This document shows positions 1-53,807 of a DNA stretch of 53,807 bases, one piece after another; the stretch's first letter is position 1; the number at the start of each line of letters is the position of its first letter. Below the pieces are notes generated by a model. It ran no database searches and was not told the origin of the DNA. It was given only the letters and a program-made list of their open reading frames with translations. The position numbers and the translations under genes are program-made. The DNA lies in the NCBI GenBank assembly GCA_934667505.1, contig CAKULY010000015.1, forward strand, positions 1 to 53,807, given 5' to 3'. The stretch comes from an uncultured Treponema sp. Lineage in GTDB: Bacteria > Spirochaetota > Spirochaetia > Treponematales > Treponemataceae.

Positions 1-20
1 ATTGCAATATATGCATTTAG

Positions 21-49
21 ATTTTCGGGTCAAGCCCGAAAATGACAGA
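21..49. repeat. REP-like palindrome, loop TCAAG
   Basis: Inverted repeat ATTTTCGGG / CCCGAAAAT (9 bp perfect) around the five-base loop TCAAG, followed by ATGACA. The same loop and the flanking ATGACA/TGTCAT recur at 12516-12554 and 13833-13898, which marks a dispersed small palindrome family. Confidence 0.6.
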
Positions 50-65
50 AAAGATACTTTTGGGA

Positions 66-176
66 CAGCCCCCAAAGCAATTCAAACGGAGTGCGAGCAC
101 AACCATCTGCAGCAAATTGGAAAGTCGCTGAAAGCTTTTTTTTATAATTTGTAAAAAAAACTCGATTTTCGGGCTA
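66..176 (+). repeat. Dispersed MITE-like element, copy A (partial)
   Basis: Positions 78-172 match the right half of the element at 48490-48715 almost base for base, including the shared core around CGCTGAAAGC and the right end CTCGATTTTCGGGCTA. Copy A lacks the 17-base hairpin found in the 48.6 kb copy and its left part diverges into a small hairpin (CTTTTGGG / CCCCAAAG). It sits directly upstream of the M16 protease gene at 223, so it may contribute to that gene's promoter region. No coding potential was seen. Confidence 0.75.
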
Positions 177-222
177 GTTAGAACTACACAGGCAAAACTC
201 TTTTCGCAGGAGGTTTTTAAGG

Positions 223-1677
223 TTGATAAAAAATAAAAAATCTTTTTTTGTGTTTTTGCAGTTTTTTTATACTTTCTTTTGCAGTCTTTTTTGTTTTTCA
301 CAGGAAACTGCAATAAAAGGACTTTATTCTTATACTCTTGATAACGGACTTTCCTTATTTGTCGCTGAAAATCATACTGTGCCGCTGGCGTATATTGAAA
401 TCGCCGTAAAATGCGGCGCTTTTACGCAAACGGAACAAACCCAAGGGCTTTTTCACTTGTATGAGCACATGATGTTTAAAGGGAATTCCTTGTACAAGGA
501 TGCGGCTTCTGTGAATTCTGCGCTTGGTGATTTAGGCGTTGCCCAGTGGAACGGTTCTACAGGAATTGAGTGCGTAAATTATTATTTTACAATTCCTTCT
601 GAAAAACTTGAGCAAGGCTTAAACTTTTGGAATGCGGCAATAAGAACACCAAAATTGAATGCAAAAGAGCTGGAAAATGAAAAAAAAGTTGTGCTTGCAG
701 AAATAGAGTCAAACTTTAGCAATCAATCTTGGCTTGTTGAAAACAATAAAAATTCTTTAATGTTTCCGGATGCTGGGTGGAAATTAAACCCTAGCGGAAC
801 TGCTGAAACTGTTCAAAACGCGACTGTCTCTCAATTAAAGAAGATTCAAAAAAGATTTTATATTCCAAATAATTCTGCCTTGTTTGTTGGCGGCGATGTT
901 AATCCTGAAGAAGTTTTTTTGCTTGTAAACAAGATTTTTGGTTCCTGGAAAAGGCGAGCCAGTCCTTTTGAAGAAAAAAAATCTAATCCAGATAAAATTG
1001 TTCAGTTTTCAAAGACTCCTCTTGAAAAAACAACGTTTTGCGTAATCCCTTTTGACAGAATTTCAAAGGATATTGCGCAAATCGAAGTAGCTTACAGAGG
1101 ACCGGACTGTTTTTTTGAAAAAAACGATACTTATACGGCAGATGTCCTTGCAAATCTCATTTCAAATCCAATGGGGCTTTACAAGCAGTCGCTAGTGACA
1201 GACCCCTTGTTATTCGTTCCAGACCCATCTTACGCCTGGGGCGGCTATTACACTAGAAAAACTTGCGGAGAACTTTCCTTTGGAATTATGGTTCAGAATC
1301 CTCAAATGAGCCTTGCCGAGCGCGCTGAATATTTCCAAAGCGGAATTTCTGAAATTGTGCACAATATCGCCATGCAGATTGACGAAAATCAAATGGATTT
1401 TTTAATTAGACGCGTAGAAGATTCAAAAATTATTGAAAGTCAAACAGCGCAAGGTCTGCTGGAAACTTTGCGTTTTTGGTGGACTGTAGCCGATTCTTCT
1501 TATTACTTTTCTTATATCGAAAACTTAAAGTCTGTGAATGCACAGATGTTGGAAGATTTTAACTATAAATATCTGGTTGGAAAAAATCCTCTTGTTACAG
1601 TAATTGTAAATCCTGAAGTTTATCAAGCTATAAAAGAAGACTTTAAGCAACGAGGTTTTACTGCATGGGAGTTTTAA
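223..1677 (+). CDS. Secreted M16 family zinc peptidase (catalytic subunit)
   Basis: Insulinase/pitrilysin-type M16 protease that cleaves peptides or small proteins, probably in the periplasm. The inverted zinc motif HLYEH is at residues 78-82 and the third ligand is probably Glu160, at the spacing seen in pitrilysin. The N-terminus (about 26 residues, very Phe-rich) is a signal peptide or membrane anchor. The start is TTG at 223, supported by AGGAGG at 208-213 with a 9-nt spacer. At 484 residues it has the length of a two-domain M16B subunit, and the next gene encodes a related protein without the zinc motif, so the two probably form an alpha/beta heterodimer. The substrate is unknown. Confidence 0.88.
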   Translation: MIKNKKSFFVFLQFFYTFFCSLFCFSQETAIKGLYSYTLDNGLSLFVAENHTVPLAYIEIAVKCGAFTQTEQTQGLFHLYEHMMFKGNSLYKDAASVNSALGDLGVAQWNGSTGIECVNYYFTIPSEKLEQGLNFWNAAIRTPKLNAKELENEKKVVLAEIESNFSNQSWLVENNKNSLMFPDAGWKLNPSGTAETVQNATVSQLKKIQKRFYIPNNSALFVGGDVNPEEVFLLVNKIFGSWKRRASPFEEKKSNPDKIVQFSKTPLEKTTFCVIPFDRISKDIAQIEVAYRGPDCFFEKNDTYTADVLANLISNPMGLYKQSLVTDPLLFVPDPSYAWGGYYTRKTCGELSFGIMVQNPQMSLAERAEYFQSGISEIVHNIAMQIDENQMDFLIRRVEDSKIIESQTAQGLLETLRFWWTVADSSYYFSYIENLKSVNAQMLEDFNYKYLVGKNPLVTVIVNPEVYQAIKEDFKQRGFTAWEF

Positions 1678-1685
1678 ATCTAAGT

Positions 1686-3035
1686 ATGAAAAAAGCTGTT
1701 TTACTTTTAAGTTCATTTATATTGTTTAATTTTAGTTTTCTTTCTGCAGATTCAAACGAAAAGCTGCTTCTTGAAAACTGCATCCCCTTGTACGTAAAAA
1801 AAATTGAAAATTCAAGGATTTGCGCGGTTTCAATTGTTGTCTCTGGCGGAATTCTGTACTATTCGCCCGAATATTCAGGCATCGAAAATGCAGTTTTTAA
1901 CATGATGACAGCAGGTTCTAAAAACTATTCAAAACAGCAATTGCAGTCGTTCAGTTATTACACTCAAGGAGGAATCAGCAGTTCTAGCAACAGGTATGGC
2001 TCTACGCTTTCGATGAGCTGCATCGATTCGTATTTTGAGCAGACCCTTGATATTCTTGTGGACGGATTTATAAATCCATTGTTTGACGAAAAAGAATTCG
2101 CACTTATGATTCAGTCCTTTAATCAAAATGTTCAGTATATTTTAAATGAGCCTAGATCAATGCTTTTTTACTATGCGGATAAAATTCTTTACGAAGGAAC
2201 ACCTTTTGCGTCTGAAACTAACGTTACTCCAGAATCTATAAAAAACATAACCATTGAAAACATGAAAAACTTTCATGAAAGTTTAATGGATAGCAGAAGA
2301 ATAAGCATTGTCGCAGTCGGCAATTTTGATGAAAATCTTTTAGTAAAAAAACTAAACGAAAAGATTGGTAAAATTTCTGCAAAAAAAAGTGATTTGCTAA
2401 AGTTTAAAGAGCAAAAATTGAATATAAGCGGAGAACCCGTTGTGCTTTTTAATAAAGATGCAAAAAAATCTGGCTTTGTAATAAGAACTTTTGATTCTCC
2501 TTCCGTAAGAAGTGAAGATTATGCGGCAGCTCGTCTTATAGAACTAATCTATTCCGATATTCTGTACAATGTTGTAAGAGAGCGGGATGGCATTTGCTAT
2601 ACGCCATCTAGTTTTGTTTTTAGTTCCGACTGCGCTTTTGGGGTGGAAGAGCTTTACAGGGTTTCAGACTTAAAAAGGTTTAACAATTCTCTAAAGGATT
2701 CTAGAAAAATTATGATGGAAGGGAAGGTTGTTTCTGGAAAAGATTCTTCTGGCAATTTTACATTTGTGCCCTTGGAAGAAAAACTTGAAGGGTATAAAAA
2801 TAAGTATATAAATATGAAGTATTCGACGCAGGATACTTCTTTAGGCGTTGCGTCAAGAATGTGTGCCGGAATACTTCAGTTTGAAGATATTTATGCATCT
2901 GAAAAACTTACACAAAAAGTAAAAAATGTGACTGTTTCAGATATTTTAAAAGTCTTTAATGAATATTGGCAAGGCGATTCTTTTCGCTGGTTTGCAGTAG
3001 TCGCGCCCGAAGAAGAAAATGAGATTTCTTTTTAA
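1686..3035 (+). CDS. Secreted M16 family protein, non-catalytic partner subunit
   Basis: Second half of an M16 pair. The fold is suggested by the N-terminal pattern (VSGGILYY, then IENAVFNMMTAGS where an active enzyme would have HxxEH) and by a C-terminal half resembling the substrate-binding subunit. The zinc ligands are absent, so it cannot be catalytic alone; in M16B families such partners complete the chamber. ATG 1686 gives a clean signal peptide (MKK, a hydrophobic run, then SADS). An alternative ATG at 1665 overlaps the upstream stop by 13 nt and has CGAGG at 1651-1655. Gene overlap or near-contact implies co-translation. The 3' end overlaps the convergent nudC stop by 4 bp. Confidence 0.8.
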   Translation: MKKAVLLLSSFILFNFSFLSADSNEKLLLENCIPLYVKKIENSRICAVSIVVSGGILYYSPEYSGIENAVFNMMTAGSKNYSKQQLQSFSYYTQGGISSSSNRYGSTLSMSCIDSYFEQTLDILVDGFINPLFDEKEFALMIQSFNQNVQYILNEPRSMLFYYADKILYEGTPFASETNVTPESIKNITIENMKNFHESLMDSRRISIVAVGNFDENLLVKKLNEKIGKISAKKSDLLKFKEQKLNISGEPVVLFNKDAKKSGFVIRTFDSPSVRSEDYAAARLIELIYSDILYNVVRERDGICYTPSSFVFSSDCAFGVEELYRVSDLKRFNNSLKDSRKIMMEGKVVSGKDSSGNFTFVPLEEKLEGYKNKYINMKYSTQDTSLGVASRMCAGILQFEDIYASEKLTQKVKNVTVSDILKVFNEYWQGDSFRWFAVVAPEEENEISF

Positions 3036-3805
3036 AATAAATCGTTTATAAGATTGAATGCTACAGAGCCTGGTTTTGGAATTTGCGGCAGCTGAGTTCG
3101 CAAAAACCAAGCGGCATCTGAAATTTCTTCTTTTTGAATAGAAAGCTCGCCGCTGTCGTAATCGGCTGTGTAGGCCAGCATAAGCTGATCAGGATACGGC
3201 CAGCTTTGGCTGCCCTTGTATTGCAGATTTTTAATTTTTAGACCGGTTTCTTCAAATACTTCGCGAACGACCGCTTGCTCGGCAGTTTCTCCAGCTTCAA
3301 TAAATCCTGCAAGACAAGTGTAAACGTTTTGGTCTCTTTGCGCGTGTCTTGCAAGAAGAATTTTGTCCCCTTTTGAGATTAAAACAATTACGGCAGGTTC
3401 AATTCTTGGAAAATATTGCAAAGAACAGTTTGGACATTCTTTTGCGGAAAATCCTTTGCAAAACAGCAGTCTGCATCCGCATTTCGGGCAGAAATTCATG
3501 GAGTTTTTCCACTTTGAAAGAGTTCTTGCCCTTGCCGCGGCGGAACTTTCTTCTTTTGAAGCAATTGAAAAAAATTCTCTTAAAGGAATTTCTATATATT
3601 CGCTGTAAATTTCTTGATTTTCTTCTAATTCCAAGCAAGTCAGGCTAAAAATTGTTTCTGAAAAAAAATCCATGCTTTTTAGAGCGGAAAGTTTTTTTAA
3701 GTCTTCAAATAAAAGCGGTGACCTACCTTTTTTTAAAACTATATTTTTTGCTTTTATGGCAAAGTTATATTTCATCGTTTGATTTGGGGTGTTTTCAAAA
3801 GACAT
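3032..3805 (-). CDS. nudC: NAD(H) pyrophosphatase / NAD-capped RNA decapping hydrolase
   Basis: Nudix hydrolase of the NudC class, which splits NAD(H) to NMN(H) plus AMP and in E. coli removes NAD caps from RNA. It has a four-cysteine zinc ribbon (CPKCG ... CPNC), a Nudix box (GFIEAGETAEQAVVREVFEE), and the NudC-type signature SQSWPYP after it, where Pro has become Ser relative to SQPWPFP. Length is 257 residues, the same as E. coli NudC. A perfect TATAAT (3812-3817, minus strand) ends 6 nt before the ATG and no Shine-Dalgarno is present, so the mRNA may be leaderless. It is divergent from the FliG-like gene and convergent with the M16 pair. Confidence 0.9.
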   Translation of the reverse strand: MSFENTPNQTMKYNFAIKAKNIVLKKGRSPLLFEDLKKLSALKSMDFFSETIFSLTCLELEENQEIYSEYIEIPLREFFSIASKEESSAAARARTLSKWKNSMNFCPKCGCRLLFCKGFSAKECPNCSLQYFPRIEPAVIVLISKGDKILLARHAQRDQNVYTCLAGFIEAGETAEQAVVREVFEETGLKIKNLQYKGSQSWPYPDQLMLAYTADYDSGELSIQKEEISDAAWFLRTQLPQIPKPGSVAFNLINDLF

Positions 3806-3811
3806 ATTTTG

Positions 3812-3817
3812 ATTATA
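3812..3817 (-). promoter_or_regulatory. -10 element of nudC, leaderless spacing
   Basis: TATAAT on the minus strand, separated by six bases from the nudC ATG at 3805. No recognisable -35 lies 16-18 bp upstream. Transcription would begin at or within a base of the start codon. Confidence 0.6.
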
Positions 3818-3830
3818 TCGTTTGTCATAT

Positions 3831-3859
3831 TTGAAGTACAGTAAATTTTATGTTATTAT
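3831..3859 (+). promoter_or_regulatory. sigma70 promoter of the FliG-like gene
   Basis: TTGAAG (3831-3836), a 17-bp spacer, then TATTAT (3854-3859). The hexamer ends six bases before ATG 3866, so the predicted transcript starts on the start codon. No Shine-Dalgarno is present. Confidence 0.65.
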
Positions 3860-3865
3860 ATATGC

Positions 3866-5158
3866 ATGAACATGAACGATTGGCGATTGAATGCTTATTC
3901 TGCTGCTTCAAACAATAAAAAAAATAATTTAGATGTTGATAAAAGTTCAAAAGAGCAACAAAAATTAAAAAATAATTCAGATTATAAAGTCCAGCAAAGC
4001 GGCGATGAACAAAATATAAAACCTTACTCATTCGAAAAGCCTCTTTTTAAAGATGTAAATAAAAAAGTTGCAGAAATTTTGGAAAATAAAAACGAAAGTC
4101 GAAAATCTGCTGATTATTTAAAATCTGGCGGTCTTATAAAAGTCCCTGTAAGTCCAAAAGAAAAAGATGGAAAAGATTCTGTTTACAGGCGGGTTGCAAA
4201 ATTCCTTCTATTGATAGGCGTTGATGAGGCTGCAAAAATTCTTCCTCATCTTACGCAGGAGCAGACTGAAAAGATTATTCCAGAAATAGCTTCCATAAGA
4301 AATATCGAGCCTGAGGAAGCATCTGTAATCTTAGCAGAATTTCAAAGCTTGCTTAAAAAGTCGCGCGAATCTGGGGGCAAAGAAACCGCAAGGACAATTC
4401 TTGAAAAAGCGTTTGGCACTCAAAGAGCGCAGCAATTGCTCGATAAAGCGGCTCCTCTTGCAGGAACAAAACCTTTTGACTATTTAAACGATGCAGACAG
4501 CGAAAGAGTTTTTTATCTTTTAAGCGACGAAAGTCCTCAAATTCAAGCGCTTGTTCTTTCTAGGCTGGAACCCAAAAAAGCTGCCGCAGTCATAAATCTT
4601 ATGAAGAGCGATCAAAAAAAAGATGTTATATACCGGCTTGCTAAAATGGAAAGCGTAAGTCCTGAAGTTCTTAGAAGAGTTGACCAGGCGATGCACGAAA
4701 AGTCTCTTGCCCAGACATCTGAAAAGGCTGAAAATCTTGATGGACGCAACGCGCTTGCTTCAATCTTAAAGAAAATGACTCCTCAAGCAGAAAACGATAT
4801 TTTAAGCAGTTTGGCAGAAGATGACCCAGAGCTAGGTCAGGATTTAAGAAGCCGCCTTTTTACAATTGATGATGTAATTGCTGCCGATGACAGATTCTTG
4901 CAAAATCTTCTTAGAGCTATGCCTGATTCTGAAATTGCAATGCTAATTGTTGGAAAGCCGGACAATTTTGTGGAAAAAATACTTAGCTGCGTTTCTTCTG
5001 GCAGAAGGGCAGCCATAAAAGAAGAAAGGGAATTAAAATCCCCTTATCGCCGCTCTGATGTTGACAAGATAACTGCAAGTTTCTTTAGCACCTTGCGAAG
5101 AGCTTTTGAGGACGGTTCTCTTGTTATAAAAGGCCGCAATGATGATGTTTATGTATAA
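3866..5158 (+). CDS. fliG1: FliG-family flagellar switch protein paralogue
   Basis: Homologous to the rotor protein FliG. The order is an about 100-residue Lys/Asn/Ser-rich extension, a FliG N domain (VYRRVAKFLLLIGVDEAAKILPHL), a middle domain with a degenerate EHPQ motif (DESPQIQALVLSRL), and a C-terminal torque-type region ending in RRAFEDGSLVIKGR. Spirochaetes commonly carry two FliG proteins, and in Borrelia FliG1 is a specialised paralogue; this 430-residue form with its extension fits that one rather than the about 340-residue structural FliG. No other flagellar gene is near. Co-orientation and a 42-nt gap link it to the M16C protease gene, which has its own Shine-Dalgarno. A second in-frame ATG lies at 3872. 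Confidence 0.8.
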   Translation: MNMNDWRLNAYSAASNNKKNNLDVDKSSKEQQKLKNNSDYKVQQSGDEQNIKPYSFEKPLFKDVNKKVAEILENKNESRKSADYLKSGGLIKVPVSPKEKDGKDSVYRRVAKFLLLIGVDEAAKILPHLTQEQTEKIIPEIASIRNIEPEEASVILAEFQSLLKKSRESGGKETARTILEKAFGTQRAQQLLDKAAPLAGTKPFDYLNDADSERVFYLLSDESPQIQALVLSRLEPKKAAAVINLMKSDQKKDVIYRLAKMESVSPEVLRRVDQAMHEKSLAQTSEKAENLDGRNALASILKKMTPQAENDILSSLAEDDPELGQDLRSRLFTIDDVIAADDRFLQNLLRAMPDSEIAMLIVGKPDNFVEKILSCVSSGRRAAIKEERELKSPYRRSDVDKITASFFSTLRRAFEDGSLVIKGRNDDVYV

Positions 5159-5200
5159 ACGGCCTAAAGCCGACTGCGAAATATAAAGGAAAAATTTAAA

Positions 5201-8200
5201 ATGGAAAACTATTATAAAAACTTTGATTTGATTTCTAAGACATTTGTAACTGATTGTGATTCAGATGTTCTTTATTTAAGGCACAGAAATACAGGCTTGG
5301 AAGTTGTCCATATATGCAGCGACGATGAAGAAAATTTGTTTGCATTCGCATTTAGGACTCCTGTAAAAAATTCTACAGGAGCAGCGCATATCCTTGAACA
5401 TTCTGTTTTTTGTGGTTCCCAGAAATTTCCATTAAAAGAACCTTTTACAAATCTTATGAATCAAAGCGTCAATACCTTTTTGAACGCCCTTACATATCCT
5501 GATAAAACAGTTTATCCTGCAAGTTCTACAATAAAAGATGACTATTTCAATCTTTTTAGAGTTTATGCGGATGCCGTGTTTTTTCCTTTGCTAAGAAAAG
5601 AAACTTTTATGCAAGAAGCATACCGCCTTGAAGTAAACGAAAAAGATGAATTTTCAATTCAAGGCGTTGTCTACAATGAAATGAAAGGCTGCTATTCTTC
5701 ATTTGATTCAGTTGCCTCTGATTTTCAGTTTAAAAGTTTGCTGCAAGATACAAATTACTCTTACGATTCTGGCGGAGATCCTTTGGAAATTCCAAGCTTT
5801 ACTTACGATGATTTTAAGGAATTTCACAAAAAATATTACCGCCCGGACAATTGCATTCTTTTTCTTTATGGAAATATTCCAACAGAAGAGCAGCTTGACT
5901 TTGTTCAAAAAGAAATTTTAGACCGCCTTGAAAAAAAGTTTTCCATTCCAAAGCTAGAAGATGCTTATCCTGCCGTTCCGAAAGAGTTTATAGAAATGGA
6001 AACTCCTTTGCAAAATCAAAAAAATGTAGAAGTCCATGCATTTGCTCCGGATTCCGGTTCTACTGGCAGTACCGTTACAATGAACTGGCTTTGCGGTCAA
6101 ACTACGGATTTAATTTCTTACATGGAATGTATTTTTTTGTGCGAAGCGCTAGCTGGAAACGACGGAGCTCCAATTGTAAAAGCCTTGGTTGAATCAGAGT
6201 TAGGGGACGACCTCGCTCCTGGCATAGGGGTTTCAAATGATTCTAGATATTTTACAATTACACTTGGGTTGCACGGTGTAAAATCTTGTGATGAAAAGAA
6301 AGTTCACAATCTTATAGAAAAAACTTTGCAAGATATTTGCAAAAACGGCCTTGATAAAAAAATGCTGGAATCTGCTGTTATGAGTGTTGACTTTGCAAAC
6401 AGAGAAATTGTTCGTGGCAGCGGACCTTATGCTTTAGTTCTTTTAGAAAGAGTTCTTTCTGGATGGAATTACGGAAAACAGCCTGCTCTTATGCTAAAAT
6501 TCAGAGAAGCTTTTAAGGAAATAAAAGATAAACTAAATGCAGATTCTGACTATGTTTTAAAACTTATAAAAAGATATTTACTTGAAAATACTAACCGTTC
6601 TTATGTAATTGTAGAGCCTTCAAAAGATTTCTTAAATGAAAGAAAACAAAAAGAAGCCCTTTTAATAGAAGAATTAAAGTCTAAAACTGACTTAAATAAT
6701 TTAAAAGAAGAGTTAAAACGCTTGTATGATTACCAGTCGCACCGAGAAACGTTAGAAGAAACGTCTTGTATTCCAAGTTTAAAGCTTTCCGGCTTAAAAA
6801 CAGATATTTACAATGTAAAAACTGAAATTGAAGAGCTCAAAAATAAGGATTCTATAGTTCCGCTTTTAAAAAATACAGAAAGCACAAATGGAATCGCCTA
6901 CATTGAAGTGTATTTTCCAGTTGATGTTCTTTCGCCAGAAGATTACCCATATTTGCCAGTCTACTCTTATTGCGCAACAAATCTCGGCTGGAATAATAAA
7001 AGCTGGTGGCAAACATCTTTGGACTGCGCTTGTGTTTCTGGTGGAATGGCAGTAAGGCTTTCTTCAAATTCTTCTGCGAGTACAGAACTTGCGCAAAAAG
7101 AAAAAGAGCGGCTTTCAAAGTATAATTGCGTAGATCGCGATTGGATAGTTTTTTCCATAAAGTGTCTTAGCGAAAAATTGCCAGAAGCGTTGAACCTGTT
7201 TACACAAGCTATTTCAACGTTCGATTTTAATGATTCAAAACGGATGAAAACTCTGATAGGGGAAATTTCAAGCGGATTAAAGGCATCTGTAATTCCTAGA
7301 GGAAATCGCTTTGCTGCGAAAAGAGTTCAGTGCCTTGAAAACCATGCTTGCGCAGTTGACGAAATTTGGAGGGGCTTTTCGCAACTGTTTGCAATAAAAA
7401 GAACTTCTTCTGAATCTCTTTCTAGTTTAAAAATGCGTTTTGAAAGTTATACAAAAAAAATACTTTCTTCAGGCTCCCTTTTGCATGTAACAACTGATTC
7501 TGAGACTATGCCTAAGGCACTTGAGCTTCTAAAAAAACTTGCAGTGGATTTAAATTTAAAAAATCCTGTAAAAAAACTAGATATTGATGAGTCAAGGTTT
7601 AAGAAACTGCTTCTCCTTCCGGGTGAAAAAGAAGTTTTGCCGAATTATGAATTTTTTGTTGCAGACGCGCAAGTTGGATTTTCTGCTTGCACAATGAAGG
7701 GTTCCCTGTTTGGCAGCGATGAAAATCCTGCTGAACTGGTTTTGGCGCATTGGCTTAGCGGTGATTTTTTATGGGAACGCCTAAGAACAAAAGGTGGCGC
7801 TTACGGGGCTTATGCTTCCAGCTCAAACATGGTAGGCTCGTTTAATTTCGCCACTTTTAGAGACCCATCGCCAGAAAAATCTGTGCAAGTATTTGAAGAA
7901 TGTCTAAAAGATGCTGGAGAAACTTTGCTAGACAAAGCTGAATGTACTAAGCTGATAACTGGAACTTACGGCGATGAAGTTCAGCCAAGTTCGCCTGCTA
8001 GCCGCGGGGCGCTTGGTTTTTTAAGGACAGTTTCTTGCATTGTTCCTGAAGACCGCAAAAACAAGCTTGAAAAGTTGCTAAAGGTAACTCCAGAGCAAGT
8101 TCAGAGCGTCGCTAAGAAAATATATTCTGAAAAAGACTTAAAAAGGTGTGCTATAATTTGCGACTCAGCTTCTGCTAAATTGAATGTTAAATCAATAAAA

Positions 8201-8233
8201 AATGCTAGCGTAATTATAAAATTGCCTTTATAA
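5201..8233 (+). CDS. PreP-type M16C metallopeptidase
   Basis: Large single-chain M16C protease, like mitochondrial/chloroplast presequence protease and its bacterial relatives, which degrade peptides inside a closed chamber. The zinc motif HILEH is at residues 63-67 and the third ligand is in the segment GVVYNEMKG, typical of PreP. An M16C-associated helical domain occupies roughly residues 460-720, and the C-terminal half contains the YGAYAS motif. Length (1010) matches the family's 970-1050. There is no signal peptide, so it is probably cytoplasmic. AAGGA lies 10 nt before the ATG. It is the third M16 protein in 8 kb. Confidence 0.9.
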   Translation: MENYYKNFDLISKTFVTDCDSDVLYLRHRNTGLEVVHICSDDEENLFAFAFRTPVKNSTGAAHILEHSVFCGSQKFPLKEPFTNLMNQSVNTFLNALTYPDKTVYPASSTIKDDYFNLFRVYADAVFFPLLRKETFMQEAYRLEVNEKDEFSIQGVVYNEMKGCYSSFDSVASDFQFKSLLQDTNYSYDSGGDPLEIPSFTYDDFKEFHKKYYRPDNCILFLYGNIPTEEQLDFVQKEILDRLEKKFSIPKLEDAYPAVPKEFIEMETPLQNQKNVEVHAFAPDSGSTGSTVTMNWLCGQTTDLISYMECIFLCEALAGNDGAPIVKALVESELGDDLAPGIGVSNDSRYFTITLGLHGVKSCDEKKVHNLIEKTLQDICKNGLDKKMLESAVMSVDFANREIVRGSGPYALVLLERVLSGWNYGKQPALMLKFREAFKEIKDKLNADSDYVLKLIKRYLLENTNRSYVIVEPSKDFLNERKQKEALLIEELKSKTDLNNLKEELKRLYDYQSHRETLEETSCIPSLKLSGLKTDIYNVKTEIEELKNKDSIVPLLKNTESTNGIAYIEVYFPVDVLSPEDYPYLPVYSYCATNLGWNNKSWWQTSLDCACVSGGMAVRLSSNSSASTELAQKEKERLSKYNCVDRDWIVFSIKCLSEKLPEALNLFTQAISTFDFNDSKRMKTLIGEISSGLKASVIPRGNRFAAKRVQCLENHACAVDEIWRGFSQLFAIKRTSSESLSSLKMRFESYTKKILSSGSLLHVTTDSETMPKALELLKKLAVDLNLKNPVKKLDIDESRFKKLLLLPGEKEVLPNYEFFVADAQVGFSACTMKGSLFGSDENPAELVLAHWLSGDFLWERLRTKGGAYGAYASSSNMVGSFNFATFRDPSPEKSVQVFEECLKDAGETLLDKAECTKLITGTYGDEVQPSSPASRGALGFLRTVSCIVPEDRKNKLEKLLKVTPEQVQSVAKKIYSEKDLKRCAIICDSASAKLNVKSIKNASVIIKLPL

Positions 8234-8359
8234 TAGATAAGAGTAACTGAAAGTCGGGTTTTTATATGGAATTGTAAAATTCTCGTTCGCTTTTTTTCTT
8301 GATATAAAAACTCAACATTCGTGTTATTTGGAGAGTATCGTTATTACCGAGGTCTGATT

Positions 8360-8578
8360 ATGGATAAGAAAACTAAAAAGTGTGTTGAGATGTTGCGTCA
8401 GCTTGTGTCAGATGTTCAGGGAGCTCCTTATCCTGGAGAGGATATAAAAGGTGAACTTTATTCTATTTGGTACGAACATGCGCAAAAAGCTGCTGTTACT
8501 TGCTTTGAGTATTTAGATGAAAACTTTCCAGAAGATTCAAAGGATGTAAATACAAAAATAAACAAACTCTTTCAATAA
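8360..8578 (+). CDS. Small uncharacterised protein (72 aa)
   Basis: I do not recognise this family. The chosen ATG has GAGG at 8349-8352 with a 7-nt spacer; an in-frame ATG 39 nt upstream lacks a ribosome site. The product is acidic and looks wholly helical and soluble, with two Cys, a central YSIWYEHAQKAA segment and no signal peptide or membrane segment. It lies between the M16C protease and the lipocalin-like gene on the same strand, with about 70-130 bp on either side. Confidence 0.65.
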   Translation: MDKKTKKCVEMLRQLVSDVQGAPYPGEDIKGELYSIWYEHAQKAAVTCFEYLDENFPEDSKDVNTKINKLFQ

Positions 8579-8646
8579 AACTTATGAATCCTTGTTTTTA
8601 TACCGAAAATTAATAGTGACTTATAAAGTGAGGATTTTTTCAGAAG

Positions 8647-9795
8647 ATGAGTGTTACAAAAAAGTGTATAAAAGCAAATCGTCATCAGTTAAACGGAGCT
8701 CTTAAAAAAAATGGTGTTAATATATGGCGTTATACTTTTAACGGCATTGAAACTGGCACAGGTTTAGAGCGGAAATTTTTTGTAGAACTTTCGATGATAA
8801 ATCCTTATCTTTCGCAAAATGAAGTCGTTTTGGGTTTTAAATCTAGAATGAATATTTCCGCAGATGACCTTCAAAACGTTCTTGCAGGAACAGCCTCTGC
8901 TCAGAAAATTCAAAGCGAATCTATTTTAACTCCCTCTTACGTAGTTGTAAGAGCAGGCGTGCTAGGCGCAGGCGCTAAAGAAATGTGCGAATACCATTGC
9001 ATTAGGCAGGTTGAAATTTCTCCAAAAGAATTTCAAATAAAAGTTGGAAACTGCCTTTTTACAGAGGAAAAAATTTCAGGAAGAATGGACGTTTCTCTTT
9101 CTGAATTGCACGAACAGCCGGAACTTCTTTGCAATCCTGGAATAATCAGTTGGGAACTTAGATACGATATTCGCAGTTCTTTTGATGACGGCTTTGAAAA
9201 TCGTGATTATACATGGCTTGCGACTGGCGCTAGAACTGTTTTTGCAGGAACTATTACCTTAGATGGAAAAGAATACAGCGTAATTCCTAAAAAATCCTTT
9301 GGCTATTTAGACAGAAAATGGGGAAAAACGCTGCCTTCAACTTGGATACATCTTTCTTCTTGTAATCTTACAAGCATGATAACTGGAAAAACTTTAACAG
9401 AATCATCTTGCGCAGTTCAAGGTATGTACGACGAAAAAATGGTCGTTCTTTCAGACTTTGAGGGAAAGCAGATTGCTTTTTCAGGCAATAGTGTTTATGA
9501 ATTTTCGCAATTGCCAGAATCTGAAGAAGGCGAAAAACTTCACTGGACTGTAAGCGCAAGCAATAAGTCTTACGTAATTGACATTGATATATTCACTATT
9601 GCGGACTTGATGTTTGTTCGCAGTATTGAGCTTCCTGACGGCGGAAGAAAGATTCTAAAAGTCCTTAGCGGTGGAAATGGAAGCGGAGAAATTCGCCTTT
9701 ATAAAAAAATAAAAAAGAATCTTGAGCTTATTGAGCACGCAAAAATTCAAAACTGCCTTTGTGAGTATGGAAAGATTGAGCTTCCAGAAAACTAA
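8647..9795 (+). CDS. Tocopherol cyclase/CrtC-like (lipocalin-superfamily) protein
   Basis: 382 residues, no signal peptide and no membrane segment. Beta-rich sequence with the segment FGYLDRKWGKTLPSTWIHLS (about residues 218-237), which resembles the DKNWG...W signature of tocopherol cyclase and hydroxyneurosporene-synthase-like (CrtC/AttH) proteins. Members of that superfamily bind or modify hydrophobic ligands, but many bacterial ones are uncharacterised, so no reaction is assigned. It could equally belong to a related DUF (for example DUF2804). It is an independent transcription unit between the 72-aa gene and clpB. Confidence 0.5.
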   Translation: MSVTKKCIKANRHQLNGALKKNGVNIWRYTFNGIETGTGLERKFFVELSMINPYLSQNEVVLGFKSRMNISADDLQNVLAGTASAQKIQSESILTPSYVVVRAGVLGAGAKEMCEYHCIRQVEISPKEFQIKVGNCLFTEEKISGRMDVSLSELHEQPELLCNPGIISWELRYDIRSSFDDGFENRDYTWLATGARTVFAGTITLDGKEYSVIPKKSFGYLDRKWGKTLPSTWIHLSSCNLTSMITGKTLTESSCAVQGMYDEKMVVLSDFEGKQIAFSGNSVYEFSQLPESEEGEKLHWTVSASNKSYVIDIDIFTIADLMFVRSIELPDGGRKILKVLSGGNGSGEIRLYKKIKKNLELIEHAKIQNCLCEYGKIELPEN

Positions 9796-9826
9796 TTTCC
9801 ACTATACATTTTTTTCTTGTCTTTTT

Positions 9827-9832
9827 TATAAT
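9827..9832 (+). promoter_or_regulatory. Probable -10 element of clpB
   Basis: TATAAT in the clpB upstream region, giving a leader of about 48 nt that carries a GAGGT Shine-Dalgarno just before the ATG. No CIRCE-type heat-shock inverted repeat was found, and the -35 is not clear. Confidence 0.45.
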
Positions 9833-9887
9833 TTATGATTACTTTATTCCGTGAAAGAAAAATAACTTTTTTCTGCGAGGTAATTCT

Positions 9888-12473
9888 ATGAATTATGATC
9901 AATTTACTTTAAAAATGCAGGACTGCTTGCAAGATGCAAGCGCTCTTGCCCAAAAAAATGACCACAGCGAAATAGGTCTTGAACATCTTTTGTCTGCTCT
10001 TTTATCGCAACAAGACGGAATTGTTCTTCCAATTGTAGAACGAATTGGTGTAAATATACAAAATTTCCAGAGCCAGCTTGATGACTTGCTAAAATCTTAT
10101 CCAGTTGTTACGGGAAATGCTCAAATGCGCTTTTCTGATGCTGCGCAAAAAGTCTTGGCAAAGGCTGAAGACGAAATGTCCAAGTTAAAAGATCAGTATC
10201 TTTCTTGCGAGCACCTTTTTCTTGCAATGACAAAATCTGATTCAAGCGTTGGAGATTTGCTTAGAAAAAACGGTATTACTTATGAAGCCGTTCTTGAAGC
10301 CCTGAAGTCCGTTCGCGGAAACCAAAGCGTTGATTCCCAGGATCCTGAAAGCAAGATGCGCTCGCTTGAAAAATACTGCACGGATTTAACTGCGCGCGCC
10401 CGTCAGGACAAGATTGACCCGGTTATCGGCCGTGATGAGGAAATCCGCCGTGTAATGCAGGTTTTGTGCCGCCGAACAAAGAACAATCCGGTTCTGATTG
10501 GTGAGCCTGGCGTTGGTAAGACTGCGATTGTAGAAGGTCTTGCCCGCCGAATCGCTAGCGGAGATGTTCCAGAAAGCCTGAAAAACAAGCGTCTTCTTTC
10601 CCTTGACATGGGAAGCCTTGTTGCCGGCGCAAAGTTCCGCGGTGAATTTGAAGAGAGGCTAAAAGCCGTAATCACAGAAGTTACAAAATCTGAAGGTCAG
10701 ATAATTTTGTTTATCGATGAGCTTCATACGATTGTTGGGGCTGGCGCAAGCGAAGGTTCAATGGACGCTTCAAATTTATTAAAGCCAGCGTTGAGCCGTG
10801 GCGAAATTCACGTAATAGGGGCTACAACTCTTGACGAATACCGCAAGTACATTGAAAAAGACGCTGCGCTTGAGCGAAGATTTCAGCAGGTTTACTGCGC
10901 AGAGCCGACTGTTGAGGACACAATCGCTATTTTGCGCGGACTCCGCGACAAGTACGAAATTCATCACGGAGTCAGAATCAACGATGAAGCTTTGGTAAGC
11001 GCGGCAGTTCTTTCAAACCGCTACATTACAAACCGCTTTTTGCCGGACAAGGCGATTGACTTGGTTGATGAGGCAGCAAGCCGCTTAAAGATGGAAATTG
11101 AAAGCCAGCCTACGGAACTTGACCAGATTGAGCGAAAACTTTTGCAGCTTCAAATTGAAAAGCAGTCTTTGAGCAAGGAAGACGACAACGCTTCAAAAGA
11201 GCGTCTTGAAAAACTTGAAAAAGAACTTTCAGAGCTGACTTCAAAACGCGATGCCATGAAACTTCAGTGGCAGAACGAAAAAAACAGCATCGACAAGAGC
11301 CGCAAAATAAAAGAAGAGCTTGAAGAGGCGCGCTTTAACGAGGAAAAATATACCCGTGAAGGAAACCTTGCAAAAGCCGCTGAATTAAAGTACAGCACAA
11401 TTCCTTCTCTTGAAAAGCAGCTTGCACAGGCTGTTGAGCACGACAAGGAAGTTGAGGCGAATCCAGAGCGAGAGTCCCTTTTGCGGCAGGAAGTTACAGA
11501 AGAAGACATTGCTCGTGTCGTAAGCAACTGGACAGGAATTCCTGTTGCAAAAATGCTTTCGAGCGAAAAGCAAAAATATTTGCAGCTTGAAGAAGTTCTT
11601 CACAAGCGTGTGATTGGTCAGAATGAAGCCGTGCAGGTTGTAAGCGATGCAATCCGCCGTAACCGTTCTGGCTTGAGCGACCCGAACCGTCCGCTTGGCA
11701 GCTTCCTGTTCATAGGACCGACTGGCGTTGGTAAAACTGAGCTTGCAAAAACGCTTGCAGACTTCTTGTTCAACGATGAAAAGTCGCTTACTAGAATCGA
11801 TATGTCCGAGTATATGGAAAAATTCAGCGTGAGCCGTTTGATTGGCGCGCCTCCGGGATACGTTGGCTACGATGAAGGCGGTCAGCTTACAGAAGCAGTC
11901 CGCCGCAGACCTTACAGCGTAGTTTTGTTCGATGAAGTTGAAAAAGCCCATCCCGATGTTTTCAATGTTCTTCTTCAGGTTCTTGATGACGGAAGATTGA
12001 CCGACGGACAGGGTAGAGTTGTGGACTTTAAGAACACAATTATCATAATGACGAGCAACTTGGGAAGCGAGTTGATTCTTGACGCCGACACAGATGAAAA
12101 GATGAAAGAGGCAAGAACTCAGATTGACGGTTTGCTTAAAACGCATTTCCGCCCGGAATTCTTGAACCGAATCGATGAAATTGTAATGTTCGGCCGTCTT
12201 GACAAGAGCTGCATTGGCGGAATTGTAAAAATTCAGCTTGAACGCGTTGCAAAACGTCTTGAAGACAGAAGAATTACAATTAAGTTTGACGATTCTGCCG
12301 TGGACTTCATTGCAGAAAAAGGCTACGACCCTGCGTTTGGCGCCCGTCCTGTAAAGCGTGCCGTTCAGACTTGGGTAGAAAACCCTCTTTCAAAGGAACT
12401 GCTTGAAGGAAAGTTCGCCGAAGGCTGCACGATAAATGTTTCGAGCAACGGACGTGAGCTTGTGTTTAAGTAA
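9888..12473 (+). CDS. clpB: ATP-dependent disaggregase ClpB
   Basis: Hsp104/ClpB chaperone that threads aggregated proteins through a hexameric AAA+ pore together with DnaK. It has a Clp N domain (1-145), NBD1 with Walker A GEPGVGKT and Walker B ILFIDELH, a coiled-coil middle domain (about 405-520), NBD2 with Walker A GPTGVGKT and pore loop GYVGYDEGG, and a D2-small C-terminus. Length 861 matches the usual 850-870. The first 430 bp have the local AT-rich composition, while the rest is distinctly GC-richer with C/G third positions: the 60-base line at 11641 has 36 G+C, against 16 in the line at 5221. Confidence 0.97.
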
Positions 12474-12490
12474 TTTGCAGTGATGTCATG

Positions 12491-12584
12491 GAAAAGCTGG
12501 GGGGGGGATGTCTCAAAAATGTCATTGTCGTATCAAGTACGACAATGACATTTTCAGTTTATTGGACATCATCTCCAGCTTTTT
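12491..12584. terminator. Nested palindromic bidirectional terminator with a 9-G tract
   Basis: Three nested inverted repeats lie between convergent clpB and oadB: outer AAAAGCTGG (12492-12500) with CCAGCTTTT (12575-12583), middle GATGTC (12507-12512) with GACATC (12565-12570), and an inner 17-bp perfect stem (12516-12532 with 12538-12554) around loop TCAAG. A run of nine G residues (12499-12507) lies in the left arm. It probably ends transcription from both sides. Confidence 0.6.
12516..12554. repeat. REP-like palindrome, 17-bp perfect stem, loop TCAAG
   Basis: Perfect 17-bp inverted repeat containing ATGTCATTGTCG and its complement. It shares the TCAAG loop and the TGTCAT/ATGACA motif with 21-49 and 13833-13898. 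Confidence 0.7.
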
Positions 12585-12622
12585 ATCACTTCCAGTGAGG
12601 CTGTTTTTTTTTGCAAAATTGC

Positions 12623-13759
12623 CTACATTCCGCCCAAGAAGCCCATGATAATTCCGCCGATAATTAGCGAGCCGATTTGTCCTGAGACGTTCGCGCTCAC
12701 CGCGTGCATGAGGATGAAGTTCTGGTTGTCCTCCTCAAGGGCGATTTTCTGGACAACGCGGCTTGCCATAGGAAATGCGGAAATTCCACACGCGCCAATC
12801 ATCGGATTCAGCTTGTCGCCTTTCTTGCGGAACAGGTTCAGGAATTTTGCGAACAGAATTCCGCAGACCGTGTCGCCGATAAACGCAATCAGTCCCAAAA
12901 GCATAATCAGAAGCGTCTGCACGGTAAGGAAATTCTGCGCTGTCATGCTCGCTCCCACGCTGATTCCCAAAAGCAAAGTTACGATGTTTGAAAGCTCGTT
13001 CTGCGCCGCTGCCGAAAGTTTTTCAAGAACGCCGCACTCGCGGATTAAATTTCCGAACATAAGAAAGCCGATTAAAGCCGCCGCGTCCGGAATCAGAATG
13101 CTTACCGCAACCGTAACTGCGACCGGAAAAACGACCATCACCCAGTGCGGAATGTTCTTGTTCTTCGCCTGGATTCTTGTTGTGCGCTCCTTTTTTGTCG
13201 TAAGAAGCTTGATTACAGGCGGCATTATAATCGGAACAAGGCTCATGTACGAGTAGGCGACAACCGTAATCTGCCCCAAAAGATTTTTTGCGAAGCGGCT
13301 TGCGACAACAATCGCAGTAGGACCGTCCGCCGCTCCGATAACACCTATGCTCAGTGCCTCGTTTATGCTGAATCCGAATCCAAAGTAGGCGACCGCCGCC
13401 GCAATGAAAATTCCAAAATGCGCCACAATTCCAAAGACCAAAAGCCACGGACGCTCAAGCAACGGCTTAAAGTCAATCATCGCGCCAACGCCAATAAAAA
13501 TCAGAAGCGGAAAAAGTTCCGTCATGATTCCGCAGTCAAAAAGAATCTGAAGCGCGCCCGGATGCTCCGCCGTTCCAAGCACAACCGCCAGCGGAAGATT
13601 CACCAGAATCGCCCCGAATCCAATCGGCAGAAGAAGCATAGGCTCGTACTTTTTATACACCGCAAGAAAAATCAGCAGCGCGCCAACCGCAATCATCGCA
13701 AAATTCTGCCAGGTCATCGTCCCGATTCCGCTCGAAAAATAATCCAAAATCAGTTCCAT
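12623..13759 (-). CDS. oadB: Na+-translocating decarboxylase beta subunit (OadB/GcdB/MmdB family)
   Basis: Integral membrane subunit that couples decarboxylation of a carboxybiotin intermediate to Na+ export in oxaloacetate, methylmalonyl-CoA or glutaconyl-CoA decarboxylases. It shows about ten hydrophobic segments, the signature GAADGPTAIVVASRFA carrying the essential Asp, and a second signature GNLIRECGVLEKL followed by NIVTLLLGISVGASM. The start is ATG 13759 behind a GGAGG site. The alpha and gamma subunit genes are not adjacent, so the complex would have to be completed from elsewhere, or this copy may work differently. It lies downstream of a yybP-ykoY-like riboswitch. It is GC-rich for this window (33 of 60 in the line at 13081). 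Confidence 0.88.
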   Translation of the reverse strand: MELILDYFSSGIGTMTWQNFAMIAVGALLIFLAVYKKYEPMLLLPIGFGAILVNLPLAVVLGTAEHPGALQILFDCGIMTELFPLLIFIGVGAMIDFKPLLERPWLLVFGIVAHFGIFIAAAVAYFGFGFSINEALSIGVIGAADGPTAIVVASRFAKNLLGQITVVAYSYMSLVPIIMPPVIKLLTTKKERTTRIQAKNKNIPHWVMVVFPVAVTVAVSILIPDAAALIGFLMFGNLIRECGVLEKLSAAAQNELSNIVTLLLGISVGASMTAQNFLTVQTLLIMLLGLIAFIGDTVCGILFAKFLNLFRKKGDKLNPMIGACGISAFPMASRVVQKIALEEDNQNFILMHAVSANVSGQIGSLIIGGIIMGFLGGM

Positions 13760-13832
13760 TTTAAAACCTCCGTTTTGACTGATTGTCGTTATCTGCATTG
13801 CAAAGTCTGTCATTATCCAGCTTGACTTCCAC

Positions 13833-13898
13833 TGTCATCTTCGGGCTTGACCCGAAGATCTGTTGCAGGAGATTGCCGCGTCAAGCGCGACAATGACA
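13833..13898. repeat. REP-like element, two hairpins with CTTGA/TCAAG loops
   Basis: ATCTTCGGG-CTTGA-CCCGAAGAT is followed by a second hairpin (ATTGCCGCG, TCAA, GCGCGACAAT), all bracketed by TGTCAT at 13833 and ATGACA at 13893. It lies between the riboswitch terminator and oadB, so it is part of the oadB leader. A degenerate relic of another unit precedes it at about 13808-13835. Confidence 0.65.
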
Positions 13899-13915
13899 TT
13901 CTGGGGGGAAGGCAC

Positions 13916-13984
13916 AAAAAAAAGACCCTTTGCCCAATCACCCTGAAATAATGAAAATAACAGGATAATCAGGCAAAAGGTCTT
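13916..13984 (-). terminator. Riboswitch expression-platform terminator
   Basis: On the minus strand GACCTTTTGCC pairs with GGCAAAGGGTC (plus-strand 13972-13982 and 13924-13934), with inner pairing of the flanking TGATTATCCTG and CAGGGTGATT segments, followed by eight T residues (13916-13923). Its 5' arm is also the 3' strand of aptamer helix P1, so aptamer folding and termination are mutually exclusive. That predicts an ON switch. Confidence 0.75.
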
Positions 13985-14068
13985 GTTTCCTCGGTCGAGC
14001 CGAAGCCTAAGAACCAGACTCAAAGAGCCGGCTGTTGATTCTTAAGGAAGTAACTACTCCCCCTTTGC
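13973..14068 (-). promoter_or_regulatory. yybP-ykoY (Mn2+) riboswitch aptamer
   Basis: The minus-strand RNA begins GCAAAGGGGGAGTAG and ends CAAGACCTTTTGC, matching the conserved P1/L1 strands of the yybP-ykoY class (AAAGGGGAGUAG ... CAAGACCUUU). P1 is 8 bp (GCAAAGGG with CCTTTTGC). An internal stem TAAGAA/TTCTTA encloses the loop TCAACAG and a CCGGCTC hairpin, which fits L3 and P3 of the class. A UUCG-capped hairpin follows. In known examples Mn2+ bridges L1 and L3 and favours expression of Mn2+ exporters; here the next gene is an oadB homologue. The assignment is from memory of the consensus. Confidence 0.78.
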
Positions 14069-14075
14069 TTTTCGC

Positions 14076-14105
14076 AGTATGCACGGAAAATGGGAGCAAT
14101 GTCAA
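14076..14105 (-). promoter_or_regulatory. sigma70 promoter of the riboswitch-oadB transcript
   Basis: TTGACA (14105-14100), an 18-bp spacer, then CATACT (14081-14076) on the minus strand. The predicted +1 falls a few bases before the aptamer's first P1 strand, which is what a riboswitch leader needs. Confidence 0.7.
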
Positions 14106-14121
14106 GACGTAAAAAAATTGC

Positions 14122-14151
14122 TTTACATAATTTCATCTTTTTTAGTATATT
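14122..14151 (+). promoter_or_regulatory. Probable promoter of the 14216 gene
   Basis: TTTACA (14122-14127), an 18-bp spacer, then TATATT (14146-14151), giving a leader of roughly 58 nt that ends in a GGGAG ribosome site. It diverges from the riboswitch promoter. Confidence 0.5.
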
Positions 14152-14215
14152 TTAGTGTAGCTGTAGATTTTTATCTTAAAAAGTTTGCTTTGCAAATTTA
14201 ATTATGGGAGACGAT

Positions 14216-14623
14216 ATGAGTAATTTGCAGATTCAAAATGCCTTGAATACTGTTAATCAGCTTATACCTTTGGTAGAAGAAGCTGAATGTCATTTTAAGA
14301 GCGCAAGAAATTGGAGTTTTCTTGATGTTCTAGGCGGCGGATTTTTTGTTGATTTGCTCAAGCATCACAATTTGAATAAAGCAAGCGATTCAATGAGCGA
14401 AATAAATTACCTTATGCAGCAATTAAGTTTTCAACTAGGAAGCATTGAAATTCCAAACGACTACAGAATGCAGCTTGGTGGATTTTTGACATTTGCAGAT
14501 TTCTTTTTTGACGGCTTTTTTGCGGACGCATACATGGCTTCCAAAATTATGAGCAGTTTGGAAGAAGTCCAGAAACTTAAAAATAGACTTTACATTTTAA
14601 AAGCAAAGCTTGAACAGATGTAA
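14216..14623 (+). CDS. Conserved uncharacterised helical protein
   Basis: 135 residues from ATG 14216, chosen because GGGAG (14206-14210) lies 5 nt upstream and itself overlaps an alternative ATG at 14204. Helical at both ends, with two Gly/Phe-rich blocks: WSFLDVLGGGFFVDLLKHH near residue 35 and GGFLTFADFFFDGFFADAY near residue 90. I believe similar proteins occur in Firmicutes, but I know of no function. There is no signal peptide; the Phe-rich blocks could be amphipathic membrane-binding helices. It is a single-gene unit, closed by the hairpin at 14678-14731. Confidence 0.7.
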   Translation: MSNLQIQNALNTVNQLIPLVEEAECHFKSARNWSFLDVLGGGFFVDLLKHHNLNKASDSMSEINYLMQQLSFQLGSIEIPNDYRMQLGGFLTFADFFFDGFFADAYMASKIMSSLEEVQKLKNRLYILKAKLEQM

Positions 14624-14677
14624 AAACTGTTTGGCTTATTAATCGCTTTTTTATTGTGAACTTGCAGCGGATGCTAG

Positions 14678-14731
14678 AAAACTCAGTAGAAGATTTGCCG
14701 TAAAATTATAACGGCTTTTCTACTGAGTTTT
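14678..14731. terminator. Bidirectional hairpin terminator
   Basis: A 14-bp perfect stem (AAAACTCAGTAGAA with TTCTACTGAGTTTT) encloses a second stem (GCCGT/ACGGC). It is flanked by A and T runs suitable for ending both the 14216 gene and the convergent lipoprotein gene. Confidence 0.75.
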
Positions 14732-14780
14732 AGCAGAAATAGTTCAGCGTAAATTGCAATACAACTGCAGAATATGAAAT

Positions 14781-15503
14781 TTACTGATAAGTGAAACTAA
14801 CAGGCTCGCTGAAAGTGCTGCAGCTATTGTTTCCGCTGCTACTGTAATAACTGTCCGCAGACTTTACCCAGAAGTAATATGTTCCAGATTCAGAAAGTGT
14901 TATCAATTTTTTATTTGAGGAGTATGCATCATCATAATATTTTGCTGTAAAACTGTTGTTTTCCGTGCTGTAGAAAATCCAATAATATTTAACACCATCT
15001 ACCTTGTCCCAGCTTAGGTCAAGGGTGTTCAGGGTTGTGCTTGATGCTTCTACCTTTAAATTTGTTGGAGCAATAAGAGTTGTTTCGTGGGTAAAATCAT
15101 AACTAACGGCGTTGCTAAAATCGCTGTAAATATATTCTGTCCCTGACCATTTACATGCTCTTATCCAAAAGTAATATGTTCTTGTTGAGTCAAGTGTTGT
15201 GGAATAGCTACCGCTGTATGCACGTTCCTTAAGAATTTTTGCCGTTTCTGTATTTTTTTCTGTGTTGTAGTAAATATTGTAATAAAAGTTTTCTTTTGTT
15301 TCCCAAGTGATTGTTATTCCATTTTTTGTTTTTGAATCTTTTTGTACGGTGAATGTTTTAGGAACGTAGACCCCTTTGTCAGAAGGCTCTTCTGTATTTT
15401 CGATTGTAGTTTTAGGATTTTCATCAGATTCTGTTGAACAGCTATAAAATGTTGATAATAAAAATACTGAAGCCAATAATAAAGTTATTTTTCTTAGTTT
15501 CAT
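14781..15503 (-). CDS. Lipoprotein with two fibronectin type III-like repeats
   Basis: 240 residues. Basic n-region, hydrophobic core and lipobox STFYSC near residue 22 indicate a membrane-anchored lipoprotein. Two beta-sandwich repeats follow a short acidic linker; each has the pattern LSW/ITW, a Tyr-rich middle strand (YYNIYYNTEKN, YYWIFYSTENN) and a closing TYYFWVK/TYYFWIR strand, as in Fn3 domains. Such proteins usually act in surface binding or as domain spacers. The ATG at 15503 has GGAGG upstream; an in-frame ATG four codons earlier overlaps that site. No ligand can be named. Confidence 0.75.
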   Translation of the reverse strand: MKLRKITLLLASVFLLSTFYSCSTESDENPKTTIENTEEPSDKGVYVPKTFTVQKDSKTKNGITITWETKENFYYNIYYNTEKNTETAKILKERAYSGSYSTTLDSTRTYYFWIRACKWSGTEYIYSDFSNAVSYDFTHETTLIAPTNLKVEASSTTLNTLDLSWDKVDGVKYYWIFYSTENNSFTAKYYDDAYSSNKKLITLSESGTYYFWVKSADSYYSSSGNNSCSTFSEPVSFTYQ

Positions 15504-15636
15504 ATTTCCCTCCATGAAATAAGAATGTGCAGTTGATAAGGAATTTTAAAATGTAGAAATTTTTTGTTGTTGACTTTTTAAAACACAAAAACGAGCTTTG
15601 CGATGTTTTTGTGTTTGGAGCAGCTCTGTCAATCTG

Positions 15637-15658
15637 CTCCAATGGTATACCATTGGAG
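15637..15658. promoter_or_regulatory. 22-bp perfect palindrome, candidate operator
   Basis: CTCCAATGGTA followed directly by its reverse complement. It overlaps an alternative hairpin GGAGCAG/CTGCTCC just to its left (15617-15640). It lies between the divergent lipoprotein and TetR genes, 36 bp upstream of the -35 at 15694. Confidence 0.5.
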
Positions 15659-15693
15659 TCTTTGGTTTTTGTTTGTTGTTTTAAAAAAGACAC

Positions 15694-15742
15694 TTGACAA
15701 CTTTGTATAACATTGATAACTTAACAGTGTTATATTATACAA
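15694..15742 (+). promoter_or_regulatory. tetR promoter with overlapping inverted repeat operator
   Basis: TTGACA (15694-15699), a 17-bp spacer and a weak -10 TAACTT (15717-15722). An inverted repeat TTGTATAA (15703-15710) / TTATACAA (15735-15742) brackets the -10 and start region, with a weaker inner repeat AACATTG/CAGTGTT. This is a typical layout for TetR autorepression. Confidence 0.55.
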
Positions 15743-15754
15743 GGTGGATGGATT

Positions 15755-16348
15755 ATGAGAAATGCAAATCCTGAGCTAGTTTCTTCTATTAAAAAGCGCA
15801 CTCTTGAGCTTTTAATGGAAAAGGAGCCTTCTGAAATCGGAATGAGGGAAATTGCCAAGAACTGCGGTGTTTCGGCAACGGCGATTTATCATTATTACAA
15901 GGACAAGGACTGCCTTTTCCAGGAGATTTCGCTGGATTGTCTGAACGAGATAAATTCGGTGATTGAATCCGCTGCGGAAAAAGCCGCTTTCCCAAAGGAA
16001 AAAGTTCTTGCCGCAATCAGGGCGTTCCGCGACTGGAGCTTGAAAAATCCGCGCGTCGCCTCTCTTGTTATGGAAAAAATAAAATCCGCGTCGAACCTTC
16101 CGCCAGAAGAAACTGAAAAATTCTATGTCTGCAACCGCACTGGGGAAAAACTTCTGGAGCTTTGCGTTGAAGAAGGCTCTGCCCGTTCGGAAAATCCACG
16201 TTTGGATGTGGGCGTTCTGGTTTTCGGACTTTGGGGCTGCCTTCAGGCTGTGATTTCTCGCAAGTCGGAAGTCGAGTACTGGGAAAATTCCGAGCCGTTC
16301 ACCGAGCGTTTTATAAATATGTGGGCGGAAAATATTTTTGTAAAGTAA
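15755..16348 (+). CDS. TetR/AcrR family transcriptional regulator
   Basis: 197 residues. The N-terminal helix-turn-helix has the family pattern MREIAKNCGVSATAIYHYYKDKDCLFQEI (residues about 29-57, given here only to mark the motif region; the key part is VSATAIYHYYKDKD). The C-terminal helical ligand domain resembles the WHG-like subgroup. It is the first gene of a three-gene set with a secreted protein and a flavodoxin-fold reductase, so it probably represses that set and responds to a small ligand or a redox-active compound. An inverted repeat overlaps its promoter. The gene is GC-rich compared with the window (31 of 60 at 16021), which hints at recent transfer. Confidence 0.85.
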   Translation: MRNANPELVSSIKKRTLELLMEKEPSEIGMREIAKNCGVSATAIYHYYKDKDCLFQEISLDCLNEINSVIESAAEKAAFPKEKVLAAIRAFRDWSLKNPRVASLVMEKIKSASNLPPEETEKFYVCNRTGEKLLELCVEEGSARSENPRLDVGVLVFGLWGCLQAVISRKSEVEYWENSEPFTERFINMWAENIFVK

Positions 16349-16364
16349 CTAATGGGAGAAAAAT

Positions 16365-17075
16365 ATGAATTCAAAATCAATCTTCAGGAAAATTTTTGCG
16401 GCATTTTTTGCGCTTCTGGTTTTTCAGCAGGTTTGGACAGACGAAATTTCTGGAAAAGCTTCTGAAAATGTTCGGACATTTTTGGTTCGGGCGGTTGTAG
16501 CTCCGGGCAGTGAGTGGAAAGAAAAATTTCCGCCGCAGTTTGCATTGTGGATTCAGGATTCGGACGGAAACTTCAGCCAGACAATTTTCGCCACAAAAAA
16601 GGCTTCAAAGAAAAAGTGGATTTTCGCGCCGAAAGACGGCCGCCCGGAGGCTCTTCCTGTCTGGTATCATTCCTGCAAAAATTTTTATGCTTCTGAATCT
16701 GAAAATGAGATGGACGCGGTAACTTCAGCGACTCCAAAAGGAGGTTTTGAAATCGCACGGAAAATTCAGCTTGCAGAAGGCGAAAAATATTTTGTTTACG
16801 CAGAAGTAAATAAAAGCTTTGACTACAACGAATTCTATCCGGAAAATGCTGAGAAAAATTCCGCCGAATATTCAGACGTGAATGGACAGCCTTCCGCAGT
16901 CTACCGCGCGGAACTCAGCTTTGAAAATCCTGAGTCAAAACTGGAACTTGTAGGAACAGGCTCTCTTGACGGAAAAAGCGGCTCGGTCGAATACAAGACA
17001 GAAACTCTGACAACCGCGAAAAATCTTGTGAAAAAAATTATTGTGTGCCTTGAATTTCCTGGAGATGAAAAATGA
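16365..17075 (+). CDS. Secreted DUF2271-like protein
   Basis: 236 residues with a signal peptide (about residues 1-25, cleavage near VWTDE). The mature part contains PPQFALWIQDSDGNF and GRPEALPVWYHSC, which resemble DUF2271-type periplasmic proteins seen next to redox and FMN-linked proteins in other bacteria. Function unknown. GGGAG precedes the ATG. It overlaps the next gene by 4 bp (ATGA), so the two are translationally coupled; with the TetR gene 16 bp upstream this is a compact operon. Confidence 0.6.
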   Translation: MNSKSIFRKIFAAFFALLVFQQVWTDEISGKASENVRTFLVRAVVAPGSEWKEKFPPQFALWIQDSDGNFSQTIFATKKASKKKWIFAPKDGRPEALPVWYHSCKNFYASESENEMDAVTSATPKGGFEIARKIQLAEGEKYFVYAEVNKSFDYNEFYPENAEKNSAEYSDVNGQPSAVYRAELSFENPESKLELVGTGSLDGKSGSVEYKTETLTTAKNLVKKIIVCLEFPGDEK

Positions 17076-17650
17076 AAATCCTGATTCTAAATGCCTCGCC
17101 AAAACCTGCTGGAACAATTTCGCAGATGATGAAATTTCTTGAGGATGAAATCCGCTGGAAAATTCCAGCCGCTGAAATTGAAACCGTCCGTGTGCCCTCT
17201 CTGAAATTCAGCAGCTGCGCAGGATGCATGAAGTGCCGCACCGCCGGGAAATGCATTTTTACTGGAGACGACGCAGACGTTGCAGGGGGAAAAATTGCAA
17301 GCGCAGATTTTCTCGTAGTGGCTTCGCCGTGCTGGTGGGGCAACATGACCGGCAGCTTGAAGTCGCTTTTTGACCGCAACGTTTTCCGCATGATGGGCGA
17401 GTCAAAGCACGGAATTCCGCTTCCTCTCCTCAAAGGAAAAAAAGCCGCAATCGTAACAGCCTGCACAACTCCGTTTCCGTTCAATGTGATTTGCCGTCAG
17501 TCATCGGGCGTTTTTAGTTCAATCGGCGAAATCCTGAAGTCGGCCGGAATAAAAATCATCGCAAAAATCTGCGCCGCCGGAACAAAGCATTCTCCTGGCC
17601 TTACAACGGCTAGAAAACGCAAGATTTTGAAAGTTGTGAAAAAAATATGA
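17072..17650 (+). CDS. Flavodoxin-fold NAD(P)H-dependent FMN reductase
   Basis: 192 residues. Starts with the FMN-phosphate loop LILNASPKPAGT, has the CAGCMKCRTAGKC cysteine motif typical of the iron-sulfur flavoprotein/NADPH-dependent FMN reductase group, and the isoalloxazine-side segment SPCWWGNMTGSLKSLFDR. Members reduce quinones, azo or nitro compounds, or flavins. GGAG lies 7 nt before the ATG. As the last gene of the TetR operon it is the most likely effector enzyme, perhaps reducing the compound sensed by the regulator or serving the secreted partner protein. Confidence 0.8.
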   Translation: MKILILNASPKPAGTISQMMKFLEDEIRWKIPAAEIETVRVPSLKFSSCAGCMKCRTAGKCIFTGDDADVAGGKIASADFLVVASPCWWGNMTGSLKSLFDRNVFRMMGESKHGIPLPLLKGKKAAIVTACTTPFPFNVICRQSSGVFSSIGEILKSAGIKIIAKICAAGTKHSPGLTTARKRKILKVVKKI

Positions 17651-17778
17651 CATACAAAAAGCAGTCTCTGATAAAAAGCGGAAGCTGCCTGAAAAGACAC
17701 GACGCGAAGCAGCCTTATGCAACAACTCTCCAGAGCAAGCCCGTCAGTCAGCCTCAGACCGCGGCGGACGCCCGTACC

Positions 17779-18423
17779 TTACCCGAAAATCTGTCCCGGA
17801 AGCTTCAGTTTTTCTTTCGGTGGAAACTGCCTGTCGAACTCCTCTGCTTCCTTTGAGTCGATAAAATATCCGTCAGGCTCCTTGAAAGTTCCGCCGCCAG
17901 CTTCCTTCACTTTGTCCAGAAAGCCCGGTACAAGCTCCTTTATCAGAAAATAGTCCGCGTCCGGGTCGGCATGGTAGAAAACGCCTTTTGTCTTTGCCAC
18001 GACAAAGCCGCTTTTTCCGTAGAAGCCGATGTTGCCGGTGATTGCAAGCACGCCACAGCCCATCTCCTTTGCCTTCTCCATCGCGTGCCCAAGAAGAACT
18101 GTTCCGTAGCCTTTGCGCTTGAAGTTTGGCGCAATGCTGATTGGTCCGAATGTCATAATCGGAAGCGTTTTGCCGTTGTTAAGTCTGATTTCTGCCCTTG
18201 CGAACATCACGTGTCCGACCAAAACGCCGTTTTCTTCCATTATAATGTCGAGTTCCGGCACAAAGTCGCTTCTGGTGCGGAAGCTGTGCAGCACAAAATG
18301 CTCGTCGCAGCCGGGCTTGTAGACGTTCCAGAACGCCTCGCGCGTAAGGTTTTCGACCGCCCTGTAGTCCGCAGGCGTCTCGTTCCTGAAAGAGATTTTT
18401 TCCATGTCGATTTTGCTGTTCAT
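17779..18423 (-). CDS. GNAT family N-acetyltransferase
   Basis: 214 residues. The acetyl-CoA-binding segment (ISIAPNFKRKGYGTVLLGHAMEKA) has the RKGYG form of the Q/RxxGxG/A motif, and the preceding beta strand (GVLVGHVMFAR) and following FYGKSGF segment fit YhbS-like GNAT enzymes. Substrate unknown. The start at 18423 has GGAGG 10 nt upstream. An extra C-terminal segment of about 60 residues contains FIDSKEAEEFDRQFP. The gene is GC-rich, like its neighbours from 15.75 to 18.9 kb. A 9-bp hairpin (TTAGGGTTT/AAACCCTAA, loop ATCA) lies just upstream, at about 18456-18477. Confidence 0.85.
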   Translation of the reverse strand: MNSKIDMEKISFRNETPADYRAVENLTREAFWNVYKPGCDEHFVLHSFRTRSDFVPELDIIMEENGVLVGHVMFARAEIRLNNGKTLPIMTFGPISIAPNFKRKGYGTVLLGHAMEKAKEMGCGVLAITGNIGFYGKSGFVVAKTKGVFYHADPDADYFLIKELVPGFLDKVKEAGGGTFKEPDGYFIDSKEAEEFDRQFPPKEKLKLPGQIFG

Positions 18424-18653
18424 TTTTGTCTTGCCTCCAAAGTTTTTTGTATGATTTAGGGTTTATCAAAACCCTAAAAACGGCTGAGTCAAGGTCTTGA
18501 GCGTAAGCGTGCCTTGACCAGACGTATTTAATAATACGAAAATCCGCGCGTGTTTCCTACCTCAAAGACAGTTCAGAAAAGAGAATGAGAAAATCCGTTC
18601 GGACAAAAAAAACGGCGGACAGACAAAATCCATTGCCGTATCCGCCGTGATTT

Positions 18654-18935
18654 TCACCTTGCCTCCGCTTTTTTTTCGGACGAGATGATTCTGTAGACTG
18701 ACTTTTCGCTCAGAAAGAATTCTTGTGAAATCTCGCTGACCGAAAATCCTTCTTTGTAGTTTTTGTATATCCGCTGGTTCCGGCTTTTGTACCAGGCTTT
18801 GGAATCTTTTGATTCGCCCCAGTTTTTGCGGCTTTCGCATTTCTGCGGGATATACAGGTAAGTTCCAGCCGCATATTCCTGAATCATTTCAAGAAGCTCG
18901 GACGGAAGAACGTTTTTCGCCTTTACGTAGTTCAT
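18654..18935 (-). CDS. CD3324-like small helix-turn-helix protein
   Basis: 93 residues. It starts MNYVKAKNVLPSELLEMIQEY, then YLYIPQK and a terminal helix-turn-helix (GFSVSEISQEFFLSEKSVYRII), the architecture of CD3324/Mor-like small regulators. It probably binds DNA. It is encoded upstream of the GNAT gene on the same strand with about 230 bp between, which contains an inverted repeat GTCAAGG/CCTTGAC near 18488-18519. No Shine-Dalgarno is seen at this ATG. A 14-codon leader-like reading frame precedes it at 19014-19058. Confidence 0.75.
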   Translation of the reverse strand: MNYVKAKNVLPSELLEMIQEYAAGTYLYIPQKCESRKNWGESKDSKAWYKSRNQRIYKNYKEGFSVSEISQEFFLSEKSVYRIISSEKKAEAR

Positions 18936-19013
18936 TTTGATGACGCTTTTTCAAAAAGATTTTGATTTCTGATTGAGCAAGCAGTAAAAGCCTTTGAAAC
19001 TCAAACTGCGCCT

Positions 19014-19068
19014 TTACTGCCGGCGCAATACAAGTTCTAATGTGTTTGATTTTTTCAAAAAAACTCCT
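19014..19068 (-). other. Possible 14-codon leader peptide
   Basis: On the minus strand AGGAG (19068-19064), a 5-nt spacer and a TTG start (19058) open a 14-residue reading frame ending LRRQ and TAA (19014). An 8-bp inverted repeat GCAGTAAA/TTTACTGC overlaps its stop. It could be a leader for the CD3324-like gene, or chance. The rest of 18936-19150 shows no gene. Confidence 0.3.
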
Positions 19069-19092
19069 AAAATTTTTTGATGGTAGTTAAGT

Positions 19093-19121
19093 TTTATAGG
19101 TCAACATTCGACCTTATAAGA
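19093..19121. promoter_or_regulatory. Imperfect inverted repeat, candidate operator
   Basis: TTATAGGTC ... GACCTTATAA with a one-base bulge. On the minus strand a TATAAT and other -10-like hexamers lie next to it, upstream of the leader-like frame and the CD3324-like gene. Confidence 0.35.
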
Positions 19122-19150
19122 GCAATTATAATCTATTTACGCTGTTTTGT

Positions 19151-19363
19151 TAATTAGCCTAAACTTCGGGTTTTTATAACAGTTAGAAAAAAAGCTTTCA
19201 GCGAATTTTCAATTTGTTCAGACGGTTGTGCTCGCTCTTCGTTTGAATGGAGTTGGGTTGCTACGCAACTTTAATTGTTCTAATCGCACAAAGTCTTCAC
19301 AAATTGTAACTTCGCTTGCGCTTTCGTTTGTTTTTTTTCAAAGCTCGAAGTTTAGGCTAATTA
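19151..19363 (-). repeat. Dispersed MITE-like element, copy C (complete, 213 bp)
   Basis: Bounded by an 18-bp perfect terminal inverted repeat, TAATTAGCCTAAACTTCG at 19151-19168 and its complement at 19346-19363. The interior is the reverse complement of the element at 48490-48715 over nearly its whole length, including the GCAACCC, CATTCAAACGAAG and CGCTGAAAGC cores. No open reading frame is present. It resembles a non-autonomous transposable element. Confidence 0.85.
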
Positions 19364-19399
19364 GTCCAAACTTTCAATCTAATATTTGACTTTGGCATA

Positions 19400-19428
19400 T
19401 TGTCAAAAAGTTTGTGATTATTCATAAT
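19400..19428 (+). promoter_or_regulatory. deoC promoter, leaderless spacing
   Basis: TTGTCA (19400-19405), 17 bp, CATAAT (19423-19428), ending six bases before ATG 19435. The in-frame GTG at 19414 falls inside the promoter spacer, so it cannot be the start from this promoter. Confidence 0.6.
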
Positions 19429-19434
19429 GAGCGT

Positions 19435-20166
19435 ATGACTAAATCTCAAATAGCAACATATATTGACCATACTCTTTTGGATCCAAAGGCAGGAGTCCAT
19501 GACATCATAAGAATTTGCGAAGAAGCTAAGAAATATGGCTTTGCTTCTGTTTGTGTTAACCCGTGCTATGTTCCTCTTTGTTCTTCTGAATTAGCGAATT
19601 CTTCTGTAAAGGTTTGTACCGTAATAGGATTTCCTTTGGGAGCTAATTCTACGTCAACAAAGGCTTTTGAAGCAGCGGAGGCTGTCGCTTTTGGCGCAGA
19701 TGAAGTTGATATGGTTATCAATATAGGGGCTGCGCTTGACGGGCGTTTTTCAGAACTTGAACTTGACATAGCTTCTGTTGTTCAAAACGCAAAGCAGGCT
19801 GGCAAAAAAATTGGAAAAAACATAATTGTAAAGGTTATTCTTGAGACTTGCTTTTTAGATGATTCCTGCATACAAACTTGCTGCCTTTGCGCTGTAAAAG
19901 CCGGCGCAGATTTTGTAAAAACGTCTACAGGTTTCGCTTCTCCAAAAGGAATAAATGGCAACCTTTTGCCAAATGGAGCATCCGTTTATCACGTAGAATT
20001 AATGCGTAAAACTGTGGGACCTAATTTTGGCGTAAAAGCGTCTGGCGGAATCCGCTCTGCAAGAGCTGTCGTTTCTATGATTTGTGCTGGAGCGAATAGA
20101 ATTGGAACTTCAAGCGGAGTTCAAATAGTCGAAACTTGGGACGAAAGCGTAAAACTTCCTAAATAG
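19435..20166 (+). CDS. deoC: Deoxyribose-phosphate aldolase
   Basis: Class I aldolase converting 2-deoxyribose-5-phosphate to glyceraldehyde-3-phosphate and acetaldehyde in deoxynucleoside catabolism. The Schiff-base lysine is in ADFVKTSTGF, the second lysine in VKASGGIR, and DEVDMVINIG carries the catalytic Asp. Length is 243 residues from ATG 19435. A GTG 21 nt upstream would extend it, but it lies within the likely promoter and neither start has a Shine-Dalgarno, so I prefer 19435 with a leaderless transcript. Adenosine deaminase at 43.2 kb belongs to the same salvage area of metabolism. Convergent with the MBL-fold gene, 9 bp between stops. Confidence 0.93.
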   Translation: MTKSQIATYIDHTLLDPKAGVHDIIRICEEAKKYGFASVCVNPCYVPLCSSELANSSVKVCTVIGFPLGANSTSTKAFEAAEAVAFGADEVDMVINIGAALDGRFSELELDIASVVQNAKQAGKKIGKNIIVKVILETCFLDDSCIQTCCLCAVKAGADFVKTSTGFASPKGINGNLLPNGASVYHVELMRKTVGPNFGVKASGGIRSARAVVSMICAGANRIGTSSGVQIVETWDESVKLPK

Positions 20167-20175
20167 GCTAAATAA

Positions 20176-21111
20176 CTATTTTGCAAACCAAAGAATTCTA
20201 TTTTTCTCAATAGTATATGCAATTTGGTTTTCTTCAAGAAGATAAACTAAATATGCGTTTAATGTGCAGTTTATTAATTGGTATTGCTGAAATCCTAGTC
20301 TTATTTCATTTCTGTCTGCAACTCTTTTTAATAGTTCTTCTTTTGTAAGTTTTTCTTTTTGCAATGATGAAAGGACGCAATATTCTGTTGAAAGAACAGC
20401 GATTTGATTTAGTTCCACAGTTTCGTTTATTCTAGTTACAGGAATTCCATGGCTTGGAACGTACCAATTCATTTCAAGAGTGTCAATTTTTGCAAGAGTT
20501 TCTTTGAATTTTTTTACATCGTAAAGAAAAGGAATCCAGTATTTTAAAATATGAGCTTGACCAAAAACCGCATCTGCGCAAAACAGACAGGTTTGTCCAT
20601 ATTTGCCGGTATAGATTACGCCTAGCATATCTAAATAATGGCCTGGAAGTTCCGTAAAAGTTATTTTGCAGCCATCTGGCAAATGAACGACTGTGTTTTT
20701 ATCTAAAATTTTATTGCATGCGCTAGAAGGCGCTAAGTAGTACGGACCTTGCAGTTCTTTAAAAGGATGGCCTCCGCAGACAATAGACGCTTGCACTTTA
20801 GGATTAAAAATGATGCCTGCTTCTCCTTTTGAAATCCATATTTCGCAATTTGTTCTTTCTTTTATGTAGGCGTTGGCGCCGCAATGGTCGGCATGAGAAT
20901 GTGTGTTTATTATGGCGCAAACATTGAAACCACCTTTTTCGTTCGGAAAAATTTTGTTAAGTTCTTCAAGAACGTTTTTGCCATCGGAATCTTGTGTTCC
21001 AGAATCTATAAGATAGATGTCAGTTGTTTTGCCATTTTTACAAGCGATTACGCCAACGTTTGTAGAACCTTCGATTACGTATAAATTTTGAAACAATTGT
21101 TTGTATGCCAT
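20176..21111 (-). CDS. Metallo-beta-lactamase-fold hydrolase
   Basis: 311 residues. Binuclear metal motif THSHADHCGAN (HxHxDH) is followed by a further His (LPGHYLDM) and Asp (FCADAVF), in the order seen in glyoxalase II-like MBL hydrolases. The C-terminal about 90 residues form a helical cap with winged-helix character (EELLKRVADRNEIR...), as in the MBL group containing a winged-helix tail (LACTB2-like). Substrate not assignable. TAAAAT (21118-21123, minus) ends six bases before the ATG and no Shine-Dalgarno is present. The promoter region abuts the greA terminator. Confidence 0.82.
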   Translation of the reverse strand: MAYKQLFQNLYVIEGSTNVGVIACKNGKTTDIYLIDSGTQDSDGKNVLEELNKIFPNEKGGFNVCAIINTHSHADHCGANAYIKERTNCEIWISKGEAGIIFNPKVQASIVCGGHPFKELQGPYYLAPSSACNKILDKNTVVHLPDGCKITFTELPGHYLDMLGVIYTGKYGQTCLFCADAVFGQAHILKYWIPFLYDVKKFKETLAKIDTLEMNWYVPSHGIPVTRINETVELNQIAVLSTEYCVLSSLQKEKLTKEELLKRVADRNEIRLGFQQYQLINCTLNAYLVYLLEENQIAYTIEKNRILWFAK

Positions 21112-21117
21112 AGTGCA

Positions 21118-21123
21118 ATTTTA
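21118..21123 (-). promoter_or_regulatory. -10 of the MBL-fold gene, leaderless spacing
   Basis: TAAAAT on the minus strand, preceded by TGTGA, six bases from ATG 21111. The -35 region overlaps the T-run and hairpin of the greA terminator. Confidence 0.45.
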
Positions 21124-21135
21124 TCACAATATAAT

Positions 21136-21180
21136 AAAAAAGGCAGTTTGTTTTGTTCTTTTGAAACAAAATAAACTGCC
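21136..21180 (-). terminator. Intrinsic terminator of greA
   Basis: Minus-strand hairpin GGCAGTTT/AAACTGCC with an inner stem TTTTGTT/AACAAAA, followed by six T residues (plus-strand A 21136-21141). It begins 24 nt after the greA stop. Confidence 0.85.
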
Positions 21181-21203
21181 CATTTTATAAGTTTTACCTT
21201 ATT

Positions 21204-23918
21204 TTAGATTTTTGCTGCTTTTATATCTTTTACGGTGTAATTGTATTTGTGCTCATTGATTGTAAAAGTAATTGTTTCTCCAGCTTTTTTGTCCATAATC
21301 GCATTTCCAAAAGGAGCCATGTAAGAAATTACATTGTTATCAGGATCTGATTCCCATGGTCCAAGAATAGTAAACGTTTCTTCTTCGTTTGTGTCATTGT
21401 TTTTAAGTGTAACAACGGTTGCAAATGAAATAATTGAAGTTGTAATTGTTGTTGGATCAAATACTACAGCTCTGTTTAATTCTGCCTGAAGCTTTGAAAG
21501 CTGCTCGTTCAACCAATGCTGTTTTTCTTTTGCTGCATGGAATTCGGCATTTTCTTTTAAGTCGCCTTTTTCCTTTGCTTCTGCAATTTCTTTTGCATTT
21601 TCTGGAATGTCCACAGTTTGAAGCCTGTTGAAAAGCTCCTTCTTTTCGTTGAGTTTTTTAGCAGTAACCAACATTCCTTTTGGAGCCTGGCTCTTTTCTT
21701 CAGAAACATGGAACTTAAATTCTGGATATTTTTCCCTAATTCTGTTTCTCATTGTCGTCTTGTAAGAAGAATCAAGCTCAGCAAGGTCGTCAATAAGAGT
21801 GTACATGCGTTTTACTGTTTCTTCATCATTTTCGAACATAAAATTCAAGAGCGTGTCGTTTTCAAACAGAAGCTGAGTTGCTTTCTTGTTGATTTTTTTG
21901 TTCTCTGTTGTATTTACATGGTTTGCGATTTCCCTAAACGTAAGTTCAATTAAATGGATTAAAGTTATAAGTTGCTTTTCGTAAGAAATTCCGCAGTCTT
22001 TGAACCAATCTTCATTCTGGCAGTTTTCAAACATATACAATACTGCATTTCTGTAGTCTTTGCAGTTTGTAAAACAGTTTGCAGCCAGTTTTTCAAGTTT
22101 ATCTGCAAAACCGCTGTTTACCAGTGTTGAAATCATTTCGCTTGAATGTACAATAGGGAAGAGCTTTATATACTGGTCAGACCAATCAGGAAGCATCCTT
22201 ACATTCTGAAGGAAATCCTTTTGCAAAGATGTGTTTTTTGTGTCTTTTAGCTGAGTATAAATTTCCCTTGGATCTTCAATTTTTTCGTAAATCTGCTGGA
22301 ATGAAACTTTGCAAGGATTTACAAGCTGCTTGATAGAATTTGTTATTTCTTGAACAACAAGGTATGATGCAAGCGCTTCTTTTGTGATTCCAGAAGAACT
22401 TTCAATAGAATCTAGGGTTTTAACGTATCCTGCAAAATAGTTGAACATTTCGGCGAAGAGCTCGCTCGTTTTGTCTGTTTCGTCTTTCTTTACGTATTTC
22501 ATTATTATGTCGATGCGCGCAAAGAACTGTTTTTGAGCTTTGAACTCTGTAGAAAGTTTTTCTTCTATGCTGATTTCATTTTCTCGCACAGTATACATTG
22601 AAATATCGTTTGGATTTACACCGAAAGATGAATTTGTTTCAAGGCAGTGCTTTGCAGCGCTGTTCCAAGATGTCCATTCCCCAGGAGTAAGAATTGAAGG
22701 AACAAGCTCTGCTTTAATTCTTTTGAAGTCACAGTTGTTATCAAAACTTTTAATGATTGTTTTAAGAGCCCAAACTTTGTCTTCTTTGATTTTTTTAGCC
22801 AAAACTTCTTTCTTATTTTTTGCCTTCAATACCCAAATATGATCGTTAGAAAGAGGCGTTAATGCGGTTACTGCCATTTTTAAAGAGATTGTATGTGTTC
22901 CAACTTTTTTACCAAAATAAATTGTAAGAACATCGTTTTCTACTTTTGTGATAATTCCAACGCCCCAAGCTCTGTGGAATACATAGCTTTTTACATCAAA
23001 AGCTATGTGCTTTTCAAAGTCGTTTATAGCTTCAAAAACATTTCTGTAGTTCTGCGTAAGATTTGATGAGCGAATATAATCGTCAAGATGGCTGTGGTCC
23101 GCATATTTGCCTTTGTAGCAGTCAGTAATTTCTTTTCTAGCCCAAATGTCGTGCTGATCGATTGATAAAATTTCTTTAAGAAGGCGAATAGCTGTATCCC
23201 ATTTTTTGTTGTCTTTGTACCAATTGTAAAGTTCCTGCAAAAGAATTGCAGTCTTATCTTCTCCAAGAGTTTTTGCAACCTTTCTTTTTACAAGCTGGAA
23301 GAAGTCTATTTCCTGAGGAATAAGTTGAACAAGCTTTGTCCAAAGTTCCTTTACGGCGTTTAAATTGCCTTTGTTTATATAGCGAAGAATTGCTTTTTTG
23401 TAGTACTCAGTTGCATTTTCAACGTCGCTTTCTGATTCAAAGTGTTCTGCGAGAGCTCTTGCGAGGTCTGCTTCTTCAAAATCTATTTTAACTATTTGAG
23501 CATACAAATCCCATACTTTTGCATTTCCGTTGGAGCGATAGTATTCTGCCAACGTCCTAAGTGCAAATTTGTTGTTCGGATCATCTTCTAGAATGCTTGT
23601 GCATAGATATTCAACTACAGATTCTTTATGGTTCTTTTGGAATATATCAACAAGCGTTACAAGCGCAGAATTGTCAAGAGTTCCTTTCTGCAAAGAAATC
23701 ATTCCTGAAATATACAATGCAATTATACTGTCTTTTGAATGCAAAAGTTGTTCGTCACAAATGTTTTGAATTTCGTCCAAGCAGTTTTCACTTCTGGCTT
23801 TTTCTACGATTCCAGCAAGTTCAACAAACTTTTCTTTGGTATAGTTGCTGATAGTGGCTCGTGTCCAAGTTTCTTCTTTGAGCATGTCCTGAACGGATTT
23901 GATTAGTTCTTCTGACAT
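21204..23918 (-). CDS. greA: Transcript cleavage factor GreA with giant N-terminal extension
   Basis: 904 residues. The last about 160 are a complete GreA: coiled coil with AKEKGDLKENAEFHAAKEKQ (the acidic tip that enters the RNA polymerase secondary channel) and a C-terminal FKBP-like domain (TILGPWESDPDNN). It rescues backtracked polymerase by stimulating RNA cleavage. The first about 740 residues are helical TPR-like repeats (for example ALRTLAEYYRSNGNAKVWDL) followed by a region with a small beta domain near residue 320 (VFHRAWGVGIITKVENDVLT). Treponemes are known to carry about 900-residue GreA proteins, so this is lineage-typical and not an assembly error. GGGAG lies 7 nt before the ATG. 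Confidence 0.92.
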   Translation of the reverse strand: MSEELIKSVQDMLKEETWTRATISNYTKEKFVELAGIVEKARSENCLDEIQNICDEQLLHSKDSIIALYISGMISLQKGTLDNSALVTLVDIFQKNHKESVVEYLCTSILEDDPNNKFALRTLAEYYRSNGNAKVWDLYAQIVKIDFEEADLARALAEHFESESDVENATEYYKKAILRYINKGNLNAVKELWTKLVQLIPQEIDFFQLVKRKVAKTLGEDKTAILLQELYNWYKDNKKWDTAIRLLKEILSIDQHDIWARKEITDCYKGKYADHSHLDDYIRSSNLTQNYRNVFEAINDFEKHIAFDVKSYVFHRAWGVGIITKVENDVLTIYFGKKVGTHTISLKMAVTALTPLSNDHIWVLKAKNKKEVLAKKIKEDKVWALKTIIKSFDNNCDFKRIKAELVPSILTPGEWTSWNSAAKHCLETNSSFGVNPNDISMYTVRENEISIEEKLSTEFKAQKQFFARIDIIMKYVKKDETDKTSELFAEMFNYFAGYVKTLDSIESSSGITKEALASYLVVQEITNSIKQLVNPCKVSFQQIYEKIEDPREIYTQLKDTKNTSLQKDFLQNVRMLPDWSDQYIKLFPIVHSSEMISTLVNSGFADKLEKLAANCFTNCKDYRNAVLYMFENCQNEDWFKDCGISYEKQLITLIHLIELTFREIANHVNTTENKKINKKATQLLFENDTLLNFMFENDEETVKRMYTLIDDLAELDSSYKTTMRNRIREKYPEFKFHVSEEKSQAPKGMLVTAKKLNEKKELFNRLQTVDIPENAKEIAEAKEKGDLKENAEFHAAKEKQHWLNEQLSKLQAELNRAVVFDPTTITTSIISFATVVTLKNNDTNEEETFTILGPWESDPDNNVISYMAPFGNAIMDKKAGETITFTINEHKYNYTVKDIKAAKI

Positions 23919-23943
23919 AAAGTACTCCCATAAAAAGACAAAT

Positions 23944-24088
23944 AAAAGCTTTTGCTTTTAATTTTTCTTTTTAAGTTGTTTCGCAACGAAGTGAGAAACA
24001 ACAATTGTTAAAAAGTCTGCAACGCAAACTTGGAAAGATAAAAATGCATTTTTAAGCGATTTCGTCTTTCCTTGCAAAAAATAGTATA
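23944..24088 (-). promoter_or_regulatory. greA leader with several hairpins
   Basis: Minus strand, in order: TATACT (24088-24083) as a possible -10; GGAAAGA/TCTTTCC stem (24071-24032) enclosing the palindrome TAAAAATGCATTTTTA; terminator-like AGTTTGC/GCAGACT hairpin plus five T (24030-24010); GTTGTTTC/GAAACAAC stem (24002-23975); AAAAGC/GCTTTT stem (23959-23944). The T-tailed hairpin may either end the upstream TPR gene or attenuate greA. Confidence 0.45.
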
Positions 24089-24109
24089 AACTCTTGACTC
24101 TATTTTTAG

Positions 24110-25039
24110 TTACTTAACATACAGATTATAAATGTTAGTATCCAAAATTTTTATTTTAAGCAGTATTTCATTTATTAACTGCTCATCGTGAGCTTCTTGA
24201 CAGTAATCAATAAGCCAAAAATACATATTTATCAGCCTTGGAATTTGAAGTTCAGAAGACCTTGAAGGATCTTTGAATTCGTTTTCCAAAGCATATATGT
24301 CCTGTTTTAGTTTTCCGACTTCCTGAGAACGCAATGCCCTCTTAATTGTAAAAACTCCCCATAAAACGCCGTAAATAGGAATCCAGGCTTTTAGAGAATC
24401 CCCTGCAAAGCCTTTTTGAGCGGTTTTTTCAATAAGCCTTTTAATCAGTTCTGAATCTAAAAAATCCAAATCGATTTTTTTAAAATCAAGAAAGAAAGCT
24501 TCTCTAAACAAAACTTTAGCAGCTTTGTCTTCACCGCATAACGCGTAGCAATCGGCAAGCTCTGCAAGCACATCCGCCTGGTCCTTGTGATAGCTGTTGG
24601 ACTCCGAAAGGCACATTTTTGCATTGTCGTATTCGCCTAATTTTTTGTAGCAAAGACCTATTTTTCTAAGAATTTCAGATTTCTGCACAGAATCTTTTTC
24701 ATCAAGAAGGCGAGTATAATTTTGCAATGCAAGCGAAAATATTCCTTTGCAAGTCGAATATATGGCTGGCTCGTAAATCTTTTCAGAATTTTTTATGTAC
24801 TTAAGAAATTCTTTCCACTCCTGAATGAGCCTTTCGCCTCGTTCAAAAGGGGTTTCCATTTCTGAAAGCGCATTTATCAGATTAATCCAGTAATTACAAC
24901 ATTTTATTGTAAAAGTTATCTCCTGATTTGAAAGATCGTTTTCAAGAGTTTCCCGCAGTTCTTGTAATGCTCTGCCTGGATTCCCTGATTCAAGACAGAG
25001 AAGAGCCTCTTTTAATCCTTGTTCAGTCTGATAGTCCAT
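24110..25039 (-). CDS. Cytoplasmic TPR-repeat protein
   Basis: 309 residues, no signal peptide. Tetratricopeptide-like helical pairs run through residues about 5-50 and 110-210 (RKIGLCYKKLGEYDNAKMCL and ELADCYALCGEDKAAKVLF are the clearest). A short hydrophobic stretch (AWIPIYGVLWGVFTI, near residue 220) could be a single membrane segment or a buried helix. Function not recognised; TPR proteins act as scaffolds. It is encoded directly upstream of greA on the same strand, and greA itself has a TPR-like N-terminus. The promoter at 25054-25081 predicts a leader of only about 7 nt without a Shine-Dalgarno. Confidence 0.72.
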   Translation of the reverse strand: MDYQTEQGLKEALLCLESGNPGRALQELRETLENDLSNQEITFTIKCCNYWINLINALSEMETPFERGERLIQEWKEFLKYIKNSEKIYEPAIYSTCKGIFSLALQNYTRLLDEKDSVQKSEILRKIGLCYKKLGEYDNAKMCLSESNSYHKDQADVLAELADCYALCGEDKAAKVLFREAFFLDFKKIDLDFLDSELIKRLIEKTAQKGFAGDSLKAWIPIYGVLWGVFTIKRALRSQEVGKLKQDIYALENEFKDPSRSSELQIPRLINMYFWLIDYCQEAHDEQLINEILLKIKILDTNIYNLYVK

Positions 25040-25053
25040 ATACTGTAATAGTT

Positions 25054-25081
25054 ATTATAGCAAATTGTTAATTTTAGTCAA
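25054..25081 (-). promoter_or_regulatory. Promoter of the TPR gene
   Basis: TTGACT (25081-25076), 16 bp, TATAAT (25059-25054) on the minus strand. The ATG at 25039 is 14 nt beyond the hexamer, leaving a very short leader. Confidence 0.6.
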
Positions 25082-25271
25082 TGGAAATGCATAAAAATAG
25101 TATTTTGGGAACAAAGTTTATACTAGCATTTAGGTAATATGTCAAGCCCCTTTTGTGATTTTTATGTACTTTTTTTTACATTTTTTTAATTCGGGCTAGG
25201 TAAAATTTGATGGGCAGTTGCAGAAGCCCTGCAGAATGGCTGCTTAGATATTGGTAAACATGTTTAAAATA

Positions 25272-25300
25272 TTTACAATCTATTCTTCATCTGTTATTAT
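25272..25300 (+). promoter_or_regulatory. rpe promoter, leaderless spacing
   Basis: TTTACA (25272-25277), 17 bp, TATTAT (25295-25300); ATG 25309 lies eight bases on. A TTG at 25300 overlaps the -10 and is not a credible start from this promoter. The rest of 25040-25270 shows only a relic of a repeat end (TTCGGGCTAG near 25190). Confidence 0.65.
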
Positions 25301-25308
25301 TGAATAAA

Positions 25309-25938
25309 ATGAAAGATATAATGCTTGCGCCTTCTTTGCTCAGCGCGGATTTTGCAGATTTAAAAGGCGCTTTAAAAACTATTGAAACTTTTGGCGGTTC
25401 TGTTGTTCATATTGATGTTATGGACGGAAGGTTTGTTCCTCAGATTTCTTATGGGCAGCCAGTTGTAAAATCCTTGCGTCCTTATTCATCATTGCCGTTT
25501 GATGTTCATCTTATGGTTGAGCATCCAGAAGAGCAGGTTGAATCTTTTGCGGAATCTGGAGCTGACTGGTTAACATTCCATCACGAAGCTTGCATACATT
25601 CGCATCGGCTTGTTCAAAAAATCCATGCTTTAGGAAAAAAAGCCGGGATTTCTATAGTGCCTTCCACGCCTGTAAGCGCCATTAAAGAACTTCTGGAGTA
25701 TGTGGATTTGGTTCTTGTTATGACTGTGAATCCAGGCTTTGGCGGACAAAAATTAATTTCTTCATGTGTAAAAAAAATTTCAGAGCTTTCGGAATTAAGA
25801 AATCAGAATAATTTAAGTTTTAAAATTTCTGTTGACGGGGGAATAAACGAAACTAACTTGAATGAAGTTATTTCTTGCGGTGCTGATATTGTTGTTTCTG
25901 GCTCTGCATTTTTCAACGGAAAAATAAAATGGGCTTAA
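25309..25938 (+). CDS. rpe: Ribulose-phosphate 3-epimerase
   Basis: TIM-barrel enzyme of the pentose phosphate pathway interconverting ribulose-5-phosphate and xylulose-5-phosphate. Motifs in order: APSLLSADF (substrate and catalytic Asp region), HIDVMDGRFVP (metal His and catalytic Asp), DVHLMVEHP, VNPGFGGQ (phosphate) and SVDGGIN (second catalytic Asp). Length 209 from ATG 25309, slightly below the usual 215-225, so the C-terminus is short. No Shine-Dalgarno precedes the start; the promoter is immediately upstream. The downstream TPR gene begins 63 bp later with its own ribosome site. Confidence 0.95.
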   Translation: MKDIMLAPSLLSADFADLKGALKTIETFGGSVVHIDVMDGRFVPQISYGQPVVKSLRPYSSLPFDVHLMVEHPEEQVESFAESGADWLTFHHEACIHSHRLVQKIHALGKKAGISIVPSTPVSAIKELLEYVDLVLVMTVNPGFGGQKLISSCVKKISELSELRNQNNLSFKISVDGGINETNLNEVISCGADIVVSGSAFFNGKIKWA

Positions 25939-26001
25939 AAAGAATTTAAATCTACAAGCAAATTCTTAAAGTCTTTTTAAAATAGTTTGTTGGAGATTTT
26001 T

Positions 26002-26913
26002 ATGAAATATGCAAAGAAAATTTTCAAACTCGTGATTGCTTTTATAAGTGTTTGCCAGTTTTCTGTTTTTTCACAAGAAAATAGCGAGGTTGCGACTTCC
26101 GCTTTTTTGCAAGGAACTACTGCCTATCGCAATAATGAGTGGGTATCTGCCGTTTTTCTTTTAAGAAAAGCGATTTCTTACCCTGAAAATTTCAATGCGG
26201 ATACTTATTATATGCTTATTTCTGCCGAAATGTATTCAGGAGAATATAAAACCGCCTTGCAAGATTGCGATGTGTTTCTTTCAAATTTTAAAGATAGTCC
26301 ATATACGTCTTTTGTTGTCTTTCACAAAGGCAAATCTTTGTTCTTTTTGGGGCAGTATGAAAAATCTGTAATTCAGCTTGGCGATTTTTGCCATCAGTAT
26401 CCAGAGCACGAAATGTATGCTTCTGCGCTTTATTGGATAGGTGAAAGCTTTTTTGCAAGTTACAACTATGACGAAGCAAAATTGCTTTATTCAAGAATTA
26501 TTTCAGAGTATTCAAACGATTCAAAAGCTCCGGCGGCTCAGTATAGATTGGAAACCATAGAGCAAAGCGCTCGCGAAGAGAAACTGCTATATCTTTTAAA
26601 AGAAACAGGAGAAGAGTACCTTTCTGCAAAAGAAGAGTATGAGCGTCAGCTAAAACTTTCTGATTCTGAAAATTCGTTTGACGTTCGAAAAAGATTGATG
26701 GATTTGCAAAGGCGCAATGGCGATTTAGAAAAAAAAGTTGCAGAACTCAATGCTCAAAACGCTGAATTGGCAAATCAGCTGGATATAGAAAAACAGTTTA
26801 ATAATAGAATAAAAACTGAAAATGATGATATGATAGAGTCTTTGAAACAAAAAGCTTGGAAAACTCAGCAGTTGCTTGATAAAAGAACATCTTCGGAAGG
26901 GGTGAAAAAATGA
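26002..26913 (+). CDS. Secreted TPR protein with C-terminal coiled coil
   Basis: 303 residues. Signal peptide MKYAKKIFKLVIAFISVCQF, cleavage near VFSQE. Five or so TPR units (residues about 30-190, e.g. GTTAYRNNEWVSAVFLLRKA and LYWIGESFFASYNYDEAKLL) in the BamD/CpoB (YbgF) manner, then a charged coiled coil (about 205-300). The ATG 26002 is preceded by TTGGAG; a TTG 15 nt upstream lacks support. It probably acts as a periplasmic scaffold in envelope assembly. The stop overlaps the next start (ATGA), marking a coupled three-gene operon with 26910 and 28404. Confidence 0.75.
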   Translation: MKYAKKIFKLVIAFISVCQFSVFSQENSEVATSAFLQGTTAYRNNEWVSAVFLLRKAISYPENFNADTYYMLISAEMYSGEYKTALQDCDVFLSNFKDSPYTSFVVFHKGKSLFFLGQYEKSVIQLGDFCHQYPEHEMYASALYWIGESFFASYNYDEAKLLYSRIISEYSNDSKAPAAQYRLETIEQSAREEKLLYLLKETGEEYLSAKEEYERQLKLSDSENSFDVRKRLMDLQRRNGDLEKKVAELNAQNAELANQLDIEKQFNNRIKTENDDMIESLKQKAWKTQQLLDKRTSSEGVKK

Positions 26914-28403
26914 ATTTCCATAAAAGAAAAATATTTGTAACTTTTTTATGCTTTTTTTTGATTTCTGTAAATTCTTTTAATGTTTTTGCAGCAAAGAAAA
27001 ATAAGAAAAACGGTCAAGAAGAAACAGCTTCTGTTGTTAATGTAAAAGAAGAAAGCAAAGGCAAAAAAAATAATAAAAAAACTAAAGAACAAAAGAAACT
27101 TACAGCAGAAGAAAAACGTGCTAAAAAACAACAGGAAAAAGAAAATTCAAAACTTGCTGCTCAAGAAAAAAAAGAGCAGCTTGAAAAGGAATCTCAAGAT
27201 ATTCTCGATAAATCCCGCATAAAAGTTGTTAATATGATTAGTGGCGAAGGCGTTTTTACGGCTGAAAAAAACTATAAGACCGTAGGAAACATAAAGCTTG
27301 CTGTAAAAGGTACGGTTGGAACTTTTCAATTTTATGCAATAAATAAAAACAAGCAGGAAATTCCTTTGCTTGTGGGTTATGATGAATCAACGTCTTCGTT
27401 TTTTTCTTTAAAAGTGAACAACCGGATTTTTAAATTGAATGACAATACCGGCATAATAATTGGTTCAAGAAAAAGCGACGATGGTGTTCAGCTTGTGTAT
27501 GTTGTTCCAGAAACTGCTAGGGTTTTTGTTAAGTACGATTGTCTAAAATCAAACGAAAAATCTGAGGCAGATATTATAAAAGTGTCAGCCTTTGTAAAAA
27601 ATATCGGTTCTAAAAAAGAAAATTTCGCTCTAAAAAATGTGCTGGATACAGTTTTAGGCGAGCAAAGCGGACCTCATTTTATGACCGCGGAGAATAAGAG
27701 CATCAATACAGAATGTCAGTTTCGTAAGTTTGATGAAATAAAGTGGATTTCCTCTGGAAGTTCAAAAGCTTGCATGCAAATCCTTTTAAATGGGGCTGAC
27801 ATAACAAAGCCTGAAGTTGTAACCTTGGGCAATAAGGATGTTTTGTCTCTTAATTCGTGGATTCCTGTGGAAGTAAAGTCAAGAAGTTTTGATTCAGTTC
27901 TTTCCTATAACAACTCTGCAGTCTGCATAAATTGGGAAGGCGTAGATTTGGAGCCAAATGAGGAAGCTTCTTTTGTTTACTATATTGCAGTTGCTGCGGA
28001 TGGCAATTTTCCTCACGGAAATATATTTTTAAAGAAGTATGATGAAGAGCATGTCTCTTCGAAAGATGAATCTAGTTCAAATTTAAAAGATATGAATTCA
28101 AAAATAGAACAGAATGTCAAGAAATCTGTTTCCAATCCAAAAAATGACTCTAAACTAGAAGATAATTCTGTTGCCAGCAAAGACTCTGTCGTACAAAAAA
28201 CAGAAGAATCTAATAAGAATTCTGAAACTTTTGAAATTTCGCCAGAATCTATAACGGATTCCCAGTTGGATCCTGTTTATATACAAGCGTTAATAAATAA
28301 AATTAATGCTCTTGAAAAGAATTCTGCAACAATAGACCGAATGGAGCTTCTTAGATTGAATACCGAATTGGACGCAATTTTAAGAAAGCTGGAGCAGCAA
28401 TAG
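26910..28403 (+). CDS. Secreted protein of unknown function with Lys-rich coiled-coil N-terminus
   Basis: 497 residues. Signal peptide to about VFAAKK, then an extremely Lys/Glu-rich coiled coil (residues about 30-105). A beta-rich middle (about 110-385) with segments such as VNNRIFKLNDNTGIIIG, GEQSGPHFMTAENKSI and VDLEPNEEASFVYYIAVAAD resembles a beta-sandwich domain. A Ser/Asn/Lys-rich linker and a C-terminal coil (INALEKNSATIDRMELLRL) close it. I do not recognise the family. It starts within the upstream stop (GGGGTG Shine-Dalgarno) and touches the next gene (TAG then ATG), so it is made together with two TPR proteins. Confidence 0.7.
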   Translation: MNFHKRKIFVTFLCFFLISVNSFNVFAAKKNKKNGQEETASVVNVKEESKGKKNNKKTKEQKKLTAEEKRAKKQQEKENSKLAAQEKKEQLEKESQDILDKSRIKVVNMISGEGVFTAEKNYKTVGNIKLAVKGTVGTFQFYAINKNKQEIPLLVGYDESTSSFFSLKVNNRIFKLNDNTGIIIGSRKSDDGVQLVYVVPETARVFVKYDCLKSNEKSEADIIKVSAFVKNIGSKKENFALKNVLDTVLGEQSGPHFMTAENKSINTECQFRKFDEIKWISSGSSKACMQILLNGADITKPEVVTLGNKDVLSLNSWIPVEVKSRSFDSVLSYNNSAVCINWEGVDLEPNEEASFVYYIAVAADGNFPHGNIFLKKYDEEHVSSKDESSSNLKDMNSKIEQNVKKSVSNPKNDSKLEDNSVASKDSVVQKTEESNKNSETFEISPESITDSQLDPVYIQALINKINALEKNSATIDRMELLRLNTELDAILRKLEQQ

Positions 28404-29489
28404 ATGACTCGCGATGTTCTTGATGTTGCTAAAAGTCTAATGCGAAGAAGGCATTTCGACAAAGCTATAAAACTCCTTGATGGACGGGCAGAAATATATA
28501 GCCAAAATTTTGACTATTATCTTTTGTTTGGTATAGCATGCCTCTATATAGGTGACACAGGGGCTGCTTCGTCGTATTTTCAAAAGGCAAGAAATCTTCG
28601 CCTTACGGATACAAATTTGCTTTTGGGGCAGGCGGCTCTTTTTTTAAGAAGAGGCGATACGTCAAGAGCTTTGCAATATTACATAGATATTCTTAGCAAT
28701 GACCCTTATAATAAAACTGCAAAAAAAGCAATGGACTTTATTCGCAATAACGGTGACTACAATACAATTTGCCGTTGGGTTGATACAGGCAGGTTAGAAG
28801 AGTTTTATCCTCCTTTAGGTATAAATCCTTACAAAGTGATGGGAGTTGTCTTTCCATTATTGGCTTGTGTCTTGGGGATTTTGTGCGCGGCGAATTTTGT
28901 GCAGTTTTCAAAGCCAGAATTAGGAACTCGGGAAGACCTTTCCGCTTACGTTCTTTCTGTTGAAGAAAGAAAAAATGCTCAGGAAACAGATCTTTCTTCA
29001 GGCTCTTTTTCGTATATTCTGTCTTCTAAGCAGATTTTGGATTCTTACGGAAAAGCCCAAAGATATTTTCAAAATTATCAGGATAATCTTGCTCAAATTG
29101 AAGTTAATAGAATTTTGTGTTCCAACGCTTCTGTTTCAATAAAGCAAAAGGCAAGGGAATTGATGAATTTTATAGAGCCTCCTTCTTTTGATTCTATAAA
29201 GGACAGTCCTGAATATTCTATGGTTGAAAAAGAACCTAATTTGTATCTTTCGTGTTGGGTTTCTTGGTCTGGAAGAGTTTCAAATATTGAACAGACAGAA
29301 TCGTTTTTTAAATGCGATTTGCTCGTTGGTTATGATACAATGCGCAGTGTAAAAGGTATCGTTCCTGTATATTTTAAGATTGCTCCCGTAATGGATGTAG
29401 AAAAGCCTGTTACAATACTTGCAAAAATAACTTCAAAAGATGGAAAACTTGCATTGGAAGGTAGGTCAATTTATCAGAGTGTAAGGTAG
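28404..29489 (+). CDS. Membrane-anchored TPR protein
   Basis: 361 residues. N-terminal TPR block (residues about 1-120: ARSLMRRRHFDKAIKLL-type helices, LLFGIACLYIGDTGAASSYF), one transmembrane helix near residue 150 (VVFPLLACVLGILCAANF), and a C-terminal half with more TPR-like helices and a small beta domain (LYLSCWVSWSGRVSNIEQ, GIVPVYFKIAPVM) that looks OB-like. TPRs facing the cytoplasm and a beta domain outside would suit a trans-membrane scaffold. The ATG directly follows the upstream stop codon. Last gene of the operon; an AT-rich inverted repeat follows at 29513-29552. Confidence 0.7.
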   Translation: MTRDVLDVAKSLMRRRHFDKAIKLLDGRAEIYSQNFDYYLLFGIACLYIGDTGAASSYFQKARNLRLTDTNLLLGQAALFLRRGDTSRALQYYIDILSNDPYNKTAKKAMDFIRNNGDYNTICRWVDTGRLEEFYPPLGINPYKVMGVVFPLLACVLGILCAANFVQFSKPELGTREDLSAYVLSVEERKNAQETDLSSGSFSYILSSKQILDSYGKAQRYFQNYQDNLAQIEVNRILCSNASVSIKQKARELMNFIEPPSFDSIKDSPEYSMVEKEPNLYLSCWVSWSGRVSNIEQTESFFKCDLLVGYDTMRSVKGIVPVYFKIAPVMDVEKPVTILAKITSKDGKLALEGRSIYQSVR

Positions 29490-29512
29490 AAAATTATTTT
29501 TAATTGTTTTGA

Positions 29513-29552
29513 TTTTGTAAAAAGATAAAAAAAAATTCATTTTTTTACAAAA
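29513..29552. promoter_or_regulatory. AT-rich inverted repeat upstream of recA
   Basis: TTTTGTAAAAA (29513-29523) and its complement (29542-29552), 11 bp each. It could end the TPR operon or serve as an operator for recA, whose leader follows. It does not match a classical LexA box. Confidence 0.4.
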
Positions 29553-29642
29553 AGGTGCATATACATTTTATAGAAAGACCTAAAAAGTATGGATTTTATC
29601 TTTTTTTGATGTCTTTTATCTTATTTTAAAATTGGAGGACAA

Positions 29643-30776
29643 ATGTCTGAAGAAGTTTCAAAAGAAATGTCTGAAAAGTTAAAGGCTCTTGAAGCCGCTA
29701 GACTTCAGATTGAAAAACAGTATGGTCAAAATTCGCTTATGCGTCTTGGCTCTCAAGGAAATACCGCAGAAATTGATGTTATTCCTTCTGGCTCTATTAT
29801 GCTCGACGAAGCTCTTGGCGTTGGCGGTTATCCGCGTGGCAGAATTATCGAAATGTATGGACCTGAAAGTTCTGGAAAAACCACTCTTGCATTGCACGCA
29901 ATTGCGGAAGCTCAAAAATTGGGTGGAATCGCAGCCTTTGTTGATGCGGAACACGCGCTTGATCCTCAGTACGCAAAAAATTTAGGAGTAAATATTGATG
30001 ACCTATGGCTTTCTCAGCCAGATAGCGGAGAGCAAGCCCTGCAGATTACAGAGCAGCTGGTTCGTTCTGGCGCAGTAGATATAATAGTTGTGGATTCTGT
30101 AGCAGCGCTTACTCCTCAAAAGGAAATTGAAGGCGAAATGGGCGATGCTGTAATGGGAATGCAGGCTCGCCTTATGAGTCAGGCTTTAAGAAAACTTACA
30201 GCAATTATTGGAAAAAGCAATTGTATTGTAATCTTTATAAATCAAATTCGCATGAAGATTGGCGTAATGTTTGGCAATCCTGAAACCACAACTGGCGGCC
30301 AGGCTTTGAAGTTTTATACATCAGTTCGCCTTGAAATCCGAAGAATTGAATCGATTGACGGCAAAGGCGACGAAGATGCTGTAGGCAATAGAGTTCGCGT
30401 AAAAATTGTAAAAAACAAAGTTGCTCCTCCGTTTAGAAAAACAGAATTAGACATCTACTTTGGAAAAGGAATAAGCAGGTGTGCAAGTATTTTGGATTCA
30501 GCTGTAAAGCACGGTCTTATAGATAAAAAAGGTGCGTGGTACACACAGGGCGAAACTAAGGTAGGTCAAGGACACGAAAATGCGGTTTCGTTTTTGGAAA
30601 CAAATCCTGAGTTTACAAATAAGCTTGAAACTCAGTTGAGGCAGCAGCTTTTTCCTGGTCAAGTTTTAAAAGACAAGGAAGGAAATCCTGTAAAAAAAGC
30701 CGCAGAGGAAAAAAAGAAGACAAAGGCTAAGGCTGATTCTGAAAAAGAAAATTCTTCTCAGGAAGGTTTGTTTTAA
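29643..30776 (+). CDS. recA: Recombinase RecA
   Basis: 377 residues. Forms ATP-dependent filaments on single-stranded DNA for homologous recombination and repair. Walker [11 protein letters not shown], the MAW-type segment, Walker [13 protein letters not shown], the L1 region ([22 protein letters not shown], abbreviated here by its core [14 protein letters not shown]) and L2 ([15 protein letters not shown]) are intact. The C-terminal tail is Lys/Glu-rich and longer than in E. coli. GGAGG stands 4 nt before the ATG. First gene of a run through folK, scpA, scpB and the pseudouridine synthase gene. Confidence 0.98.
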
Positions 30777-31337
30777 TTGACTCAGGTTATTCTTGGATTG
30801 GGTTCAAATAGGCATTTTAATGGAAAGGATTGTGTAGCTTTACTTGCGGATGCCTGTTTGAGCCTTGAAAGCATTTTAAACTCAATGGTTTTTTCAAGTG
30901 TCTACAAATCAAAGCCTATGTATGTCACTAATCAAAGTGATTTTTTTAATATGGCTGTAAAAGGTTTTGTTGATGATGATTTTTCGCCTTTTGCTCTGCT
31001 TGAAGAAATTCACAAAATAGAAATTAAATTTGGCCGCAACAGAGAGCAAGAAATTCGCTTTGGAACAAGGTCTTTGGATATTGATATCGAAGAATTTGGA
31101 GATTTGCAAATATCTTTGCCAGAGTTAACCTTGCCGCATCCGCGCATGCAAGAACGCGAATTTGTTTTGATTCCTGTGCTTGAGATTTTGGACGAATCTG
31201 CCGATTTTTTAAGAAGAAATACACTTTCTTCTTTTTTGCAAAAACTTCCAGCGCAGGGCGTGGAAAAATGTTGCGACGAAGTTCAAACTAGGTTTAAAAG
31301 ACTTATAGCCACAAAAGAAGAGAATGTAAAAGACTAA
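30777..31337 (+). CDS. folK: 2-amino-4-hydroxy-6-hydroxymethyldihydropteridine pyrophosphokinase
   Basis: HPPK, which pyrophosphorylates the pterin precursor of folate. Starts LGLGSNRHF, contains FGRNREQEIRFGTRSLDIDI (the RxxxRxxxRxLDIDI ATP and Mg2+ site) and LPHPRMQEREFVLIPV, all diagnostic. Length 186, slightly longer than the usual 160. The start is a TTG that begins immediately after the recA stop codon, with GGAAGG 11 nt upstream. No other folate gene is in the window. The position between recA and scpA suggests simple co-transcription. Confidence 0.93.
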   Translation: MTQVILGLGSNRHFNGKDCVALLADACLSLESILNSMVFSSVYKSKPMYVTNQSDFFNMAVKGFVDDDFSPFALLEEIHKIEIKFGRNREQEIRFGTRSLDIDIEEFGDLQISLPELTLPHPRMQEREFVLIPVLEILDESADFLRRNTLSSFLQKLPAQGVEKCCDEVQTRFKRLIATKEENVKD

Positions 31338-31352
31338 GTTAGGTGGCATATC

Positions 31353-32204
31353 ATGGAAAAAAATGCATCAGAAAAGTCAAATACGGCAGTTATTGAAAAA
31401 GTTTCTGATAAAGAAAAATCTCATAAATTTATTGCAGGGGCATTTGAAGGTCCTTTAGATTTGTTGTGGTTTCTTATAAATAAAAGCGAAATAAATATTT
31501 ATGATATTCCAATAGCGCAAATTACGGAACAGTATCTTGAGTATCTTGATTATGCAGTTCAAACAGATTTAGGTGATTTAAGCGAATTCTACAAGTGGGC
31601 TGCAATGCTTTTAAATATGAAAAGCCGAATGCTTTTGCCTATTGAAGTCGCCTATGAAGGAGAAGAAGTAGAAGACCCTCGCCAAGAGCTTGTCGACAAA
31701 TTAATAGAATATCAACGTTTTAAAAAACTTTCTGAACTTATGGAAGAAAAAGAGTCTGATTCAGAATGGAACTTTGAGCGGTCAAAAATACAGAGAGTTC
31801 TTCCCTTTGAAAGTCAAGAAGACCAATGGGAGCAGGTTGATACTTGGGAATTGCTTCAGCAGATGCAAAAACTGTTTAAGAGCATGGTTAGCAGATATTC
31901 AAATGAAAAAATTTTGAATATGTATGAAGAAATTTCTGTAAATGAAAAAATTACCCTTATGAATGAGCTGTTCGAAAAAAGCAATGAGTGTATGTTTACA
32001 GATCTTATAACTCGTTCTGGCAACGAAATGGATATAATTTGTGCGTTTATGGCGGTTTTAGAAGCTGTAAAGTTTAGAATGATTACAATCATGCAGAACA
32101 GGCTTTTTGGGGATATAAAAATTTGCCGCAGATTGGACACAAACGAGAGTTTTGATAATTTTGAAATTACAATCGACAAAAGCGATAAAACTGATTCTGA
32201 ATAA
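31353..32204 (+). CDS. scpA: Segregation and condensation protein ScpA (kleisin)
   Basis: 283 residues. Kleisin subunit of the SMC-ScpAB condensin, bridging SMC heads and binding ScpB. Typical N-terminal segment FEGPLDLLWFLINKSEINIYDIPI (core FEGPLDLL), then the helix EFYKWAAMLLNMKSRMLLP, and a C-terminal winged helix (FMAVLEAVKFRMITIMQ). AGGTGG Shine-Dalgarno. scpB follows after 14 bp, the usual gene pair. The smc gene is not in the window. Confidence 0.95.
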   Translation: MEKNASEKSNTAVIEKVSDKEKSHKFIAGAFEGPLDLLWFLINKSEINIYDIPIAQITEQYLEYLDYAVQTDLGDLSEFYKWAAMLLNMKSRMLLPIEVAYEGEEVEDPRQELVDKLIEYQRFKKLSELMEEKESDSEWNFERSKIQRVLPFESQEDQWEQVDTWELLQQMQKLFKSMVSRYSNEKILNMYEEISVNEKITLMNELFEKSNECMFTDLITRSGNEMDIICAFMAVLEAVKFRMITIMQNRLFGDIKICRRLDTNESFDNFEITIDKSDKTDSE

Positions 32205-32218
32205 ATAAGTGGTGAAGT

Positions 32219-32758
32219 ATGGAATTGAAAAAAGAGACAGCACTTGTGGAAACTGTTCTTTTTCTAGAAAGTGAGCCTATTACTGAAAAGCAGATTTCAA
32301 ATATAGTTCAACTTTCAGAAGAAGTTGTTGAAAAATGTATCCAGATGTTGCAAGAAAAATATTCGGCAGAAAATTCTGGAATTGAATTGGCAATGATTAC
32401 AGGCGGATGGTCGCTGGTTCCTAAGCAAGAGTTTTGGGCAGGGCTTCGCGAACGCTATGGCGAGAAGAACGCTGGCCGTCTTTCCCGCTCCGCAATGGAA
32501 ACTCTTTCCATAATAGCTTACTCTCAGCCTATTACAAGAACTGAAATTGAACAGATTCGGGGCGTAAGCGCGGATAATATGATAAGGCTTCTGGTTGAAA
32601 GAAATCTTATTAAAGAAGTCGGAAGAAAAGACGTGCCTGGAAAGCCTGTTCAGTTTGGAACAACAAAAGAGTTTTTAAAATTCTTTAGGCTTAATAGCAT
32701 TGCAGAATTGCCAAAGCTCGATGAAGAAGAAGAACAGAGGTTTGAACTTGCAAGATAA
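32219..32758 (+). CDS. scpB: Segregation and condensation protein ScpB
   Basis: 179 residues. Two winged-helix domains; the conserved core AMETLSIIAYSQPITRTEIE and RGVSADNMIRLLVERNLI is clear, as is the terminal FGTTKEFLKFF. It dimerises and binds the ScpA linker to regulate SMC ATPase activity. Its end overlaps the probable start of the pseudouridine synthase gene, a common arrangement (scpA-scpB-rluB). Confidence 0.96.
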   Translation: MELKKETALVETVLFLESEPITEKQISNIVQLSEEVVEKCIQMLQEKYSAENSGIELAMITGGWSLVPKQEFWAGLRERYGEKNAGRLSRSAMETLSIIAYSQPITRTEIEQIRGVSADNMIRLLVERNLIKEVGRKDVPGKPVQFGTTKEFLKFFRLNSIAELPKLDEEEEQRFELAR

Positions 32759-33500
32759 AGATAGAAATAAAGATACAAGCGGTGGAATTAGACTTCAAGT
32801 TTATTTAGCCCATTCTGGGGTTGCTAGCAGAAGAGCCAGCGAAAAGATTATTCAAGAAGGGCGGGTTTGCATAAATGGAAAAACTGTTTGCGAAATGGGG
32901 GAAAAGGTTTTTCCAAATGACGTTGTAACTGTTGACGGAAAAAATATTACTTTAGAAGAAAAAAAACGCTATATTCTATTGTATAAGCCTGCAGGTTATG
33001 TGTGTTCGATGGCAGATGAAAAAGACAGACCCATTGCAGTGGATATACTAAAAAAAGATTTTAGCGAGCGTCTTTATAATATTGGTCGGCTTGATATGTT
33101 TAGCCAAGGCCTTATAATTTTTACAAACGACGGAGATTTTGCCGCGACTCTTTCACATCCTTCTGCGGAGCTAGAAAAAGAATATGTTGTGGATTCCAGC
33201 GTTCCTTTGCCAAGAGAACTTTGTTCTGAATTTGAAAAAGGTATCCGTGTGGATGGAATTTTTTATAAGTGCAAAAAAGCATTGGAAATTAATTCTCACA
33301 GAATAAAAATTGTTTTAGTAGAAGGAAAAAATCGCGAAATAAGAAACGTTTTTCAATCTAAAAATGTAGGAATAAGAAAACTTGTCCGCACAAGGATTGG
33401 AAATATTTGCGCGGAAAATATGCAGCCTGGTGAATACAGAGAGCTTTCTTCTATTGAAGTGCAAGGGCTTTTAAAGCTTTGTAAAAATAAGTGTTTATAA
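32748..33500 (+). CDS. rRNA pseudouridine synthase, RsuA/RluB family
   Basis: 250 residues from TTG 32748. N-terminal S4 RNA-binding domain (LQVYLAHSGVASRRASEKII), then the catalytic domain with GRLDMFSQGLIIFTNDGDF, where canonical GRLD-x-x-(T/S)-x-GLLLLTNDG carries the catalytic Asp. The later motif VLVEGKNREIRNVFQS is diagnostic. It is likely to modify 23S rRNA (RluB type, given the scpAB context). The chosen TTG has AGAGG with a 7-nt spacer. An ATG at 32700 in the same frame would overlap scpB by 59 bp and would add an unusual Lys-rich N-terminus. An intrinsic terminator follows. Confidence 0.85.
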   Translation: MQDKDRNKDTSGGIRLQVYLAHSGVASRRASEKIIQEGRVCINGKTVCEMGEKVFPNDVVTVDGKNITLEEKKRYILLYKPAGYVCSMADEKDRPIAVDILKKDFSERLYNIGRLDMFSQGLIIFTNDGDFAATLSHPSAELEKEYVVDSSVPLPRELCSEFEKGIRVDGIFYKCKKALEINSHRIKIVLVEGKNREIRNVFQSKNVGIRKLVRTRIGNICAENMQPGEYRELSSIEVQGLLKLCKNKCL

Positions 33501-33504
33501 GCAT

Positions 33505-33526
33505 AGTTTGCGTCGCAAACTTTTTT
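33505..33526 (+). terminator. Intrinsic terminator after the pseudouridine synthase gene
   Basis: AGTTTGCG/CGCAAACT hairpin followed by six T residues, five bases after the stop codon. A TATAAT (33526-33531) overlaps its tail and may serve the cmk-rpsA gene. Confidence 0.8.
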
Positions 33527-33587
33527 ATAATGGCAACTTTTATCTTTTTGTAAAGATGAAAATAAAAATAAATTATAAAGGTGTGTT

Positions 33588-35948
33588 ATGGTTATTGCAA
33601 TCGATGGACCTGCTGGCACAGGAAAAAGCACTGTTGCTGCAATTATTGCTAAAAAGTTAAATATAACGAATCTAAATAGTGGAAGTTTTTACAGAGCGCT
33701 TACACTTGCTATGCTAGAATCTGGCATAGACCTTTCGGATACCGAAAAAGTTCTTGAATTTTGCAAAAAGCAAAAGCTCGACTATATCAATGCAAGAATG
33801 ATTCTTAATGGAATCGACGTAGAAAATCGTCTCCACGAAGATAAAGTTAGCGCTGTGGTCGCTCAAGTCAGCGCTATCGTTGAGATTCGTCATCTTGTAA
33901 ATGCAAGGCTGCGCGAAATAACAAAAAATCTAGACATCGTCTGCGAAGGTCGCGATATGACGACTGTTGTTTTTCCAAATGCTGATTTTAAGTTCTATTT
34001 GGATGCTTCAATTGATGTTCAGGCGCAGCGAAGGTTTGATCAGGGGGTCAGTGAGCTTTCCCTTGAGCAAATAAAAGATGCCATAAAAAAACGCGATGAA
34101 ATCGATAAAAACAAGGCAGAAGGTGCTCTTAGGATTGCCCCTGATGCAATGTATATAGATACTTCCGCCTTGACGATAGATAACGTTTGTGCCATAATAT
34201 TGACACAAATTCATAAGAAAGGGTTCACAATGGAAGAAATGGAAGTGGAAAAGGATGAAGCTCAGAACAAGAGTGTAATTCACGCACAATTAGAAGAGGC
34301 TCTGAATGGCTTTAGCAATCCAGAGGAAGGTCAAACTGTTGAAGGTACAGTAATTCAAATTACAGATGATTACGTATTCCTTAATATCGATGGTTGTAAA
34401 TCAGAAGGAAAGCTTTCTGTAGAAGAATTCGCAGATGATATGCCTGCAGTTGGAGATAAGGTTCAAGTATTCCTTGTTCATGCAATTGGTCGCAATGGAA
34501 GTCCTGAAATCTCTAAGACTAGAGCTGATGAAAAACGCCTATGGAAAGTTTTTGCTCAGGCTCATAAAAATAATACGCCTGTTGAAGGAACAATTGTAAA
34601 AATTGTTCGCGGTGGTTACGATGTTGATCTCGGCGGTCACATTCATGCTTTTCTTCCTATTAGTCAGTCTGATAGTCAGAAAGTTGAAAAACCAGAATCT
34701 CTTATAGGTTTAAAATCAAAGTTTTATATAGAACGAATATTTAATGAAAATAAAAAGAACGTTGTTGTAAATCGTCGCAAATATTTGGAAGAACAGATTG
34801 ATTCAAAGCGCGAAGAATTTTTCAACAGCGTAAAAATTGGCGATAGCGTAAAGGGAACTGTAAAGAGTTTTACAAGTTTCGGCGCGTTTATTGACCTTGG
34901 AGGATTTGACGGACTTCTTCATATCAACGATATGAGCTGGGGACACGTTGCTCGTCCAAAAGATTTTGTAAAAAAAGGTCAGGAAATTGAGCTTAAGGTT
35001 ATTCGGCTCGATCCTGCAGAAAAAAGAATTAATCTTTCGTTAAAGCATTTTACAGAAGATCCTTGGATTCACTTTGAAGAAAAATATCACGTAAATGATG
35101 TTGTAAAGGGAAAAGTTACTAAGCTTACAGACTTTGGTGCGTTTATTGAACTCGAAGAAGGCATTGAAGGTCTTGTTCATATCAGTGAATTCTCTTGGAC
35201 AAAGAAAATCAATAAGCCTTCAGACATGGTAAACGTCGGTGATGAAGTTGAAGCTATGATTCTTGGATACGATATTCAGGCTGGCAGAGTTTCTTTAGGA
35301 CTTAAACAAATCACTGAAAATCCATGGGATAGCGTCGCTGAAAAATATTCAGTAGGCACAAAGGTTTCTGGAAAGGTTGTAAAACTAACAAATGCAGGAG
35401 CCTTTGTTGAACTTGAAGAAGGTATAGACGGTTTCCTTCACGCAGATGATATTTCTTGGACAAAGAAAGTAAAGCATCCTAGCAATGAACTTTCTGTAAA
35501 TCAAGATATTGAAGCTGTTGTTATCGATTGTGATTCTGAAAATAAAAGAGTTAGACTTGGTATAAAACAACTTACTGAAGATCCTTGGAAACAGTTCGCA
35601 GAAGAATACAAGCCTGGTTCAACTCTTGAAGGTGAAATTACTGCAATTAATGATTTTGGCGTTTTTGTAAAAGCTCCAAATGGAATAGAAGGTCTTGTTA
35701 ATAAATCTAATTTAAGCGAAGACAGAGATACTCCTTATGAAGAAGCTGTAAAAAAATATAACGTTGGCGACAAAATCAATGTGTATGTTGTTGACGTAAA
35801 TACAGAAAGAGAACGTGTTGCTTTTTCTGTTAGAGAATTCAAGAGAAAGCAGCAGCGAGATGAGATTTCTCAGTATATGTCAAAATCTAATAGTGATGAT
35901 GATGGCGCTTATACACTTGCTGATTATCTTCAGACACAGAAAAATTAG
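33588..35948 (+). CDS. cmk-rpsA: Cytidylate kinase fused to 30S ribosomal protein S1
   Basis: 786 residues. Residues 1-213 are a complete CMP kinase: P-loop AIDGPAGTGKST, NLNSGSFYRALT, CEGRDMTTVVFPNADFKFYL (CMP site) and YIDTSALTIDNV. Residues about 230-786 hold six S1 domains (GTV...VFLNIDG through GEITAINDFGVFVKAP). CMP kinase recycles CMP/dCMP; S1 recruits mRNA to the 30S subunit. This fusion is known from Treponema. An internal ATG at 34230 has AGAAAGGG six bases upstream and would give free S1 (572 residues). AAGGTG precedes the first ATG, and the leader contains a small hairpin (ATCTTT/AAAGAT, 33542-33557). Confidence 0.96.
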   Translation: MVIAIDGPAGTGKSTVAAIIAKKLNITNLNSGSFYRALTLAMLESGIDLSDTEKVLEFCKKQKLDYINARMILNGIDVENRLHEDKVSAVVAQVSAIVEIRHLVNARLREITKNLDIVCEGRDMTTVVFPNADFKFYLDASIDVQAQRRFDQGVSELSLEQIKDAIKKRDEIDKNKAEGALRIAPDAMYIDTSALTIDNVCAIILTQIHKKGFTMEEMEVEKDEAQNKSVIHAQLEEALNGFSNPEEGQTVEGTVIQITDDYVFLNIDGCKSEGKLSVEEFADDMPAVGDKVQVFLVHAIGRNGSPEISKTRADEKRLWKVFAQAHKNNTPVEGTIVKIVRGGYDVDLGGHIHAFLPISQSDSQKVEKPESLIGLKSKFYIERIFNENKKNVVVNRRKYLEEQIDSKREEFFNSVKIGDSVKGTVKSFTSFGAFIDLGGFDGLLHINDMSWGHVARPKDFVKKGQEIELKVIRLDPAEKRINLSLKHFTEDPWIHFEEKYHVNDVVKGKVTKLTDFGAFIELEEGIEGLVHISEFSWTKKINKPSDMVNVGDEVEAMILGYDIQAGRVSLGLKQITENPWDSVAEKYSVGTKVSGKVVKLTNAGAFVELEEGIDGFLHADDISWTKKVKHPSNELSVNQDIEAVVIDCDSENKRVRLGIKQLTEDPWKQFAEEYKPGSTLEGEITAINDFGVFVKAPNGIEGLVNKSNLSEDRDTPYEEAVKKYNVGDKINVYVVDVNTERERVAFSVREFKRKQQRDEISQYMSKSNSDDDGAYTLADYLQTQKN

Positions 35949-35962
35949 TTTTTGAAGTTTTG

Positions 35963-37519
35963 ATGAATCAGTTTTCTTTTGAACTTGCGAAGACTCTCAT
36001 CGAAATCAGTCTGGAACTCAATTCAGATTATCCTACAAAAGACGCATTGTTGTTTCGTATTTTGAAATCTGCAATGCGTCTTGTTAAATGTAAGGAATCT
36101 GTCTTTATTTCAGTTAATTCTGTTGATGGCTCTTGCACATTGGCAGGAGGTCTAAAGGACGGTAGCTATATTGAAGCAAATAAGTTGCTTCCTTCTGACT
36201 TTTTTGCAAATACTCTTTTTGAAAAACAAGATTCATTAATACTGAATAGTCTTGCTGATAATTATAGTTTTTATAGATATATGCAGGACTTTTTTAGTAT
36301 TTCTGTGCAAGATTCATTGAGAATTACTCTACCTTTTAGAGAAAAAGTTGTTGCTATAATAGAACTTTTTAATCTTGAAGATAAAAATCTTACTTCTGAA
36401 GAAAGATTACTTATTGAGTTGTTTGAAAAAATCGCCAGCCAAAGTTATGTAAAAATGCTTAAGGATTATTCTGTCCCTAAAGTTCCTTTTTCAAGGAATA
36501 ATTCGACAGCTAAAAAGCAGATTCCGAATGCATTTCATGACTTTTTGGTTGTAAGTCCCGTTATAAAAGATTTGATGACGGTTGTAAAAAAGGCTGCTAT
36601 AACAAATTCTTCTGTGCTTATAACTGGAGAAAGTGGTGTAGGAAAAGAACTCTTTGCAGAACAAATTTATTTGAATAGCAAACGTTCTAACAAACCTTTT
36701 ATTCGTGTAAACTGTGCGGCTCTTTCAGATTCTCTTATGGAAAGTGAATTTTTTGGTCACGAAAAAGGGGCGTTTACAAGTGCTGATTCTTTGCAAAAAG
36801 GAAGATTTGAGGTCGCCGATGGCGGAACGATTTTTCTTGATGAGATTGGAGAAATACCACTTTCTCTGCAAGTAAAGCTTCTTAGAGTTATTCAGGATAA
36901 GCAATTTGAAAGAGTTGGTTCTTCTCAAACTGTAGATGTTGATGTTAGAATAATTGCGGCTACAAATAGAAATCTTGAAAAAATGGTAAAAGAGGGTACC
37001 TTTAGAGAAGATTTGTATTTTAGATTAAATGTTCTTCCTATTAGAGTTCCTCCTCTTAGGGAAAGGGTAGAGGATATTATTCCTTTGGCTAATAAGTTTT
37101 TAGCAAAGTATTCTGAAGAAAACGGAAAGCTTTTTGAAGGCTTTGACGAAAACGCAAGAATCTGTCTTGAAAATTATAGTTGGCCAGGAAATGTTAGAGA
37201 GTTGGAAAATTGCATAGTTCGCGCTTGCATTTTAGGAAATCCTCCGTTTATTAAGACTGAGAATTTACGCTTAGATATAAATGCGGGTGTTATTAATGAA
37301 GAAGAGTCTTCTTTTGATGGAAGAAATCTTTTTGCAGAAATTAGAGATTCAAGCCCGGACAAGAGTTTAAAGTCAGTGGTAACATCCTTAAAAAGGGCTT
37401 ATGTTATACACGTGCTTGAAGAGTGCGGTTGGAATCAAACTAAGGCTGGGAAAGTGCTAGGAATTCAACGGACTTATGTGTCTCGCCTTATGAGTGAGTT
37501 GCATATTCGTGAAAGATAG
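35963..37519 (+). CDS. sigma54-dependent transcriptional activator with GAF domain
   Basis: 518 residues. N-terminal GAF-like sensor (about 20-165), AAA+ domain with Walker A GESGVGKE and Walker B IFLDEIGE, arginine finger region [15 protein letters not shown], and a Fis-type C-terminal helix-turn-helix ([20 protein letters not shown]). Such proteins remodel the sigma54-polymerase complex. The sigma54 contact loop reads GAFTSA instead of the near-invariant GAFTGA. No phosphoacceptor domain is present, so the GAF domain probably binds a small ligand. It follows cmk-rpsA after 14 bp. A TTG at 35960 directly precedes the ATG chosen here. Confidence 0.93.
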
Positions 37520-37538
37520 ATAAATTGGAGGATAAAAA

Positions 37539-38207
37539 ATGAATAAAGATGAAAAAAAAGAATCTTTTAATGAAAAGTTGGCAGGTTATGTTGATAAAAG
37601 GGCAAAAATACTTATAGGTGTTCTTGTTGCTATCGTCGTTCTATTTGTTGCTTACTGCGTAAGTTTTATTGTTGTTCAAAATAATAATAAAAAAGGTATA
37701 GAATCTGTAGATACAATTGAATTTAAGTTAACAGATGGTTCTGAATCTTTAAGTGATGAAGAAATTGATGAAAGAAAGAATGTCGCCTTAGAGTCTTTGA
37801 ACCCTTTTATGAAAAAAGGTGGCGTTACTGGAGTTCGTGCTAATATGCTTGCTGCAGAAATCTACTATTCTAGAAAGGATTATAAAAATTCTGCAGAATG
37901 TTATAAGCTTGCTGCGCAAAAAGGAAAAAAATCGTATACAGCTCCTATTTGCAATTACTATGCTGCAGTTTCTTATGAAAATATAGGAAATCTTGACGAA
38001 GCTTTGAGTTTTTATAAAAAAGCTGCTGATTTTGATACTTTTGTAAAATCGTCGCATGCAAAATTTAGTTATGCTAGAATTCTTGAATCAAAAGGAAACC
38101 TTGAAGAAGCAAAAAAAGTTTATCAAGATTTAGTGGATAACAATTCTGGTGATACTTGGGCAGATATTGCAAAAACACGGCTTCTTTATCTTGATTTTTC
38201 AAAATAA
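37539..38207 (+). CDS. Membrane-anchored TPR protein (YfgM-like)
   Basis: 222 residues. A short cytoplasmic N-terminus, one transmembrane helix at residues 24-47 (ILIGVLVAIVVLFVAYCVSF), and TPR repeats in the outer part (NMLAAEIYYSRKDYKNSAECYKLA is the clearest; only part is quoted: EIYYSRKDYKNSAECYKLA). The layout matches the SecYEG ancillary protein YfgM and related tetratricopeptide proteins. GGAGG with an 8-nt spacer before the ATG. Last gene in the run after the sigma54 activator, 19 bp downstream of it. Confidence 0.75.
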   Translation: MNKDEKKESFNEKLAGYVDKRAKILIGVLVAIVVLFVAYCVSFIVVQNNNKKGIESVDTIEFKLTDGSESLSDEEIDERKNVALESLNPFMKKGGVTGVRANMLAAEIYYSRKDYKNSAECYKLAAQKGKKSYTAPICNYYAAVSYENIGNLDEALSFYKKAADFDTFVKSSHAKFSYARILESKGNLEEAKKVYQDLVDNNSGDTWADIAKTRLLYLDFSK

Positions 38208-38235
38208 TTTTTGCTTGCTTTCTTTTTGCATTGAT

Positions 38236-38241
38236 TAATCT
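38236..38241 (+). promoter_or_regulatory. Weak -10 with leaderless spacing
   Basis: TAATCT ends six bases before ATG 38248, with TTGCTT 19 bp upstream. It matches the pattern of other leaderless starts here but the hexamer is poor. Confidence 0.3.
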
Positions 38242-38247
38242 TTATTT

Positions 38248-39030
38248 ATGAATACAATTATGACAACTATGAAAAGATTCTTTTTATCCAATATATTTCT
38301 TAGTTGTCTTTTTTTATTTTTAGGCTGTGGCCTTGACGAATACTATGTTTTGGATGCGCCTGTTTCTTCTTTGAGTACGCCTTCCGTAACATCTGCAAAT
38401 TATACTTTTCAAACTCCTTTTGATTCTGCTGATTTTTCGTTTAGAACAAATGAAGAAGGCATTAACAAGACGTATACCCAAGCAGATTCTTCTTTTAAGT
38501 TTTTAGGAACCGCCATTTACTATAAAATTTATAATAATTATTCCAAAATGAATTCTGAAATTTCTTCCCTTAGTTCTTTAAATACTTCTACTAATGAATC
38601 TGCGGCCGCTTCTAAAATGATAGAAACTTATAAGTATGTGCAGCTAGGCTGCAAGGAAGGGTCTGTAACCCCTTTGATTTCTGGAACAGGAAATAATAAG
38701 ACTGTAAAAATAAGGCTTACAAATTATCAAGAATTTATTTCAAAAATTTATATTGATGATGTTGCGAAGTTTACTCCTATAAGAAATAAAGATAAAGAAC
38801 CGTTTTCTTTTGATTTCGGCCGTTCTAATAAAGATGGCGATTATTCTGATGACGAACTTCCAAAAGATGGCGATTCAGATGTTGTTTATGGAGATGAGTC
38901 AAGCGAAGGAATGTGGTATGTAAGTTTGTATGCCGTAGCTGTAGGGCGTGATACTACATATACTACGTATTACAGCGGTCTGCTGCATTTAGGGGCGGTT
39001 GCAATAGATAGCAGGGAAAAAGATAACTAG
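38248..39030 (+). CDS. Putative lipoprotein of unknown function
   Basis: 260 residues. Signal sequence with lipobox LFLGC at about residue 27, so membrane-anchored. The mature part begins GLDEYYVLDAP and contains a Ser/Thr-rich segment, a mixed alpha/beta core (TAIYYKIYNNYSKMNSEI, KIRLTNYQEFISKIYIDD), an acidic Asp/Gly-rich loop (residues about 195-212) and a C-terminal strand YYSGLLHLGAVAID. The family is not recognised; similar single lipoproteins are common in treponemes. No Shine-Dalgarno is visible. It sits just before tRNA-Arg. Confidence 0.65.
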   Translation: MNTIMTTMKRFFLSNIFLSCLFLFLGCGLDEYYVLDAPVSSLSTPSVTSANYTFQTPFDSADFSFRTNEEGINKTYTQADSSFKFLGTAIYYKIYNNYSKMNSEISSLSSLNTSTNESAAASKMIETYKYVQLGCKEGSVTPLISGTGNNKTVKIRLTNYQEFISKIYIDDVAKFTPIRNKDKEPFSFDFGRSNKDGDYSDDELPKDGDSDVVYGDESSEGMWYVSLYAVAVGRDTTYTTYYSGLLHLGAVAIDSREKDN

Positions 39031-39060
39031 AATTTTTTATTACATTTATAAGCTCTGCAG

Positions 39061-39089
39061 TTGATTTTTTTTTTAGATTGGTATATATT
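39061..39089 (+). promoter_or_regulatory. tRNA-Arg promoter
   Basis: TTGATT (39061-39066), 17 bp, TATATT (39084-39089). The predicted +1 is a few bases before the mature tRNA 5' end. Confidence 0.65.
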
Positions 39090-39098
39090 TCTTTTTAT

Positions 39099-39172
39099 GG
39101 TTCCTTAGCTCAGCTGGATAGAGCACATGCCTTCTAAGCATGCGGTCGGCAGTTCGATTCTGCCAGGAATCA
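39099..39172 (+). tRNA. tRNA-Arg (anticodon TCT)
   Basis: 74 nt cloverleaf: acceptor GGTTCCT/AGGAATC (one G-T pair), D arm AGCTCAGCTGGATAGAGC, anticodon stem CATGC/GCATG with loop CTTCTAA giving anticodon TCT (reads AGA/AGG), and T arm GGCAG-TTCGATT-CTGCC. Discriminator A73 at 39172; CCA is not encoded. It has its own promoter and a strong terminator. Confidence 0.97.
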
Positions 39173-39204
39173 ATAAAATCAGTTTTTGAAAAATAAATTT
39201 TCTT

Positions 39205-39252
39205 AAAAAGGAGAAAAATTGCTAGCGTTAAAGTGATTTTTCTCCTTTTTTA
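39205..39252 (+). terminator. Intrinsic terminator after tRNA-Arg
   Basis: A 15-bp perfect stem, AAAAAGGAGAAAAAT (39205-39219) with its complement (39236-39250), ending in T residues. Confidence 0.88.
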
Positions 39253-39286
39253 ATCTCTTTTATAAGAAATATGCAGTTTTTAGACG

Positions 39287-39315
39287 TTGATAAAATTTTA
39301 TTGCAATAGTATAAT
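39287..39315 (+). promoter_or_regulatory. Consensus promoter, leaderless spacing
   Basis: TTGATA (39287-39292), 17 bp, TATAAT (39310-39315), seven bases before ATG 39323. This is the clearest leaderless-type promoter in the window. Confidence 0.8.
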
Positions 39316-39322
39316 TGTCGCT

Positions 39323-40291
39323 ATGTGTAAATTACTTAAAAATATAGTTATATTTTTTAACTTATTTCCATTATTGTTTATTTCATGTGTTTCTACTAAG
39401 GTGTATGAAACAAGAACTGCTCGAGTTTTTCAAGATGATGTTCTTATTGTAGAAGAAGTAAATACTTTAAAAAATGGAAAGAAGAAATCCTTTGATAGTA
39501 CGATTTATAGGTATGTAGATTTTGATGATGAAGATGGGGATGCGATTCACGCGGTTTTAGAAAGAAAAATAAAAAATAAATCTGAAAAAACAAGCATTTC
39601 GATTTATGAAAATAAGGAACTCATTGAAACTAAAGAGTTTAAGTCAAAAAAAGGTAAAATTAAAAGATTCAAAAAGAATTCTGAAAATGAACAGCTAATG
39701 AAGCTTGCTTATGATGCAATGAATGAAGAAAAAATTCAGGATAAGGGGAAGTGGATTTCAAAAGTCACTACTGAAAGAGTTTCAGTAGAAAGCACCCCAA
39801 ATATGAAGTTCGTTGCGTATTCATTTTTAGGAAAACCTTTTGTAATATTGGGAAGTTCCGTCTGGAATCTTGTAAAGTGTGTAGGATATGGTTGTATAAA
39901 TTTCTTTGGAGGTTATACTACTGTTACGGATAGAAATTTCCTTTGGGTAACGCCAGATATTGCCGGCTCTAAAAAGAAGTACCAGGAACAGCGAGTAAAA
40001 AATACCATTGTCTATCCTGAATATCATGTGCCATTTACGGATAATAAAATCGCCGTGAAAAAAATGAATACTGAAGTTTCGAATATTTTTAAGGAAAATA
40101 ATACGGTAAAAGTTCTTTCGGAAGAGGAATTTGTTTACGACAATACTCTTTCTGTAAAAAAATCGGCTTCTGCTGATGCTGCTCTTACAGCTTCAGTTGT
40201 AGGTGTCGTAGGTTCTGTGGTTTCTGTGCCTATTTCAGGTGTAACTTGGCTTGGCGGTGCGGTATACGGAATCTATGATAAGATAAAATAG
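39323..40291 (+). CDS. Putative lipoprotein of unknown function
   Basis: 322 residues from ATG 39323. The upstream in-frame ATT/TTG codons lie within the promoter, so this is the first possible start. Signal sequence with lipobox LFISC at residue about 21. The mature protein is Lys-rich with a beta-rich first half (RVFQDDVLIVEEVNTLKNG), a hydrophobic segment near residues 155-180 (VILGSSVWNLVKCVGYGCIN) and a Gly/Val-rich hydrophobic C-terminus (VVGVVGSVVSVPISGVTWLG) that could insert into a membrane. Family not recognised. It is followed after 33 bp by an LPP20-type lipoprotein gene; the two may act together in the outer membrane. Confidence 0.65.
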   Translation: MCKLLKNIVIFFNLFPLLFISCVSTKVYETRTARVFQDDVLIVEEVNTLKNGKKKSFDSTIYRYVDFDDEDGDAIHAVLERKIKNKSEKTSISIYENKELIETKEFKSKKGKIKRFKKNSENEQLMKLAYDAMNEEKIQDKGKWISKVTTERVSVESTPNMKFVAYSFLGKPFVILGSSVWNLVKCVGYGCINFFGGYTTVTDRNFLWVTPDIAGSKKKYQEQRVKNTIVYPEYHVPFTDNKIAVKKMNTEVSNIFKENNTVKVLSEEEFVYDNTLSVKKSASADAALTASVVGVVGSVVSVPISGVTWLGGAVYGIYDKIK

Positions 40292-40324
40292 TTTTTTTTA
40301 ATAAAATTTACTACGGAGGTAAAT

Positions 40325-40882
40325 ATGAAAAAAATTCTTTTAGTATTAGGAGCTGTTCTTGCAGTTTCTTTTGTTACTGGTTGTGCGTCTAACCCTAAAA
40401 ATCCAGCTTATGGACAGTCTTCTACAGCTATGGCTAAACAGCTTGGCGCGCCTGATTGGTATTTTAGAGATGTACGTGACGATGCAGGTATCTACGCTGT
40501 AGGTCGTGCTGATTTTTCTGATGAAATTGTTTCTGAAAAAGCTGCAAGAATCGATGGTCGTGCTAGACTTGCACAGATGCTTGAATCTGCAATGAACTAT
40601 ATCGGCGAAAACTCTAGTTCTGCTGATGGTGAAACAAAAAAAGCTTTTAAAGAAAATACAAAGCAAATTACAAACCAAGTCCTTGTTGGCTCTATGATGG
40701 TAGATCGCTTTGATATTGACGGAAAAGTAAGCGTTTTAATGTTCCAGCCTTATGATGATCTTATTAAGAAGATTAAATCACAGGCTATGAAGCAGGATAA
40801 CGAAAAACTTAAGAATTTTATGGCGCAATTGACTGTTGAACAGTTCAGAGATGCTGTAGATAATGCTCCTGTTGAAGAATAG
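40325..40882 (+). CDS. LPP20-type lipoprotein
   Basis: 185 residues. Signal peptide with lipobox FVTGC at residue 20. The mature part (GAPDWYFRDVRDDAGIYAVG, then AARIDGRARLAQMLESAM) matches the LPP20 family pattern of a W-containing start followed by a conserved helix of alanine and arginine residues. LPP20 proteins are outer-membrane lipoproteins whose precise role is unclear. GGAGG lies 6 nt before the ATG, in contrast to the preceding leaderless gene. A strong terminator follows. Confidence 0.75.
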   Translation: MKKILLVLGAVLAVSFVTGCASNPKNPAYGQSSTAMAKQLGAPDWYFRDVRDDAGIYAVGRADFSDEIVSEKAARIDGRARLAQMLESAMNYIGENSSSADGETKKAFKENTKQITNQVLVGSMMVDRFDIDGKVSVLMFQPYDDLIKKIKSQAMKQDNEKLKNFMAQLTVEQFRDAVDNAPVEE

Positions 40883-40899
40883 TTCTAACTTTTTTTAAT

Positions 40900-40968
40900 A
40901 AAACTACCAAAACTGATTGAAAACCATAGTTCAGATTTATGGCTTCGTTTATGTTTTGGTAGTTTTTT
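40900..40968 (+). terminator. Intrinsic terminator after the LPP20-type gene
   Basis: A 14-bp perfect stem AAAACTACCAAAAC (40900-40913) / GTTTTGGTAGTTTT (40953-40966) with an inner CCATA/TATGG hairpin and T residues to 40968. Confidence 0.85.
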
Positions 40969-41058
40969 ATTTCTATTTTATACAAATCTTATAAATGGCA
41001 GAGTCAAGGCATTAAGTTTATCTTGGTTTTTAGAGTGTCTTGTCCATGCGATATTCTT

Positions 41059-41856
41059 ATGGTTCAAGAAAAAATCTGTGATGCGCATCTCCATTTAGTT
41101 CAGTGTTCTAAAAAAATGGATTTTGCTTCTTTTAGCGAATTTCAATCATATTTTGCTTGTACTTGTGCTCATGAAGAAAAAGAATTTTACGAACAAGCAG
41201 AAATCTGCAAAATGCTTTCCGATAAATCTGGAGAGAAATGTACGCTGAATTTCGCGCAAGCGTTTGGAATACATCCTCAAATGCCGCTTTTAGAAAATGC
41301 GGATTTTCTTGAGAAATTGCTTCAGGAAGAAAAAATTGACGCGATAGGGGAATCTGGTTTTGACTTGTTTACTCAAGAATTGAAAAGTCAGCTGGACGTT
41401 CAGGAACTTGCTTGGCGTATTCAACTTGAACTTGCAATAAAATATAAAAAGCCTCTTGTTGTGCACTGTAGAAAAGCCCTTCAGTATATTTATAGAGATG
41501 CAGCTTTACTAAAAAAAGTTCCTTCGGTGTTGTTTCATTCTTTTTGCGGCGGAATTTACGAAGCGAAAGGAATTTTATCAAAAGAAATTAATGCGTACTT
41601 TTCATTTGGAAATCAACTTTTAAAAGGAAACAAAAAATCTGCTGAATGTGTAAAACTCCTTCCTGTTTCTTGCATTGTTTTTGAAACCGATGCGCCTTTT
41701 CAAACTTTAAAACATGAGTTTTTTACAAATCCTTTAGACGTAAAAAATGTCTACAAAAAAGCTTTTGAGATTCGTTATCCAGAAAAAAAAATAGAGCTAA
41801 GTGAATTTTGCAACGAAATTTTTAATACATTTTTGAACTGTTTTAAAATAGGCTAA
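41059..41856 (+). CDS. TatD family metal-dependent hydrolase
   Basis: 265 residues from ATG 41059; an upstream in-frame start at 41023 has no support. TIM-barrel amidohydrolase-like fold: DAHLHL (metal His pair), AIGESGFDLF (metal Glu), LVVHCRKAL and FETDAPFQ (metal Asp) are in the order of TatD nucleases. The usual mid-barrel His is in VLFHSFCGG. Members have 3'-5' DNase or related phosphodiesterase activity. The sequence is more divergent than classic TatD (short linker regions, a Cys-rich N-terminal third), so substrate is uncertain. Standalone gene between the LPP20 terminator and a repeat element. Confidence 0.82.
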   Translation: MVQEKICDAHLHLVQCSKKMDFASFSEFQSYFACTCAHEEKEFYEQAEICKMLSDKSGEKCTLNFAQAFGIHPQMPLLENADFLEKLLQEEKIDAIGESGFDLFTQELKSQLDVQELAWRIQLELAIKYKKPLVVHCRKALQYIYRDAALLKKVPSVLFHSFCGGIYEAKGILSKEINAYFSFGNQLLKGNKKSAECVKLLPVSCIVFETDAPFQTLKHEFFTNPLDVKNVYKKAFEIRYPEKKIELSEFCNEIFNTFLNCFKIG

Positions 41857-41888
41857 GTTCTGTGAATATTTTCTGTTCGATTTTCTAC

Positions 41889-41972
41889 CTAGCCCGAACT
41901 TCGAGCTTTTAGGAAAAAGAACAAAAGCGTAAGCGAATTTACAATTTATAAAAAAACTCGACTTTTGGCCTA
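41889..41972 (+). repeat. Dispersed MITE-like element, copy E (84-bp deletion derivative)
   Basis: Left end CTAGCCCGAACTTCGAG and right end CTCGACTTTTGGCCTA are imperfect inverted repeats. The 60 bases after the left end match 48490-48550, then the sequence jumps to the right end of that copy. The missing interior lies between two AATTTGT direct repeats of the full element. Confidence 0.8.
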
Positions 41973-42012
41973 ATATTTATTCTTTTTAACTATCTTGCTT
42001 TTAAACAGTATA

Positions 42013-42042
42013 TTTACAAAAAGTCATGCTTTTTGCTATAGT
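42013..42042 (+). promoter_or_regulatory. Promoter of the diguanylate cyclase gene
   Basis: TTTACA (42013-42018), 18 bp, TATAGT (42037-42042), giving a leader of about 33 nt with GGAAG before the ATG. Confidence 0.5.
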
Positions 42043-42081
42043 TATTGTGTTCATAAATTAACTAGCATTTGGAAGAGAATT

Positions 42082-43221
42082 ATGTATACTTTGTTATATG
42101 CAGAGATGAATCTTTTTTGTACTTTGCTTTTGATTCTTTTGTTCGTTAGATTAAAAAAATTAATGCTTTCATCTCTTTATAAAAAACTTTTTTTGCGGGT
42201 CTTATTTTTTGGGATTCTTTTTTTTATAAGTGATTTTTTATGGGAAATTGTAGACGGCGGCAAATTTGGGGTTCCAATATTTTGCAATTATCTTTTAGCA
42301 ATAATCTATTTTATTTTTTCTTGTCTTGTAAGTTATAATTGGTTTTTATATTCAGAATCTGTCCAAAAATCTGTAATCGTAGAAAGACGGCTTTATAGAA
42401 TGTTGTTTTTAATTCCTACCATAGTTATTGGAGTTTTGGCTGTAATTTCTTGCTGGAATGGAAAATTTTTCTTTTTGGATAAAAACGGATTTTATAAGCG
42501 AGGGCATTTGCATTTTGTTCACCTTTTGGCTTTTTATGGATTAATTGCTTTTACCGCTATAAAATCTTTTGTAAAGTCTTTCCATTCTTATGATTATAGA
42601 GAAAAAGAAAAACTTAGGGTCTTGGCATACTTTTCAATTTCTCCAATTGTCTTTGGTTTTATACAGTTTTTGTGTCCAGGATTTCCTGGCATATGTGCAG
42701 GCATTACTTTTGGTTTAATATATGTTTTTATAATTGTCCAAGCTCAGCTAGTTTCTTTAGACCCTCTTACAGAATTAAACAATCGATACCAGCTTGTCCA
42801 CTATCTTAATAATAAAATCAATTCTTTTAACGTGAATGAAAAAAATCTTTGGCTTCTTATGATGGATGCTGACTATTTTAAAAAGATTAATGACACGTAT
42901 GGGCATTTAGAAGGCGACCATGCGCTTTCCATAATCGCAGCTTCATTAAAAAGAGCTTGTTCTAGAAAGGATTTTTTTATTTCAAGGTATGGCGGAGATG
43001 AATTTATTGTTATTTGCGAATTAGATAAAAGTGAATTCATAGAAGATGTGTGTACCTCAATTAATGCGGAGCTTGATACTGCCGAACTTCCTTACAAACT
43101 TTCCTTGAGCATAGGTTGCGCCCTTTACTCATTAGATATGAATCCTGAAAGTTTTATTGCGACTGCGGATAAAGAACTTTATAGAATAAAAAAAGAGCAT
43201 CACTCAGTTAGAGGTCATTAG
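42082..43221 (+). CDS. Membrane diguanylate cyclase (GGDEF domain)
   Basis: 379 residues from ATG 42082 (GGAAGAG upstream). Six or seven hydrophobic segments fill residues 1-215, resembling 7TM sensor modules, followed by a C-terminal GGDEF domain with an intact active site (SRYGGDEFIVICELD) and upstream DADYFKKINDTYGHLEGD. It makes cyclic di-GMP from two GTP. The allosteric I-site is not in the canonical RxxD position (SRKD with an extra residue before the RYGG), so product inhibition may be lost. The sensor input is unknown. The adenosine deaminase gene begins 25 bp after its stop. Confidence 0.9.
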   Translation: MYTLLYAEMNLFCTLLLILLFVRLKKLMLSSLYKKLFLRVLFFGILFFISDFLWEIVDGGKFGVPIFCNYLLAIIYFIFSCLVSYNWFLYSESVQKSVIVERRLYRMLFLIPTIVIGVLAVISCWNGKFFFLDKNGFYKRGHLHFVHLLAFYGLIAFTAIKSFVKSFHSYDYREKEKLRVLAYFSISPIVFGFIQFLCPGFPGICAGITFGLIYVFIIVQAQLVSLDPLTELNNRYQLVHYLNNKINSFNVNEKNLWLLMMDADYFKKINDTYGHLEGDHALSIIAASLKRACSRKDFFISRYGGDEFIVICELDKSEFIEDVCTSINAELDTAELPYKLSLSIGCALYSLDMNPESFIATADKELYRIKKEHHSVRGH

Positions 43222-43246
43222 TTTAAGTTTTGTTATTGGATTTGCT

Positions 43247-44233
43247 ATGAAAAAAAAATCTTTTATTGATTTGCATCTTCATATAGATGGCTCAATTTCT
43301 GTTGATTCTGCTAGAAAGCTGGCAGAAATTGAAAATATTGTTTTGCCAAAGTCTGATAAAGAGCTAAAAACTTTGCTTTCTGTAAGTAAAAATTGTAAAG
43401 ACTTAAATGAATATTTAGAAAAGTTTGAATTACCTATTTCTCTTTTGCAGTCTGAAAAAGCTCTTGAGACTTGTGCTTTTAATCTTTGCAAAGAGCTTGA
43501 TGAATCAGGCTGTGCCTACGCAGAACTTAGGTTCGCTCCCCAAAAGCATTTGAAAAAAGGTCTTTCGCAAGAGCAAGTTGTGAATGCAGTCCTTTCTGGA
43601 ATAAAAAAGTCTTTGTTCAATGCAAATTTGATTCTGTGCTGCATGCGGGATTGCTGTGATAACCGAAAAGAAAATCTTGAAACTGTCAGGCTTGTAAATG
43701 CCTATTTAGACAAAGGTGTTTGTGCGTGCGACCTTGCTGGGGCGGAGGCTCTTTTTCCAAATGCAAACTATGCAGACATTTTTTTATACGCAAAAAAACT
43801 TGAAATTCCGTTTACAATCCATTCTGGAGAGGCTAGCGGCGCAGAAAGTGTAATGCAGGCAATAAATATGGGCGCATCAAGAATTGGACACGGAGTTCGA
43901 AGCATTGAAGATAAAAAAGTTGTTGGCATTTTGGCAAAAAACAAGATTCCTCTTGAAATTTGTCCTACTAGCAATTTGAATACCAAGGTTTTTAAAAGTT
44001 ACAAAGAGATTCCCATTCCTCAATTTTTGAGTGAAGGTGTAATTATTACAATTAACTCTGACAATATGAGCGTATCTGATACGAATTCATTAAAAGAACT
44101 TGAAATAATATCTAAGACCTTTGATTTTGGCAAAGATATTGAAAATCAGCTTATTCTAAATTCAGTGGATTCTTCTTTTGCTTCAAAAACTGTAAAAGAA
44201 AAATTAAGAACTAAAATTTTAGCCGGAATCTAG
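43247..44233 (+). CDS. add: Adenosine deaminase family protein
   Basis: 328 residues. Hydrolyses adenosine (or a related purine) to inosine plus ammonia. Zinc ligands DLHLHIDGS, the Gly/Ala substrate loop DLAGAE, the catalytic HSGEASG, GHGVRS and CPTSNLNT are in family order. The usual TDDP motif reads INSDNMSVSDT: the zinc-binding Asp is kept but the neighbouring Asp, which contacts purine N7 in the mammalian enzyme, is Asn. Substrate preference could therefore differ (adenosine, methylthioadenosine or a modified purine). It follows the cyclase gene closely. deoC at 19.4 kb acts in the same salvage area. Confidence 0.83.
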   Translation: MKKKSFIDLHLHIDGSISVDSARKLAEIENIVLPKSDKELKTLLSVSKNCKDLNEYLEKFELPISLLQSEKALETCAFNLCKELDESGCAYAELRFAPQKHLKKGLSQEQVVNAVLSGIKKSLFNANLILCCMRDCCDNRKENLETVRLVNAYLDKGVCACDLAGAEALFPNANYADIFLYAKKLEIPFTIHSGEASGAESVMQAINMGASRIGHGVRSIEDKKVVGILAKNKIPLEICPTSNLNTKVFKSYKEIPIPQFLSEGVIITINSDNMSVSDTNSLKELEIISKTFDFGKDIENQLILNSVDSSFASKTVKEKLRTKILAGI

Positions 44234-44297
44234 CTTTTTATATGTCGAAAGACAAATTTTTAAAAATGCAATGGATTTCTAAAAGTTCGTCTTTATC

Positions 44298-44933
44298 TTA
44301 GAATCCTAAATTTTCACTAATGATTATTACCTTTATGCGTTTTGCAGGGTGGCAAAGCCTTGTCTGCAAAAAACTGCAGCAAATAGAATCTTGAGATTTG
44401 CAATTCATGCAAATGCCTTTTTCCTTGCAAGGAGTTTTTAATTCAAAGCGCTGGGCATTTATTGGCGCGGCAAGGTTTCTGCACCTAGATATTGCATCTT
44501 GCTCTGTCTTTACGATTTTGTTTATTCCTGCAGCAACGATTACTGTTCTTGGACCAAAGGCTAATGCTGCAACTCTATTTCCATTTGCATCTATATTAAA
44601 AAGCTGTCCGTCTTCTGTCAGCGCATTCGTTCCGCTTAAAAACACGTCGGCTAACAGGCTTCTTTGCATAAGTTCCAGCCGCTCGTTCCCTTGTGCAATG
44701 TCTCTGTTTAGGATATTTTTGTACTTGCCGCTTTTTATTTCTTCCATTACGCCTAATTGCACCATAGTAGAAGAACCGCCCCAGCCAATGACGTCTTCAT
44801 ATTTTATAAATGAAAGTATTTTTTCTTTGGCTTCTTCTTTGGTTTTGCAATAATATGCCTCAAAGTGCCTTTCTTCAAGATTTTTTATAACGGTTGCCGC
44901 TAGTTTTTGATTTCTTTCTTGTTCTGCAGTCAT
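44298..44933 (-). CDS. LUD-domain (LutC/YkgG-like) protein
   Basis: 211 residues. LUD domain signatures: VIGWGGSSTMVQLGVMEEI, ADVFLSGTNALTEDGQLFNID and ALAFGPRTVIVAAGINKIV. The C-terminus has a cysteine cluster (CKEKGICMNCKSQDSICC) that could bind iron-sulfur or zinc; this arrangement is typical of stand-alone anaerobe LUD proteins rather than of LutC. Lactate utilisation is a possible role, but the lutAB genes are absent. AAGGA upstream of the ATG. Its function is best left as unknown oxidoreductase-associated. Confidence 0.8.
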   Translation of the reverse strand: MTAEQERNQKLAATVIKNLEERHFEAYYCKTKEEAKEKILSFIKYEDVIGWGGSSTMVQLGVMEEIKSGKYKNILNRDIAQGNERLELMQRSLLADVFLSGTNALTEDGQLFNIDANGNRVAALAFGPRTVIVAAGINKIVKTEQDAISRCRNLAAPINAQRFELKTPCKEKGICMNCKSQDSICCSFLQTRLCHPAKRIKVIIISENLGF

Positions 44934-45095
44934 TTTTATTAATCCTTTTTTATAGAATGATTGGTCGAAAATCTAACTTTTTACAAAACTAATTATAACT
45001 CTTAATTCTTTTTACAACAATGAAAAATTAAAATTCAAATTGCAAATTCAACTGGTCTAAGTTCTAAGCAAATAGGCTAATTTGAAATACTGTAC

Positions 45096-45124
45096 TTCAA
45101 AAAAATAAAAATATAGGTTATAAT
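45096..45124 (+). promoter_or_regulatory. parE promoter, leaderless spacing
   Basis: TTCAAA (45096-45101), 17 bp, TATAAT (45119-45124), six bases before ATG 45131. No Shine-Dalgarno. Confidence 0.65.
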
Positions 45125-45130
45125 TTTTAT

Positions 45131-47110
45131 ATGGGTGTGGAAAAGAAAAAATCTTTGTTAGAAGCTGCTGGCGAACTTGCAGCAAAAAAAAGTGTTAGCG
45201 AAAAAGTTGAAACGGCTGAAAAAAATGTTGAAAAGAAATCTGTAAAGAAAACAGCTAGTAAAAAAAACGAAGCCATTTATGATGAAGACAGTATTTTGCA
45301 TCTTGAAGGCTTGGAGCATATCCGCTTAAGGCCTGGAATGTACATTGGCTCTCTTGGCGATGGTTCTAATGAAAACGATGGGATTTATATTCTTTTAAAA
45401 GAAGGAATAGATAACGCTGTCGATGAATTTTCGCAAGGATATGGTTCTAGAATCGATATTGAAATTAAAGACGGACGAGTAAAAATCCGCGATTATGGTC
45501 GAGGAATTCCTCTAGGAAAACTTGAACAGTGTGTAAGTGACGTTAATACTGGAGCAAAATATAATAATTCAGTTTTTAAGCAAGCAATCGGGATGAATGG
45601 TGTAGGCATAAAAGCTACAAATGCTCTTTCTTCTTATTTTAGGGCTGCTTCTGTTCGCGATGGAAAAATGGCTGTAGTGGAATATGAGCGGGGCGTAAAA
45701 AAATCTGCTTCAGCAGGGGCTGCAAAGCCTGGTGTAAAAAATGGAACTTATTTAGAGTTCGTTCCAGATTCTGAAATGTTTGGAAAGTATCAGTACAATA
45801 TGGATATGGTCGAAAAGCGTCTTTGGAATTACGCTTACTTAAATCCTGGTCTTCAGTTGTACTGCAACGGAAAGCTTTACGTTAGCGAAAAAGGTTTGGA
45901 AGACCTTCTTATGCATGAAATCGGCGGTCAAGAAAAAGCGATGTATGCTCCTTTTAGCTACAAAGGAAAAGATGTCCAGTTTGTTCTTACGCATACGGCG
46001 AGTTTAGAAAGAATTGTTTATTCATTTGTAAACGGGCAGAGTACTGATGACGGAGGAACTCACGTAAGTGCTTTTTTAGATGGATTTGCAAAAGGTGTAA
46101 ACGGATTTTTCAAAAAGGAATATGATGAAAAAGACATAACCAGCGGACTTTTGTGCGCTTTAAAAATAGGGCTTGATAATCCTATGTTTACAAGCCAGAC
46201 AAAAAATAAGCTTGGAAATGTTGAAATAAAGCAGCCTATTGCGCAAGAAACTCGCATCGCTATTGATGAATGGCTTAGGCACAATCCTCAAGTTGCGGCC
46301 GCACTTGAAGAAAAAATAATTAGAAACCAAAAAGCCCGCGATGAAATAAATAATGTTACTGCAAAGCAAATTCGCGAGGCAGAAAAGTCTGTTTCGCTTA
46401 CAATCAGAAAATTAAAGGATTGTCGCTACCATCTTCAAGACGGAGCAAAAGGTGAAGATTCAATGATTTTCATTACGGAAGGAGATTCTGCAACAGGCTC
46501 CATGATAGGTTCAAGAGATGTCGCGACGCAAGCGATTTTTAGTTTGCGAGGAAAGCCTGAAAATATGTATGGCAGAAAAAAGAGCGCTCTCTTTGATAAC
46601 GAAGAGCTAAAAAATCTTACATTCAGTTTAGGAATTCAAAAAGATGTCGAAAATCTTCGCTACAATAAAATTGTAATTGCCACAGATGCTGATAATGACG
46701 GTTTTCATATAAGAAATTTGGTGCTCACGTATATTCTCCTTTATTTTGAGGAACTTGTAATTACTGGTCACGTGTTTATTTTGGAAACTCCGCTTTTTAG
46801 GGTGCGAAACAAGAATAGAACAATTTACTGTTATTCTGAAGAAAGTTGCGAAAAGGCTCAAAAAGAGCTTGGCAAAGGGGCAGAAACAACCCGGTTCAAA
46901 GGATTAGGAGAAATAAGTCCTAGTGAATTCGGTCAGTTTATTCATCCTAGAAAAGAAGGGGAAAGTGAAGATGTTGGAATTCACCTTACCCCTGTTAGCA
47001 TTCAGAGCTTAAAAAATGTTCCGGAAGTTCTTGAATTTTATATGGGCAAGAACACTCCTGAACGAAGAGATTTTATTGTTCATCACTTAGCAGAAGAAAT
47101 TGATGCTTGA
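45131..47110 (+). CDS. parE: DNA topoisomerase IV/gyrase B-type subunit (ParE-like)
   Basis: 659 residues. A 50-residue Lys/Ala/Glu-rich extension precedes a GHKL ATPase domain (EGIDNAVDEFSQG, DYGRGIPLG, MNGVGIKATNALS), a transducer domain, and a TOPRIM domain with EGDSATGSMIGSRDVATQAI and ATDADNDGFHIR, ending in a normal GyrB/ParE tail. The TOPRIM signature (SATGS... instead of SAGGS) and NDG in place of VDG resemble the Bacteroides-type topoisomerase IV B subunits. The parC partner is not adjacent, unlike the usual layout. The leaderless-type promoter is adjacent. Its 3' end overlaps the convergent antiporter gene by 28 bp. Confidence 0.85.
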   Translation: MGVEKKKSLLEAAGELAAKKSVSEKVETAEKNVEKKSVKKTASKKNEAIYDEDSILHLEGLEHIRLRPGMYIGSLGDGSNENDGIYILLKEGIDNAVDEFSQGYGSRIDIEIKDGRVKIRDYGRGIPLGKLEQCVSDVNTGAKYNNSVFKQAIGMNGVGIKATNALSSYFRAASVRDGKMAVVEYERGVKKSASAGAAKPGVKNGTYLEFVPDSEMFGKYQYNMDMVEKRLWNYAYLNPGLQLYCNGKLYVSEKGLEDLLMHEIGGQEKAMYAPFSYKGKDVQFVLTHTASLERIVYSFVNGQSTDDGGTHVSAFLDGFAKGVNGFFKKEYDEKDITSGLLCALKIGLDNPMFTSQTKNKLGNVEIKQPIAQETRIAIDEWLRHNPQVAAALEEKIIRNQKARDEINNVTAKQIREAEKSVSLTIRKLKDCRYHLQDGAKGEDSMIFITEGDSATGSMIGSRDVATQAIFSLRGKPENMYGRKKSALFDNEELKNLTFSLGIQKDVENLRYNKIVIATDADNDGFHIRNLVLTYILLYFEELVITGHVFILETPLFRVRNKNRTIYCYSEESCEKAQKELGKGAETTRFKGLGEISPSEFGQFIHPRKEGESEDVGIHLTPVSIQSLKNVPEVLEFYMGKNTPERRDFIVHHLAEEIDA

Positions 47111-48345
47111 TTTTCAATTTGTTTTTCAGCAAAGGCCTTTTTTAGTAAAACTGGGACAACCATTGAAGAAACTATTATTAGCAAAATTACAGGCGCAAAA
47201 TATTTTGATTCGACCATGTTTACAGAAAGACCTTTTTGAGCGACTATAAGCGCAACTTCTCCTCGAACCATCATTCCTAGACCAATTTGCAAAGATTCTT
47301 TTGTGTTGAATCCTAAAAGTTTTGAAACTCCTGCGCAGCCAATGATTTTTGAAATGCAGCCTACAATCACAAATGCTATTGCAAACCAAACTAAATTCAT
47401 GTTTAGTCCTGAAAGATCGGTTTTTAATCCTATGCTGGCAAAGAAAATCGGGCTAAAAAACATGTATGAATTTATGTCTATTTTTGATTCCATGTATTGC
47501 GCGTCAGAAAGACTGCAGAAAATTACGCCTGCTATGTAAGCTCCTGTAATATCTGCAATTCCAAAGTATTTTTCGGCGATGTAGGCATAAATTAGCGCGA
47601 TTCCTAGAGCATAGATTGGTATTCTTCTTGAATGAGGGTGGCGTTTGTCGTACCACTTAAAAAGTTTGTAAATTACAAAGCCAAATACAATTGCAAATAC
47701 AAAAAATAAAAGTGTTTTTAAAAGTATAAGCCCAATTCCACCGCTGCCTGTGCTTATTCCAATTACAATGGTGAGTGCAATTATTCCAAATACATCATCA
47801 ATAATTGCCGCGCTTACAATTGTTTGTCCAACGTCAGTTTTTATTTTTCCTAGCTCTTTTAGGGTCGCTACAGAAATGCTTACAGAAGTTGCTGTTAATA
47901 TTGTTCCAATAAACATTGCTTCATAAAATTTTCTTGTTCCAAAGCCGTCAAATCCCCAAAAGCATAATGCCATTGCTGTTCCCATAATTAAAGGGATTAT
48001 TACTCCGCAGGCTGCAATTATTGTGGATTTTATGCCTGATTTCATCAGCGTTTTTAGGTTTGTTCCCAAGCCTGCGGAAAACATTATAAGAACAACTCCA
48101 ATTTCTGCCATGTATGAAATAAACTGGTTTGCTTCTTGATAAACTAAAATTGAGTCCGCTCCGCCGTAGTTTTTAAAAAATGGAAGAAAGCGAAGCAAGA
48201 GTCCTGCAACAATTTGACCGGCTACCTGCGGAATACCTATTTTTTTAGCAAGCAAACCTAGATACTTTGCAGCGATTACAATAATTCCCACAGAAAGAAG
48301 AATTTGAAGGATAATTTCAGTGTTCGGAAGATTTGAACTTTCCAT
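47083..48345 (-). CDS. CPA2-type cation:proton antiporter
   Basis: 420 residues with about 12 transmembrane segments. Starts with an N-terminal IIVIAAKYLGLLAKKIGIPQ (KefB/NapA type), has the DD ion-binding motif in SAAIIDDVFGIIALT, and GADSILVYQEANQFISYMAEIGVVLIMF-type helices. No C-terminal TrkA-N domain is present. It exchanges Na+ or K+ for H+; with OadB, it is one of two likely Na+-handling membrane proteins in this window. AGAGG precedes the ATG. The gene is tail-to-tail with parE and shares 28 bp of coding sequence with it. Confidence 0.88.
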   Translation of the reverse strand: MESSNLPNTEIILQILLSVGIIVIAAKYLGLLAKKIGIPQVAGQIVAGLLLRFLPFFKNYGGADSILVYQEANQFISYMAEIGVVLIMFSAGLGTNLKTLMKSGIKSTIIAACGVIIPLIMGTAMALCFWGFDGFGTRKFYEAMFIGTILTATSVSISVATLKELGKIKTDVGQTIVSAAIIDDVFGIIALTIVIGISTGSGGIGLILLKTLLFFVFAIVFGFVIYKLFKWYDKRHPHSRRIPIYALGIALIYAYIAEKYFGIADITGAYIAGVIFCSLSDAQYMESKIDINSYMFFSPIFFASIGLKTDLSGLNMNLVWFAIAFVIVGCISKIIGCAGVSKLLGFNTKESLQIGLGMMVRGEVALIVAQKGLSVNMVESKYFAPVILLIIVSSMVVPVLLKKAFAEKQIENQASISSAK

Positions 48346-48489
48346 AAAAGAGCCTCTTTTTAAAATTTTGTCTTAACAATGATTTTTGCATTATACTGAA
48401 TCTAAAGAGTTTGTAAAATATGGTAATTTTTATTTTTCTGATTTTTGAGATACCGTGTCGCATAACGTAAAAATCTTGTCCGAAATATC

Positions 48490-48715
48490 TATCCCGAACT
48501 TCGAGTTTTTAGGAAAATGAACAAAAGCGTAAGCGAATTTGCAATTTGTGAAGATTTTGAGCGATAAGAAGGATTAAGGTTGCATAGCAACCCAAACCAA
48601 TTCAAACGAAGTGCGGGCGCAACCATCTGTAGCAAGGGTTAGTAAACTAACCTTGGAAAGTCGCTGAAAGCTTTTTTTATAATTTGTAAAAAAACTCGAC
48701 TTTCGTTTCTGGCTA
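48490..48715 (+). repeat. Dispersed MITE-like element, copy B (full length, about 226 bp)
   Basis: Left end CCCGAACTTCGAGTTTTT and right end AAAAACTCGACTTTCG are inverted repeats. It matches copy C along its length in the opposite orientation and contains a 17-base insertion with a 6-bp stem (GGTTAG-TAAA-CTAACC) absent from copies A and C, and a TTTCGTTTCT segment before the terminal GGCTA. The remainder of 48346-48798 has no gene. Confidence 0.85.
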
Positions 48716-48726
48716 TCTAGTGAATT

Positions 48727-48789
48727 ATGTTACAAATCATGTTAAACCATGTTAAAAATCTGTAAATTTTTTGAGTTATAGGTTATACT
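48727..48789 (+). promoter_or_regulatory. Promoter region with phased ATGTTA repeats
   Basis: ATGTTA at 48727, 48739 and 48749 (spacing 12 and 10 bp), then TATACT (48784-48789), nine bases before ATG 48799. The repeats may be activator sites or UP-like elements. No Shine-Dalgarno. Confidence 0.45.
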
Positions 48790-48798
48790 TTACGAGTT

Positions 48799-50493
48799 AT
48801 GAATGAGCAGAATAGAAATTCTTTTGACGAACTTGTAGCTGGAATAAGTTCTGAAGAACGCCAATTTTTGTTAGCAAAGTTAAAGAATAATATGACAGAG
48901 TCGATTCCTTTGCTGCAGCCTGTGCGTGAAAATATAGAATATAATCCAATTGAAGTGGGATTGAAAAAAGAGCCGCTTCTTTATCGTTTTTTTATATGGA
49001 TTCGTTCACTTATAACAAAAAAAACTAGTGTTGAAGTGTATAATTCGGATCTTGTTGCAGATTTAAAAAGAAAAATAATAAAAAATCATCCTGGAATTCT
49101 TGATTATAAAACTGATTTTTTGCAGTCGCTCTTTTTTGAAAAATTAAAGCAATTAAAGGAAAGCGCGGATTTTTTTAAGCCGTATTTTTCAGTTGCCAGT
49201 GAAAATTTTGGAAAATTTTACGTTTTTTTAAGCACTTTTGTAGCTCCTGAAATTTCAAAGCTTATAAACACAGAAGCAGATCCTTTCCTTCTTCCCCTGG
49301 ACAGAGAACCTACAAAAGAACTTAGAGTTTCTCTTTTGAAAAGAATGGATTTAATTTTAAAAGATATTTCGTCTGATACAAGGGCGAGGCTTTATTCAGC
49401 AGTTCAATCCTTAGACTGGCTAAACAGTTTTATTCAGCTGCCTTACCTGCATTTTATTGCTCAATTTACAGCAATTGTTTCTGAATCTTATACCTGTCCT
49501 TATATTAATGCCCAGTGCGACTATCCAATTTTTGCAACAGTTCTTTCTGGCGCAAAGCCCGTGAACAACGAAGCTTTAGAAGCTCTTTTCCTTTATACAA
49601 GAAAAAATTCTGGCATAGAGAGCGAAGACACAGAAAAGGCTCTTAAAGATTTTCTTTCAAAGGCTGCGTCAAACATTTCAATGATACAAATGTTTATTTC
49701 AACAGTTCCTTTAGAGGCATTAGGCAAGGTTATTTTTTCAGACTACGATTGGCAGTGTGGAGTTTATGGCGGAGCGGAAGATTGGTTCATAAAGTTTAAA
49801 GAAGAATGGAAGTGTGTTTTTGACTTAAGATGGGCTCAATGGCTGCGTTCAAGAAAAAAGATTCAATTGGAAAATGTGCTGAAAGAAGAATTTGGAATTT
49901 CTTCTTTTCCGGAGCTGCCTTACAGACCTTGGGCAAAACTTTGGGGAGGGCTCCATTTTTCTTGCGAAATGACAGCAGGTTTTCTTTATTGGTTTTCTTT
50001 AGAAAAATATGATGAAGTAATGGAGCCTCTAAATACATTGGTTTTAGAAGGTGTCTTTATAAACAACGAAAATAGGACGGAGCTTTCCGAGGCAATAAAC
50101 GATTTTGATAACATAAATCAAAGCGTTAAAAATTTTGTTCAGTCTTTATCTTCTTCTGGTGATGTGGGAACTATATTTCAAAATATCGAAGATAACCACA
50201 TAAGATCGATGAAAGCCCAGTCTCAGATTGATTCACTTATTTTGAATGCGGAAACTTCTGTTCGAAATTGGGAAAAGAAATTTTGTGAATCCTGCAGGAC
50301 TTTTGAAAAAATCTTTAGTGGCATTTTAGATGAAAAAAAGCAGAAAGGTTATGAATCAATTCAGAATTTTGTTACAATAAAGGGGCGCGAAAATCTTGTG
50401 TTTAGAGAAAGCGTTGAGTCAGCAAGAACTATTTTAAAAGAAGCAAAAAATGTTCTTTCTGAAGTAGAGCCATTGGAACTTGAAAAAGCTTAG
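48799..50493 (+). CDS. DUF5312-type treponemal protein
   Basis: 564 residues, no signal peptide. Helical throughout: MNEQNRNSFDELVAGISSEE at the N-terminus, a basic, aromatic stretch (LLYRFFIWIRSLITKK) that may associate with the membrane, and a long coiled-coil tail (residues about 430-560). I recognise the family as treponemal DUF5312; no function is known. It is preceded by a leaderless-type promoter and followed after 31 bp by the PgeF-type gene. Confidence 0.75.
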   Translation: MNEQNRNSFDELVAGISSEERQFLLAKLKNNMTESIPLLQPVRENIEYNPIEVGLKKEPLLYRFFIWIRSLITKKTSVEVYNSDLVADLKRKIIKNHPGILDYKTDFLQSLFFEKLKQLKESADFFKPYFSVASENFGKFYVFLSTFVAPEISKLINTEADPFLLPLDREPTKELRVSLLKRMDLILKDISSDTRARLYSAVQSLDWLNSFIQLPYLHFIAQFTAIVSESYTCPYINAQCDYPIFATVLSGAKPVNNEALEALFLYTRKNSGIESEDTEKALKDFLSKAASNISMIQMFISTVPLEALGKVIFSDYDWQCGVYGGAEDWFIKFKEEWKCVFDLRWAQWLRSRKKIQLENVLKEEFGISSFPELPYRPWAKLWGGLHFSCEMTAGFLYWFSLEKYDEVMEPLNTLVLEGVFINNENRTELSEAINDFDNINQSVKNFVQSLSSSGDVGTIFQNIEDNHIRSMKAQSQIDSLILNAETSVRNWEKKFCESCRTFEKIFSGILDEKKQKGYESIQNFVTIKGRENLVFRESVESARTILKEAKNVLSEVEPLELEKA

Positions 50494-50524
50494 ACAAGAC
50501 TTTCTCTTTTTCGGTTTTTAATAT

Positions 50525-51361
50525 ATGAAGAAAATAAATATACTTGATTATAAATTAAAGTCAAACTCTAATCTAATTTCGGGCGACTACGTTTTTGTTC
50601 CATTTTGCTTTGGCGGCGAACTGTTAGATTTAAAGAGTTTTCCAGGCTGGGGAATGTCCTTAAAAAATGCTTCTTCCATGCGTTTTAGATGGAACGAGAC
50701 AAATCCTGCAAGGGAAAAATTTCTTTCTGCTGTTGCTAAAAATTCTAGCCCGATTGCAATTGAGCAGAATCACACAAAAATAGTTTATGAAATAGAATCT
50801 GAAAGAGATTCTTTTAGCAAAATTGGCGACGGAATAATTACCAAAAATAAATCTCTTATGCCTGTGGTTACGGTTGCCGATTGCGTGCCAATTTTCTTTT
50901 TTGATGTTGACTCTTGCGTTTTTGGAGTTGTTCATTCTGGCTGGAAAGGAACGGGAATCGTTCAGCAGTGGCTTTCTTTAGCGCAGCACCGATTTAATGT
51001 TGTTCCAAAAAATGTATGTGTAGCAATTGGCGCGCATATAAATGACTGCTGCTATGTGGTAGATAAAACCCGTGCGGAATATTTTTGTTCTAATTTTACG
51101 CCAGATTGTGTAGCTCCTGTTAAAAAAGGCGAAGTTTTGTGCAAGGGAAGCGCCGCTTCCTGGAATTGTGGAAATCCGCCGTATTTTAGACTTTCATTAT
51201 TAAAAGCGAATCTTGAAATATTACGAAAATGCGGAATTCCCGAAGAAAACATAATCGTGTCTTCAAATTGTACCTGTTGCAACGAAGAATTTGGCTCTAA
51301 TAGAAGGGAAATTAGCCTTTCAAATACCTTTACAGTTCAAGCGGCTTTTGTAAGATTTTAG
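50525..51361 (+). CDS. pgeF: PgeF/YfiH family purine nucleoside or peptidoglycan-editing enzyme
   Basis: 278 residues, cytoplasmic. Zinc and catalytic residues in EQNHTKIVYEIE, VVTVADCVPIFFFD and FGVVHSGWKGTGIV match the Cu-oxidase_4/YfiH family (His-Cys-His). Members remove mis-incorporated peptidoglycan precursors, and some phosphorolyse adenosine. The adenosine deaminase gene at 43.2 kb makes the nucleoside role worth considering. No Shine-Dalgarno precedes the ATG, which follows TAATAT directly. Confidence 0.85.
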   Translation: MKKINILDYKLKSNSNLISGDYVFVPFCFGGELLDLKSFPGWGMSLKNASSMRFRWNETNPAREKFLSAVAKNSSPIAIEQNHTKIVYEIESERDSFSKIGDGIITKNKSLMPVVTVADCVPIFFFDVDSCVFGVVHSGWKGTGIVQQWLSLAQHRFNVVPKNVCVAIGAHINDCCYVVDKTRAEYFCSNFTPDCVAPVKKGEVLCKGSAASWNCGNPPYFRLSLLKANLEILRKCGIPEENIIVSSNCTCCNEEFGSNRREISLSNTFTVQAAFVRF

Positions 51362-51442
51362 ATTTAGCAAAAAACTAAAAATAAATTAAAAAGATAAAAA
51401 CGGCAATCTTTCAAAAAACTTGTTGCACGGGTGTTATGCGTG

Positions 51443-51478
51443 TTGTAACAAAATTGTAAAATTTGTAAAATATATAGT
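51443..51478 (+). promoter_or_regulatory. Promoter region with phased TTGTAA repeats
   Basis: TTGTAA at 51443, 51454 and 51464 (spacing 11 and 10 bp), then TATAGT (51473-51478), six bases before ATG 51485. Phased T/A tracts could bend DNA or form an UP element. Confidence 0.45.
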
Positions 51479-51484
51479 AATTTT

Positions 51485-52261
51485 ATGTTTGTCAAAAATA
51501 TCAAAAATCAAATTTTATTGTTTGTTTTGTTAGTCCTTTCTTTTATTTCAAATTCTTGTAAAAAGGATTTTGCGCCTACAGCCGTTGATGGAGGTTTTGT
51601 TGAAGTGTTGCCCGCTGCAAAAGACAGTTCTGCTCTTGAGCTTCCCACTCAGTTGTGGCATGTGGATAACCGCTGTATTTGCGTTCTTTTTGGTTATGGC
51701 TACAATGATTCTGATTTTGTTTCATCTATGGAAGCAAAACTTTTTGAAAATTACGGTAACTTTGAAGAAAATGGGCTTGTTTTAAGTCTTGTCTTTCCTG
51801 ATGATTTTAAAAGGGGGTCAAAGGCTTATATTTCATATTTAACATCTGTTTTGGAAGATAAAAACATAAGCGGAATTATTTTGCTTGGTGCTCCAGAAGG
51901 TACTTATTCTGCAATTGCTCGGCTACAGGATTTGAGAGACCAGTTTTTTGATTTTCCTATAATTTCTCTTTTTAGCCAAGATGATGTGCTTGCAATGGAA
52001 GATAGCGCTGATTTTGTTCTTGACAAAGCTCAAAGAGCAGAGATTAATGGTCTTGTTGCAGAAACTGAGCAGTCTTTTGTAAGCGATGTTCCAGAACTTT
52101 TAATAAGGGCTGTTAGGTTGGCAAATCTTGCTAACGCTCCATTTAAAAAGAACAGTGAACTTTACGAGATTGTAAAAAACTTTGTATTTCCTATGAAGGT
52201 TTCAAGGTACGTAGATCCTGAAACTGGTCTTATATCCATAAATCATTTTGTTTTGGAATAA
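51485..52261 (+). CDS. Putative lipoprotein with substrate-binding-like fold
   Basis: 258 residues. Lipobox-like FISNSC at about residue 25, relaxed as is usual in spirochaetes. The remainder resembles a periplasmic-binding or DUF3798-like alpha/beta sequence (VLFGYGYNDSDFVSSMEAKL, GIILLGAPEGTYSAIARL). Not assigned to a ligand. The transcript looks leaderless. The phosphodiesterase gene begins 2 bp after its stop, so the pair is co-transcribed. Confidence 0.65.
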   Translation: MFVKNIKNQILLFVLLVLSFISNSCKKDFAPTAVDGGFVEVLPAAKDSSALELPTQLWHVDNRCICVLFGYGYNDSDFVSSMEAKLFENYGNFEENGLVLSLVFPDDFKRGSKAYISYLTSVLEDKNISGIILLGAPEGTYSAIARLQDLRDQFFDFPIISLFSQDDVLAMEDSADFVLDKAQRAEINGLVAETEQSFVSDVPELLIRAVRLANLANAPFKKNSELYEIVKNFVFPMKVSRYVDPETGLISINHFVLE

Positions 52262-52263
52262 TT

Positions 52264-52905
52264 ATGAATGCAATGAAAATTTTAAAAGAAGGAATTTTTG
52301 CTTCCTCAAAAGATTTTTTATTGCTAAGCAAAATGGAATCTGCCAGGATTTTGGTCATTAGCGATAGTCACGGTTATTCGCCTATGTTAAAAGAAATTGT
52401 TTCAAAATTTGGGGCTGATGTTCAAGCAATGGTTTTTTGTGGAGATGGAATTTATGATCTTTTGAGCGCTGATTTTAAAAAACTTCCGCCTGTTGTGGGC
52501 TTTGTGCGCGGTAATAACGACCCTTCTTCTGTAGTTTTAAAAAACGGTCTTTTTGAGAAAAGAATTTCAGTTCCTTCACAGATTCAGTTGACTGTTTGCG
52601 AAAAAAAAATACTTGTCTGCCATGGAAATGATTGCGGCGTTTACTATTCAGTTTCTGGTGCAGAATCAGTTGCTCAAATGCAAGGCTGCCAGGCAGTCGT
52701 TTTTGGGCATACTCATGTGCCATGTGAAAATATGCACGTCATTTATTCAATGAATCCCGGTAGCATTAGCAGTCCTAGAAGAGCTTCCAAGCTAAGTTTT
52801 GCAATTCTTGAAGTAAATGCAAATCATTTTAGTTCCGTTTTTTATAAAATTGAAGAGGGCATAAATCCTAGTTTTGTTCCCTATATTCCAGATTATTATT
52901 ATTAG
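52264..52905 (+). CDS. YfcE-type metallophosphoesterase
   Basis: 213 residues. Calcineurin-like: ISDSHGYS (metal D and H), FCGDGIYD, RGNNDPSS, CHGNDCG and FGHTHVPC follow the YfcE/MJ0936 order. The enzyme hydrolyses phosphodiesters; the natural substrate is unknown. A 23-residue N-terminal extension precedes the conserved core; an internal ATG (MESARILVI) could be the real start. It is encoded directly downstream of the lipoprotein gene. Confidence 0.85.
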   Translation: MNAMKILKEGIFASSKDFLLLSKMESARILVISDSHGYSPMLKEIVSKFGADVQAMVFCGDGIYDLLSADFKKLPPVVGFVRGNNDPSSVVLKNGLFEKRISVPSQIQLTVCEKKILVCHGNDCGVYYSVSGAESVAQMQGCQAVVFGHTHVPCENMHVIYSMNPGSISSPRRASKLSFAILEVNANHFSSVFYKIEEGINPSFVPYIPDYYY

Positions 52906-52921
52906 GTCTAAAACTGAGTTT

Positions 52922-53596
52922 TTATAAAAAATTCAACAAAAAACTGTCTTCTTCTAATCTAAAATCAAACTTTCCGTGTCCTGGAAATACATGGGTTTCC
53001 TTTGGAATTGTGTTTGCAATCATTTTTAAGGATTGTTCCATAAGCTGCTGGTTTCCGCCTTCTAAATCTGTGCGTCCGTAAGATTGAAAAAAAAGTGTGT
53101 CGCCAGAAATAAAAAGGCTTTTATTTTTGTTAAAAAGGCAGCAGCTTCCAGGCGTGTGTCCCGGCGTATGAATAAAGTTCCAATCTGGAAGCAAATCTTT
53201 TAGTTCAGTTTTATCTTCTATTAATATATCTGGTTCTGGCAGATTTTTTAAGGCTAAGGCAATGTCTTGAGTTCCCATGTATTCAAGGGAGGTGAACTGC
53301 GCTTTGTAAGCGTTTTTACCCACAAGATTTGCATCTGATTTGTGGCAAATAAGGGGCACGTCCGGAAACTTTTCTTTTAGTATTCCAGTTCCGGTTATAT
53401 GGTCAAAGTGACCGTGCGTAAGAATTACCGCCTTTGGATTAAGACTGTTTTTTAATAAAAAATCAGTGATTTTATTTTCGTCGCAAGTAAGAAAACATGC
53501 TGCGGGATCTACTACAAAAACATCGTTTTGATTTAGTTTGACGATTAGCGTGTTTACTTGAAATGGGCCTGTGTTTAAAACTTGAATATCTTTCAT
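52922..53596 (-). CDS. Metallo-beta-lactamase-fold hydrolase (glyoxalase II-like)
   Basis: 224 residues from ATG 53596. THGHFDHITGTG (HxHxDH), HTPGHTPGSCCLF, SGDTLFFQSYGRTD and FPGHGKFD are the MBL metal ligands in order, as in YcbL/GloB-like hydrolases. Small thioester substrate likely. A TTG 18 nt upstream has no ribosome site. It is the second MBL-fold enzyme in the window and is convergent with the phosphodiesterase gene, 16 bp apart. Confidence 0.88.
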   Translation of the reverse strand: MKDIQVLNTGPFQVNTLIVKLNQNDVFVVDPAACFLTCDENKITDFLLKNSLNPKAVILTHGHFDHITGTGILKEKFPDVPLICHKSDANLVGKNAYKAQFTSLEYMGTQDIALALKNLPEPDILIEDKTELKDLLPDWNFIHTPGHTPGSCCLFNKNKSLFISGDTLFFQSYGRTDLEGGNQQLMEQSLKMIANTIPKETHVFPGHGKFDFRLEEDSFLLNFL

Positions 53597-53618
53597 TTTT
53601 ATAAAAAAGTGCAAAATC

Positions 53619-53684
53619 GGCTGCCCAAAAAGTATTCGATTAAAAAATGAGCTAAAACTCTATAACCGAAGCATTTGGGCAGCC
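53619..53684. terminator. Hairpin upstream of the MBL gene
   Basis: GGCTGCCCAAA (53619-53629) pairs perfectly with TTTGGGCAGCC (53674-53684), 11 bp. On the plus strand TTTTATT follows. It may end a transcript entering from either side, or sit in the MBL gene's leader. Confidence 0.55.
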
Positions 53685-53697
53685 GTTTTATTATATA

Positions 53698-53807
53698 TTA
53701 GCTCAAATTTCGAGTTTTTTATAACTGTTAGAAAAAAATGCTTTCAGCGAATTTACACTTTGTTCAGACGGTTGTGCTCGCACTTCGTTTGAATGGAATT
53801 GGGGTGC
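53698..53807 (-). repeat. Dispersed MITE-like element, copy D (cut by the window end)
   Basis: Begins TTAGCTCAAATTTCGAG and matches copy C closely in the same orientation (ATAACTGTTAG, GCTTTCAGCGAATT, CAGACGGTTGTGCTCGC). The rest lies beyond the window. Confidence 0.85.

Follow-up and report, generated by a model that had tools for sequence, protein, structure and literature searches.

Gut Treponema carry an RNA switch of the Mn2+ family before a stand-alone sodium-pump subunit gene. On the minus strand of the window (the whole 53,807-base stretch analyzed here, from an uncultured Treponema sp.), a promoter-like site, a 94-nt structured element, a terminator, a spacer, and oadB are arranged in that order. 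Our preferred reading, to which we assign a probability of about 0.55, is that a yybP-ykoY (Mn2+ class) riboswitch with a 6-nt L3 loop controls the lone OadB by transcription termination, with Mn2+ as the most likely ligand. The yybP-ykoY family itself is already known; the 6-nt L3 on an OadB leader is new. The features of the locus, in the direction of transcription, are as follows.

14076..14105, minus strand: predicted sigma70 promoter, TTGACA-18-CATACT (10/12 consensus bases; similar sites in relatives)
13974..14067, minus strand: yybP-ykoY-family aptamer, 94 nt (R3, 47.9 bits; R2, 79.5 bits)
14061..14067, minus strand: P1 5' strand CAAAGGG, partner 13980-13974 (sequence, alignment A4, covariation)
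14062-14054, minus strand: conserved core strand GGGGAGTAG (sequence)
14054..14060, minus strand: L1 core GGAGTAG (invariant in alignments A1 and A4)
14036..14044, minus strand: P3 5' strand with TCA at its end, partner 14016-14008 (fold, A4, covariation)
14038-14033, minus strand: core TCAACA (sequence)
14030..14035, minus strand: L3 loop ACAGCC, 6 nt (sequence, A1)
14033, minus strand: position of the Mn2+-coordinating adenosine, A48 of X. oryzae (numbering from PMC6754395)
14017..14029, minus strand: distal P3 hairpin GGCTC-TTT-GAGTC (sequence, fold)
14008..14016, minus strand: P3 3' strand with TGG at its start (fold, A4, covariation)
13989..14005, minus strand: P4 hairpin CTTCGG-CTCGA-CCGAGG (sequence, fold, covariation)
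13979..13985, minus strand: 3' core CAAGACC (sequence, A1)
13985-13976, minus strand: conserved core strand CAAGACCTTT (sequence)
13974..13980, minus strand: P1 3' strand CCTTTTG, common to the terminator 5' strand (sequence, terminator analysis)
13916..13982, minus strand: intrinsic terminator, with stem 13982-13924 (-33.8 kcal/mol) and T8 13923-13916
13767..13771, minus strand: Shine-Dalgarno-like GGAGG before the ATG at 13759 (sequence)
12623..13759, minus strand: lone OadB paralogue, 378 aa, with Lys at the Arg304 position (profiles, alignment, tree)

The preliminary description of this DNA had named the gene as an oadB homologue standing alone, and both parts of that claim hold. The protein matches the OadB profiles PF03977 (E = 6e-142) and TIGR01109 (E = 6e-119) as a full-length oxaloacetate decarboxylase (OAD) beta subunit; no alpha or gamma subunit gene was found among the seven proteins scanned around it, and no OadA-like frame was found in the 53,807-base window. 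The alpha and gamma genes of a functional oxaloacetate decarboxylase Na+ pump are thus not found beside the beta gene at this locus, where the neighbors are clpB (convergent), an unassigned gene, and genes for an fn3-like protein, a TetR regulator, a DUF2271-like protein, and a flavodoxin-like reductase. Compared with StOadB (PDB 6IVA/6IWW), lone OadBs keep E40, D203, Y229, N311, N373, G377, S382, R389, N412, and S419. D203, S382, and N412, the reported Na+-site residues of the StOAD beta subunit (PMC7274780), are conserved in all lone OadB rows that extend over these positions, and the Na+ site of the lone OadB, as predicted from its sequence, is intact. At position 304, lone OadBs have Lys, while the ten copies beside OadA have Arg. 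We do not claim the Arg304-to-Lys change as a loss of function, since R304A inhibits StOAD only moderately (PMC7274780) and other OadBs also depart at 304, where the alignment is uncertain. The lone gene differs from StOadB in its isolation, in this Lys, and in belonging to a clade that excludes the OadBs adjacent to OadA of the same genomes: in a midpoint-rooted tree of 30 rows, for which the program gave a long-branch warning, one branch with 100/100 support separates 14 lone OadBs from 16 others, 10 of them beside OadA in Treponema and 6 from Clostridia and Chloroflexi. A recent duplication of the operon beta gene was rejected, as the lone OadBs form a separate clade. OadA was searched for in 14 genomes, 12 with an aptamer-linked OadB and 2 with an aptamer-linked CitMHS, and was present in 12; a full-length OadB lies within ~2 kb of OadA in 10 of them and a fragment in 2 more. 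Two genomes, G010 (1.3 Mb) and G141 (2.8 Mb), have a lone OadB, and OadA was not found in either.

The RF00080 search that the preliminary description had proposed for the leader came out, formally, against its own assignment to the yybP-ykoY class. Rfam gave no riboswitch match at the gathering cut-off, the leader did not reach the RF00080 gathering score (45 bits), and neither RF00080 nor RF03071 matched up to E = 10 in the 601-base leader stretch. However, the gathering-score test does not discriminate, and the Rfam model lacks sensitivity, with E. coli mntP at 41.6 bits against the cut-off of 45 and E. coli alx not listed. Rfam alone is misleading here, because RF00080 reaches its cut-off in 0 of the 195 genomes of the family and misses alx. 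Since the silence of Rfam proved to be weak evidence in these controls, we built our own covariance model, R3, from 34 aptamers located before MntP/GDT1 genes, with E. coli mntP included and no OadB leader. R3 has a single match on both strands of the window (47.9 bits, E = 3.1e-11), at the leader, and it recovers 40 of the 41 loci selected as variants or controls, with E. coli alx as the sole miss. R2 also misses E. coli alx; its score for the window aptamer, 79.5 bits, was obtained with the window itself within the R2 training set.

The structure is conserved as well. On alignment A4 (27 sequences), P1, P3, and P4 covary, with 94.7% of cells paired versus 81.2% in shuffles and 71 double changes versus 23.4 in shuffles and 4 to 14 with the partner slid. 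The stretch 13750-14110 (361 nt), which also includes the terminator and a palindromic insert, folds 6.8 standard deviations below dinucleotide shuffles. The core, composed of L1 GGGGAGUAG, P3 with L3, the 3' AGAC core, and P1, is invariant in 11/11 OadB leaders, and its helices covary. ACA opens L3 in all 11 aligned OadB leaders, so the A48-equivalent adenosine (A41 in L. lactis; position per PMC6754395) is kept; invariance of this position over the parsed aptamers was set aside as evidence, since the parser required that adenosine. The minus-strand leader is a yybP-ykoY-family element, and the details on which the preliminary description had based this assignment were recovered: both conserved strands, at 14062-14054 and 13985-13976, and its L3-like TCAAC loop, as TCAACA at 14038-14033. 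Resemblance to the yybP-ykoY class (RF00080, "Manganese") extends over P1, L1, P3 with UCA/UGG, an L3 starting ACA, the 3' core CAAGACC, the terminator after P1, and the match to the MntP/GDT1 model. The window element differs in its 6-nt rather than 7-nt L3, in having no evident P2 hairpin, in falling below Rfam detection, and in its putative target, OadB. Our search of the open-licence literature did not turn up a description of such an element on oadB, although other reports may exist.

The sigma70 promoter of the preliminary description, TTGACA-18-CATACT at 14105-14076, recurs in the OadB leaders of relatives. On its own, such a promoter-like site is not above chance, with 3 in the window versus 2.8 expected from shuffles; among 15 OadB leaders of relatives, 12 have an exact TTGACA and all 15 have a best promoter score of at least 9/12. 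Transcription would start just upstream of P1. When ligand is absent, the P1 3' strand would pair into the terminator, and the RNA would end before oadB; when ligand is bound, L1 and L3 would dock, P1 would be held, the terminator would be blocked, and oadB would be transcribed. In 15/15 OadB leaders examined, a set that includes the window and was chosen by the presence of CAAGACCTTTTG, the terminator stem opens with the P1 3' strand CCTTTTG. Because P1 and the terminator share this strand, the two helices cannot coexist, in line with the competition between P1 and a T8 terminator that the preliminary description had noted, and the layout, as read from the sequence, fits its proposal of riboswitch control in the form of a transcription-termination switch. 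As the terminator reuses the P1 3' strand, we infer that ligand would turn expression on. This ON logic is drawn by analogy with the L. lactis member, described as an ON switch (PMC9190785). The description of the class as OFF switches in one review (PMC11477304) does not agree with the layout in the window.

When the OadB protein was used as query, 19 loci were recovered, of which 12 belong to Treponema or other Spirochaetota (L001-L010, L012, L017). The leader is upstream of OadB in 10 of the 11 related loci with upstream DNA (L001, L002, L004-L009, L012, L017), a count from which L003 was left out, since this locus begins at a contig end. L010 is the exception: upstream DNA is present, the leader is absent, and the gene is without its first ~105 codons. 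R2 has no match in the genome of this locus (G009), and truncation of the gene or a break in the assembly may account for L010. The survey of genomes for riboswitch-oadB pairs suggested in the preliminary description bears out the pairing, and the alternative offered there, that the original target gene was lost and replaced in the source genome, is not supported, given this conservation and the separate clade of the lone OadBs. R1, a model of OadB leaders, matches in 31 of the 195 family genomes; the genes downstream encode OadB, a CitMHS/ArsB-like transporter (PF03600), or an NCX-type exchanger (PF01699), with P-type ATPases downstream for two of the weakest matches. Within the Treponemataceae, the same kind of aptamer precedes OadB, CitMHS, or NCX-type genes.

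The L3 loop of the window aptamer, ACAGCC, has 6 nt versus 7 nt in four reference aptamers. In the reported structures, L3 is ACAUACU in X. oryzae and UCAAUUC in L. lactis, with the Mn2+-coordinating adenosine third (PMC6754395); the corresponding loops are ACAUACU in E. coli mntP and UCAUUAC in alx (the latter identified by eye), and both of these E. coli leaders have been reported to be Mn2+ sensors. A 7-nt L3, which the window aptamer does not have, is not a published yybP-ykoY criterion. The short loop was absent from the claims of the preliminary description and is new here.

We tallied L3 lengths with a parser run on the fetched loci, which yielded 138 distinct P3 segments (rows not independent, 8 of them without an assigned gene, and 36 unparsed loci excluded); the Bacillota part comprises 30 loci plus 80 places from the hit list, a subset of all hits. 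Two entries were corrected by eye: L058 is an MntP locus with CitMHS as the second gene, and L181 (GDT1) has a 7-nt loop misread as 5. L3 has 7 nt in 21/21 MntP and 35/35 GDT1 leaders. It has 6 nt in 8/8 OadB leaders, and among CitMHS leaders it has 6 nt in 6 and 8 nt in 9, so that after correction none of the 23 leaders with OadB or CitMHS as the first gene has a 7-nt loop. Other targets are mixed, with 6, 7, and 8 nt in 1, 2, and 3 NCX leaders and in 4, 8, and 3 TerC leaders (n = 15), and with 6, 7, 8, and 9 nt in 7, 15, 7, and 1 P-type ATPase leaders (n = 30). Altogether, 51 of the 138 tallied aptamers have, after correction, an L3 of a length other than 7 nt. Loop length tracks the target gene strongly at the two extremes of this series and gives a mixed picture between them. 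We rejected L3 length as an unambiguous indicator of the ligand, since TerC and P-type ATPase leaders show a mixture of lengths and similar ATPases are found under either one. Deletion of one nucleotide just after the Mn2+-coordinating adenosine could alter the ion choice. One further MntP leader (L055), unparsed and uncounted, has a 7-nt L3 by eye.

Genomes with R1 matches also carry canonical aptamers on mntP (L020, G005) and on GDT1/UPF0016 (L021, T. berlinense), names that represent our reading of the protein sequences. Three genomes (G005, G006, G162) combine a 7-nt aptamer on MntP/GDT1 with a 6- or 8-nt aptamer on OadB/CitMHS, and three others (G538, G774, G832) combine a 7-nt aptamer on GDT1 with a 6-nt aptamer on TerC or a P-type ATPase. 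In G195, a gene for the Treponema subtype of CitMHS, which variant aptamers control elsewhere, lies directly 3' of mntP under a 7-nt aptamer; its product is 64% identical to the L044 protein and, over a fragment, 62 to 70% identical to L044 and L033. At L228, a 7-nt aptamer precedes GDT1, and an NCX gene comes second. A terC-citMHS operon at L225 is likewise under a 7-nt aptamer, but it lends little support to Mn2+ for the Treponema CitMHS because its own CitMHS is of the Na+-I type (56 to 59% identical to Na+-I-type CitMHS versus 28 to 34% to the Treponema subtype). P-type ATPases show no split by loop length, and proteins up to 65% identical occur under both 6-nt and 7-nt aptamers. Of 398 Bacillota genomes, 16 contain matches to the Na+-I riboswitch (RF03071), 21 in total; CitMHS relatives lie downstream of two of these matches (L294, and L305 below the cut-off) and an OadA downstream of one (L289). 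The CitMHS proteins under Na+-I control are only 26 to 30% identical to Treponema CitMHS.

Mn2+ as the ligand of the window aptamer has, in our estimate, somewhat better than even odds. It is favored because CitMHS and NCX genes also sit second behind mntP and GDT1 under 7-nt aptamers. The 6-nt aptamers on both OadB and CitMHS in G004, the closely related P-type ATPases under 6-nt and 7-nt aptamers, and the retained A48-equivalent adenosine count in the same direction. It is open to doubt because the four reference aptamers and all tallied MntP/GDT1 leaders have a 7-nt L3, because six genomes carry both loop types, as would be expected if the two sense different things, because OadB is a Na+ family whose lone paralogue keeps the Na+ ligands, and because in Bacillota an OadA and distant CitMHS genes lie behind Na+-I riboswitches. 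That the 6- and 8-nt aptamers form a re-tuned branch of the Mn2+ riboswitch sensing another cation, with Na+ as the boldest candidate, is a tentative alternative that we hold doubtful. If the branch were a Na+-tuned variant class, a former Mn2+ aptamer would now switch on a Na+-handling lone OadB, CitMHS, and NCX. The absence of MntP and GDT1 from the tallied leaders with 6- or 8-nt loops and of 7-nt loops from the 23 OadB and CitMHS leaders would suit this idea, as would the predicted retention in OadB of the residues that bind Na+ in StOAD. It also draws on the Na+-I matches before CitMHS relatives (2/21) and an OadA (1/21), on the oxaloacetate decarboxylase genes placed under Na+-I by White et al. 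2022 (PMC9337991), and on the change of ligand from Li+ to Na+ demonstrated in the Li+-I class (PMC9646797). We nonetheless judge it unlikely, given that 6- and 8-nt loops are also found on TerC (7/15) and P-type ATPase leaders (14/30, plus one of 9 nt), that the Treponema CitMHS subtype shares an operon with mntP under a 7-nt aptamer and has only 26 to 30% identity to its Na+-I-controlled counterparts, that NCX would import Na+ while exporting Ca2+, and that L1 and the 3' core are otherwise intact.

A variant aptamer for a different divalent ion, Ca2+ or another transition metal, would make exporters or buffers of OadB, CitMHS, NCX, TerC, and the P-type ATPases. NCX and SERCA-like proteins are Ca2+ families, each of the 13 P-type ATPases retrieved at length under 6- or 8-nt aptamers has a PEGL motif while the three PEALS ATPases are all under 7-nt aptamers, and yybP variants for such ions were expected by Sherlock and Breaker 2020 (PMC7266159). 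On the other hand, PEGLP ATPases also occur under 7-nt aptamers (11/14), OadB is not a Ca2+ family, and the operon links lead to mntP and GDT1, which together leave this reading quite improbable. The failure of Rfam to detect the leader and the departure of L3 from the solved structures could also mean that an inherited aptamer no longer responds and that the terminator acts as a constitutive attenuator; we think this very unlikely in view of a core invariant across 11 leaders, double-sided covariation, and a terminator that overlaps P1 in all 15 OadB leaders, chosen by their conserved string. A Na+-I riboswitch (RF03071, DUF1646 motif) would suit the family of the target gene, as this class also occurs before oad-related and CitMHS genes. 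The comparison with Na+-I models suggested in the preliminary description speaks against it: the leader has no sequence or structure match to the class, RF03071 being unmatched up to E = 10 in 601 bases while R3 matches at 3e-11, and we rejected this identity as having practically no chance of being correct. The Na+-II riboswitch, made up of variants of the nhaA-I/Li+-I motif, offers a precedent in a terminator-bearing variant with a changed ion choice (PMC9646797). Its aptamer differs from that of the window, and no nhaA-motif family is among the 13 Rfam matches up to E = 10 in the 601-base leader stretch.

The altered metal-binding loop makes the true ion of the switch and the job of OadB directly testable. 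If the ligand is Mn2+, as we favor, the lone OadB, CitMHS, and NCX proteins, whose families take their names from the transport of sodium, citrate, and calcium, would be candidates for Mn2+ export or for Mn2+-responsive ion movement in spirochaetes. The lone OadB may itself export Mn2+, for example in exchange for Na+ or H+, or may instead transport Na+ when the cell is loaded with Mn2+. If it is not, the ion choice of one of the most widespread riboswitch architectures would have been changed via the length of one loop. Were Na+ the ligand, this would be a third Na+ riboswitch type, an alkali-metal sensor on a divalent-ion aptamer with a regulon of OadB, CitMHS, and NCX. Variants of yybP that bind other ligands were anticipated by Sherlock and Breaker 2020, who cite work in preparation (PMC7266159), and the presence of 7-nt and 6-nt aptamers in one genome (Treponema berlinense) makes this expectation directly testable.

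OadB and CitMHS were also considered as strict replacements for each other. This was rejected, since 7 of 14 OadB genomes (G002, G004, G005, G006, G008, G080, G141) also contain a CitMHS gene that spans most of the query. No aptamer was seen before CitMHS in G002, G008, or G080. G004 has one, and OadB and CitMHS appear to belong to one regulon in this genome, because closely similar 6-nt aptamers precede both.

A 7-nt Mn2+-type aptamer, that is, one whose Mn2+-holding loop L3 is 7 nt long, heads an operon of mntP and a CitMHS transporter gene in genome G195 (loci L058 and L311). A single 7-nt aptamer likewise heads terC together with a CitMHS gene of the Na+-I type in genome G568 (L225), and this CitMHS type is a transporter type common to Mn2+-type and Na+-I riboswitches. 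No aptamer was seen before the CitMHS gene in three genomes closely related to the window (L313 in G008, L314 in G002 and L316 in G080); upstream of the gene in L313 and L314 lies a gene that by eye resembles the T component of an ECF transporter.

With the release-15 Rfam RF00080 "Manganese" model, E. coli mntP fell below the model's own cut-off and alx was missed; many members of the yybP-ykoY family may be unannotated. R2, the covariance model trained on a set that includes the window, gave a weak match in the window at 32893-33036 on the plus strand (E 0.89), which is probably due to chance. In Treponema berlinense, a region just upstream of the oadB leader (L029:1199-1350) matches the TD-1 and TD-2 RNAs of Rfam, with scores below threshold.

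The OadB relative at L010 (G009) lacks both its first ~105 codons and the leader and has an unrelated gene region upstream, which may reflect truncation or an assembly break. Outside the spirochaetes, OadB relatives were found in Clostridia (L011 and L013), where inspection by eye placed an MgtC-like gene upstream; these may also be lone genes.

In the window, the spacer between the terminator and the oadB start (in the region 13780-13910) is ~100 bases longer than in the OadB loci L001, L002 and L009 and contains a palindromic stretch. This stretch resembles a small dispersed palindromic repeat; related TGTCATTGTCG/CGACAATGACA sequences are also present in the window at 12520-12550 and around positions 37 and 21747.
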